From a virus, in IMG/VR virus record IMGVR_UViG_3300042988_000313, positions 1-38,401 of that record: a stretch of DNA of 38,401 nt; one strand, written 5' to 3'. Positions 1 through 38,401 of this stretch are shown here, in pieces. Made by a program: the position numbers and the translations under genes. The number at the start of each line of letters is the position of its first letter. Position 1 is the stretch's first letter. The notes below the pieces were generated by a model, which was not told the DNA's origin, did not search any database, and worked only from the letters and a program-made list of their open reading frames with translations.

Positions 1-730
1 CCAATTCTAATGGAGGTATACTTTTTAATTTTGTTTGGCAATCCGTTTCAGAGTATATTTCCATAGTGCAATCTTTTGGAATGGTTTGGGAAATCCTCTT
101 AGGTAATTTTCTAAACCAGTTTGTTATCTTTTTGGTAACAAATGTATCACCTCTTCTTGGAGATTCATGATTAAACAAAATACCGTTACAGGCAAACATA
201 CCATATGCTTCTCTATAGTTTCTAACCAACCAATATCCATATATTTTCGCACATCCATATGGGGAACGCGGGTGGAAAGGTGAATTCTCAGTGTATCCGA
301 ATTCCGGCATATTGTAACCCATGCCACCGTACAACTCGGATGTTGACGCTTGGTATATTTTACAATTTGGGACTATTATTCTCGCTGACTCTAATATGTT
401 CAATGTTCCTATACCGTCAACCTGCCCTGTATATTGGGGTAATTCAAAACTAACCTTAACATGACTTTGAGCGGCGAGATTGTATATCTCATCCGGTTTT
501 ATCTCCATTAATAAACGACTAACATTGGATGAATCGGTGACATCTCCATAGTGAATGAAAAGAGTTTTATTGTATATATCATGATTATTCATAAGTCCAT
601 CTATTCGGTCTGTATTAAAAACCGAAGACCGTCTTATCATCCCATGGACTTCATATCCTTTTTCCAATAAAAGTTCTATGAGATAGGAACCATCCTGTCC
701 ATTTGCACCTGTTACTAAAGCTTTTTTCAT
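1..730 (-). CDS. gmd: GDP-mannose 4,6-dehydratase, 5' part (runs off the window)
   Basis: The first 243 codons read open to the window edge. The product converts GDP-mannose to GDP-4-dehydro-6-deoxymannose, the entry to GDP-fucose, GDP-rhamnose or perosamine. Visible are the NAD(P)-binding loop TGANGQDG (residues 7-14), AAQSHV, the catalytic STSELYG, the Y-x3-K pair in SPYGCAK, and the family hallmark [12 protein letters not shown]. The family is usually 340-370 residues, so about one third lies outside. The ATG at 730 follows GGAGAG, which sits in a small hairpin (TCTCC-TAAT-GGAGA). It is probably used to glycosylate phage structures or to alter host surface sugars; that role is inference. 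Confidence 0.93.
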
Positions 731-749
731 GTAACTCTCCATTAGGAGA

Positions 750-778
750 ATTATATCATATTTATGCTATCTTTTCAA
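750..778 (-). promoter_or_regulatory. sigma70-like promoter for gmd
   Basis: On the minus strand TTGAAA (778-773), a 17-nt spacer and TATAAT (755-750) lie just ahead of gmd, with an extended -10 TG (TGATATAAT). The -35 overlaps the 3' end of the primase gene, so gmd can be transcribed separately from the replication operon. Confidence 0.5.
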
Positions 779-1813
779 AAGTTGTAGTTTAACAAATCCA
801 GTTTTTCCAGTATATAGATTATCATTTACAAAATCATCCGGAATCTCATCAACATCAAGATATTCTAATAAATCATTCGTATCTTTACACGGCACATCTC
901 TTGGCATTATAAAGCAAGTTTCACCCATCTGGAGAAGAGAATCCGTCTTCTTTCTTCCAGTGTCATCTGTCCAGTAGTTATCCAAAGACCATACCACATT
1001 CTTATACTTCTTCTTAACCTTAGACACAAAAATCTTACTCATATTGGCACCACAAGTTGACAACCCTTGCTTGCCAAACGCCAAAGCACTAAGAGTTCCC
1101 TCCGACATGAACACGCGATTATTTTCTTCAGCCCTCCACAACCCAAATATAGGTTTTGGTATGTTGTCTATGTTGGCAGTCGTATCCTTCAAGAATAGAT
1201 ATTTTTCCTGTTTAATTTCTGCTGCTTTAGATGGTATAAGCAATCTTCCTTGAATATGAAGTAATACCTGTTTCTTCTCGTCCCACATTGGTATACCAAT
1301 ATACCCTTTTAATTGACCATCAAAGAAGAAAAAGAAGTCCTTCCAATCATGTTCTCTTATTCTTCTAGATTCAAGGTATTCTATTGATTTTATTCTACAC
1401 ATTTCTTTTGATGCATGCTTTTGCTTCTTGGTTAAAGAAAAGGCATTATCATGTAGATAACAACGGAGTTTCATATCTATCTCATCACGAACATCCGCAA
1501 CAACATTTTCTGTCTTTGTCTTCTTCATGAAGGACCCGTCTCTTATAGACTGTATCACAAATTCTTTTAGTTCCTCTATATATTCTGGATACTCGTCTTT
1601 CAAGAATATATGAAATCCATTAGAATAACCGCAGTTATGACAATATATATGGTAATGATCACCATATTCCTTCAAATACATTCTTTTCTTATAATCATTA
1701 CAAAGTGGACATCTACCACGATGGAGAAATGAATTGGAAGTTTTTACTTCTTCACAGTCGGGTATTATTCTGTAAAATATTGCCTGAACTGCATAGTTGG
1801 GTGGTTTGTTCAT
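767..1813 (-). CDS. 61: DNA primase (T4 gp61-like)
   Basis: Lays down RNA primers for lagging-strand synthesis together with the gp41 helicase. An N-terminal zinc-binding domain is visible with C35-x2-C38 and C58-x2-C61 (CPLC, CHNC), followed by the gp61-type stretch GFHIFLKDEYPEYIEE. A TOPRIM-like core follows, with E238 in VFMSEGTLSAL and D278 in VVWSLDNYW. The 348 residues match T4 gp61 (342). It is the last gene of the 45-44-62-regA cluster. Its Shine-Dalgarno is weak (AAAAAGTG). Confidence 0.9.
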   Translation of the reverse strand: MNKPPNYAVQAIFYRIIPDCEEVKTSNSFLHRGRCPLCNDYKKRMYLKEYGDHYHIYCHNCGYSNGFHIFLKDEYPEYIEELKEFVIQSIRDGSFMKKTKTENVVADVRDEIDMKLRCYLHDNAFSLTKKQKHASKEMCRIKSIEYLESRRIREHDWKDFFFFFDGQLKGYIGIPMWDEKKQVLLHIQGRLLIPSKAAEIKQEKYLFLKDTTANIDNIPKPIFGLWRAEENNRVFMSEGTLSALAFGKQGLSTCGANMSKIFVSKVKKKYKNVVWSLDNYWTDDTGRKKTDSLLQMGETCFIMPRDVPCKDTNDLLEYLDVDEIPDDFVNDNLYTGKTGFVKLQLLKR

Positions 1814-1842
1814 ATCACTTTTTCATTAACTTTTAATTTATA

Positions 1843-2259
1843 TTATGGATTTCTATGCTGTTTGAATTTGTGTATTATCTTATATTGATTCTTATCTTTA
1901 TGTGCCACAACGTCTATCTTCTCATCTAGAATCTTAGATACATCATTACTATCAACAACCTGGATAAGTCCCCACTTTTGAAGAAGATATGTTATCGTGC
2001 ATCTACGTAACGAATCTACATTCGTAAAAGAAGATGGTTTTCCCTGAATAGAAAACATCTCCTTGAAATGACATATTGTATATTGTGGACCGTCTGAGGA
2101 CTCAACTTTTCTACAATAACACGATGGGTATATTATTTTCTCTTTATGATTAACCACACCTATCCGTTCAAGCGTTTCGCATACCAAGGCATAATCTTTA
2201 ACCAATTTAACCTTTATACCTATAGAGGACGGATCTAAAACAACCTGTTCATTGCTCAT
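1843..2259 (-). CDS. regA: RegA translational repressor
   Basis: RegA of T4 binds AU-rich sequences around start codons of phage mRNAs (including 44, 45 and its own) and represses translation. The 138-residue protein keeps the family pattern: a VKETL-like segment (CETLERIGVVNHKEKIIYPSC), HFKEMF, and LLQKWGLIQVVD, aligning with T4 ETLTRMGIANNKDKVLYQSC, HFKEML and LLEDWGLIEIV. It is slightly longer than T4 RegA (122). The ATG follows AAGGAGAAATAA, and its position after gene 62 matches the T4 order. Confidence 0.9.
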   Translation of the reverse strand: MSNEQVVLDPSSIGIKVKLVKDYALVCETLERIGVVNHKEKIIYPSCYCRKVESSDGPQYTICHFKEMFSIQGKPSSFTNVDSLRRCTITYLLQKWGLIQVVDSNDVSKILDEKIDVVAHKDKNQYKIIHKFKQHRNP

Positions 2260-2272
2260 TTATTTCTCCTTA

Positions 2273-2713
2273 TTATTTACGAAAACCACCAAATTCTTTA
2301 GTTATCTCATCACACCACTTTTTCCCATATATATCAAGGTACATTATAGACTCTCTACGATTACAATCATAATATTCCATTATTTTATCAATATCGGGAT
2401 TTTCCATGATGGCAGACTTTATATATGGAAATCTTTCGGTTGTCTTTGGAATAAACTTAACCATCAATTTATAAAATTGTTTCTTACTTATAGACTTCTG
2501 ACCACGAATATCATGAATTTTATTTAAATGGTTGCAATACGGTAGTAGATTTGGATTCATTGACAAAAATCTAATTATCATAAACGCGTTAAAATCTTTT
2601 TCAAATTCGACATCATTTAAAAGATTTCCAGATTTAGTTACCAGAATATCATCAATGATTTCCCACATCTTTGTTGGCTTTTTTTGTTTCTTGAGTCCTA
2701 CTCTACTTGCCAT
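2273..2713 (-). CDS. 62: Clamp loader small subunit (T4 gp62-like, short marine-phage type)
   Basis: Partner of gp44 in loading the gp45 sliding clamp. The protein is short (about 146 residues against 187 in T4), as in cyanophage gp62. The core FMIIRFLSMNPNLLPYCNHLN followed by the YKLMVKFIPK segment matches the pattern INRCLSYFPDT..NEMN..Y.YLMNSVRPK of that family. The start is taken as ATG 2713, 7 nt after AAGGAG; a TTG one codon upstream is less likely. Position between 44 and regA agrees. Assignment rests on pattern and synteny. Confidence 0.75.
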   Translation of the reverse strand: MASRVGLKKQKKPTKMWEIIDDILVTKSGNLLNDVEFEKDFNAFMIIRFLSMNPNLLPYCNHLNKIHDIRGQKSISKKQFYKLMVKFIPKTTERFPYIKSAIMENPDIDKIMEYYDCNRRESIMYLDIYGKKWCDEITKEFGGFRK

Positions 2714-2717
2714 CAAA

Positions 2718-3806
2718 TCACTCCTTGTTGATATTGGATGATTCCATTATCTGCTTCATATGGTTAATGTCAACCCCAATATCATTCATATCAACCTGAT
2801 TCAAATTGTGCTTAACTTGTTGTTCTTTCGGTAAACTCTTGAATCTTTCAACTTGTTCGTTAGCTTCTCTTTCCGCTCTTTCCATATTCTCATCTAGAGC
2901 GGATGGGTCATGGTTTCTATGCCTCGCCACAGCAGTTGACCTAACCTCGGCCATTCTACTCGCCAATTCAGGATCGTTATTTGGATCGCCCCTTGTAACC
3001 GTAGACTTCGGTGGAGATGCTTCTACTGGCGACGGGGGTTGCATCCCCGCAGCGGCGGCCATCATTTGCATCATAGCAAACATTGGATTTGGTTGACCAT
3101 TTGGAAAAGTCGGTGACATAAATGCCATCATGGGGTTAATTTGTGACTGACCGAGTTTTTTCGCTTCTTCCGGTATCTCGTTAACCTTAGGAGTATCGTT
3201 TTGATTTTCAGGTGTTACTGGTATGGGGATTTCCCTTGGATCCATAGGAATAACTTCTTCTGGATTATTTGGATTTGTTTTTTGTGGGGGTGGAGTTGAA
3301 CGCTGACCGGGGGATCTCTGTGACGCATTAAATGGTATATAACTCCAAAAGAAGTTCTTTTCATTCATAAGCGGTATTATTTTAGATATTGGCGTAACTG
3401 TTAGAGAATACTGTATCTGATTTAATATCGCCGGGGATCTGGCGAAAGACCTAAGAACAATTTCTCTAGCCTGGTCCGCAGTTGTAGCGAATACAAAGTA
3501 GAAATTTTTTAGACCACCCTGTAAACCTCTATCTTTAACTTCTGGACGGTTAGTAGTGTCCAAAACAACCAAATATCTTTCAGCCATCGGTATAACTCCT
3601 TGTTGATTATTATATAATGTTTTTACATTAAAATCTTTTTTTTCTTCTTTTTTTTCTATTTTTTCAAAATTGACAATATGATTATTTTTTATAGAAACAT
3701 CTGAATACTTGACACCTATCAAGTCATCTAAACATACATTATTTTTCTTTAATTCATTTTCTTCTTTTTTATTGAAGATTTTTAACAATGAACCAAAAAA
3801 ACCCAT
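2718..3806 (-). CDS. Unknown protein inserted between clamp-loader genes 44 and 62
   Basis: Not recognised. Residues 1-73 are Lys/Glu/Asn-rich and begin with an amphipathic MGFFGSLLKIF segment. Residues 74 to about 165 look like a compact alpha/beta domain (YLVVLDTTNRPEV, FYFVFATTADQAREI). Residues about 170-280 are Pro/Asn/Met-rich linker with NPMMAFM and MFAMMQMMAAAAGM, and the C-terminus is a charged helix. The start ATG overlaps the gp44 stop (TAATG) and has an SD. A second in-frame ATG at 3587 has a stronger SD (AAGGAG, 8 nt away), so a 289-residue short form may also be made. T4 has no gene here. Confidence 0.75.
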   Translation of the reverse strand: MGFFGSLLKIFNKKEENELKKNNVCLDDLIGVKYSDVSIKNNHIVNFEKIEKKEEKKDFNVKTLYNNQQGVIPMAERYLVVLDTTNRPEVKDRGLQGGLKNFYFVFATTADQAREIVLRSFARSPAILNQIQYSLTVTPISKIIPLMNEKNFFWSYIPFNASQRSPGQRSTPPPQKTNPNNPEEVIPMDPREIPIPVTPENQNDTPKVNEIPEEAKKLGQSQINPMMAFMSPTFPNGQPNPMFAMMQMMAAAAGMQPPSPVEASPPKSTVTRGDPNNDPELASRMAEVRSTAVARHRNHDPSALDENMERAEREANEQVERFKSLPKEQQVKHNLNQVDMNDIGVDINHMKQIMESSNINKE

Positions 3807-4708
3807 TACAACTCCTGCATAATTTTTAAAACAGTGGACATAAAATTAACTTCTAAGTCCGCAACATCTGCCTGTGACTTCATCCCATCGGCAGCATATA
3901 TCATTATAAAAGGCGCTTTTTCTTCCGATATTTCCTCAGACCTGTCAAAAATAACTTTAAACAAAGTATCGTATGTATCGGTCCCACAAACTTCTGACCG
4001 TATACGCTTCCAATTCTTTTCTTTTATTAGATTAATGAGGAGGTCATGACTTGTTGAAGAAAGTTTTGATACATCTACTTTAAAAGTACCACCAACGGTG
4101 AACTTGGACAATCCGCCAATAATACTCCTTATATCCGGGTAATATTGGTTAATAATATACTTTATGTCCCGCACAAAGTTCACAGATGTTATGTTTTCTT
4201 TGTCTAAAATATATTTGCACCGTTTAGCAACATCGTTTTTAGAGATGTTTTTAAAGTCAAACTTTTGACACCTTGACTCAATAGCATCTGGAATTTTTCC
4301 AGCGTGATTACCAGTGAGGAAGAACCTTACAGTTTCCATATATTCTTCCATGACTCCACGGAGCGCCTGCATTGTATCATGGGTCATATTATCAACTTCG
4401 TCCAAAATAACAACTTTTATACCACTCTCGTCCCAAGTCATTGTAGAACAGAAATTGACAATATCGTTTCTAAGAGTATCAATACCACGCTTTTCCGAAG
4501 AGTTTATAACCATAACTTCCTGAGTTATAGCCCTTGCTATTATCTTGGCACATGTTGTCTTTCCAACACCTGGAGTACCAACGAAAAGAAGGTGAGGTGG
4601 ATCTTTCTTTTCTATATATTCTTTGAACTTGACGAGCATATACTCGTCACCAATAACATCTTCCAAAATTTTTGGTCTATATTTTTCAACCAAAGGGGTC
4701 TTAGGCAT
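3806..4708 (-). CDS. 44: Sliding clamp loader ATPase (T4 gp44-like)
   Basis: AAA+ ATPase of the clamp loader, opening gp45 and placing it on primed DNA. It starts with the RFC-type VEKYRPK box; Walker A GTPGVGKTT is at 44-52, Walker B ILDEVD near 101-106, sensor 1 TGNH at 132-135 and the SRC motif at 145-147. The 300 residues are close to T4 gp44 (319). The ATG follows TGAGGAAAA. It overlaps the downstream unknown gene by one base. Confidence 0.95.
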   Translation of the reverse strand: MPKTPLVEKYRPKILEDVIGDEYMLVKFKEYIEKKDPPHLLFVGTPGVGKTTCAKIIARAITQEVMVINSSEKRGIDTLRNDIVNFCSTMTWDESGIKVVILDEVDNMTHDTMQALRGVMEEYMETVRFFLTGNHAGKIPDAIESRCQKFDFKNISKNDVAKRCKYILDKENITSVNFVRDIKYIINQYYPDIRSIIGGLSKFTVGGTFKVDVSKLSSTSHDLLINLIKEKNWKRIRSEVCGTDTYDTLFKVIFDRSEEISEEKAPFIMIYAADGMKSQADVADLEVNFMSTVLKIMQEL

Positions 4709-4720
4709 AAACGATTTTCC

Positions 4721-5203
4721 TCATAGTTTGATTATATTATACGAATCCCAAATAAGTTTCCAAATGGGAATTTCGGTGGAACCATGACCAACATTAGGCA
4801 AAACATGTTTTACTTGTATAAGAGGATCGGTTCTTATTTCGTATTTTTCAATAGTTTTACCATTTGTATCAAGGTATGATAAGCGAAAAAAATGATACTC
4901 TGTAAACGCTTCTCTGACAACATCTTTCTCATCTAATAAGAATGATATTATAATTCTATTTTCTTCAAAATTGATACCTCTTATGAGGGAAGATATTATT
5001 TCAGTTTTATATTCACCAATTTCAACTAAAAATAAATCACTACGCAACCCCAAACCTAAATTACTAGTTTTGACGAAAGGACTGTTAGTGGTATAAGGTG
5101 TTCCAATATAATGTGTATTGGTGGTTGATATCCACGATTTATATTGTTGCACCGGAGATGGGAATGTATAATTAAGTGGGTTTGTCTTTTTCTTTTTATC
5201 CAT
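4721..5203 (-). CDS. Unknown protein between clamp (45) and clamp loader (44)
   Basis: Not recognised. About 160 residues, starting with a Lys-rich stretch and a Pro/Thr/Ser-rich segment, followed by an apparently beta-rich region (SDLFLVEIGEYKTEII, IIISFLLDEKDVVREAFTEY, FFRLSYLDTNG). No signal peptide or membrane segment. The start is set at ATG 5203; a GTG one codon upstream is possible. It follows the gp45 stop closely with only a weak GGTGA, so it is probably translationally coupled. T4 has no gene at this position. Confidence 0.7.
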   Translation of the reverse strand: MDKKKKTNPLNYTFPSPVQQYKSWISTTNTHYIGTPYTTNSPFVKTSNLGLGLRSDLFLVEIGEYKTEIISSLIRGINFEENRIIISFLLDEKDVVREAFTEYHFFRLSYLDTNGKTIEKYEIRTDPLIQVKHVLPNVGHGSTEIPIWKLIWDSYNIIKL

Positions 5204-5207
5204 CACA

Positions 5208-5954
5208 TCACCGTATTAGAGGCGTCACGGAATGTAGTATGTCATAATACTCAGTATTATTTAAGAAAACTACTCCTTTTTCCAAAAGTGACACATTGAA
5301 AACACTATTCTTAGACATTACAATTGGTTGTAATTTATCCTTATCAACAACTATTCTAAATTCTTTTTCAACGGTTGTTGCAGGAACCGTTACTTTGAAA
5401 TTGTTATATTTTTTAAATTCTTTATTCGTGACCGTAATTGATACTGTTTTAGTGCTGACATCACCGGTGAATATAATATGTTCCTGCTTGAGCATAGACA
5501 TGGCGTTCATAAACTGCTTCATCTTAGCGTCCCAAACAAAAGTAGCATCTGGTTTAAATGATAATCCATTTATCTTGGATCCTGGTGCTTTTAGGGTATC
5601 TTTAGCGGAACACCCGTAATATAGAAACTTATTGGAATCGTTATCTATAGATGCCAACTCTTCAGTCAGTTTAAAAGTAAAACCCTCATCGAATATCTTT
5701 ATTATTCCAGAAAACTCCGATAAATTATGAATACCAAACTGGAATTTTTCTGAAACGGTTTCAAAACCGCTAAACAAATTTTGCTTGTAGTTAACAATAA
5801 CAAAATTTGATCCGTTTCCAGTCTGTGTTCCTATATTGAGAGTTCCATCCGAATTTATCTCCAGCAATATCCTATCAATACCGACACGCTGAATATCCAA
5901 GAGCGGGGTTAGAAGTGCCTCTACTTGCTTACTATTAAACTTCCCCTGTAGCAT
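5208..5954 (-). CDS. 45: Sliding clamp / DNA polymerase processivity factor (T4 gp45-like)
   Basis: Trimeric ring that tethers the gp43 polymerase and, in T4, activates late transcription with gp55 and gp33. The 248-residue sequence is diverged but has the length, the two-domain beta-rich character and the exact position (first gene before the clamp loader) of gp45. Features include FGIHNLSEFSGIIKIF (T4: VAIYDLNGFLGILSLV) and TFVWDAKMKQFMNAMSMLKQ in the second domain. The ATG follows AGGAGAGAAAAAT. A sigma70-like promoter lies just upstream. Confidence 0.85.
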   Translation of the reverse strand: MLQGKFNSKQVEALLTPLLDIQRVGIDRILLEINSDGTLNIGTQTGNGSNFVIVNYKQNLFSGFETVSEKFQFGIHNLSEFSGIIKIFDEGFTFKLTEELASIDNDSNKFLYYGCSAKDTLKAPGSKINGLSFKPDATFVWDAKMKQFMNAMSMLKQEHIIFTGDVSTKTVSITVTNKEFKKYNNFKVTVPATTVEKEFRIVVDKDKLQPIVMSKNSVFNVSLLEKGVVFLNNTEYYDILHSVTPLIR

Positions 5955-5974
5955 ATTTTTCTCTCCTGATTAGT

Positions 5975-6002
5975 ATTGTAATCCACAAAACAAAATATGC
6001 AA
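5975..6002 (-). promoter_or_regulatory. sigma70-like promoter for gene 45 operon
   Basis: Minus strand: TTGCAT (6002-5997), 16-nt spacer, TACAAT (5980-5975). It would start the 45-44-62-regA-61 mRNA about 14 nt before the gene 45 ATG, leaving room for the SD. Confidence 0.5.
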
Positions 6003-6014
6003 TATAGAAGTATA

Positions 6015-7376
6015 TTATTTTTTACTAAAAAAATTAATATAAGATTTAATTGATTCTTCCGAATCTGGAATAGTGACTACATTACATTTAGTATCATTAG
6101 CAAATTCGTCAAACCAATACTCCAGGTCGCTGTCTACTTTTATAATATTTGAGTAATCATTAAAGTGCTTTTTTACTAAATCTGGAATGTTATAAACGCT
6201 ACCGGAAACAACATTATAAAAGTTTGGTAATGTGCCATTTCTTTTGAATAACTCTCCATTTTTCATATTTTCATATACCCATTTGGATAGTACGTCAACA
6301 TCTGTTATTCCAATTTTTACCTGAGGGTCCTGATCAATAACCGTATTTGTTTTTACTTTTTCGTTTATCTTGTAAAGAATATTAACAGTATCATTGCGGT
6401 CAACTGAAAATAGATTGGAAACTCTTAAAACCGTGGTGTTTCTTTGCATCTTACCATTTGATTCAATGACATCGTTTAAAGAAGATTCATAAAATTGCTT
6501 TGTGCGCGTGTAGTCGCTTAATTTACCACGAACATTACCTTCCTTAATTTTCTGATACACATAGTCCGTGCTAAAGTGAATAAACTTAACATCCGACCGT
6601 GAGCACCTTTCACCCATTAGGAATGGAAAATCGGAGTTTACCCAAACCATATCTTTACTTTGTTTTTTGTCGGTATTTATGGTCTTTGTTCTGGTATCAG
6701 CGGCACAGTTTATAATAACAACCTCCCCCGCTTCGGTGAGTTTTGCCGATTCTTTTATACGATCTACAAATTTCTGAACGTATATACTATCATACGCTGG
6801 AAACTTTTCATATACAGGTATAACTTGATGATTTGCTATACCCATATTATCAAAGAGAACCTTAGTTATAGACTTTCCAAGTCTCCCACCCGCTCCAAGA
6901 ACAACATACACAGTAGTATCTTTCAACTTTGGTTCGTGGCGCGTTTCGTCTGTCTTTTCCTTCTTATCCTTACCCATGAATAAGGAGGTTGGGAAGTTTC
7001 CAGTGAGTGACACCTTGTTGTCAAGATTTCTATACGAGTGTATTATTGGAGGCGATACCGTAACTCTCGTTATCTTGGTAGGATCGGTTCGGAATGTCTT
7101 TGTTTCTCCAGTTTCCGGATTGTGGAGCATGTATACCATATCAGATCGCCAGGAAATAAATTCGTCCCGTTGCGATGAATGTTGATGTGGCCCCCGTATG
7201 ACATATGGCGCCGTTTCAGACCAGTATGACATGACAGAATCCTTCATTCGATCATCGTCATTTCTCCAAACCTCTACAAGACTACCTCTAGAATCTTTAT
7301 ATTCCTTAATTTCATCAATTATAACTTTCCCATCAAACCAATTATGAATTTCTTTATGTGAAACTGTTGTATTCAT
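6015..7376 (-). CDS. RmlC-like cupin fused to dTDP-4-dehydrorhamnose reductase (RmlD)
   Basis: Two-domain sugar enzyme of the dTDP-L-rhamnose pathway. Residues 1 to about 140 resemble the RmlC 3,5-epimerase cupin (SRGSLVEVWRNDD, YVIRGPHQHSSQRDEF with its histidines, and SPPIIHSYRNL). A charged linker (KDKKEKTDETRHEPK) leads into an RmlD-like short-chain dehydrogenase: nucleotide loop VVLGAGGRLGKS, NCAADTRT, FSTDYVYQ and the Y-x3-K pair in YTRTKQFYES. In bacteria these activities are usually separate proteins. The ATG follows GTGAGGAAAA, just after rmlB. Substrate specificity is inferred from the neighbouring rmlB. Confidence 0.8.
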   Translation of the reverse strand: MNTTVSHKEIHNWFDGKVIIDEIKEYKDSRGSLVEVWRNDDDRMKDSVMSYWSETAPYVIRGPHQHSSQRDEFISWRSDMVYMLHNPETGETKTFRTDPTKITRVTVSPPIIHSYRNLDNKVSLTGNFPTSLFMGKDKKEKTDETRHEPKLKDTTVYVVLGAGGRLGKSITKVLFDNMGIANHQVIPVYEKFPAYDSIYVQKFVDRIKESAKLTEAGEVVIINCAADTRTKTINTDKKQSKDMVWVNSDFPFLMGERCSRSDVKFIHFSTDYVYQKIKEGNVRGKLSDYTRTKQFYESSLNDVIESNGKMQRNTTVLRVSNLFSVDRNDTVNILYKINEKVKTNTVIDQDPQVKIGITDVDVLSKWVYENMKNGELFKRNGTLPNFYNVVSGSVYNIPDLVKKHFNDYSNIIKVDSDLEYWFDEFANDTKCNVVTIPDSEESIKSYINFFSKK

Positions 7377-7391
7377 TTTTCCTCACTTATA

Positions 7392-8426
7392 TCAAAAGAA
7401 TATTTGTTTATTTTTAATGCAAAAATCTACGCAAGTTTTCATATACTCCTCTACACTAACACCATCAAAATATTTGTCTATATATTCTTCGGTTATTAGA
7501 GCGTAGGCAGTATCATGTCCCAATCTATCCTGAATATATTCCTTTTTCAATTCATAACCATATCCACTCATAACCCTTTCAAGCATACTAACTATTTCAT
7601 TGTTTGTAAATACACCATTTTTATTTGCTATATGTATTACACTGTCATCTACAGTAATAACTCCACCTAAAACATCAAGTATTATCCCCGCTGTTATTTC
7701 TACTGGAGTCCACTGTCTAATATTTTTACCGTTACCATATACTTTAACAGTATCACCATTAAGAACTCTTAGTATACTCGCCATTAACATTTTTTCTTTA
7801 TGCTGATATTTTCCAGGTTGTTGGTTGGCCATTCTTATAAATTTGACATTAAGACCGTATGTATGTTTTATAGACATTAGAAAGCAATCTTGAGCGGCCT
7901 TTGACGCCGAATATGGATTATTGGGTTTTAATGGCGTATCCACTGTAAACCAATATTTTTTATCATGCACATTTTCCAGCGGTATCTCCGAATAAACCTC
8001 ATCAGTGCTTATATGATAATAAGTTTTTATACTTTTCCATTTATCTTTACCTATCCACGATAAAAGATTTGAAGGTATGGCGCAATTTTGTGTGTATATG
8101 AAGAAAGGATCTTTTATACTATTATCCACATGCGATTCGCTTGCGAAATCCAGAATGTCTATACTTTCATCATCGTAATGTTGATATTTTTTATGTTTAA
8201 ATTCGTTAGAATTGATATCACATTCTAAAGATATTACCTTGGTAAACTTGTCTAATTTATTTAAAATTTGATAATAAAAAGACCTATTAAACTCTGTAGC
8301 ATATCCCATTTTATCTATTGATATTATTCTATTATAATTCTTTGCTAGATTTTGTCTCTCCGAAAGTTTCTCCAGAGTGTTAATGCCGACAAAACCAGCG
8401 GATCCAGTTATTATCAATGTATTCAT
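7392..8426 (-). CDS. rfbB: dTDP-glucose 4,6-dehydratase (RmlB)
   Basis: Second step of dTDP-rhamnose synthesis: dTDP-glucose to dTDP-4-keto-6-deoxyglucose, NAD-dependent. Seen are the nucleotide loop TGSAGFVG (7-14), FASESHVDNSI, the catalytic HISTDEVYSE and the Y-x3-K site NPYSASKAAQD. The usual RxxNxYGPxQ region is altered to RMANQQPGKYQHKEK. The 344 residues are normal for the family. The ATG follows TATAGGAGAATAAAGT. A terminator for gene 32 lies just upstream. No rmlA gene is in the window. Confidence 0.9.
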   Translation of the reverse strand: MNTLIITGSAGFVGINTLEKLSERQNLAKNYNRIISIDKMGYATEFNRSFYYQILNKLDKFTKVISLECDINSNEFKHKKYQHYDDESIDILDFASESHVDNSIKDPFFIYTQNCAIPSNLLSWIGKDKWKSIKTYYHISTDEVYSEIPLENVHDKKYWFTVDTPLKPNNPYSASKAAQDCFLMSIKHTYGLNVKFIRMANQQPGKYQHKEKMLMASILRVLNGDTVKVYGNGKNIRQWTPVEITAGIILDVLGGVITVDDSVIHIANKNGVFTNNEIVSMLERVMSGYGYELKKEYIQDRLGHDTAYALITEEYIDKYFDGVSVEEYMKTCVDFCIKNKQIFF

Positions 8427-8440
8427 ACTTTATTCTCCTA

Positions 8441-8480
8441 TAAAAAATAATAACCAGCAGGTTATTTCCTACTGGTTATT
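8441..8480 (-). terminator. Rho-independent terminator after gene 32
   Basis: On the minus strand AATAACCAGTAGG (8480-8468) pairs over 13 bp (one G-U) with CCTGCTGGTTATT (8461-8449) around the loop AAATAA, followed by ATTTTTTA. It separates the highly expressed gene 32 from the sugar genes that follow. Confidence 0.85.
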
Positions 8481-8507
8481 ATATCATCATTCTAACTTAG
8501 ATTATTA

Positions 8508-9530
8508 TCAGAACGGATCTTCCTCATCAAAGTTTATCTTGTCAATATCTATCTCGGGTTCGGACGATGCTGCTTTAGCGGATGACTTTGCTGGTGTTTT
8601 GGCGGGTGCCTTTGACTCTGCCTTTGGCGCTGGATTGGATGGTGGTACATCTTCTTCCTCATTCATAGGAACTGCTTCAGCATCATTTGCCCTGGAAACT
8701 TCGGTTTCACCCTCTGTATCCCTGGTAACGGTTTCTGGTGATGATTCACCATCTGGAGCATTACCACCTGCCGTCTTACGACCCTCAAGGATAGCCTTAA
8801 GTTCGTCATATGACTTTCTCTTCTGCCCAATAATCAACTTATTAAGATCTCTAATCTGGTCATGGATTGAATCCAACTCTTCCTCAACTTCAACAATTGG
8901 CGAAGGACTTCTTGCAAAATCAGATGAATCATAATTAGCATAACCACCAACCTGCTTAACGACTATATTGAAATCAAAACCGTTATGAGGATCCCAGAAA
9001 AACATCTTATGCATCGTTAGTGCTTCACTCAACTTGTCAAAAATCTTAGTACCAACTTCCCAAACAAGAACCTTTCCCTTTTGATTCTCTTCACCCTTAC
9101 GAGGATCTTCCTTGACAAGAATATTCATGTGCCAACGCTTCTTCCTCCAGAAAGCACGACCAATATCTTCACTGGTCTTATCCTTTTTAGCGAACCAGAA
9201 CTTAGAATGCTCGCATATTGGACACTTGGCCTTATCGCCCTCATAAGTATGGGGGCAAATCTGATAAGTATTCTTATCGGAACCCTTTGGTTTAAAAATG
9301 TGTACCGAATTTTGAATCCACGGTTCTGACGCACCATCGTCAACATGGATGTGAGGGAGGATGCGAATCTTGTAAATCGTCCTCGCTTCGCCTTTTATTT
9401 GTGTTGGGTTGAATCGCCAATCGAAAGATTTGGTATCTTCCTTTTTATTTGCTCCAGCGTTCTTGGATTCTTCTAGTTTTTTACGAAGTTCCTCAAACTG
9501 ATCTTTGTTGAAAGATGCGAATTTTGCCAT
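8508..9530 (-). CDS. 32: Single-stranded DNA-binding protein (T4 gp32-like)
   Basis: Cooperative ssDNA-binding protein coordinating replication and recombination. A zinc-binding segment is visible (C92, H94, C103, C106 in ICPHTYEGDKAKCPIC), followed by the OB-fold part RWHMNILVKEDPRKG, KVLVWEVGTKIFDKL and FFWDPHNGFDFNIVV, each matching the T4 pattern. The C-terminal third is Ala/Pro/Ser/Glu-rich and ends in the acidic tail DIDKINFDEEDPF, the protein-interaction tail of gp32. At 340 residues it is longer than T4 gp32 (301), mainly in the linker. ATG follows AAGGAGAAAAACTT. Confidence 0.95.
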   Translation of the reverse strand: MAKFASFNKDQFEELRKKLEESKNAGANKKEDTKSFDWRFNPTQIKGEARTIYKIRILPHIHVDDGASEPWIQNSVHIFKPKGSDKNTYQICPHTYEGDKAKCPICEHSKFWFAKKDKTSEDIGRAFWRKKRWHMNILVKEDPRKGEENQKGKVLVWEVGTKIFDKLSEALTMHKMFFWDPHNGFDFNIVVKQVGGYANYDSSDFARSPSPIVEVEEELDSIHDQIRDLNKLIIGQKRKSYDELKAILEGRKTAGGNAPDGESSPETVTRDTEGETEVSRANDAEAVPMNEEEDVPPSNPAPKAESKAPAKTPAKSSAKAASSEPEIDIDKINFDEEDPF

Positions 9531-9651
9531 AAGTTTTTCTCCTTGCTTCTCTTTTTTTATTATCTTAGTTTTTTCTAGATTTTCAATCGTTTACTTGATT
9601 CTTATAGTTTTTTTCTAAGATGTCTTATGAAGGACGGAACACCCGTCTAAC
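9531..9651 (-). promoter_or_regulatory. Long A-rich leader of gene 32, possible autoregulatory operator
   Basis: If transcription starts about 9651 from the late promoter, the 32 mRNA has a leader of about 120 nt. It has a short 5' hairpin (GACGG-GTGTT-CCGTC) and then a long A-rich, weakly structured run up to the SD. T4 gene 32 is autoregulated by gp32 binding a 5' pseudoknot and an unstructured AU-rich leader, so this layout fits; a pseudoknot itself was not convincingly found. Confidence 0.45.
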
Positions 9652-9656
9652 AGATA

Positions 9657-9664
9657 TATTTATA
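9657..9664 (-). promoter_or_regulatory. T4-type late promoter for gene 32
   Basis: Exact TATAAATA on the minus strand, overlapping the dut stop codon (TAA at 9662-9660). By the T4 rule the start site is near 9651. Confidence 0.75.
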
Positions 9665-10094
9665 CTCCCGACGACCCAAAACCTTTAACGCCTCGGTTGG
9701 TATTAGTATCCAGTGTATCGGTTATCTCTAACTCTACATCTGGAACCTCTTTTATAACCATCTGCGCAATCTTTGATCCGGATTTTACGATAAAAGGTTC
9801 TGTGGATGTATTTAACATAATTACTTTTATATTTCCGCGATATTCACAATCAACGGTTCCAGGAGTATTCACAATAGTTATACCGTTTTTTGCAGCCAAT
9901 CCACTTCTTGGACGTATTTGTGCTTCCCACCCATTTTCTAGATGGAGAACAATTCCAGTGTCAATTATTTTGCGCTCACCTGGAATTATTGTTTCTTCAT
10001 CAACACTAAACAAATCAAACCCAGCGTCGGTTTTATTGTTTTTAACCGGTATCTTGGCATTAGGGTGGTTTAGAAATACTTTAAAAGTTTTCAT
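9660..10094 (-). CDS. dut: dUTPase
   Basis: Hydrolyses dUTP to dUMP and PPi, keeping uracil out of DNA and feeding dTMP synthesis. All five trimeric-dUTPase motifs are present in order: AGFDLFS, RPRSGLA, NTPGTVDCEYRG, GSKIAQMVI and the C-terminal RGVKGFGSSG. The 144 residues are standard. It follows the small HTH gene with almost no gap; AAGGAG lies 13 nt before the ATG, inside the end of that gene. The stop codon overlaps the gene 32 late promoter. Confidence 0.96.
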   Translation of the reverse strand: MKTFKVFLNHPNAKIPVKNNKTDAGFDLFSVDEETIIPGERKIIDTGIVLHLENGWEAQIRPRSGLAAKNGITIVNTPGTVDCEYRGNIKVIMLNTSTEPFIVKSGSKIAQMVIKEVPDVELEITDTLDTNTNRGVKGFGSSGV

Positions 10095-10095
10095 A

Positions 10096-10371
10096 TTATA
10101 TATATTTCTCCTTCATCCTGTGGATGGCTTCTTCTTTGATTTTCATTCTATTAGAATCATCTAATTTATCAAACGCTTCCTTTTCCGACATATTCATAAC
10201 CTGTCTAAGTTCCATTACAGCATCAAATATATTCATTTCAAACTTATCAACATAAAAATTAACCATTTTGTTATAAGCGGACTTTACTATATCATGGACT
10301 TTATTGGGTGATATTTTATATAATTCAGCGATTTCTTCATATGTTAATTGGTCTGGTTTTGCGACTCTCAT
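10096..10371 (-). CDS. Small helix-turn-helix protein, sigma region-4-like
   Basis: 91 residues. Residues about 9-36 (LTYEEIAELYKISPNKVHDI) have the pattern of a sigma-70 region 4 or LuxR-type HTH: L-x2-EEIA-x4-IS-x3-V. The rest is a charged helix-rich tail. The start overlaps the gene 41 stop (ATGA) with GGGAGAAAA as SD, so it is coupled to the helicase. A transcriptional role is inference. It could be a small regulator or a co-factor for a phage sigma lacking region 4; no T4 orthologue was recognised. Confidence 0.75.
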   Translation of the reverse strand: MRVAKPDQLTYEEIAELYKISPNKVHDIVKSAYNKMVNFYVDKFEMNIFDAVMELRQVMNMSEKEAFDKLDDSNRMKIKEEAIHRMKEKYI

Positions 10372-11762
10372 TGTTTTCTCCCATTATTATCAGTCGCACT
10401 TCTGCTCTTATATTCGTTAATAGCATCAACTACGGCTTGGGTTTGTGCTTGGTTTTTATCTGGTTCCTCGTCCACAATTCTCATATGCTCATAATCAACC
10501 GACATGACGAAACTCTGACCATTTCGACTCCACCTGGACTTTGCAACATGCCAATACATCTTATTTTCACTGTCAGCGTTTTCGTCTCTACTAACCATTA
10601 TCATTAAATCTGCACCGTGGGCAATTCCCATGGAATCTGAGGTTTTTTCAAGTCCAACATGTGTTGTATTATAACCTTCTCTATTGACTTGAACCGCTGA
10701 GAATATTGGTATATCATGAAGAACACCAACTGCTCTCAATTCCTCGGTAATGGTTTTCATTTTTCCATATGTATTATCAGAGAATGCTTTTCCATTTGGA
10801 ATCATCAAACCTATATAATCCACACAGATAAACTTAGGTCTAAAATTCCTCTTCAACTGCAACTCTCTAAGTAAAGCGGATATTCCATTTGCATTTAAAA
10901 ACCCTGGGGGACATTCTTTAATGATAAATCTACCGAATGGTTTTACAGATGGGTCTTCTTTACTGGCTTGCAGTCGCTCTTTTTTTCTGGTAACAATTCT
11001 CTGCATCAACTCATCAACATTCTCGGACAAGTCGCCCATACCAATATCGGATAGATTTGCATCTATTCTATTCGCTAAAATATTTTGATTTATTTCAAGG
11101 GTTATATAAAGACCATCTATTCCATATTCTATAAGTTTATATGCTATATGCCCCAAAATAAGCGTCTTTCCAACATTGGTGGCGGCGCCAAACATAATAA
11201 GGGACTTATTTCTCCACCCACCGCCTATAGCAGAATCCAACTTATCATGACCAGTCGGTATGACAAGTGCTGGGTTTCGCAACTCTTCCATTCTCTTTTC
11301 AACATCTTCAAAATAATCAAGTCCAAGATCCTCGTCAAAATGAATCTCGGACGCTTTGAGCACCATGTTAGCAGCGGTTTCAGGGTCGCCTTTATCAAGA
11401 TGTTCTATACACTGTGTCAAAGCGTGGGATATTCTTTGAATTCGTATAAATGTCTTAGATTCGTCCTCTATCCACTGTGAGAAATCTTCTCTCATTTCAA
11501 GTTGACGACACTCGTGGATACAATCTATAGATTCTTCCAATTTTTCAGCATCATCCTTCACTAATTTTGGAAGAAGAGTTTTTATCAATTGTTCGGATGT
11601 TGGTATACGGTGATATAGGACGAAAAACTTCTTAACACATTGAATAACTCTTGCAACCGGAGGGGCGAAGAATTTGGATTCAAATTTATCAATATATTTT
11701 ATAGAAAAATTTGAGTCGCTTAGTATAGCGTTTAGAATATAAAGTTGTGTCTTATCTGACAT
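10368..11762 (-). CDS. 41: Replicative DNA helicase (T4 gp41-like)
   Basis: DnaB-family hexameric 5'-3' helicase that works with the gp61 primase. An N-terminal helical domain precedes the RecA-like core with Walker A GAATNVGKT (192-200), Walker B FICVDYIGLM, and the later TSDSMGIAHGADLMIMVSRD segment typical of gp41. 464 residues against 475 in T4. No intein in this gene, unlike some phages with split gp41. A weak SD (GGGAAA) precedes ATG 11762. Confidence 0.94.
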   Translation of the reverse strand: MSDKTQLYILNAILSDSNFSIKYIDKFESKFFAPPVARVIQCVKKFFVLYHRIPTSEQLIKTLLPKLVKDDAEKLEESIDCIHECRQLEMREDFSQWIEDESKTFIRIQRISHALTQCIEHLDKGDPETAANMVLKASEIHFDEDLGLDYFEDVEKRMEELRNPALVIPTGHDKLDSAIGGGWRNKSLIMFGAATNVGKTLILGHIAYKLIEYGIDGLYITLEINQNILANRIDANLSDIGMGDLSENVDELMQRIVTRKKERLQASKEDPSVKPFGRFIIKECPPGFLNANGISALLRELQLKRNFRPKFICVDYIGLMIPNGKAFSDNTYGKMKTITEELRAVGVLHDIPIFSAVQVNREGYNTTHVGLEKTSDSMGIAHGADLMIMVSRDENADSENKMYWHVAKSRWSRNGQSFVMSVDYEHMRIVDEEPDKNQAQTQAVVDAINEYKSRSATDNNGRKQ

Positions 11763-11783
11763 ATGTTTCCCAATCTTTTGTAT

Positions 11784-11811
11784 ATTTTATACTCAGTTTC
11801 AGATTAGTCAA
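11784..11811 (-). promoter_or_regulatory. sigma70-like promoter for gene 41
   Basis: Minus strand TTGACT (11811-11806), 16-nt spacer, TAAAAT (11789-11784). The -35 overlaps the uvsX stop codon, and the predicted leader is about 15 nt. Confidence 0.5.
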
Positions 11812-12944
11812 CCATCCAGATTGTCGTCACTTTTCTCTTCCACATTCATATCCTTTAAAGCATCGTCACCGTAGGAAGAATACCGTAATTCATCGCTGAC
11901 TTTTTTATCAAGTTCTGGTAAAATTGCATCCCAAACTTCCGAAGTATACAACTCTTTAGTCCAAACAGATTTACCAGAATGCTTAATATTCCAACGGTTT
12001 CCAGATTTCTCTATGAATCCATGCTTTACAGCATCTTCCAATAGTCCATGATATGGGAGCAATCCCTCTCTAAAATTTATAAACGCCTCGGCAGTCATTC
12101 CCTCTGGAACAAAACGATTTTTCATCGTTGTGAATACCATTCTATTTCCAACTTTTATCTTTTCCGTGCTATTATCAACTACATTTTTTTGCTCGTCCTT
12201 CACCGCATATTTCTTTATACCAACCATATAAGAAACCATATAGATAAACCCATTACCACCCTTCGGTATCTCTACGGGTGGGACATTTGGATTTGCCCCT
12301 GGTTTTTCGTAACTATGATTAGTTATCAACATGGCGGCATTATTATTGGCAATTATCTTTTGAAGTATTCTTGATGCTGCTGAATATTGCTTAGCCCTCA
12401 GTCCCATATCTTGAGCGGTGCCACCTTCTTCAGTATCGGTAATTTCTTTTTCGGTAAGAAGATTTGCAAGGGAATCTGTGACAACTAGCCACTTTTGATC
12501 TGGGTTTTCAGCATGAAGTGCTGGAAGCATGTTGGATATGTCTGTCTTCCATTCGTTGATAGTTGTTACCGATGGATATGCTACCTGCGAGGCGTCAATT
12601 CCAGAGCGTTCCAAATCATCCTTTGAATATGCATTTTCGGTATCATATATAATGACACCGTATCCTTCTTTTTGCGCCTCTCTAATTACATTTTTACAAA
12701 CATAAGTCTTACCAACACCTGGAAGTCCAACAAGTCCAGTCATTCTTCCATGAGCGATACCCTTATAGTATGAACCGGAAAGTATTCTGTTTAATGAGTA
12801 ACAACCAGTTGATATAAAAGAATCAACATTCGGTAACTGTGCTTCATCAAACATTTCTAATTTTGAATTCTTGGTATTGGATGCGTATGTCTTAAACAAA
12901 GACCTAATATCAACTTTTGCCGCTTCTTTTTTAGACTTTGCCAT
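11808..12944 (-). CDS. uvsX: UvsX recombinase (RecA/RAD51 family)
   Basis: Forms presynaptic filaments for strand invasion and recombination-dependent replication, with UvsY and gp32. Walker A GLPGVGKT is at 73-80, Walker B in WLVVTDSLANLL, and the RecA-like segments GLRAKQYSAASRILQKI and AAMLITNHSYEK follow. The C-terminus is acidic (VEEKSDDNLDG). 378 residues, close to T4 UvsX (about 390). The ATG follows AAGGAGAAAAC. Confidence 0.93.
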   Translation of the reverse strand: MAKSKKEAAKVDIRSLFKTYASNTKNSKLEMFDEAQLPNVDSFISTGCYSLNRILSGSYYKGIAHGRMTGLVGLPGVGKTYVCKNVIREAQKEGYGVIIYDTENAYSKDDLERSGIDASQVAYPSVTTINEWKTDISNMLPALHAENPDQKWLVVTDSLANLLTEKEITDTEEGGTAQDMGLRAKQYSAASRILQKIIANNNAAMLITNHSYEKPGANPNVPPVEIPKGGNGFIYMVSYMVGIKKYAVKDEQKNVVDNSTEKIKVGNRMVFTTMKNRFVPEGMTAEAFINFREGLLPYHGLLEDAVKHGFIEKSGNRWNIKHSGKSVWTKELYTSEVWDAILPELDKKVSDELRYSSYGDDALKDMNVEEKSDDNLDG

Positions 12945-12968
12945 GTTTTCTCCTTTTTCTATAATAGA

Positions 12969-12996
12969 ATTTTAATGTTTTAATAAAATAATACAA
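12969..12996 (-). promoter_or_regulatory. sigma70-like promoter for uvsX
   Basis: Minus strand TTGTAT (12996-12991), 16-nt spacer, TAAAAT (12974-12969), about 18 nt from -10 to the SD of uvsX. Same spacing as the promoters of 45, 41, 43 and 46. Confidence 0.4.
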
Positions 12997-13011
12997 TGGT
13001 TTAATTCGTTA

Positions 13012-13019
13012 TATAAATA
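13012..13019 (+). promoter_or_regulatory. T4-type late promoter for the candidate ncRNA
   Basis: Exact TATAAATA on the plus strand with no protein gene downstream. The T4 rule (element at -13 to -6) puts +1 at 13025, one base before the first G of the closing helix. Confidence 0.7.
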
Positions 13020-13024
13020 TTGTT

Positions 13025-13152
13025 TGGGCATGGCAGTATTGTGATGTCTTTAGCATGTTTTTGCGAAGGGGCTTGAGAGAGTGCTTTTAAGTTGGGACGA
13101 AATAGAACGCCCTGGCTCATACGCTATATACTATCTGCCATGCCCGTTTTTT
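13025..13152 (+). ncRNA. Candidate structured small RNA, late-expressed
   Basis: GGGCATGGCAG (13026-13036) pairs perfectly over 11 bp with CTGCCATGCCC (13135-13145), followed by GTTTTTT (13146-13152). Inner nested pairings are possible: GCG with CGC, AGGGGC with GCCCT, and CTTGAG with TTTAAG. The late promoter sets the 5' end and the U-tract sets the 3' end, giving about 125 nt. The 3' end meets the stop codon of gene 43 from the opposite strand. No ORF fits. On the minus strand the hairpin lacks a U-tract, so the plus strand is favoured. It matches no RNA family I recognise. Confidence 0.6.
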
Positions 13153-15892
13153 ACCACTTAAAAATACCAGTCATATCATGACAATCCAGGTCTGGAAGGC
13201 TCCAATTAAGTATTTTAAAAAAATCTTCAATGGGACTTATTGCAGCCCTATGGAATTGTTCTCGACGGTTAATATTATCTTCAATACCCAATTCCGAAAC
13301 CCACTTATCTTTCCATCCAAAAATATCATTTTTCCACTCGTTAGACTTCTTAGTATAAACATACTTCATCTTATCGCCGTTGTATATCATGTCGTACTTA
13401 CGCTTCAAATTGGGATTATCACTGAGCATCTGATTATAAAGAATTGCTGCTCGAATGTGCATAGGAGTGCTCTTAAACTTTCCCTCTTCTTTTAACTTTT
13501 GAACGTACTTTTTGACATCCTTTGCTGACGACGGAAATGCAATATCTTCCGGTTTTGCCGTGAGGAACAAATCATACATTTTGCTCAATTCACCTACTGT
13601 AAAATCTCTATCAAGTTTAACCAGAATATCCCTGATGATAGTTTTTAGTTCTTTGCGAACTATGGGTGGCGTTGAAGATCTTACAACGTCTATACCAACT
13701 AATTTTAGCTTCTTTTTGTCTTCTAATTCGACCCCTTCCGAGTTGAGCACCCACATTGCATAATGTTTTTTAGCTTCGAGAAAGATTGCCCTAGAAGCAA
13801 CGGATTCACGTTTGAAGTGAATTAGATTCTCAGGCACATTCATATGCCCAATTGTTAATGATTTCATCGCTTTATTGATTATTGATGATACGAAATTTTG
13901 AATTGAATCCGCCTTGTCTTCAAGTTTCTCACGCTCGTCTTTAGAGAGTTTATCATAAAATTCAGCGTTAGTCTTATCTTCACCGAATATAATGTAATTC
14001 TTCACGGATTCGGGATCCTTACCCTCGTATTCATATCCAAATGACTTGAGTATGCGCCCGAATGATATGTAAAGGGAATCTGTGTCCCCATATATAACGG
14101 TGTTGTCAATTGGTTTGTTAGTTTCACCAAGACGATACTTCTTGTTGTTTATCCACACATCAGACTTGAAATAATTATCAATAGCCGAGATACAAGTTGT
14201 AGTTATTGCCCTTCCGGTCATGGTAACTGCTACAGCATTATCCCAATCGAAGAATCGTGAATGAGGAGTTCCAAGGTATCCGTACACACTATTAATTAGT
14301 ATTTTAAAATTGTGTTGAAGACCATCATATTCAGATGCCTTATCTTCATCGTGAGCATCCTTGGCCTTCAACATCTTCTTTTTGTATTCTTTGCGCTTAT
14401 TGAACCATTCCTTCACGAATCTTCCAATAACACCCTGCGTGTCGGTTCTGTATATAGCCCCATTTGCCGCAAGACACCACTTCTTATCCTTGATAATATT
14501 TCCCAATTCGGTAATAGTCATACGATTCTTAAGAATGCTAACTTCATCTTCACACTCAATGCCCCTTGACATATACTTCATAAGCGACTTGACATGCTTA
14601 CTGTCAATGACACATACCTTTGTTTCAGGACTTATGTTCCAACCCATCATAATAGAGGGATAAAGCGACGTAGCATCAAATGATACCGACCACTCATGGA
14701 GTGCCGCCTCAGGATGCTTAACAAAACCACCAGGATACTTTTCTTTCTTAATCTTCATTTCCTCGACCAATTTACGATTGACATCTGGAAGAACGACCTT
14801 TTCCTCGGCAAGTTTAGAGAGGAATGCTCCATCTAGAACTTTTGTCGTCTTTAGATAATGCTCGAAAGGAACTCTGCATCCGTAGCAAAATGTTACAAGA
14901 AGGTTTAAAAATCTCTTCTTAGCGTCTAACTTTTTCAAGAGACGAACGTCCTGTACGTTATATTCAACATACTGTTGCCACTGTTTGTAAAGGTCAGCCA
15001 ACGACCCATTGAACTCATTTTTAGATTCTCCAAGTTCCAATTGTGATATATGACCAAGTTTCCACGATTCTTGCTCGGAAAATGTATAATTCTGAAATAC
15101 TTCCATGTAATCTAGAAGATTTATACCAGCAATCTCGTACTTTATCTCAAAATTAAACTCATCAATTGGAACGCGGCGGTTACGAATAACCCCTATTGGG
15201 GATATGTCCGATGCACCATCTTCGACGATAAAACCCCTCTCATCTTCTTTGTAACCGAATAATTTTCTCGCACGGTTTATAATATATGGAATATCGTATC
15301 CATTGCTATTCCACCCCGAGATGATATCTGGATGTTCTTCCTTAACCCAAAGCATATACTCTTTAAGCATATCACTTTCAGATTTAAATATATTTTTTTC
15401 ACATTTCTCACCATTTGTAATTATAAAAGATTCATCAAAATCCTTCTCGGCAAATATAAAGAACTTTTCATGTTTTGTTGACCATGTTGTAATAATAGTA
15501 ATTGGCGAATTGGCATCTTCTGGACGAGGAAACCCAACTTCAGAATGAACCTCAATATCAAGAAAATGAATGTCAAACTTAGGAACTTTTAGATTCATTC
15601 CGAGGTAATTTGAGATGATGAACTTAGTCTCAATAGCAACATCGGATTCAAATGTCTGAGTTCCCCATTCATGATATCTTTCAATGGCATCTTTATACTT
15701 TCGCCACGAAGTATACTCAACCCTTTTTACAGCATCACCGTAAATAGTTTTATACTCCGCATTCTGTGAAGAGGATTCTTTTACATAGAAAAACAAAGGT
15801 GCTGGGTTGGTTGACATAACCTTTTTGGTTCCGTCATACTCCCAGCAGTATACCTCAGAGTGTCTTGGTGAAAAATATATAGAACTATACAT
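13151..15892 (-). CDS. 43: DNA polymerase, family B (T4 gp43-like)
   Basis: Replicative polymerase with 3'-5' proofreading. Exonuclease motifs: FLDIEVHSEVG (Exo I) and SGWNSNGYDIPYI (Exo II). Polymerase motifs: SFDATSLYPSIMMGWN (motif A), KILINSVYGYLGT (motif B) and YGDTDSLYISF (motif C). The C-terminus has a clamp-binding-like end (FFKILNW, GIFKW). About 913 residues against 898 in T4. I prefer ATG 15892, because AGAGGT lies 3 nt before it and T4 gp43 begins similarly; an upstream in-frame ATGATG at 15913 lacks an SD. A strong hairpin covers this SD. Confidence 0.95.
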   Translation of the reverse strand: MYSSIYFSPRHSEVYCWEYDGTKKVMSTNPAPLFFYVKESSSQNAEYKTIYGDAVKRVEYTSWRKYKDAIERYHEWGTQTFESDVAIETKFIISNYLGMNLKVPKFDIHFLDIEVHSEVGFPRPEDANSPITIITTWSTKHEKFFIFAEKDFDESFIITNGEKCEKNIFKSESDMLKEYMLWVKEEHPDIISGWNSNGYDIPYIINRARKLFGYKEDERGFIVEDGASDISPIGVIRNRRVPIDEFNFEIKYEIAGINLLDYMEVFQNYTFSEQESWKLGHISQLELGESKNEFNGSLADLYKQWQQYVEYNVQDVRLLKKLDAKKRFLNLLVTFCYGCRVPFEHYLKTTKVLDGAFLSKLAEEKVVLPDVNRKLVEEMKIKKEKYPGGFVKHPEAALHEWSVSFDATSLYPSIMMGWNISPETKVCVIDSKHVKSLMKYMSRGIECEDEVSILKNRMTITELGNIIKDKKWCLAANGAIYRTDTQGVIGRFVKEWFNKRKEYKKKMLKAKDAHDEDKASEYDGLQHNFKILINSVYGYLGTPHSRFFDWDNAVAVTMTGRAITTTCISAIDNYFKSDVWINNKKYRLGETNKPIDNTVIYGDTDSLYISFGRILKSFGYEYEGKDPESVKNYIIFGEDKTNAEFYDKLSKDEREKLEDKADSIQNFVSSIINKAMKSLTIGHMNVPENLIHFKRESVASRAIFLEAKKHYAMWVLNSEGVELEDKKKLKLVGIDVVRSSTPPIVRKELKTIIRDILVKLDRDFTVGELSKMYDLFLTAKPEDIAFPSSAKDVKKYVQKLKEEGKFKSTPMHIRAAILYNQMLSDNPNLKRKYDMIYNGDKMKYVYTKKSNEWKNDIFGWKDKWVSELGIEDNINRREQFHRAAISPIEDFFKILNWSLPDLDCHDMTGIFKW

Positions 15893-15925
15893 GTTACCTC
15901 TGGTATTCATCATACCAAAGGTAAC
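15893..15925 (-). promoter_or_regulatory. Operator-like hairpin at the gene 43 start
   Basis: Minus strand: GTTACCTTTGGTAT (15925-15912) pairs with ATACCAGAGGTAAC (15906-15893) over 14 bp with one G-U, around the loop GATGA. The 3' arm holds AGAGGT, the SD for ATG 15892, directly abutting the stem. T4 gp43 represses its own translation by binding a hairpin overlapping its RBS, so an equivalent role is likely. Confidence 0.65.
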
Positions 15926-15935
15926 TAATTTTTCA

Positions 15936-15963
15936 ATATTACGAATTACGGTTTATGAGTAAA
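15936..15963 (-). promoter_or_regulatory. sigma70-like promoter for gene 43
   Basis: Minus strand TTTACT (15963-15958), 16-nt spacer, TAATAT (15941-15936). The predicted start, about 15929, puts the operator hairpin at the very 5' end of the mRNA. Confidence 0.35.
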
Positions 15964-16999
15964 TTTTTCTATACAATCCTATATTATTCTCATCTTCTAA
16001 CCATCTCTTATTCAATTCCACCTGTCCAGCATTTTTAAGTTTTTCTCTTTCGTCTTGATTCTTATACAACTCCATTATACAACTATACCAATCGTCTGGA
16101 TTATTCGGAATCGTTTTAAGTCCATTTATTAAATCATATGGACCTTTCTTATCACCTATTGTGGATGCAATGGTTGGCAATCCAAGAGCAGAATATTCCA
16201 GTATCTTTAGGTCCGATTTTGCTAAATTAAACTGATTATCATAAATTGGTGCCAGGGCAATGTCGGCGTTTATACTGTCTAATTTCTGCGCATAGTCATA
16301 AACATTGGCCCAGTCATGGAATTCGACCATGCCCTGTAATTCTGGTGGTTGAACACCAAAAAACACCCACTGAATATCATTCAATGTCTTTTTTATCAAT
16401 GGTATTAAAAATTCCAGATCGCCGCCTTTACCAAGATGTGATGCAGATCCCGCCCACAAAACCCTTGGGCGACCCCTGGTATCCTTGTTTGCTTTATCTC
16501 TTTTACCACACTGACCCCATAGATATTTTGGTAAATAATTTGGAATAACTACAGAGTTATCTATTTGATAATTGCTGGCATAAAAATCTTTTAAATACTT
16601 AGTGGAGAATGTTACCACATCCATCATTTTAAAAATCTCTATGAGATTATTTCTACGGATAGGTGAGTAAAACTGATAAGCTAAAATATTATTCGGCGCT
16701 ATACCATGAACTAGATCATCCAACTCATATGCCAATTTACATTTTGATCCACATTTGTTTATTTGAAACTTATACTGCATCATCAATTTCTTCTGCGTTT
16801 CAGTAACCTGTCTTTGAAATCTTATATACGCTGCCCTTCTAACATAATTAAGATCAAAGTTATAAGCGTATAACTCAGATAAATGATATTCCGAATACTT
16901 AACAGAAAGGTAACGGAATGGTAAAAAAGTCCTATAAAACCCACATCCATTTTTATCAGATGGGTACAATATTATAGATTTGGGTTCCGGTTTAGACAT
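15953..16999 (-). CDS. Glycosyltransferase, GT-B (GT4-like)
   Basis: Transfers a sugar from an activated donor; acceptor unknown. The 348 residues have the GT4 layout: an N-terminal Rossmann half with a Gly-containing loop (YPSDKNGCGFYRT), then the C-terminal donor domain with RVLWAGSASHLGKGG, WVFFGVQ, ADIALAPI, and the KILEYSALGLPTIAS segment holding the E-x7-P-like motif that binds the donor phosphate region. No signal peptide or membrane segment. ATG follows GGGGGA. It lies alone between gene 43 and the divergent gene 55. It probably uses the activated sugars made by gmd and rml; that link is inference. Confidence 0.85.
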   Translation of the reverse strand: MSKPEPKSIILYPSDKNGCGFYRTFLPFRYLSVKYSEYHLSELYAYNFDLNYVRRAAYIRFQRQVTETQKKLMMQYKFQINKCGSKCKLAYELDDLVHGIAPNNILAYQFYSPIRRNNLIEIFKMMDVVTFSTKYLKDFYASNYQIDNSVVIPNYLPKYLWGQCGKRDKANKDTRGRPRVLWAGSASHLGKGGDLEFLIPLIKKTLNDIQWVFFGVQPPELQGMVEFHDWANVYDYAQKLDSINADIALAPIYDNQFNLAKSDLKILEYSALGLPTIASTIGDKKGPYDLINGLKTIPNNPDDWYSCIMELYKNQDEREKLKNAGQVELNKRWLEDENNIGLYRKIYS

Positions 17000-17042
17000 C
17001 TTAAAATTCCCCCATGAGGTAATGTATTTTACTGATACAATA

Positions 17043-17070
17043 ATTATAGTGGATAAAAATATTTTCTTAA
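17043..17070 (-). promoter_or_regulatory. sigma70-like promoter for the glycosyltransferase
   Basis: Minus strand TTAAGA (17070-17065), 16-nt spacer, TATAAT (17048-17043), in the divergent gap with gene 55. On the plus strand the same gap holds TGATACAAT (17033-17041), a possible extended -10 for gene 55. Confidence 0.35.
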
Positions 17071-17079
17071 GGAATAAAT

Positions 17080-17538
17080 ATGGAAAAGAAAAAAAGAACT
17101 ATTAGAAAAAGAACACAAATTGCAGATCAATCTAGATATTATATTGATAAAGACGAATATACAAACGAACTTATAAATTATAAAAAAACTGGCAGAGCTA
17201 CCGAGAGACTTGGTGAACTTTTTACCATTCATGTTGATAAGTATGCCACCTCTCTTTCTTTCAAGAACTATACTTATTTGGATGAAATGAAGTCCCAGGC
17301 AAAACTATTCCTACTTAAATACGCCACTTCTTTTGACCCAAGTTACGCCGCTAAGAACGGTAAGAAGATGAATGCATTTGCATACTGCACAAGTATAATA
17401 TATAATGCTTTCTTACAAGTCATTCAAAGAGAAAAGAAACACTCCACATTGAAGGACAATCTGATAAAAAATGCAGAAAAGATAAACCACGAAATTGAAA
17501 GATTTAGCATACTAAATCAAATAACTATCGACGATTGA
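17080..17538 (+). CDS. 55: Late-transcription sigma factor (T4 gp55-like)
   Basis: Directs host RNA polymerase to TATAAATA late promoters, coupled to replication through the gp45 clamp in T4. The 152-residue protein shares the gp55 layout: IDKDEYTNELINYKKTG (T4 NNKELLQAIIDWKTE), FKNYTYLDEMKSQA (T4 FSGYTQSWKQEMIADG), a sigma region 2-like core, and NAFAYCTSIIYNAFLQVIQR (T4 [20 protein letters not shown]). It has no region 4, as in T4. It is shorter than T4 gp55 (185). ATG follows AAGGA. Nine exact late promoter elements in this window agree with its presence. Confidence 0.88.
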   Translation: MEKKKRTIRKRTQIADQSRYYIDKDEYTNELINYKKTGRATERLGELFTIHVDKYATSLSFKNYTYLDEMKSQAKLFLLKYATSFDPSYAAKNGKKMNAFAYCTSIIYNAFLQVIQREKKHSTLKDNLIKNAEKINHEIERFSILNQITIDD

Positions 17539-17562
17539 TATTATTGAATTTGTTGATAGAAT
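17535..17562 (+). promoter_or_regulatory. sigma70-like promoter abutting gene 47, candidate leaderless
   Basis: TTGATA (17535-17540), 16-nt spacer, TAGAAT (17557-17562), then 6 nt to ATG 17569. The predicted +1 is the A of the start codon, and gene 47 has no SD. Confidence 0.45.
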
Positions 17563-17568
17563 GATACC

Positions 17569-18666
17569 ATGAGTCATAAGATAGCATTAATATCAGATAT
17601 ACACTTTGGATGTCGTGGTAATAGTGAGAAGTATTTAACCCTCATGAGTGATTTTTTCAGAACGACACTCATGAATACTATAGACGACCATAAAATTTCA
17701 GATGTTAGAATATTGGGTGATCTATTTGATAATAGAAATACCTTAAATGTAAGAACTATAAACACGGTTCTGGATATATTTAACTTTTACAACATAAACC
17801 GTCCAGATGTAAAATTTAATATCCTTATAGGAAATCATGATCAATACTATCACAATAGATCCGATATAAATTCAATAAACATATTGAAAAATATACCTAA
17901 TATTAATATCGTTGATAAGATATGTATAGAAAAGATAAATGGTAAAAAGATAGTCATGGTTCCATGGCTCATACATGAAACCGAAACTTACCAAAAGTTT
18001 ACACACATGACGGATGGTGACGAAAAGTTTGATTTGCTCCTTGGTCATTTCGAGATTAGAGGTTTTGAAGTTACACCTGGGATAATAGACACAACGGGTC
18101 TTGAAACAAATATATTCAGAAACTTTAAAAAAGTATTCTCAGGACACTATCATCTCAGGGACACTCGTGGTAACTTGACTTATTTAGGATGCCCATATCA
18201 ACTTTCATGGGGTGACTATGGAAATGATAAAGGCATTCATATTTACGACATAGACACCGAAGAAACCATTTTTATAAAAAATGAAGATAGTCCTTCTCAT
18301 TATAAGATAATAATGTCAGAATTGGCAAATGGTGATAGAGAATGTCTAAAGAAGGTAAAAAATAATATAATAAGATTGGTTATTGATAAAAAATATAAAG
18401 ACCAAGTTATTCTTAAAGTAGTATCCGCAATAGAAGCATTAGAACCATTTAAACTTGATATAGATAATCAATATATAGAAGAGGAAGTTGACACTGAATC
18501 TGTAAAAAATATTGATATTTCCAGATTAAACGATCCACTATCGTTTCTCATAGAATATATAAAAATTATAGAACTACCAACCGATTCGCAGATAAAGTTT
18601 GATAAAAAAGAATTATCAAATAGGGTTATAGAAATATATCAAAAAATGCTTAAAGAAAAAGATTGA
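17569..18666 (+). CDS. 47: Recombination nuclease subunit gp47 (SbcD/Mre11-like)
   Basis: Metallophosphoesterase nuclease acting with gp46 to resect DNA ends for recombination-dependent replication and host DNA degradation. Phosphoesterase motifs in order: SDIHFG (near 9-14), GDLFDNRN, GNHDQY, LLGHFE and SGHYHLRD, then YLGCPYQLSWGDYGNDKG typical of the SbcD family. The 365 residues are near T4 gp47 (339). The ATG has no SD; a -10 element ends 6 nt upstream. Confidence 0.94.
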   Translation: MSHKIALISDIHFGCRGNSEKYLTLMSDFFRTTLMNTIDDHKISDVRILGDLFDNRNTLNVRTINTVLDIFNFYNINRPDVKFNILIGNHDQYYHNRSDINSINILKNIPNINIVDKICIEKINGKKIVMVPWLIHETETYQKFTHMTDGDEKFDLLLGHFEIRGFEVTPGIIDTTGLETNIFRNFKKVFSGHYHLRDTRGNLTYLGCPYQLSWGDYGNDKGIHIYDIDTEETIFIKNEDSPSHYKIIMSELANGDRECLKKVKNNIIRLVIDKKYKDQVILKVVSAIEALEPFKLDIDNQYIEEEVDTESVKNIDISRLNDPLSFLIEYIKIIELPTDSQIKFDKKELSNRVIEIYQKMLKEKD

Positions 18667-18710
18667 TATCTCAAAAAATATTTTCTAAACATATGTAAAA
18701 ATATATCATT

Positions 18711-18738
18711 TTGATTAATTCAATCACAGTGGTAAAAT
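18711..18738 (+). promoter_or_regulatory. sigma70-like promoter for gene 46
   Basis: TTGATT (18711-18716), 16-nt spacer, TAAAAT (18733-18738) in the 92-nt gap between 47 and 46. Predicted leader about 14 nt, with GGGGAA as SD. Confidence 0.5.
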
Positions 18739-18758
18739 TGTATTAGAAATGGGGAATT

Positions 18759-20552
18759 ATGAAAATAGTATTTAAAAGAGTCCGTGTGAAGAATTTTCTT
18801 TCTTTTGGGAATAATGAAACTATTTTTGACTATAAAACAGGAATAAATGTAGTAACATCTATTATAGACGGAACTACAAAGAAGAACGGTGGCGGTAAAT
18901 CGGCGCTACTGGTAGATTCCATATCATTTGCTTTATATGGAAGACCGTTACGTGGCGATGCACATATTAATAAAGAAGATTTGATAAACGATGTTAACCA
19001 GAGAGATTGTTCCGTTTCTGTAGATTTTAATATTGACAAGGAAGAATATACTGTAACAAGAACTATAAAACCGAATGGTCTAACCATTATACACAATGGT
19101 CAGGAAGTCAAATTTGACTCCATGAAGAATACGCAAGAGTGGTTAATTAATAAAATTGGAATAAGCCACACATGCTTCTCTAATATACTAGTTCTAAATG
19201 TGAATTCATCACAACCATTCTTGGGAATGGATGCGTCTTTGAAGAGAGAAGTTATAGAAGACGTTCTCTCACTAAATATCTACGGAAGAATGTCAGATCA
19301 CGCCAAAACCATTCATCTATCTTCTAAAGGCGATAAATCCATTTTAGAAACGGAATGGAAGAGCGCCTTAAAACAATTGGATTTAGCAAATGAGAGTATG
19401 AAATCAATACAATCCAAGCGGGATAGTTTTGAAGAAGATAAAAAAATTAACTGTGATAATATTAGAAAGGAAATTGAAACTTTACAAGATAAGATAAATT
19501 CTGTAAAAATAGATGACACTGATTATTCGTCAACAATTTCATCATTGAAAGAATCTATTAACAATATAGACTCCAAAATACTAGTTCTTATAAAGAAGGA
19601 AACAGAGTGTAAGAAAGAGTTGAGAGATGCGACCGACGTTCTTAAGAAACTTGAACATGAGATACACTGTCCAACTTGCAAGACGGTTTTATCGGATAGT
19701 CCAATTGCTCAAAAATTTCTACAAGAATGTAGAGATAAAATAAAATCATCCGAAGAAATGTTAAAAGATATAGTATCCAAGAAAGAAGTCGGTAAAAAGG
19801 CGAAAGATACTAAAAATTCACAAATACTTGAAATTGAAGATAAAATTAGTAAATCCGAACAAATAAAAAACCAAGTAAAGTTATATGAAAGTCAACTGAA
19901 CTCGAAAAGAAAAGAGTTAGAGAGGGAGATGTCCAGGACTTTGGATTTAGACTCTATTATTTCGGAAGAGAAACATAAAGAATATAAAGATGCTGTTGTA
20001 AATTCCGAAATGAAGATGAATGAATCAATAGAAACATTTGAATATACAAAATTAATTAGAAACATGCTTGGTGAAGATGGTGTGAGAAAATTCGTTCTCT
20101 CTAAAATAATACCATTCTTTAATACAAAAATTAACCATTACCTTAAGATAATGGGTAGTGATTATTCTCTAATATTCGATAATAATTTAGTAGAAAAGGT
20201 TATAACTAGAAATAGGGAGACTAGAAACTATAATAACTTCTCATCAGGTGAAAAGAAGCGTATAGACCTATCTATACTATTAGCGTTAATGGATATTGCA
20301 AAGGCTCAGAATTCAGTAGATACAAACATTCTCGTCTTGGATGAAGTTTTGGATACTTCTATGGATAACGAGGGTGTAGAAAACTTCCTATTCTTTTTAA
20401 AGAATGGTTTCCGTCAAATGTATCAAGATAAGTGTATATACATTATCACCCATCGGTCTGATATTTCCGCTGATAATTTTGATAGATTGGTTAAACTTAA
20501 GAAGGTTAAAAACTTCAGTATTATTGATAGTATAGTTGAGATGCAACCTTAA
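18759..20552 (+). CDS. 46: Recombination nuclease ATPase gp46 (SbcC/Rad50-like)
   Basis: SMC-type ATPase partner of gp47. Walker A region NGGGKSALL lies near residues 43-51, followed by coiled-coil arms rich in Lys/Glu and a zinc hook CPTC (C304, C307) at mid-protein. The C-terminal lobe has the ABC signature NFSSGEKKRIDLS and Walker B ILVLDEVLDTSMD, then the H-loop region YIITHRSD. 597 residues against 560 in T4. ATG follows GGGGAATT. Its stop overlaps, tail to tail, the minus-strand gene that follows. Confidence 0.95.
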   Translation: MKIVFKRVRVKNFLSFGNNETIFDYKTGINVVTSIIDGTTKKNGGGKSALLVDSISFALYGRPLRGDAHINKEDLINDVNQRDCSVSVDFNIDKEEYTVTRTIKPNGLTIIHNGQEVKFDSMKNTQEWLINKIGISHTCFSNILVLNVNSSQPFLGMDASLKREVIEDVLSLNIYGRMSDHAKTIHLSSKGDKSILETEWKSALKQLDLANESMKSIQSKRDSFEEDKKINCDNIRKEIETLQDKINSVKIDDTDYSSTISSLKESINNIDSKILVLIKKETECKKELRDATDVLKKLEHEIHCPTCKTVLSDSPIAQKFLQECRDKIKSSEEMLKDIVSKKEVGKKAKDTKNSQILEIEDKISKSEQIKNQVKLYESQLNSKRKELEREMSRTLDLDSIISEEKHKEYKDAVVNSEMKMNESIETFEYTKLIRNMLGEDGVRKFVLSKIIPFFNTKINHYLKIMGSDYSLIFDNNLVEKVITRNRETRNYNNFSSGEKKRIDLSILLALMDIAKAQNSVDTNILVLDEVLDTSMDNEGVENFLFFLKNGFRQMYQDKCIYIITHRSDISADNFDRLVKLKKVKNFSIIDSIVEMQP

Positions 20553-21265
20553 AGTATTGTTAACTTTTCTATTGGTGTATCTTCTATGGTTTTCCAATCG
20601 TATTCAGATTCCTGATTAATATAAGAAGTGTCCACAACCGCACTGAAAACAACTCTATCGCTACCGAAGTAACCAGAGGCATATTCTCTGTTTGGTGAAA
20701 TGTATAGATTTTTCGGGAGCATATTACTTGTTACTATAGTATTAACAACTTTCTGATTATGTGAACCGTATATTCTTATCTTCTTCCCACCGAATATTCT
20801 ATTAACCTTTTTAATAGTTTCTTCGGTCGCTTCATCGTTTCCCTCGAACATTTCAATGTTACCATCTTCATGGTACAATAAACCTATAGTCATTTTGTCA
20901 TCTTTACTACCTGAAACATACACCGGTATTGGGAACACTAGTTCAAAACTTTCATCTGAAATATTTTCAAGTAATCTATTTCTCAATTCTGTTACATTAA
21001 CAAATAAACCGTACTTATTAATGAAGTAATCAATTATAGTTTGTCCTTTTGCGCTTAATTTATCTAGAAAACTCTGAACATATTCAATATCTTTATCCAT
21101 ATAGTAATATAAGGCGCCAACTGTTGAATATAAATTATCATCAGTTCCAAACCTATTACTTTTTAAATTAAAGTAAATACTTTCTATATATTCTGGAGTA
21201 ATAGAAAAATTAATTTCCTTACTTTCTATAAGGTTCCATAAAATATTTAATCTGTTGTTTTTCAT
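20549..21265 (-). CDS. Unknown late protein with a possible ADP-ribosyltransferase-like C-terminus
   Basis: 238 residues. The N-terminal two thirds are unrecognised. Residues 162-224 have an order reminiscent of ADP-ribosyltransferase folds: KKIRIYGSHN (first strand), LYISPNREYASGYFG (an S-x5-EYA-x-GY element resembling the aromatic/STS region), VVFSAVVDTSY, and an acidic QESEYDW that could give the catalytic Glu. T4 makes ADP-ribosyltransferases (Alt, ModA, ModB) that modify host proteins. Two overlapping late promoters lie upstream. The ATG has no SD; its short leader is mostly a tandem repeat. The enzyme assignment is tentative. Confidence 0.7.
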   Translation of the reverse strand: MKNNRLNILWNLIESKEINFSITPEYIESIYFNLKSNRFGTDDNLYSTVGALYYYMDKDIEYVQSFLDKLSAKGQTIIDYFINKYGLFVNVTELRNRLLENISDESFELVFPIPVYVSGSKDDKMTIGLLYHEDGNIEMFEGNDEATEETIKKVNRIFGGKKIRIYGSHNQKVVNTIVTSNMLPKNLYISPNREYASGYFGSDRVVFSAVVDTSYINQESEYDWKTIEDTPIEKLTIL

Positions 21266-21274
21266 CGCGCGTAG

Positions 21275-21294
21275 TAACTTTAAGTAACTTTAAG
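21275..21294 (-). repeat. Tandem 10-bp repeat in the leader of the 20549-21265 gene
   Basis: Two exact copies of TAACTTTAAG (plus-strand reading). They make up most of the predicted late leader, where an SD would be expected, and are partly self-complementary (AACTT/AAGTT). Confidence 0.7.
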
Positions 21295-21301
21295 TTATAG
21301 G

Positions 21302-21315
21302 TATTTATATTTATA
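21302..21315 (-). promoter_or_regulatory. Two overlapping T4-type late promoters
   Basis: Minus strand TATAAATATAAATA holds two TATAAATA elements (21315-21308 and 21309-21302). Predicted starts are near 21302 and 21296, giving leaders of about 31-37 nt for the gene starting at 21265. Confidence 0.7.
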
Positions 21316-21464
21316 TAGTACCTTATAAGTATGGTACTGATCAAGTTGTTCAAATAATATTATTTTTATGGTACTAATTACTAATAATTTATAGGTACTG
21401 TACCTCTAACTAACCTCTTACTGTTGAAAAATTAAGTATGGACGTAGTTTCATTATACATATTT

Positions 21465-21623
21465 TCATATGTTTTCCGAAATTATGTATCCGCACTTTCT
21501 AGAAAAGTCCCATTTTACGAGTGGGTGGATATTTGTTTTCCCGCCATACCTTTTGTTTTCTCTTCTTCTTTCTTTCGTCCGAAGAATATTATGATGATGT
21601 CTTGGTATGTTACCTTCCATCAT
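21465..21623 (-). CDS. Possible small basic protein (52 aa)
   Basis: A short ORF starting ATGATG, with AAGGAC upstream at loose spacing. The product is Arg/Lys/His-rich and ends DFSRKCGYIISENI. No family recognised. It may be a remnant or chance ORF in this gap. Confidence 0.25.
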   Translation of the reverse strand: MMEGNIPRHHHNILRTKERRRENKRYGGKTNIHPLVKWDFSRKCGYIISENI

Positions 21624-21703
21624 AATATTACTGATGTCCTTTTTGAATGGTGAGGACTAACTTAGGAAACCATTAAAATCATTATACAAGTTATTTTATT
21701 TCT

Positions 21704-23215
21704 TCAACCCATCTTGATAGATTCTGGTAAATTTTTATTTCCATTGTCATGATTTATTAATATGAATATACCAAAAATAATTGTCTTTTCATTATACATA
21801 AAAGTAGCGGTGGTAGATCTAAAATAATGGAATTTGCTAGACCATTTAAACCATATTTTTCTGGCATCTTCTATAAACTTCTCAGCGTGTCCTCCGCTAA
21901 GATTCGATCTTCCATCTGACAAATGAATACACTCGGCGTCTATGGCAAAATTCCTATATCCTTTGGATAATGCATCTAAACAAATATCCGTTCCGTACCA
22001 ATGAAAATGATCCAATAATTTTTCATCAAATTTAAATGGTGCGTTTTTAGGAACTATGAGGCAGAGTTCATCTACAGTCTGAACTTCTTTACGATTGCCT
22101 ATCAATCCTCTATATGCTTGTGCATAAGTTCTACCATCCGCTAGTTTATCAGACAAATATAGAATACACCCGTCACTATCGGGGGTGTTAGGTCTTCCGG
22201 TCTTAAAACATCCAGCCATTCCAAGAACACCCCATGGTATTTTTTTAGACTCAAAATATTTAACATGCTTTAAAATACCTTGTATCCATATATCATTAAC
22301 ACGTAGGTCTTGATGACACATAATGACAACATCACTATCGGATAACTCTCTACCGAGATTTAACGCTTCAGTGCAGCTCGAAAATTCCATATTATAGTTA
22401 CATATACAAACTATTTCATATGTGAATTTTGTTCTTTGTTTACTTATATCTTCTATGAAATCGTTATACTGATTTATATTATGTGTTAATGTTACTATTG
22501 ATACATCTACTTTTTTAGTTTTAAGGTATTTTTCTAAAAGTATGGTTTTAACGTGATTTGATGATAACTCATATATGTCCACATACTTTGGAGTGGAAAA
22601 TTTACTAATAGATAATAACTTAACAAAAGTTGATACATAATCATCAACATATACTAAAGATGCTTTATGTCTAATAATGAATCTATCGGTGAGGTTATCT
22701 ATGTCACTTTCTTTTATGGTCTTTAATTCCACTGGTTCCGATTCACTAACCCATATATACTCTATGTTTTTTATAAAACTCTTATTTGAGTTTATCGTTA
22801 CAAAACGATGCACTTCATCATGACTACCATCAAGTAGAATAACAACATGAATTCCATTTTTAGGATAGTTTGATATATGGTTCCTGATGTTTGTAACAAT
22901 TTGCAAACCGTCTGTATTCAGTGGTAATGCAGATTCATCTTCAAACATCTCGGCATATTTTACATTTTCTAAAGAATGATGTATTCCATCTGAAGGTTTC
23001 ATAAATTTCCTCATTGGGGAAGATGGGTTATGTTTTACCACTTTTGGTAGAATTTTATTAAATTCTTCATATTGTGATTCTTCAACTTCCACCAACCCTC
23101 TATATATTTTAAAATGGTCTGGACCATCAACTATTGCCCCGGGTGGAATGTTTATCTTCCTTCCCATATGCAATAAACTTAAATTTCTAACCGAAGTGTT
23201 TTTAAATTTAGGCAT
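21704..23215 (-). CDS. Glycosyltransferase, GT2-like (GT-A), with N-terminal extension
   Basis: 503 residues. Residues 1 to about 60 (SVRNLSLLHMGRKINIPPGA) look like a small beta domain. The middle (about 85-230) is unrecognised. From about 235 a GT-A glycosyltransferase is visible: VDVSIVTLTHNINQY, SDSDVVIMCHQDLRVND (CHQD in place of the DxD metal site), WGVLGMAGCF, and HFHWYGTDICLDALSKG with a likely catalytic acidic residue. The start overlaps the end of the uvsW C-half gene by 8 nt, so it is translated from the same mRNA. The acceptor may be a virion protein or cell wall sugar; not determinable. Confidence 0.8.
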   Translation of the reverse strand: MPKFKNTSVRNLSLLHMGRKINIPPGAIVDGPDHFKIYRGLVEVEESQYEEFNKILPKVVKHNPSSPMRKFMKPSDGIHHSLENVKYAEMFEDESALPLNTDGLQIVTNIRNHISNYPKNGIHVVILLDGSHDEVHRFVTINSNKSFIKNIEYIWVSESEPVELKTIKESDIDNLTDRFIIRHKASLVYVDDYVSTFVKLLSISKFSTPKYVDIYELSSNHVKTILLEKYLKTKKVDVSIVTLTHNINQYNDFIEDISKQRTKFTYEIVCICNYNMEFSSCTEALNLGRELSDSDVVIMCHQDLRVNDIWIQGILKHVKYFESKKIPWGVLGMAGCFKTGRPNTPDSDGCILYLSDKLADGRTYAQAYRGLIGNRKEVQTVDELCLIVPKNAPFKFDEKLLDHFHWYGTDICLDALSKGYRNFAIDAECIHLSDGRSNLSGGHAEKFIEDARKIWFKWSSKFHYFRSTTATFMYNEKTIIFGIFILINHDNGNKNLPESIKMG

Positions 23216-24083
23216 TCTTAACTACCACATCTTTTTCTGTGTAATCGAAATTGTTGTCTTTATAATATTTCTTACGCTTTTTAGAATGGGATTCTGAGAA
23301 GCGAAGATTTTCACATATATCATACAGGTGAAGTTTATCCTTGGTATTATGGAGTCGAAGTCCACGCCCGACCGATTGGAGTGTTTGTATCTTACTCTTT
23401 CCAGCAGATGCGAAAATAACGGTATGCAGGCGATTTATTGATACCCCCGTTGAATAAACACCAACGGTCGCAACTATCACATTTCCACCGCTTTTTTCCA
23501 TTCCATGTCTAGCGGAGTTGCGTTCATCCATCTTAGTCTCACCTGTTACAATTGTAACATTCAATCCCATTTTTTTAAGCATATCGCTAATATTTTCTGT
23601 GTGATCTATCTTTTTAACCAATATTAGGACATTCTTATCATTTTTTGTATATTCTTGTGCTATCTTACATATAACCTTATTACGATAAGGGTCAGATTCT
23701 ATGTAATCTTTCTCCTGTTGATAATCGCTTATAGCATTTTGCTCGACAATTTCTTTAGGATATATCATGTTAATAATACGAACTGATATATCCGCTATTT
23801 GTTTAGCATCTTGAAGCTCCGTGTATCCAACCTTGTCAATTACCGGACCTAATATACCTTCTACAAGCATATAGTCTGCCTTGCTTTCGGGCATAGTCCC
23901 CGTTGCCCCGATTCGGATAGTGGCATTAGTCATTTTTTCAGCAACAGAGCGAACAACATCTGCTTTTAAACCGTGACAGTTTGATACGCAAATACCACCT
24001 GCAAAATAGTTATGATTATCTTCTATATGAAGATTATAGACATCATCAAAATAATCAATTTTTTCTATTTTAGTTATTTTCAT
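23208..24083 (-). CDS. uvsW: UvsW helicase C-terminal half preceded by C-intein
   Basis: 291 residues. Residues 1-35 are a C-intein ending CVSN. From C36 the sequence CHGLKADVVRSVAEKM resumes the helicase exactly where the N-half stops, restoring DECH. Helicase motifs follow: GATGTMPESKADY (motif III region), VLILVKKIDHTENISDML and VTGETKMDERN (IV), VATVGVYSTGVSI (V) and QSVGRGLRLH (VI). UvsW is the T4 branch-migrating helicase of recombination and origin R-loop removal. The ATG overlaps the endonuclease stop (ATGA) and has no SD, so translation is probably coupled to the endonuclease gene. Confidence 0.93.
   Translation of the reverse strand: MKITKIEKIDYFDDVYNLHIEDNHNYFAGGICVSNCHGLKADVVRSVAEKMTNATIRIGATGTMPESKADYMLVEGILGPVIDKVGYTELQDAKQIADISVRIINMIYPKEIVEQNAISDYQQEKDYIESDPYRNKVICKIAQEYTKNDKNVLILVKKIDHTENISDMLKKMGLNVTIVTGETKMDERNSARHGMEKSGGNVIVATVGVYSTGVSINRLHTVIFASAGKSKIQTLQSVGRGLRLHNTKDKLHLYDICENLRFSESHSKKRKKYYKDNNFDYTEKDVVVKNA
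23979..24083 (-). other. C-terminal split intein fragment (IntC, 35 aa)
   Basis: Block F is clear: DVYNLHIEDNHNYFAGGI. The C-terminal splice junction is CVSN|C: the cyclising Asn is present and the +1 residue is Cys. The penultimate residue is Ser, where most inteins have His. The fragment begins at its own start codon, as in natural split inteins. Confidence 0.92.
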
Positions 24084-25069
24084 AGTGATTTTAATGCTTT
24101 TATTATTTTACTGTTATTTGTCATTTTTATTATATCATTTTTACGATTACTAAAAAAATCTTCCGATATTACTTCAAAAGTATATCCATTTTCAATACAC
24201 CATTTTTCAGCAGCTTTAAATTTAATCTCGTTTATATTTTTATTTTTTAATTTAGAAGGTTTAATTTCAAATAAAATTTTATTGTTATTGTCAACAAAAT
24301 CAACTATATAAACATGATGCTTACCATCTTCGCTAAGATATGGTATTCTTACTGTTTCATAATCGTGTTTTGTTAGTAACCAAAACATACATTCCCAGGT
24401 GCTTCTAAACATATACGATGTCCCATCTATCTTTATTTTTACTCTTGAATTCGCCCAACTGTTAGTTATAGGTGGGGTAAAAGAACCATTTTTTATAGAT
24501 TCTTTCATTTTTATACTTTGTTTCATCTTCGCATTATTTTTTGTTTCTTCTGACATTTTATGACATGAATTTAAATCTCCTCTCATACGGTCAGACGATA
24601 ATTTACTTATGCATATCGGTGATATACATGTCTTTGTGTATCCTCTTAATATACTAATAAACTTTGTAGGTTTATTACAACAACGACAAAAATTATTATT
24701 TAGATGTATTTGATCATAAATTTTTTTCTGTATGGTTTTTTTATCGTCAGTTTCGTATATATTATCAAAAGTTTTCAATATATCTCTTTTCTCTAAAAAA
24801 GAGTATGGGTTTTGAACGAATCCTAAAAGGTTTCTAGGATTATCTATTATGTAGTTATACACTAATTGTTTGTCATTCTTTATATCTTCTATTAAAGTTA
24901 TTTTCTGCTTAGATAATTCTCGTTTTACATCGTCAATTTTATATGCTTTAATTTCCATGTTGCGAAGTTTCACATAAACAAAAGGTATATCAAAACTCTT
25001 AGCATAAACCAAAAAAAACTTATAGTCTATTTTCAGAATCTTAGATAATTCTTTTAATGTATAAAACGT
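24080..25069 (-). CDS. Free-standing PD-(D/E)XK homing endonuclease-like gene inside fractured uvsW
   Basis: An HTH-like N-terminus (LKELSKILKIDYKFF), a Cys-rich zinc-finger-like part (CRCC near TTG-form residues 109-112, then CISPIC), a NUMOD3-like linker (MSEETKNNAKMKQSIKMK), and a PD-(D/E)XK nuclease: RSTWE, VYIVDF, LFEIKPSK (E207, D238, E249, K251 counted from TTG 25012). The catalytic part resembles gene 4. The only good SD (AGGAG) places the start at ACG 25069; a TTG at 25012 lacks an SD. It has its own late promoter. It probably cuts intein-free uvsW alleles. Confidence 0.85.
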   Translation of the reverse strand, partial: TFYTLKELSKILKIDYKFFLVYAKSFDIPFVYVKLRNMEIKAYKIDDVKRELSKQKITLIEDIKNDKQLVYNYIIDNPRNLLGFVQNPYSFLEKRDILKTFDNIYETDDKKTIQKKIYDQIHLNNNFCRCCNKPTKFISILRGYTKTCISPICISKLSSDRMRGDLNSCHKMSEETKNNAKMKQSIKMKESIKNGSFTPPITNSWANSRVKIKIDGTSYMFRSTWECMFWLLTKHDYETVRIPYLSEDGKHHVYIVDFVDNNNKILFEIKPSKLKNKNINEIKFKAAEKWCIENGYTFEVISEDFFSNRKNDIIKMTNNSKIIKALKSL

Positions 25070-25087
25070 ATAATTCTCCTATATGTT

Positions 25088-25095
25088 TATTTATA
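25088..25095 (-). promoter_or_regulatory. T4-type late promoter for the homing endonuclease
   Basis: Exact TATAAATA on the minus strand in the gap after the N-intein stop. Predicted +1 near 25082, two nt before AGGAG. It would also supply late mRNA for the uvsW C-half. Confidence 0.7.
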
Positions 25096-25107
25096 TTTGC
25101 TCTAAAA

Positions 25108-25398
25108 CTATGTCTCTCTGATTTCATCATCTGTTGTTAATTCATCAACTCTAACCCATCCCCTATTAGTAGTCATAACTTTATGATTTCCTGTTATTCT
25201 TATTTTTTTACCATTTTCCATACTTAGGCAATACATCTGATTTCCCTTAGATATGTTATGGTGAACCTTAACAACTGGTTTATTTTCTATTTGTTTAGTT
25301 TTTTCATTTACGGTTTTAACCATATCGCCTATATTAATATCTTTTATGGGTTTGTATGAACCGTCGGATAAAGTTATCAGTGTCTCCGGATGCAAACA
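25108..25398 (-). other. N-terminal split intein fragment (IntN, 96 aa)
   Basis: Cys1 begins block A: CLHPETLITLSDGSYKPIKD followed by INIGDMV. Block B is KIRITGNHKVMTTNRGW, with the T-x2-H pair, then VDEL. The fragment ends at its own TAG after DDEIRET. With the 35-residue IntC the intein totals 131 residues, a minimal size with no internal endonuclease. Confidence 0.93.
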
Positions 25399-26103
25399 CT
25401 CATCAACTATAAGCACCGTGAAATCTTTCAGGAACTCTTTTTGTTTATAGATAGACTGCCAAGTAGAAACTATAAATGGTTCATCAGTATCTTTTTGGTA
25501 TCCACAATATTTACCTATCAAGTCCTCCGGTATGCCAAACGAAGTCATATTCTCAACAAACTGCTCAACCAAGTCTAATTTTGGAACAAGAATGAGTATT
25601 TTATTGTTTTTATTCTTTTGATACAAATAATTAATAGTTAATGTTATTGTTAGAGATTTTCCAGATGATGTAACATGCTCACATATACCTCTTTCAAAGT
25701 ATAGGGACTTTAACGCTCCCCTATACTGATGTGTATATGGAACAACACCGGAGTCCAAAGTCTCTTCCGTTATCTTGAAGAAGTCCTCTTTAAGCGCGGC
25801 AGTATCTTTATTGGTTAAAGAATTAAACTTAGGATCAATAACCAATTCATATAAATCATCATTTCTCACATATTTAAGGAGACGATGGTAAATTCCAGTA
25901 TAAAAAGTACCATTATAATTTAAAAATCTTATCTTACCATCCCACCTTCCAGACTTATACGCTGGCATGAAAAAGTAATTTTCCACCGGTACTGCGAATC
26001 TTTTAACAGCAGCATCCATTAATTTTGGATCATCACATATCATCTGACCGTATATGTTATCTATCCAAACAAAAGTTATTTTTGGTTTATCTTGATTTTC
26101 CAC
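25108..26103 (-). CDS. uvsW: UvsW helicase N-terminal half fused to N-intein
   Basis: 331 residues. Residues 1-235 are the UvsW N-terminal domain and first helicase lobe: FAVPVENYFFMPAYKSGRWDGK, motif I HVTSSGKS, motif Ia ILVPKLDLVEQF, the VSTWQSIYKQ stretch (T4 VGTWQTVVKQ), and motif II VLIVDE at the end. The N-intein starts at C236. Joined to the C-half after splicing the protein would be about 491 residues (T4 503). Translation starts with GTG 26103, no SD, 7 nt after an extended -10 (TGATATAAT). It lies directly after uvsY, as in the T4 uvsW-uvsY region. Confidence 0.93.
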   Translation of the reverse strand: MENQDKPKITFVWIDNIYGQMICDDPKLMDAAVKRFAVPVENYFFMPAYKSGRWDGKIRFLNYNGTFYTGIYHRLLKYVRNDDLYELVIDPKFNSLTNKDTAALKEDFFKITEETLDSGVVPYTHQYRGALKSLYFERGICEHVTSSGKSLTITLTINYLYQKNKNNKILILVPKLDLVEQFVENMTSFGIPEDLIGKYCGYQKDTDEPFIVSTWQSIYKQKEFLKDFTVLIVDECLHPETLITLSDGSYKPIKDINIGDMVKTVNEKTKQIENKPVVKVHHNISKGNQMYCLSMENGKKIRITGNHKVMTTNRGWVRVDELTTDDEIRET

Positions 26104-26110
26104 ACATATA

Positions 26111-26119
26111 ATTATATCA
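26111..26119 (-). promoter_or_regulatory. Extended -10 promoter for the uvsW N-half, candidate leaderless
   Basis: Minus strand TGATATAAT, with TATAAT at 26116-26111, overlapping the uvsY stop region. Seven nt separate it from GTG 26103. No good -35. Confidence 0.4.
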
Positions 26120-26590
26120 GTTTATTCTTGTAAATTCTGATTTTCTTATATCTGAAATTGTTTTTAGGTCAAATCTTTTAGATTTTAGCATATCTAAAAC
26201 CGATTGTATATATTCCACAAACTCCAATTGATTCTGGACATGTGCTTTTGCCTTTGCAATTTTGGAATCTCTTATAATAAACCCATCAATCTCATTCGTT
26301 GTTCTATACATAAGTGGATTTTGTTTGGCAACATCTATCATTTCGGCGTAAAGTCTCTCATACTTTGCCTTCATTTTGTTATAAGTATGTTTTTCTCTTG
26401 CATATATATCATTTATACGCATGTATGCTGAGTGACACTTTATAAGTTGTATATCAAGACCATCTTCATCATTATATGCTAAAGATGGTATATTTTCACT
26501 TCTAAACTTTTCAAATTTTTCCGAGAATAATTTATCAACATCGTCTATTACTTCATTTATACTTTTATCAACTGGTAATGATTCTGACAT
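26117..26590 (-). CDS. uvsY: UvsY recombination mediator
   Basis: Loads UvsX on gp32-coated ssDNA. 157 residues against 137 in T4. The helix-rich middle and the C-terminal signature FVEYIQSVLDMLKSKRFDLKTISDIRKSEF match T4 LLDFCSGALDAIKSRGFAIKHIQDMRAFE in pattern. ATG follows AGGGGATAAA. It is adjacent to uvsW, as in the T4 cluster. Confidence 0.82.
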   Translation of the reverse strand: MSESLPVDKSINEVIDDVDKLFSEKFEKFRSENIPSLAYNDEDGLDIQLIKCHSAYMRINDIYAREKHTYNKMKAKYERLYAEMIDVAKQNPLMYRTTNEIDGFIIRDSKIAKAKAHVQNQLEFVEYIQSVLDMLKSKRFDLKTISDIRKSEFTRIN

Positions 26591-26638
26591 TTTATCCCCT
26601 TATACGTTTGACTATTTAGATGGAATGTGTTATACTTT

Positions 26639-26646
26639 TATAAATA
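26639..26646 (+). promoter_or_regulatory. T4-type late promoter
   Basis: Exact TATAAATA on the plus strand, predicted +1 near 26652, ahead of the gene at 26673. It opens the long rightward late gene block. Confidence 0.75.
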
Positions 26647-26672
26647 GTTTAGCAGGAAGGTGAATTTATTCA

Positions 26673-27026
26673 ATGCCAAATGATATAGACGACCATATTA
26701 TTAAAATAGAAAAAGAAAAGATGAATCCTCTTACGGATGCGTCTATATCCGAGATATTTTCAATATTACGATATCAGGATAGTGACATGTCTGTTTTGTT
26801 GGATATTATACTAAGACTTATAATGGATATAGACGACCAAAACAAAAAAACCCTAATAATGACAAAAATATTGAAATTTTATGGCATAAACAATAATGAT
26901 ATTTTAACTTCCAGACAAAGATTTGTTATAGAAGATGGTAATCTTGTAAAAATTCCATTTTTAAAGAATAAACAAAAGGAAATGTTACAGGTAATTATAG
27001 ATCAATTGGATATAAAGGTTTTATAA
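26673..27026 (+). CDS. Small unknown late protein (117 aa)
   Basis: Not recognised. An acidic, helix-rich protein: SISEIFSILRYQDSDM, LLDIILRLIMDIDDQNKK, TKILKFYGINNNDI, ending in a helix (EMLQVIIDQLDIKVL). No Cys, signal peptide or clear membrane segment. AGGAAGG lies 12 nt before the ATG, a long spacing. The next gene starts one base after its stop, so they are co-translated. Late promoter upstream points to assembly or virion role. Confidence 0.75.
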   Translation: MPNDIDDHIIKIEKEKMNPLTDASISEIFSILRYQDSDMSVLLDIILRLIMDIDDQNKKTLIMTKILKFYGINNNDILTSRQRFVIEDGNLVKIPFLKNKQKEMLQVIIDQLDIKVL

Positions 27027-27027
27027 T

Positions 27028-27948
27028 ATGTCAAAAAATTCTTTTAAATCTTTTTTCCTTGAGCGGGTTATTAGTGAAACCGCCGAACCTCCGTTGAATA
27101 GTCCGGTGGTTAGCGATGAAACCGTTGTTGTTGATAAATGGGACGTTATACTATTTTCAGGGGAATATAATCCAATAACCAAAGATGAATATTCAAGAAT
27201 ATGTCAATTTATTGACAAATTCGTTGGGCGGGAGAAACACCAATTCGGTGATAATATCGACATTGGATTGGTTACTGATTATGATGACGGTTATGAAAAT
27301 GACATATCCAACAAAATGACATATGACCTGACTATAGAAGAGCGGAACTTCATATCTACTAAATTCTTTGGTCTTAAGTTATTTCCGGTAAATTTTGAGA
27401 AAATGTTGCATTTGATTCGTGACACTGAAACAAAATCTTCCAATCCAGAATTTATGAGTGAAGTTAATGATATGATAGTTAACTTCAAAGAGAATTTTCA
27501 TGGTTCCAATATACTAATAGTTTTGCGTAGGGAAGATGCCAAAGATATAGATAAATTAGAAGTCATATCAAAGGTTGCCAGAGGTGGACTTAATATTGGG
27601 TTTATCATATGGGACCATGATATGGAATCGGAATCAAAATTATTCGGTAGGAGTATACCTATAAACGGTAGCATAATTAAGGCAATAACTCTTCTTGATG
27701 TTGAGCGTCCAAATCCAGAAGAGATAAAAGCGTTTGCTCATAAGTATAAAGTCCAACAGTGGATAAATGAGATAAAAAAGATACATTTTAAGGTTAATAA
27801 TGACAGATATATTATTGCTTTTAGATGTGTTTTTCCAGAATTAAATATCTCTCAAGGTGCCGATGATTCTGAAGTTGAATCCAATGCGAGGGTCGCTATG
27901 GAAATGTTAAAAACTATGTATTTGAAGAATTTTATAGATACTAAATAA
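27028..27948 (+). CDS. Late protein with degenerate nucleotidyltransferase-like fold and prohead-type N-terminus
   Basis: 306 residues. The N-terminus SFKSFFLERVISE ends in I-S-E (15-17), a T4 prohead-protease type site, and resembles capsid-targeting sequences. Residues 39-61 (DVILFSGEYNPITKDEYSRI) follow the cytidylyltransferase first strand and HIGH-like motif pattern (F-x-G-R-F-NPPTxGH), but the GH is replaced by DE, so catalysis is doubtful. Later SIPINGSIIKAI recalls the ISGT..R region. Related-looking nucleotidyltransferase proteins with similar leaders occur in T4-like marine phages. Fold assignment is tentative. Confidence 0.72.
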   Translation: MSKNSFKSFFLERVISETAEPPLNSPVVSDETVVVDKWDVILFSGEYNPITKDEYSRICQFIDKFVGREKHQFGDNIDIGLVTDYDDGYENDISNKMTYDLTIEERNFISTKFFGLKLFPVNFEKMLHLIRDTETKSSNPEFMSEVNDMIVNFKENFHGSNILIVLRREDAKDIDKLEVISKVARGGLNIGFIIWDHDMESESKLFGRSIPINGSIIKAITLLDVERPNPEEIKAFAHKYKVQQWINEIKKIHFKVNNDRYIIAFRCVFPELNISQGADDSEVESNARVAMEMLKTMYLKNFIDTK

Positions 27949-27954
27949 TCTTAT

Positions 27955-27962
27955 TATAAATA
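27955..27962 (+). promoter_or_regulatory. T4-type late promoter
   Basis: Exact TATAAATA, predicted +1 near 27968, followed by AGGAG and the ATG at 27988. Confidence 0.75.
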
Positions 27963-27987
27963 AATATAAAGTTTTAGGAGAATAGAT

Positions 27988-30390
27988 ATGTCAAAATGCC
28001 CATTTTGTGGAACACATCAGGTTAGCAAGACCTTTAATTTTAATGAGTATACTTGCAACCTTTGCGAGTGTGACTATAAACATGTATCAGATGGAATAAA
28101 GATATTCCAGGAAGGTTCATGGGCAAAATTTTGCAACAGTATAACAGAGTCAGTCTCCGCTAAGAGCGGCGCAACTGTTGTTGATTTGGTATCAAAGGTG
28201 ATGCGTGGATATTCTAAGCGTGGACCTGATGAGATTGATCTAGTCATAGAGTCCCTTACCTCCATAGCATCCACATTAAACTCCGAAATGAAGGTTGGTT
28301 TACGTGGAAAGCAGGATTTCTTAACTATAGTTGAGCAAATTAATACCGCCGTAACCGCTGCACACGCTCTACATCGTCGCCAGGAAGACCTGGGTATTAA
28401 AATACGCATGAATGAAGGGATTCTTGACTGGTTTAAAGGCGAAGACGATGTTGTTGAAGAACCAGAATCTACATTGGGTGGTCCGAGTGGTCCATATGAA
28501 GACAATGAAGAGAAAATGAGAGCAAATATAAATGCCGCAAAATCTAATCAAGTTGATTCGATTGAAGAAGGTTCGATGTCTGACCTTGATATAATAGCAC
28601 AGGAAGCAGTCGATAGTCTTGGTGATTCGGCTGGCGATGACGGTGAAGTTATATCATACATACAAAACAATCATCCAGATGAGGTGGAGCATATTAATCT
28701 TATACTCCAATCGGTTCATGAAAAAGTTGGAAATGTATCCGATGGTGCGCAACTTGAGAATGAACAAAATCATGATGAAAATGGCGAACGGGTTTTGGAC
28801 GAGTTGGTTCCGGTGTATAGATTGGACCCTGAATCCAGTGATACTCATCCAGATTTAGAAATTGAACCAAGTGATGAGGAAACTGAAGATCACATTGAAG
28901 TTGGTATTGAAGAAGATGAAGATCCATTTGCCGTTGAGGGTGACTCTGATGGTAATACCGATGGTAATACTGATGGTGGGGTTGAAGATGATGGAGTTAA
29001 TGGTGAAGTTGATGACACCGATAATATGGATGTATCAATGGATGATACTGGTGACCAAACCGACGATTCAATGGACATCAACAACGATGATGTTATAGCA
29101 GATGTTCAAGATGCTGCTGAAACTGTTCAAGATAAATTTAGTCGCCTTGAGACGAAGATAGATGATCTTTTAACAGCAGTCAACACATTAACAGGTGAGG
29201 ACAGTGGCGAAGATGTCTCGTCTGAAATGGACAGCGGTGAAATGGATATCAACCCCGAGGAAACGGATGTTGATGTGAATGCCGAAGAAACTGAGAATGT
29301 CGAAGATAGTGGTGAAGAAACTCCTGGGGACAATTCAACCGATGAAAATCCGTTTGCAGAATCCACCCTTGGTGAGTCTAAGAACCGTAAGATAGGGGTT
29401 AACACAAGTCGTGGTAAGGGTTCTGTTTCATCATATCAGCGCAAGCAATCTGCCGCAAATGCAGTTGCTAAGACCGAAAAAGATGGCGAAGATAGAACCG
29501 ATATGAATGCTGAAGTAGAGGAAGAGGAAATTCCATTCACCGAACAACCAAAGGGACAAATGAAAAAAGACACTGATAGTGATGCTCCGGGTGCCACTAA
29601 AAAACCAACCGGAAAGGTTTCATATCGTGAGGGATTTAATGGGTTTAGAATTGGTGATGAAATTCTAATAGAAGGTTCCACTGATACTTGGAACATAATT
29701 GGAATTGAAAATAATGTATTTACTCTATCCCGTGGTAAAACAACAACAACTGTTGATATATTTAAAGAAAGCGTGAGACACGTTGACTCAAGACTTGAAT
29801 GGCAAACAACTGAAGAGTTAATGCGTGAGTCCAAAAAGCGTTGGGCAAGCGTATCTTCAAACTATGTTACCGATTCCGAAAAGAAAATAACCGGAGTTAT
29901 TGGTCTTGGCGGTGGAAATCGCATAGGTGGAAATAAATTCGGTTCATCTGAGTTATCAGAAGTAACAAAAATACCAGTTGTAGAATCAAACGGTAGTGAT
30001 CGCAAGGATATATACAAGTATATCAAGGACAACGCCCTTCATCGCTGCGACCGTCAAGTTGCGGTGCAGAGAGCATGTGAGCGTTTTACAAATCCCGTTG
30101 AGGAAATAAACAACATAGTAGATGATGCTGTTCTCTCCGAAGACGCTTCCCAGGTAGAATCTATAGATTCTCAATATGGTTACACCTCCGCACCAATTGG
30201 GGAGCATGCTCTCCGTCAGGCATTCCAGCGTGGTTGGAAGTCGGTTAATGAGTCGGAATCTAAGCAACAGAAGACTGCTCCTAAGAAGGTTGTTACTGAG
30301 AGTCGTGGAGTCGGATACTATCGGACCGCTGAAGATAAACTTATTGATGGTATTGGTAGAACTGCTGCCGACAGGTTGATGGGAAAGTAA
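27988..30390 (+). CDS. Large acidic late protein with N-terminal zinc ribbon
   Basis: 800 residues, unrecognised. Residues 4-26 form a zinc ribbon (C4-x2-C7, C23-x2-C26). A helical domain (about 30-145) leads into a very acidic, Asp/Glu/Gly-rich low-complexity middle (about 150-540) with short repeats such as DGNTDGNTDGG. Residues about 545-600 look like a KOW/SH3-type barrel (GFRIGDEILIEGSTDTWNIIG). The tail is basic and ends IDGIGRTAADRLMGK. ATG follows AGGAG. The late promoter suggests a virion or assembly role; an acidic scaffold or internal protein is possible but unproven. Confidence 0.8.
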   Translation: MSKCPFCGTHQVSKTFNFNEYTCNLCECDYKHVSDGIKIFQEGSWAKFCNSITESVSAKSGATVVDLVSKVMRGYSKRGPDEIDLVIESLTSIASTLNSEMKVGLRGKQDFLTIVEQINTAVTAAHALHRRQEDLGIKIRMNEGILDWFKGEDDVVEEPESTLGGPSGPYEDNEEKMRANINAAKSNQVDSIEEGSMSDLDIIAQEAVDSLGDSAGDDGEVISYIQNNHPDEVEHINLILQSVHEKVGNVSDGAQLENEQNHDENGERVLDELVPVYRLDPESSDTHPDLEIEPSDEETEDHIEVGIEEDEDPFAVEGDSDGNTDGNTDGGVEDDGVNGEVDDTDNMDVSMDDTGDQTDDSMDINNDDVIADVQDAAETVQDKFSRLETKIDDLLTAVNTLTGEDSGEDVSSEMDSGEMDINPEETDVDVNAEETENVEDSGEETPGDNSTDENPFAESTLGESKNRKIGVNTSRGKGSVSSYQRKQSAANAVAKTEKDGEDRTDMNAEVEEEEIPFTEQPKGQMKKDTDSDAPGATKKPTGKVSYREGFNGFRIGDEILIEGSTDTWNIIGIENNVFTLSRGKTTTTVDIFKESVRHVDSRLEWQTTEELMRESKKRWASVSSNYVTDSEKKITGVIGLGGGNRIGGNKFGSSELSEVTKIPVVESNGSDRKDIYKYIKDNALHRCDRQVAVQRACERFTNPVEEINNIVDDAVLSEDASQVESIDSQYGYTSAPIGEHALRQAFQRGWKSVNESESKQQKTAPKKVVTESRGVGYYRTAEDKLIDGIGRTAADRLMGK

Positions 30391-30403
30391 TCCATCAACC
30401 TGT
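30371..30403 (+). other. 12-bp inverted repeat over the stop codon of the 800-aa gene
   Basis: ACAGGTTGATGG (30371-30382) pairs perfectly with CCATCAACCTGT (30392-30403), loop of 9 nt containing the TAA stop. No U-tract follows, so it is not a standard terminator; it may protect or process the mRNA 3' end. Confidence 0.6.
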
Positions 30404-30409
30404 TATAAT
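30401..30409 (+). promoter_or_regulatory. Extended -10 promoter before the 30419 gene
   Basis: TGTTATAAT with no good -35. Nine nt separate it from ATG 30419, which has no clear SD, so the leader would be 2-3 nt. Confidence 0.35.
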
Positions 30410-30418
30410 GGTTGGTGT

Positions 30419-30925
30419 ATGAATAAAGCAGAAAATAAAATAATAGAAGAAGTCCAACGCAATCCAGAAGCGTATTCATTAATAGAATCTCGCGCTCTGG
30501 ATTACGCTGTTGTTTACGCTATAGCAAATCGCTTTGTTTTACCATTTAAGAAATGGAAAGCGTACACACTTGGTATTATAGACGATAAGGGAAATGTTAT
30601 TCGTCCTCTGAAAACCGATGAGGATAGAAAATCTTTCACTCCGTTGGATAATATATGTGTTAGGATTAAAAGACTTATACCACAACACTTATGGTATCTT
30701 TTGACATTCACACAGATATTCAAGGGATTCGTAACTTATTCAACATACAAGAATTATTATGAGTCTGCCAGGAATGAAAAAGATTTACTCAAGATAGAAG
30801 AGAAGCGTCTTGCTATTATTCGTGCTAAACAGCAACTTGATGAGATAGTCAAGAATAATCCAAAGTTCACAGAAGAGGAATTCTGGAGTCATGTTGCATC
30901 AGCAGAGGATATTGATAATGAGTAA
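30419..30925 (+). CDS. Conserved-looking T4-type late protein of unknown function
   Basis: 168 residues. Contains FVLPFKKWKAYTLGIIDDKGNVIRP and then RKSFTPLDNICVRIKRLIP, a pattern I associate with an uncharacterised protein of T4-like marine phages (the AYxLGIID-KGN and FTxxDxxxxxxKxL segments). The C-terminal third is a charged helix (LLKIEEKRLAIIRAKQQLD). No membrane segment. The 3' end overlaps the next gene by 8 nt. No SD; see the -10 element just upstream. Confidence 0.75.
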   Translation: MNKAENKIIEEVQRNPEAYSLIESRALDYAVVYAIANRFVLPFKKWKAYTLGIIDDKGNVIRPLKTDEDRKSFTPLDNICVRIKRLIPQHLWYLLTFTQIFKGFVTYSTYKNYYESARNEKDLLKIEEKRLAIIRAKQQLDEIVKNNPKFTEEEFWSHVASAEDIDNE

Positions 30926-31517
30926 AGAAAATCTTTTCGCTAATTTAAATATAGATGAGAAACCAGAAGATACTATTGATGTTGGTAATCCAGACAAGAA
31001 GAAGCGTGTGAATGGAAACCGAAAGGGGAAGTCTTACGAGAGGTCACTGGTCCATGACTTAGAAAAACGATTTAATGCTGTTTTTAGAAGGGTTCCGACT
31101 TCAGGCGCTATGATGGGTGGGATGAACTTTCATAAGAATAAAGATTTACGGCAGGACGCTAAGGAAATACTTTCAGGTGACATTATCTGTCCAGAATTAT
31201 TCCCATTCAGCATTGAAGCGAAGAACTATTTCGATACGCCAAAGTTACATAATCTTTTATCGGATGGAGATACCGCGCTTGATAAATGGATAGAGCAGGC
31301 AAAACTGGAATCTAAAAATGCTCAAAAAGACTGGTTGATAATATTCAAAGTAACCGAATATCGTGGAAAGCAATTCTGTGTCATAGACAAGAAGCGATTC
31401 ATAGAAGTGTCAGGTGGTATCGGTGGGGAATCGTTTATAGTGTATAAAGATTCCCTCATATATGACTATGAATACTTTTGGGATAAGGTGTATCCATTTT
31501 TTTCTAAGACACAATAA
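30918..31517 (+). CDS. PD-(D/E)XK nuclease, Hjc/resolvase-like
   Basis: 199 residues from ATG 30918, chosen because AGAGGA lies 8 nt upstream; an earlier in-frame ATG (30891) lies inside the previous gene. The pattern is that of archaeal Hjc-type or RecB-like resolvases: GKSYERSLVHDLEKRF (E41), FRRVPTSGAM, GDIICPE (D88), FSIEAKNY (E100, K102). A role in resolving branched DNA before packaging, as T4 gp49 does with an unrelated fold, is inference. It sits among late genes. Confidence 0.7.
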   Translation: MSKENLFANLNIDEKPEDTIDVGNPDKKKRVNGNRKGKSYERSLVHDLEKRFNAVFRRVPTSGAMMGGMNFHKNKDLRQDAKEILSGDIICPELFPFSIEAKNYFDTPKLHNLLSDGDTALDKWIEQAKLESKNAQKDWLIIFKVTEYRGKQFCVIDKKRFIEVSGGIGGESFIVYKDSLIYDYEYFWDKVYPFFSKTQ

Positions 31518-31525
31518 ATACCTCT

Positions 31526-31533
31526 TATAAATA
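31526..31533 (+). promoter_or_regulatory. T4-type late promoter
   Basis: Exact TATAAATA, predicted +1 near 31539, then CAGGAG and ATG 31558. Confidence 0.75.
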
Positions 31534-31557
31534 CTAATATAAAACAGGAGTTTCAAC

Positions 31558-32013
31558 ATGTCAGTACCTACCAATAAAGAATTAATGGAACGTTTTGCTA
31601 AAATTCAAGCAGCAGACACCAAGATTATAAAAGAAAGTCCAGAAGACAATGAGGGTTTCCAATCTGGAAAATCCGCAGGGGTTCTTTCAAAAGATGATCA
31701 CTCAAAACCAGTCACCCGTAAGACAGATTCAGGTGTCAAAGATGCTCCAAAGGAGTATGATGCCAAGGATAAGAAGATGGACACTGATGGTGGAAACAAG
31801 CGTGAATCTGGCGCTGATAAAGCACCTAATAAATTTGAAGGATCTGATAAACCCGCTGGTGAAACAGACGATAAGCGCAAGGGTGACAAGAAGTTCCCCG
31901 CCGCAGAGGGTGCCGATAAAGAGTTTTCAAAGTTCCGCGACCGTATCCGTGCTAAGATGGGATTGTCACTTGATGACAAACTCAACAAGGGTAATGACGG
32001 GAAGTTACACTAA
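31558..32013 (+). CDS. Lys/Asp-rich late protein, paralogue of the 32739 product
   Basis: 151 residues, hydrophilic and probably unstructured in the middle. The N-terminus (ERFAKIQAADTKIIKE|S) holds I-K-E at 24-26, a T4 prohead-protease type site. It shares with the 32739 product GFQSGK, HSKPV, loose GVxxAxKE repeats and the C-terminal FRDRIRAKMGLSLDDKLNKGN. A 29-bp stretch of that end is identical in DNA. Late promoter and SD (CAGGAG) upstream. Likely an internal head or virion protein; no family recognised. Confidence 0.8.
   Translation: MSVPTNKELMERFAKIQAADTKIIKESPEDNEGFQSGKSAGVLSKDDHSKPVTRKTDSGVKDAPKEYDAKDKKMDTDGGNKRESGADKAPNKFEGSDKPAGETDDKRKGDKKFPAAEGADKEFSKFRDRIRAKMGLSLDDKLNKGNDGKLH
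31960..31988 (+). repeat. 29-bp exact repeat, copy 1
   Basis: Identical to 33210-33238. Encodes GLSLDDKLNK at the conserved end of the first paralogue. Confidence 0.9.
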
Positions 32014-32015
32014 TT

Positions 32016-32711
32016 ATGAAATCCATCGTTGAAAAGTTCTTTTCTGGAAGGGGTCTAAATCTTGGCGAGAGTATCGTCAATGAACTTGTAGATATTGATG
32101 ATCCTTCAAATAAAGCAAAAATTTCCAACGGTGGTATAACAACAGTTGGTCATGTTGATGATAAGGGTATTGGTATTTCCAACTCCGTTGCTAACTTAGA
32201 AAAAGAGTTGGTATCCGCTGGATTTGAAATGAAGAAGAATCTCGTCGGTGATAAGACATTTACAAATCACAAGACAGGTGACATGGTAAAGTTGAGTGGT
32301 ACCAAAGCAGAGATAAAGACATCAACTTCAAAGTATAATGTTGATTTATCGAAGTTCAATACCAAGCAGATAATGAGCGTATTGACTAACAAGTTTCCCG
32401 AGAACGCCTCCAAGATAAAGGAAGCGTCTCCTTTGGTGGGACCTAAACTTAGAAAGTATGCATTTGGCGTCACCGAAGTCACTATAGATCCGTCTAAGCG
32501 CACTATGACCGTATCACATAACGGCAATATGGGTGCATCGGATGCTGAAATTGTGAGCAATGTTCAGTCTTTGATACAAAAGTTGAAGTCTGGTAGCAAT
32601 GCTGATGGTTCATATATCGAATCTATATTCCGAAAAATGAATCCGGTGAAAGTAGATGGAAGTCCAGATTACAGTTATACGGAAGTATACAAACTTCCAA
32701 AGTCAATATAA
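32016..32711 (+). CDS. Unknown late protein with prohead-type N-terminus
   Basis: 231 residues. N-terminus MKSIVEKFFSGRGLNLGE|S ends in L-G-E (16-18) and resembles that of the 33756 product. The middle (TFTNHKTGDMVKLSGTKAEI) looks beta-rich, followed by DLSKFNTKQIMSVLTNKFP and a helix-rich end. It starts 2 nt after the previous stop, with GGGAAG as a weak SD. Its stop codon overlaps the next late promoter. Function unknown; packaging into the prohead is inferred. Confidence 0.75.
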   Translation: MKSIVEKFFSGRGLNLGESIVNELVDIDDPSNKAKISNGGITTVGHVDDKGIGISNSVANLEKELVSAGFEMKKNLVGDKTFTNHKTGDMVKLSGTKAEIKTSTSKYNVDLSKFNTKQIMSVLTNKFPENASKIKEASPLVGPKLRKYAFGVTEVTIDPSKRTMTVSHNGNMGASDAEIVSNVQSLIQKLKSGSNADGSYIESIFRKMNPVKVDGSPDYSYTEVYKLPKSI

Positions 32712-32714
32712 ATA
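32707..32714 (+). promoter_or_regulatory. T4-type late promoter
   Basis: Exact TATAAATA overlapping the stop codon of the previous gene, predicted +1 near 32720, then AAGGAG and ATG 32739. Confidence 0.75.
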
Positions 32715-32738
32715 GATTTACACACAAGGAGTAATAAG

Positions 32739-33743
32739 ATGAATCTCAAGGATATCAAGAAAGAAGTCAAGAAGATTACCGAGTCTGAGTCGGGTGCTAT
32801 AGGCGACGGTAAGGTTGAAGGTGCCGCTGGTGCCCCCGAGGGCGGCGGTCCGGAAGCATCTAAGGGATTTAAGAGCGGGAAGCCGGTTGGTTTCCAGTCG
32901 GTTGATACACACTCAAAACCAGTTCAGAAGGTTTCCCGCGACAACGGCGTAAATGCGGCGGTCAAAGAGTTTAAACCAGAGAACCCTGAAATGAAGGGTG
33001 CAAAGGAAACCGTTAAGGCGGTTTCTCGTGAACAGGGTGTTTCTGCTGGTGTTAAAGAAGTTGGCAAGGGTGACAAGAATATTGGATCCAAGGAACCTGC
33101 TGGCAAGGACACCAAGGTTGCCCGTGAAGAAGGGGTTTCTGCTGGTGCTAAAGAAGTTGGCGAATATGGCAATATGTCAGCATTCCGTTCCAAGGTTCGC
33201 GCAGCGTTTGGATTGTCACTTGATGACAAACTCAACAAAGGAAACAATGGATTGAATAAGAAGTCACTCGGGGAGTCGGCAAAAAAAAATCTGAATGAAA
33301 TGGGTGGTCTTGAACTCTCACTTGGTGTCGCCGCTGGTGTAGTCGGTGGTGTCGGTGCTCTTGCTCTTGGTATTTGGGCTTGGAATAAAGGAAAAGAAGT
33401 CGCCAAAAAAGTAGGAGAAGAGCTTGAGTATGCGGGGGACTCTATAACGTCTAGATTGGATGTTATGGCAAAGAACGCGAAGATTGCCAAGAGAAACGAA
33501 AAGATACAGGCGATGATGAAGCGTTTCGATGGAGACGCAACCTTTCAGCAGCTTGTAGCATCGCTTAAGGCAACTCCATATGTAGATCCAAGAGCATCGT
33601 CTTCCGGAGAAAAACAGAGAGCGGCTAATGATGCAAACAATGCTCGTAGACCAAACATCAAGGCGCTCAAAAATTATATTGAAAGCAAGTTGACACCAGA
33701 AGAAAAGGGATACTTAGAAGCCCTTTACGATGCTGCTAAGTAA
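32739..33743 (+). CDS. Late protein with repeat region and one membrane-like helix
   Basis: 334 residues. N-terminus KDIKKEVKKITE|S holds I-T-E (13-15). Then come GFQSVDTHSKPV, three imperfect 14-15 residue repeats (VSRDNGVNAAVKEF, VSREQGVSAGVKEVG, VAREEGVSAGAKEVG) and FRSKVRAAFGLSLDDKLNKGN, shared with the 31558 paralogue. A Gly/Ala/Val-rich hydrophobic helix follows (LGVAAGVVGGVGALALGIW), then a basic helical C-terminal domain absent from the paralogue. Candidate internal or injected virion protein; not recognised. Confidence 0.8.
   Translation: MNLKDIKKEVKKITESESGAIGDGKVEGAAGAPEGGGPEASKGFKSGKPVGFQSVDTHSKPVQKVSRDNGVNAAVKEFKPENPEMKGAKETVKAVSREQGVSAGVKEVGKGDKNIGSKEPAGKDTKVAREEGVSAGAKEVGEYGNMSAFRSKVRAAFGLSLDDKLNKGNNGLNKKSLGESAKKNLNEMGGLELSLGVAAGVVGGVGALALGIWAWNKGKEVAKKVGEELEYAGDSITSRLDVMAKNAKIAKRNEKIQAMMKRFDGDATFQQLVASLKATPYVDPRASSSGEKQRAANDANNARRPNIKALKNYIESKLTPEEKGYLEALYDAAK
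33210..33238 (+). repeat. 29-bp exact repeat, copy 2
   Basis: Identical to 31960-31988; marks the end of the region shared by the two paralogues. Confidence 0.9.
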
Positions 33744-33755
33744 GTAGATAAAATT

Positions 33756-34424
33756 ATGACAACGCTTAAAGAAAACTTTTACAAGAACCGTGGACTTGGG
33801 GTAAATCCTTTGGATGAAGGTTTTGGCGATGATGGTGGTGTTGCTCAGGATTTTGATCCTACATTTATGTCACCAAAGCAAGTATCTAAAATAGATAAAA
33901 TAGTTCAAGCTATAAACCAAGCTCACACTAAAAATGTATTAGTTGCTATATATCTTGATGGGGATAGGTGGGGTTCTTGGCGTGACGCCCATGAATTAGC
34001 ATCTGTATTACCAGAAATGAAGAGAGAAATATCTAAATTAGGTATGTCTTCTAAAAAATCTAAGGTGTTAATTAAAATTGATTCAAAATCTGGTTATTCT
34101 TCTCCAGAAGCGTCAATGGAATTTAGTATTTCAATTCCAATGCTTGCGGAAGTGTTATCGAAGATAGACACCAGTATAGTTCCAAAGAAAAGTATTGACA
34201 TTTTAGCGGACGAATTAAGTGGATATATAGATTGGGGTGCTGGATTTGCAAACTTTGGACAATTCGCTTCTGATTATTCCAAAGACACTTTTTTGAAAGA
34301 TAAAATTCGGGAAATTGGTGGGGAATTATTAAAATCTTCGGACGAAACAGAATTGTTTTTTAACTTGTTATATAAGATGTGGAATAATAAAAAGGGTATA
34401 GGAAAATTACCAAAGAAACAATAA
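33756..34424 (+). CDS. Unknown late protein with prohead-type N-terminus
   Basis: 222 residues. N-terminus LKENFYKNRGLGVNPLDE|G ends in L-D-E (19-21) and shares the F-[FY]-x2-RGL pattern with the 32016 product. A globular domain follows: NVLVAIYLDGDRWGSWRDAHELA, KVLIKIDSKSG, FSISIPMLAEVLSKID. The C-terminus is Lys-rich. No clear SD. It ends just before a strong terminator, closing the late block. Function unknown. Confidence 0.75.
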   Translation: MTTLKENFYKNRGLGVNPLDEGFGDDGGVAQDFDPTFMSPKQVSKIDKIVQAINQAHTKNVLVAIYLDGDRWGSWRDAHELASVLPEMKREISKLGMSSKKSKVLIKIDSKSGYSSPEASMEFSISIPMLAEVLSKIDTSIVPKKSIDILADELSGYIDWGAGFANFGQFASDYSKDTFLKDKIREIGGELLKSSDETELFFNLLYKMWNNKKGIGKLPKKQ

Positions 34425-34442
34425 TTTATATAAGTAACTCAA

Positions 34443-34476
34443 AACCCCAGGCTAAAAACCTGGGGTTGACTTTTTT
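34443..34476 (+). terminator. Rho-independent terminator closing the late block
   Basis: AACCCCAGG (34443-34451) pairs with CCTGGGGTT (34459-34467), 9 bp, loop CTAAAAA, followed by GAC and a run of six T. Its tail contains the -35 of the rnh promoter. Confidence 0.85.
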
Positions 34477-34493
34477 ATAGCACCCTTTATAAT
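34466..34493 (+). promoter_or_regulatory. Strong sigma70-like promoter for rnh, candidate leaderless
   Basis: TTGACT (34466-34471), 16-nt spacer, TATAAT (34488-34493). ATG 34501 follows after 7 nt, so the mRNA would begin at or next to the start codon; no SD is present. Confidence 0.65.
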
Positions 34494-34500
34494 GCTTCTC

Positions 34501-35391
34501 ATGAAGCACCTTCTTGTTGATTTTTCACTACTGGCACATGCAAACTTATTTACTGTCAAGTCGCAACTTGCAATCGGCGGATATCAGTTACTTAAGCATG
34601 TTCTTATTAGAGCAGTCCTCAAGAATGTCAATGAGTTTTCACCTGACAGGGTTTACATATGCTTCGACGGTGGATCTTCCTGGCGCAAAAATATATCAGA
34701 AACATATAAAGCTCAACGTAAAGAATCGCGGGAAAAGCAAGATGTCTCTGCTGGTGGGGATGTTAACTGGAGCGAATTTTACCGAATTCTTGACGAACTA
34801 TACAACGACTTCAAAACAAGTTTTCCATTCCATGCTATAAAAATAAACTCCATTGAAGCTGATGATATTATAGCATATCTCGTTAGAACCTCACCTCAAG
34901 ACGATGAAAAAATTATCTTGACGAGAGATGGTGACTATATCCAGCTACTCCAGTATCCTAACACCAAGATTTACAATCCAGTTGATAGGAAGTGGATGGA
35001 ATCCGTTAATCCAATTCATGATTTGCAAGTCAAGATTTGCATGGGTGACAAGTCCGACAACATTCTCGCCATCCGTCCTCGTATGGGTATAGCAACTGCT
35101 GAGAAGTTTGTTGAGAGTGGTGAGTTGGATAAGATGCTGGAAATCGCCAGAAAAGATATTGAGCAATTCGGAAAAACAAATGACGAAATGGCAAAAAATT
35201 ATATTAATAACGAGAAACTTATTGATATGTCAAAAGTGCCTTATACTATTAATAATAAAATAAAAATGGAAGTGGATGTGACGAATCCTGGAAATCCAGC
35301 AAATCTTTTAAAGTATTTCGTAACAAATGGACTTCGGGAACTCGTTGAAGATATTTCCAAGGTAAGAAAAACAATATCATCACTTTCTTAA
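34501..35391 (+). CDS. rnh: RNase H / 5'-3' exonuclease (T4 Rnh, FEN family)
   Basis: Removes RNA primers and some DNA from Okazaki fragments. FEN-family acidic motifs: LLVDFSLLAHA, CFDGGSSWRK, INSIEADDIIAYLVR, LTRDGDYIQLLQYPN (T4 ISSDGDFTQLHKYPN) and KICMGDKSDNILA. The start is set at ATG 34501 (296 residues; T4 305), because an in-frame ATG at 34492 lies inside the -10 element. It follows the late-block terminator and ends tail-to-tail, with a 4-nt overlap, with gene 4. Confidence 0.93.
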   Translation: MKHLLVDFSLLAHANLFTVKSQLAIGGYQLLKHVLIRAVLKNVNEFSPDRVYICFDGGSSWRKNISETYKAQRKESREKQDVSAGGDVNWSEFYRILDELYNDFKTSFPFHAIKINSIEADDIIAYLVRTSPQDDEKIILTRDGDYIQLLQYPNTKIYNPVDRKWMESVNPIHDLQVKICMGDKSDNILAIRPRMGIATAEKFVESGELDKMLEIARKDIEQFGKTNDEMAKNYINNEKLIDMSKVPYTINNKIKMEVDVTNPGNPANLLKYFVTNGLRELVEDISKVRKTISSLS

Positions 35392-35993
35392 AATAAATCT
35401 TTTTCCGTTAAAACGCGGAAACACCACCCGCGTAGTTTACAATACTCCAGCGCCGCTTTCCATTTTTCCTTGTTTACCATATATGTTTCTATTTCACTTT
35501 CAAAAAGTTTTTGACTTCTCCCATTTCCAGGTGGAAGTGGTTCTATAGTTTGTTTAAATGGTTTAATTTCTATAAGCTCTATTCGTTCTCCGTGTGGTGT
35601 TTTAAACTTAACGAAAAAATCTGGATGATACATCCACACAATGCCCCTTCCTTCTTGTAGGGTTCTAATAGGGTGCTGATAAGGTATTTCTGGTTGCTCA
35701 GACATCCAACTGATAACATTCTCGTTGGAATCTAAGTATTTCATGAAATCGTATTCCCAGCTAGATCTTGCTATTGGTAATTCCTTCCCAATATATTTAC
35801 CGTTCTTTTTTGGTTTATATGTTTTTAATCCAGGATACTTGCTGGGTGCTTTGGGAAGGGATTTTATATAAAACCCTTTACATTTTACCATTTCATGTAT
35901 TTCCCTGGCCTTATCTTCAGTTTCTTCAATTTTTTTGACCAATTCACCATTATCACTAAATAATCCCCACCACTTTTTCCTATTTGATGCCAT
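35388..35993 (-). CDS. 4: Head completion nuclease (T4 gp4-like)
   Basis: T4 gp4 is a head completion protein needed before tails attach. Matches along the length: ARSSWEYDFMKYLDSNENVISW (T4 YRSNWEKFFFEWLDKNPEIIAW), EIPYQ, HPDFFVKF, LIEIKPFKQT, ESEIETYMVNKEKWKAAL, RGWCFRVLTE. PD-(D/E)XK residues E80, D125, E142, K144. 201 residues against 150 in T4; the extra N-terminal 60 are Lys/Trp-rich. ATG follows TAGGAGAACAAT. The catalytic part resembles the uvsW homing endonuclease. Confidence 0.9.
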   Translation of the reverse strand: MASNRKKWWGLFSDNGELVKKIEETEDKAREIHEMVKCKGFYIKSLPKAPSKYPGLKTYKPKKNGKYIGKELPIARSSWEYDFMKYLDSNENVISWMSEQPEIPYQHPIRTLQEGRGIVWMYHPDFFVKFKTPHGERIELIEIKPFKQTIEPLPPGNGRSQKLFESEIETYMVNKEKWKAALEYCKLRGWCFRVLTEKDLF

Positions 35994-36010
35994 ATTGTTC
36001 TCCTAAATAT

Positions 36011-36028
36011 ATTATATTGGGATATAAT
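36011..36028. promoter_or_regulatory. Symmetric divergent -10 elements
   Basis: ATTATAT-TGGG-ATATAAT is an inverted repeat giving a TATAAT on each strand: minus (36016-36011) towards gene 4 with a normal SD, plus (36023-36028) ending 7 nt before ATG 36036, which has no SD. No convincing -35 on either strand. Confidence 0.35.
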
Positions 36029-36035
36029 AATATTT

Positions 36036-36677
36036 ATGGCAAATAAAAAATATGTTATTGCACCTTTTATTAGAAAATCCGAATTTCCTGGTGGAGTGGC
36101 GTCTATATCGGATGTCATGACTTCGCCCAACGATATGACCGGAAAAACTAAGGATTCAGTCGGTCGTAATATAAAGAGCAATAATATAGAATTGGGTGAT
36201 ATTATAATATTCAACTACATAGGAAGAGATATACCAGATATTTCAGAAGGAAATACAATACTGTCAGACGAGCGAATGGTTCTAAATCCAATGGTTATAT
36301 TTGCTGGTTATGATTTGGTTAATAAAAATTTAGTAGGTGTAGATATACGAAGATTTAGATTGGCTAAAATAGATTTTATGTCATCTAAGGTCATTTATGC
36401 TTTGAAAAAATATTACTACAATCAATCTTTCGATGAAAGTGGTAATGAGATTCTAAGAAGAAAAAGTAATGGTGAAATACCATATGATTCCAAAATGGCA
36501 TTCAGATATGAAAATTTTGGAAATGGACTTTATTCCCCATGTGCCGCTGCACTTAAAAAATATTATAGAAGTTATTCCCCAAAAAGAATGCGTAATGCTG
36601 TTATTATAAATATAGAACAAGCAGAAATTATGTCAAAAGAAACAGTAAAAGCAGTCCCAGGGATACTACCGGAGTAA
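36036..36677 (+). CDS. Unknown protein upstream of the portal gene
   Basis: 213 residues, unrecognised. A beta-rich part (LGDIIIFNYIGRDIPD, MVLNPMVIFAGYDLVNKNLVGVDIRRF) has a layout seen in an uncharacterised T4-like protein (GDxxxFxY, then xPxVI, then LxGxN). The rest is Lys/Tyr-rich with helices (SKVIYALKKYYYNQ, CAAALKKYYRSYSPKRMRN). No SD; see the -10 element just upstream. It lies 6 nt before gene 20, whose SD GGAG is in its last codons, so a head or neck role is plausible but unproven. Confidence 0.75.
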   Translation: MANKKYVIAPFIRKSEFPGGVASISDVMTSPNDMTGKTKDSVGRNIKSNNIELGDIIIFNYIGRDIPDISEGNTILSDERMVLNPMVIFAGYDLVNKNLVGVDIRRFRLAKIDFMSSKVIYALKKYYYNQSFDESGNEILRRKSNGEIPYDSKMAFRYENFGNGLYSPCAAALKKYYRSYSPKRMRNAVIINIEQAEIMSKETVKAVPGILPE

Positions 36678-36683
36678 AACAAT

Positions 36684-38387
36684 ATGGCAATGAGGTCATT
36701 TTTTTCATTTAATAGAAGTAAATCACCGGATGTTCCCGCTGACATGTCTCCTATGGAGAAGCAACTTTTAATAAAAACAAGAAACACTATATTTAATAGT
36801 TTAAATTCCGATAACGACAAGAATCGTGATAAATCTGTCACCCAGGCACCCATAACCGACTTGCAAGATGTTGGGGCTGTAAACGGGGATTACAATCAAG
36901 TTGTAAATGTGTTCTCCAAATATATCTATGCTATAGAAAGAGACAAAAAAACAAGACTTGCTATATATCGTGAAATGGCAAAATATCCAGAAATCGCATT
37001 TGCGGTTGATGAGTATGTTGATGAAGCTGTCAATGAGGGTCCAGACGGTAGATGCATGAAGTTGCACATTAGAAATAGGGCCATAGATGAAAACGATAAT
37101 CAAAGAAAAACTATCATAGCAGAGTTTGATCATTTGATGTTTGAAGTTTTACAAATTGATAAGTATATACATCAGTGGTTTAGAGAATATATGATAGACG
37201 CTGAGATATACTTTGAAAAGATTTTTGATATAGATGATGAGACAAGAGGCATAACAAAAGTTAAAAAACTGATGACCAGTAAAATATATCCGATATATAA
37301 GGATATAGAATCTGACGAAGTTTTATTTTATGCTTATCAAGGCGACGATTCATCAATCAAAAATCTACCTAAGGAAATGATTTCATACGCCAATAGTGGA
37401 AAGTTTGATTGGAGTAAAGACGAGGATATGAAAGTTGTTCTTTCATTCCTGGAAGAATCTAAAACGACTTATAAGAGATTAAAATTATTAGAAGATGCTC
37501 TTGTTATTTACCGAATAGTTCGCGCCCCCGAACGCCGTGTCTTTAAAATAGATGTCGGGTCACTTCCAAAGGGAAGGGCGGATCAGTTTATGCAGGAGAT
37601 GATACGAAAGTATCGTCAGCGTAAGTTCTTCGATCCCGCTACCGGAGATGTTGCCGAGGGTCTGGATATGATGGCTATGACAGAGGACTTCTGGTTCCCT
37701 GTATTCCAGGGCGGGCGCTCTTCAGATGTTACAACACTGGCAGGTGGTCAGGGACTTGGTGAGGTTGGTGACATTGATTACTTCTTAAATAAACTTTATC
37801 GTGGTTTAAAGATTCCCAAGAGTAGATTTGGGGAAGATAATAAATTCTCAATTGGCGACACTTCGGATATAACCAGAGAAGAAGTAAAGTTTGTCAAAGA
37901 AGTTAAGAGGTATACCGACAGGTTTGCTGAAGTTTTTAAAGATATGTTCTTGACACACTTGACTCTCAAAGGTGTTTCGGAAGAGTATGGTATATCTGAA
38001 CAAGATATAAAAATACAAATGTTTGCCAATAATCTTTTTGAGAAATTCATGGAAGCTAAAGTGCTGGAGTTGAGATTCCAGAATTTCAGTAACTTTAAAG
38101 ATCTTATCAACACTGAAAAGCCGGTCTTCGCTAGAAAGTGGATAGTTCAGAAATATCTTGAAATTGATGAAGAAGATTGGAAGCGAAATCAAGAACTTCT
38201 ATCCGCTGAAAAAGATTCGTTAGAAGATGGTGAAGACGGTGACGGTGACGGCGGCGGTGGGGGTGGTGGGGATATGTCTTTAGGTGGCGATATGGGAGGC
38301 GGGTTGGGTGACGATACATCGTCCGATTCTGGAGACGATGGTGGTGGTGATGGTGGCGATGGGTCAGATGCCGATAAACCACTTTGA
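36684..38387 (+). CDS. 20: Portal vertex protein (T4 gp20-like)
   Basis: Dodecameric portal at one head vertex, through which DNA is packaged and ejected. 567 residues (T4 524). Hallmarks: IHQWFREYMIDAEIYFEKI, then VGSLPKGRADQFMQEM, YRQRKFFDPATGD, MTEDFWFPVFQGGRSSDVT, LAGGQGLGEVGDIDYFLNKL and LKIPKSRF, matching T4 GNLPKAKAEQYVKDM, LEDFWLPRREGGRGTEID, LPGGQNLGDIDDIQYFQNKL. The C-terminal 60 residues are a Gly/Asp run (GDGDGGGGGGGDMSLGGD), absent from T4. ATG follows GGAGTAAAAC. Confidence 0.96.
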   Translation: MAMRSFFSFNRSKSPDVPADMSPMEKQLLIKTRNTIFNSLNSDNDKNRDKSVTQAPITDLQDVGAVNGDYNQVVNVFSKYIYAIERDKKTRLAIYREMAKYPEIAFAVDEYVDEAVNEGPDGRCMKLHIRNRAIDENDNQRKTIIAEFDHLMFEVLQIDKYIHQWFREYMIDAEIYFEKIFDIDDETRGITKVKKLMTSKIYPIYKDIESDEVLFYAYQGDDSSIKNLPKEMISYANSGKFDWSKDEDMKVVLSFLEESKTTYKRLKLLEDALVIYRIVRAPERRVFKIDVGSLPKGRADQFMQEMIRKYRQRKFFDPATGDVAEGLDMMAMTEDFWFPVFQGGRSSDVTTLAGGQGLGEVGDIDYFLNKLYRGLKIPKSRFGEDNKFSIGDTSDITREEVKFVKEVKRYTDRFAEVFKDMFLTHLTLKGVSEEYGISEQDIKIQMFANNLFEKFMEAKVLELRFQNFSNFKDLINTEKPVFARKWIVQKYLEIDEEDWKRNQELLSAEKDSLEDGEDGDGDGGGGGGGDMSLGGDMGGGLGDDTSSDSGDDGGGDGGDGSDADKPL

Positions 38388-38401
38388 AATCCATAAACTT
38401 A

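What the first reader, a model, noticed from the sequence alone, without database searches (positions are those of the whole stretch)
23208..26103. Fractured uvsW: split intein in the DECH box with a free-standing homing endonuclease between the halves
The N-half ends ...VLIVDE then a Cys1 intein (blocks A and B) and a stop. The C-half starts with a 35-residue intein (block F, SN|C) and resumes CHGLKAD. Joining the exteins gives an intact DECH box and a UvsW of about 491 residues. A PD-(D/E)XK endonuclease gene sits between. Similar 'fractured genes' with split inteins are known from metagenomic phage data for other genes (for example gp41 helicase); I do not recall one in uvsW, so novelty is possible but unchecked. 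The insertion sits in the catalytic Walker B motif, where only trans-splicing would give active helicase.
Basis: partly seen in the sequence, partly recalled or inferred. Interest (0 to 1): 0.93.

Follow-up and report, generated by a model that had tools for sequence, protein, structure and literature searches.

The report
Phage helicase gene split by intein
In this phage the DNA-repair helicase UvsW is encoded in two pieces, each fused to half of a self-splicing protein element (a split intein), with a mobile DNA-cutting enzyme gene wedged between them; the arrangement is real and the pieces are very probably joined after translation, but it belongs to a known class of 'fractured genes' and already sits, unrecognised in the annotation, in several sequenced phages.

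Summary
On the minus strand uvsW is broken inside its DECH box: N-half plus 96-aa IntN (26103-25108), an endonuclease gene (about 25069-24080), and 35-aa IntC plus C-half (24083-23208). The joined exteins are 491 aa, exactly the length of an uninterrupted relative (L011). IntN, IntC and the nuclease all pass curated family cut-offs. A naturally fused homologue models as a Hint intein (matches include gp41-1, NrdJ-1, Npu DnaE); the nuclease models as TnsA-like (Z 9.5).

It is not unique. The same layout at the same DE|CH point occurs in Salmonella phages S16, STP4-a, CF-SP2 and SEA1, Proteus phage PM2 and Lak megaphages (annotated 'DNA helicase'/'hypothetical' or not at all), and widely in IMG/VR: 146 loci, 86 non-redundant, from contiguous inteins through split+nuclease to split with decayed or missing nuclease. 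Relatives show purifying selection on exteins and intein, empty alleles, and a conversion tract over the insert. Related elements sit in a DinG-like helicase, also at DE|CH.

Verdict: a real fractured gene, protein trans-splicing very likely, new member of a known kind. I found no open paper reporting it in uvsW; Dassa 2009 could not be read.

The parts
25399..26103 (-). UvsW N-extein, 235 codons, GTG start; UvsW_N domain, Walker A (TSSGKS), ends ...VLIVDE
25108..25398 (-). IntN, 96 codons plus TAG stop; Cys1 codon 25398-25396, block B TGNH
   Evidence: Pfam Intein_splicing, TIGR01445; alignments
24080..25069 (-). Free-standing TnsA-like PD-(D/E)XK nuclease gene; start ACG 25069 (AGGAG upstream) or TTG 25012, unresolved
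   Evidence: PF08722; AlphaFold model pLDDT 87; VIA Z 9.5 to TnsA 1t0f
24083..24517 (-). Nuclease domain (residues 185-329 of P0003); putative active site E226, D257, E268-x-K270
24080..24083 (-). ATGA: start codon of the IntC ORF overlaps stop codon of the nuclease ORF
   Evidence: sequence; overlap in 41 of 46 measurable non-redundant relatives
23979..24083 (-). IntC, 35 codons, ends ...VSN; Asn codon 23981-23979, +1 Cys codon 23978-23976
   Evidence: TIGR01443; alignments
23208..23978 (-). UvsW C-extein, 256 codons plus stop; begins CHGLKAD, Helicase_C domain

Best explanation
This is a fractured uvsW gene. Shown from sequence: the two halves of the UvsW helicase are separate ORFs, each carrying one half of a Cys1...Asn|Cys split intein, with a TnsA-fold nuclease gene between them. 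Inferred: IntN and IntC associate after translation, fold into a Hint domain, excise themselves and ligate Glu235 to the Cys of the DECH box, giving a 491-aa UvsW. Also inferred: the nuclease is a homing endonuclease that cuts uninterrupted DECH-box alleles so that the IntN-nuclease-IntC block is copied in by recombination, and translation of the C-half is coupled to the nuclease ORF through the ATGA overlap. Whether the nuclease of this particular phage is still well expressed is open.
For: Curated family hits for both intein halves, both helicase halves and the nuclease. Joined exteins 491 aa = intact relative L011 491 aa; empty site VLIVDE|CHGLKAD. Exteins of window and L009 88/85% identical, dN about 0.1 with saturated dS; close pairs of relatives have dN/dS about 0.05-0.3 in exteins, IntN and IntC. 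Same layout in cultured phages, without a second uvsW in the S16 and PM2 records. Split halves persist where the nuclease has decayed or gone (L019, L022, L023, L041, L045, L079, L092). Junction DE|C...(S/A/H)N|CH in 82 of 86 non-redundant loci. Fused natural homologue L029 folds as Hint, matching gp41-1, NrdJ-1 and Npu DnaE. Mobility: L028/L034 insert 97-100% identical with flanks falling to 88-93%, nuclease dS 0.01 vs extein dS 0.24-0.31; PM2/S16 IntN 89% vs exteins 60-63%.
Against: No biochemical data. Penultimate intein residue is Ser, not His, and the residue before the block F His is Asn, not Asp, although both are shared by many relatives. The nuclease lacks an ATG/GTG at its apparent start (ACG), so this copy may be poorly expressed. 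The record is a fragment, so an intact uvsW elsewhere in this phage is not excluded.
Confidence: 0.9

Rival explanations
1. UvsW works as two non-covalently assembled pieces, as reported for a T-even NrdA broken by a homing endonuclease gene; the intein halves no longer ligate.
For: Such a gene-in-pieces is published for phage ribonucleotide reductase (cited in PMC10448857).
Against: The break lies between E and C of the catalytic DECH box; IntN and IntC are under purifying selection and keep Cys1, TxxH, Asn and +1 Cys. A relic intein would decay, yet in L022/L023 the intein is better conserved than the exteins.
Confidence: 0.04
2. uvsW is dead here: the nuclease gene broke it and neither piece works.
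For: Two ORFs instead of one; window record is only a fragment.
Against: Exteins strongly conserved (88/85% to L009, dN about 0.1 with saturated dS), no frameshift or stop in either half, same state stable across dozens of lineages.
Confidence: 0.02
3. The intein halves only cleave (BIL- or Hedgehog-like autoprocessing) and do not ligate.
For: Hint-fold matches include BIL and Hedgehog domains.
Against: C-terminal Asn and +1 Cys present and almost invariant at the junction; best curated hits are the intein N- and C-terminal splicing models.
Confidence: 0.02
4. The insert is removed at RNA level (intron) or the locus is an assembly chimera.
For: HEN genes often lie in introns; single metagenomic contig.
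Against: No Rfam intron match in 21500-27500; contigs from two other datasets and cultured phages carry the layout, with the same UvsY-like and glycosyltransferase neighbours in the closest relatives.
Confidence: 0.01

Closest known systems
Fractured genes with split inteins (Dassa et al. 2009, NAR 37:2560; gp41, NrdA/NrdJ, IMPDH types)
   Same: Conserved replication/repair gene broken in two by a split intein with a free-standing endonuclease gene between the halves.
   Different: Nuclease here is TnsA-like; Dassa's new family is Vsr-related (from memory and title, paper not held). Whether uvsW was among their host genes could not be checked.
uvsW loci of Salmonella phages S16, STP4-a, CF-SP2, SEA1 and Proteus phage PM2
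   Same: Same gene, same DE|CH insertion point, homologous IntN (about 49%), IntC and TnsA-like nuclease.
   Different: Nuclease N-terminal part differs; penultimate residue His (AHN) instead of Ser; larger ORF overlaps. Not annotated as inteins in the records.
Pseudomonas phage MIJ3 split PolB intein with HNH nuclease (PMC6892783)
   Same: Published cultured-phage case of a split intein with a nuclease ORF between gene halves.
   Different: Host gene PolB, Ser1 intein, HNH nuclease.
TnsA nuclease of Tn7 (1t0f, 1f1z) and Pfam PF08722
   Same: Fold of the nuclease domain (Z 9.5, 137 residues) with PD-(D/E)XK residues.
   Different: 12% identity; no transposition partners; other N-terminal DNA-binding part.
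I-Bth0305I (3r3p), Vsr-like homing endonuclease
   Same: Related nuclease core (Z 5.6).
   Different: Much weaker match than TnsA and no family hit.

Membership tests
Fractured gene (split intein + free-standing endonuclease) | Conserved enzyme gene broken into two ORFs by IntN and IntC | tested here: met
Fractured gene (split intein + free-standing endonuclease) | Endonuclease ORF between the halves | tested here: met
   PF08722 hit and TnsA fold
Fractured gene (split intein + free-standing endonuclease) | Protein trans-splicing of the halves | not testable with these tools
   needs expression; motifs intact
Class 1 intein (Hint) | Cys1, block B TxxH, C-terminal Asn, +1 Cys/Ser/Thr | tested here: met
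   C1, TGNH, N35|C+1; junction census
Class 1 intein (Hint) | Penultimate His in block G (common, not universal) | tested here: not met
   VSN here; SN in 69 of 86 non-redundant loci. Npu DnaE also ends in SN (from memory), so not disqualifying
Class 1 intein (Hint) | Hint fold | tested here: met
   Shown on the natural fused homologue L029 (pLDDT 86; Foldseek E down to 1.6e-10), IntN 54% identical to the window's; the window's own pair was not modelled
UvsW helicase | UvsW_N, RecA-like domains, DECH box after joining | tested here: met
   intact relative L011
TnsA-like PD-(D/E)XK nuclease | Fold and D...ExK motif | tested here: met
   PF08722; Z 9.5; D257 and E268 invariant, K270 nearly so in 38 sequences
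Homing endonuclease | Site-specific cleavage of the empty allele | not testable with these tools
   no assay
Homing endonuclease | Copying of the element into empty alleles | tested here: inconclusive
   Empty alleles and a conversion-tract pattern in relatives; synonymous saturation prevents the test for the window itself

The most novel reading that the evidence does not exclude
The DE|CH split intein with its TnsA-fold nuclease is a distinct and very common phage mobile element that targets the Walker B motif of SF2 helicases, has moved between different helicase genes (UvsW-like and DinG-like), and whose fracture of the host gene is reversible: nuclease loss leaves bare split inteins, and in at least one lineage (L029/L030) IntN and IntC have fused again into a contiguous intein that keeps the old IntC start Met.
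Probability: 0.45. Interest if true: 0.65.

Novelty: new member of a known kind. Interest (0 to 1): 0.5.

Why it matters
It opens a large, so far unannotated set of natural inteins (86 non-redundant loci found here, mostly split) at one catalytic site of phage helicases, including cultured phages in which trans-splicing across a Walker B motif can be tested directly. The series intact / contiguous / split with nuclease / split with remnant / split without nuclease is a ready system for asking how genes become permanently split and whether that reverses. uvsW of S16, PM2 and relatives should be re-annotated, and the inteins are candidates for protein-ligation tools.

Tried and rejected
Assembly artefact: rejected (independent contigs, cultured phages). 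RNA intron: no Rfam match in the region. Second uvsW: none in this record, nor in the S16 and PM2 records. Homologues of the nuclease's N-terminal 108 aa in phages: none credible, so the ACG start could not be checked by alignment. PDB sequence searches with the nuclease: none credible (weak I-CreI matches at E 0.06-0.6 over about 33 positions taken as chance). A joint alignment of IntN and IntC rows with fused L029 misaligned and was replaced by IntN rows only. An 'open frame 978' value for the L046 record was checked by translation: many stops, no read-through; ignored. Window vs L009 cannot give conversion breakpoints because synonymous sites are saturated. Papers: none in the open library joins uvsW with a split intein; Dassa 2009 not held.

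Full report
What is there. The window is a whole IMG/VR virus record of 38401 bases, from a T4-related phage: it encodes gp32-, DnaB-, RecA/UvsX-, PolB-, clamp-loader-, SbcC-, UvsY- and portal-like proteins. On the minus strand uvsW is in two ORFs. The first (26103-25108) ends its helicase part in ...VLIVDE and continues for 96 codons with CLHPETLITLSDGSYKPIKDINIGDMV...TGNHKVM...DDEIRET before a TAG stop. The second (24083-23208) starts with MKITKIEKIDYFDDVYNLHIEDNHNYFAGGICVSN and resumes CHGLKADVV. The joined exteins are 491 aa.

Statistical support. IntN passes the curated cut-offs of Pfam Intein_splicing, Pfam Hint and TIGR01445; IntC passes TIGR01443; the halves match UvsW_N, ResIII and Helicase_C; the middle ORF passes PF08722. 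T4 UvsW (2oca) aligns with both halves. PHROGs already holds families made of such halves (phrog_16259 and phrog_9690, both called DNA helicase), a sign that the arrangement has been in databases without being named.

It is not unique. tblastn finds the same three-part locus in Salmonella phages S16, STP4-a, CF-SP2 and SEA1, Proteus phage PM2 and Prevotella Lak-B megaphages. In all of them the break is DE|C...N|CH. The annotations read DNA helicase / hypothetical protein / DNA helicase; the Lak record is unannotated. In the S16 genome and the PM2 record only the fractured copy gives strong matches to the UvsW profile, one half on each side of the break.

Close relatives. L009 and L010, from two other metagenomes, are fractured in the same way (exteins 85-88% identical). 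L011 and L012 carry an intact 491-aa UvsW reading VLIVDECHGLKAD. All have a UvsY-like gene upstream and a glycosyltransferase-like gene downstream. In an extein tree the intact L011 lies inside a clade of otherwise fractured alleles (window, L009, L022, L023; starred branches), so the element has been gained or lost within this group. Window and L009 have IntC 94% and exteins 85-88% identical, but IntN only 53% and nuclease 42%. Compared with other pairs this is unusual and fits replacement of the IntN-nuclease block by recombination, though synonymous saturation prevents mapping breakpoints.

Survey. Scans of IMG/VR with IntN and IntC alignments confirmed 149 and 188 relatives (80 kept each). 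Together with the phage loci, 146 loci hold both halves, 86 of them non-redundant; 69 end SN|CH, 10 AN|CH and 3 HN|CH after DE|C. By structure: 64 have a 0.7-1.5 kb insert, usually with the nuclease (54 in UvsW-like helicases, 9 in a DinG-like helicase, and Lak-B); 6 have 150-700 nt left, in several a nuclease remnant; 8 have under 150 nt; 7 are contiguous single-ORF inteins; one (L051) has 4.3 kb of other genes between the halves. Gene classes come from BLAST to a small panel, so 'UvsW' there means UvsW-like SF2 helicase, and the set is biased by its seeds. The second class matches phrog_2488 and Helicase_C_2, again at DE|CH. On the intein tree the DinG class needs three changes of label, at least two forced by starred branches, so the element moved between the two helicase genes more than once or moved and returned.

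Direction of change. L029 is contiguous but keeps the IntC initiator as an internal Met (...LEDYF-MKIKSIKK...) and lies among split relatives on the intein tree (starred branch) and, with lower support, on the extein tree. The simplest reading is re-fusion of a split intein after nuclease loss; this is inference. At least six changes of nuclease status are forced by starred branches of the extein tree.

Selection and mobility. Window vs L009 exteins have dN about 0.1 with dS saturated. In closer pairs dN/dS of exteins, IntN and IntC is mostly 0.05-0.3. L028 vs L034: nuclease dS 0.01 and IntN 0.06 against extein dS 0.24-0.31; identity is 97-100% across the insert, stays at 96-98% just outside it, then falls to 88-93%. 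This is the expected mark of homing with co-conversion. PM2 vs S16 (IntN 89%, IntC 94%, exteins 60-63%) and L022 vs L023 (83%, 91%, 53-59%) show the intein more alike than its host gene.

Nuclease. The model (pLDDT 87) matches TnsA at Z 9.5 over 137 residues, with I-Bth0305I next at 5.6; Foldseek's own top hits are TnsA with weak E-values (0.04-0.08). D257 and E268 are invariant and K270 nearly so among 38 relatives; E226 of RSxWE is shared in the smaller alignment. Relatives of this nuclease also sit between the halves of terL in T4-like phages: in Yersinia phage TG1 the terminase is broken at YIDE|C...SHN|C, again a Walker B DE|C, and in a large uncultured phage between halves of a clamp-loader-like gene at LDE|C...HN|CDGAS.

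Intein fold. The natural contiguous homologue L029 models as a Hint domain (pLDDT 86, pTM 0.81) and matches solved inteins, among them Ssp and Npu DnaB, NrdJ-1, gp41-1 and Npu DnaE. The window's own IntN-IntC pair was not modelled, because a joined sequence is not the window's own.

Expression. In 41 of 46 measurable non-redundant relatives the nuclease stop overlaps the IntC start; in the window it is ATGA. Inference: the C-half is translated by coupling or reinitiation after the nuclease ORF, which would protect the nuclease frame from nonsense mutations. In the window the nuclease frame has AGGAG well placed before ACG (25069) but no ATG or GTG there; the first canonical start is TTG at 25012. 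Start usage is unresolved, and the nuclease may be weakly expressed or on its way to loss.

Mechanism, step by step. Shown by sequence: split gene, intein motifs, nuclease fold and motif, conserved junction, purifying selection, conversion-tract pattern in relatives. Inferred: association and trans-splicing of the halves, restoration of the DECH box, DNA cleavage by the nuclease, translational coupling. Not shown: any biochemical step.

Compared with what is known. The layout is that of fractured genes (Dassa et al. 2009, known here through citations and memory only; not held); a cultured-phage case in PolB is published (PMC6892783). No open paper found joins uvsW with a split intein. I therefore file it as a new member of a known kind. 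The wider family picture (helicase Walker B target, TnsA-fold nuclease, repeated nuclease loss, re-fusion) is the part most likely to be new.

Noticed in passing
window 25069-25067 (- strand): The nuclease frame is preceded by AGGAG at start-site spacing, but the codon there is ACG; first canonical start is TTG at 25012. The copy may be weakly expressed, use a rare start, or be losing its start codon.
   Followed up: partly
L051 5019-9807 and L142 (contig IMGVR_UViG_3300036670_000273): The two fractured uvsW halves are 4.3 kb apart with several genes between them, two resembling tail-fibre families, and no nuclease hit; if not a chimera, the split gene has been rearranged and depends on trans-splicing.
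   Followed up: partly
L029 and L030, 4980-5459: Contiguous intein in uvsW that keeps the IntC start Met inside the linker and nests among split relatives: probable re-fusion of a split intein.
   Followed up: partly
L015-L019, L025, L026, L043, L048, L053: Related split intein in a DinG/XPD-like helicase (phrog_2488), also at DE|CH, mostly with a TnsA-like nuclease (only a remnant in L019); best IntN identity to the window (about 61%).
   Followed up: yes
L173 (Yersinia phage vB_YenM_TG1) 1920-4769: Terminase large subunit is in two ORFs with a TnsA-like nuclease between; short atypical IntN after YIDE|C and long IntC ending SHN|C. Similar annotations in many T4-like phages.
   Followed up: partly
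L008 (LR756500.1) 2888-5633: Clamp-loader-like gene broken at LDE|C...HN|CDGAS with a related TnsA-like nuclease between the halves, in a 462 kb uncultured phage.
   Followed up: partly
L074 4176-7018: uvsW split at a different site (GSE|C...KN|CNEM, after the helicase TGT motif), with a nuclease of another family (phrog_655, homing endonuclease).
   Followed up: partly
L003 2279-2914 and L002 5646-6356: S16 has a homing endonuclease gene just before the N-half and PM2 has another HNH-like ORF just after the C-half: uvsW is flanked by further mobile nucleases.
   Followed up: no
window 2-742, 6015-8426, 15953-16999, 21704-23215: Nucleotide-sugar epimerase/dehydratase and glycosyltransferase-like genes are interspersed with the replication genes.
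   Followed up: no
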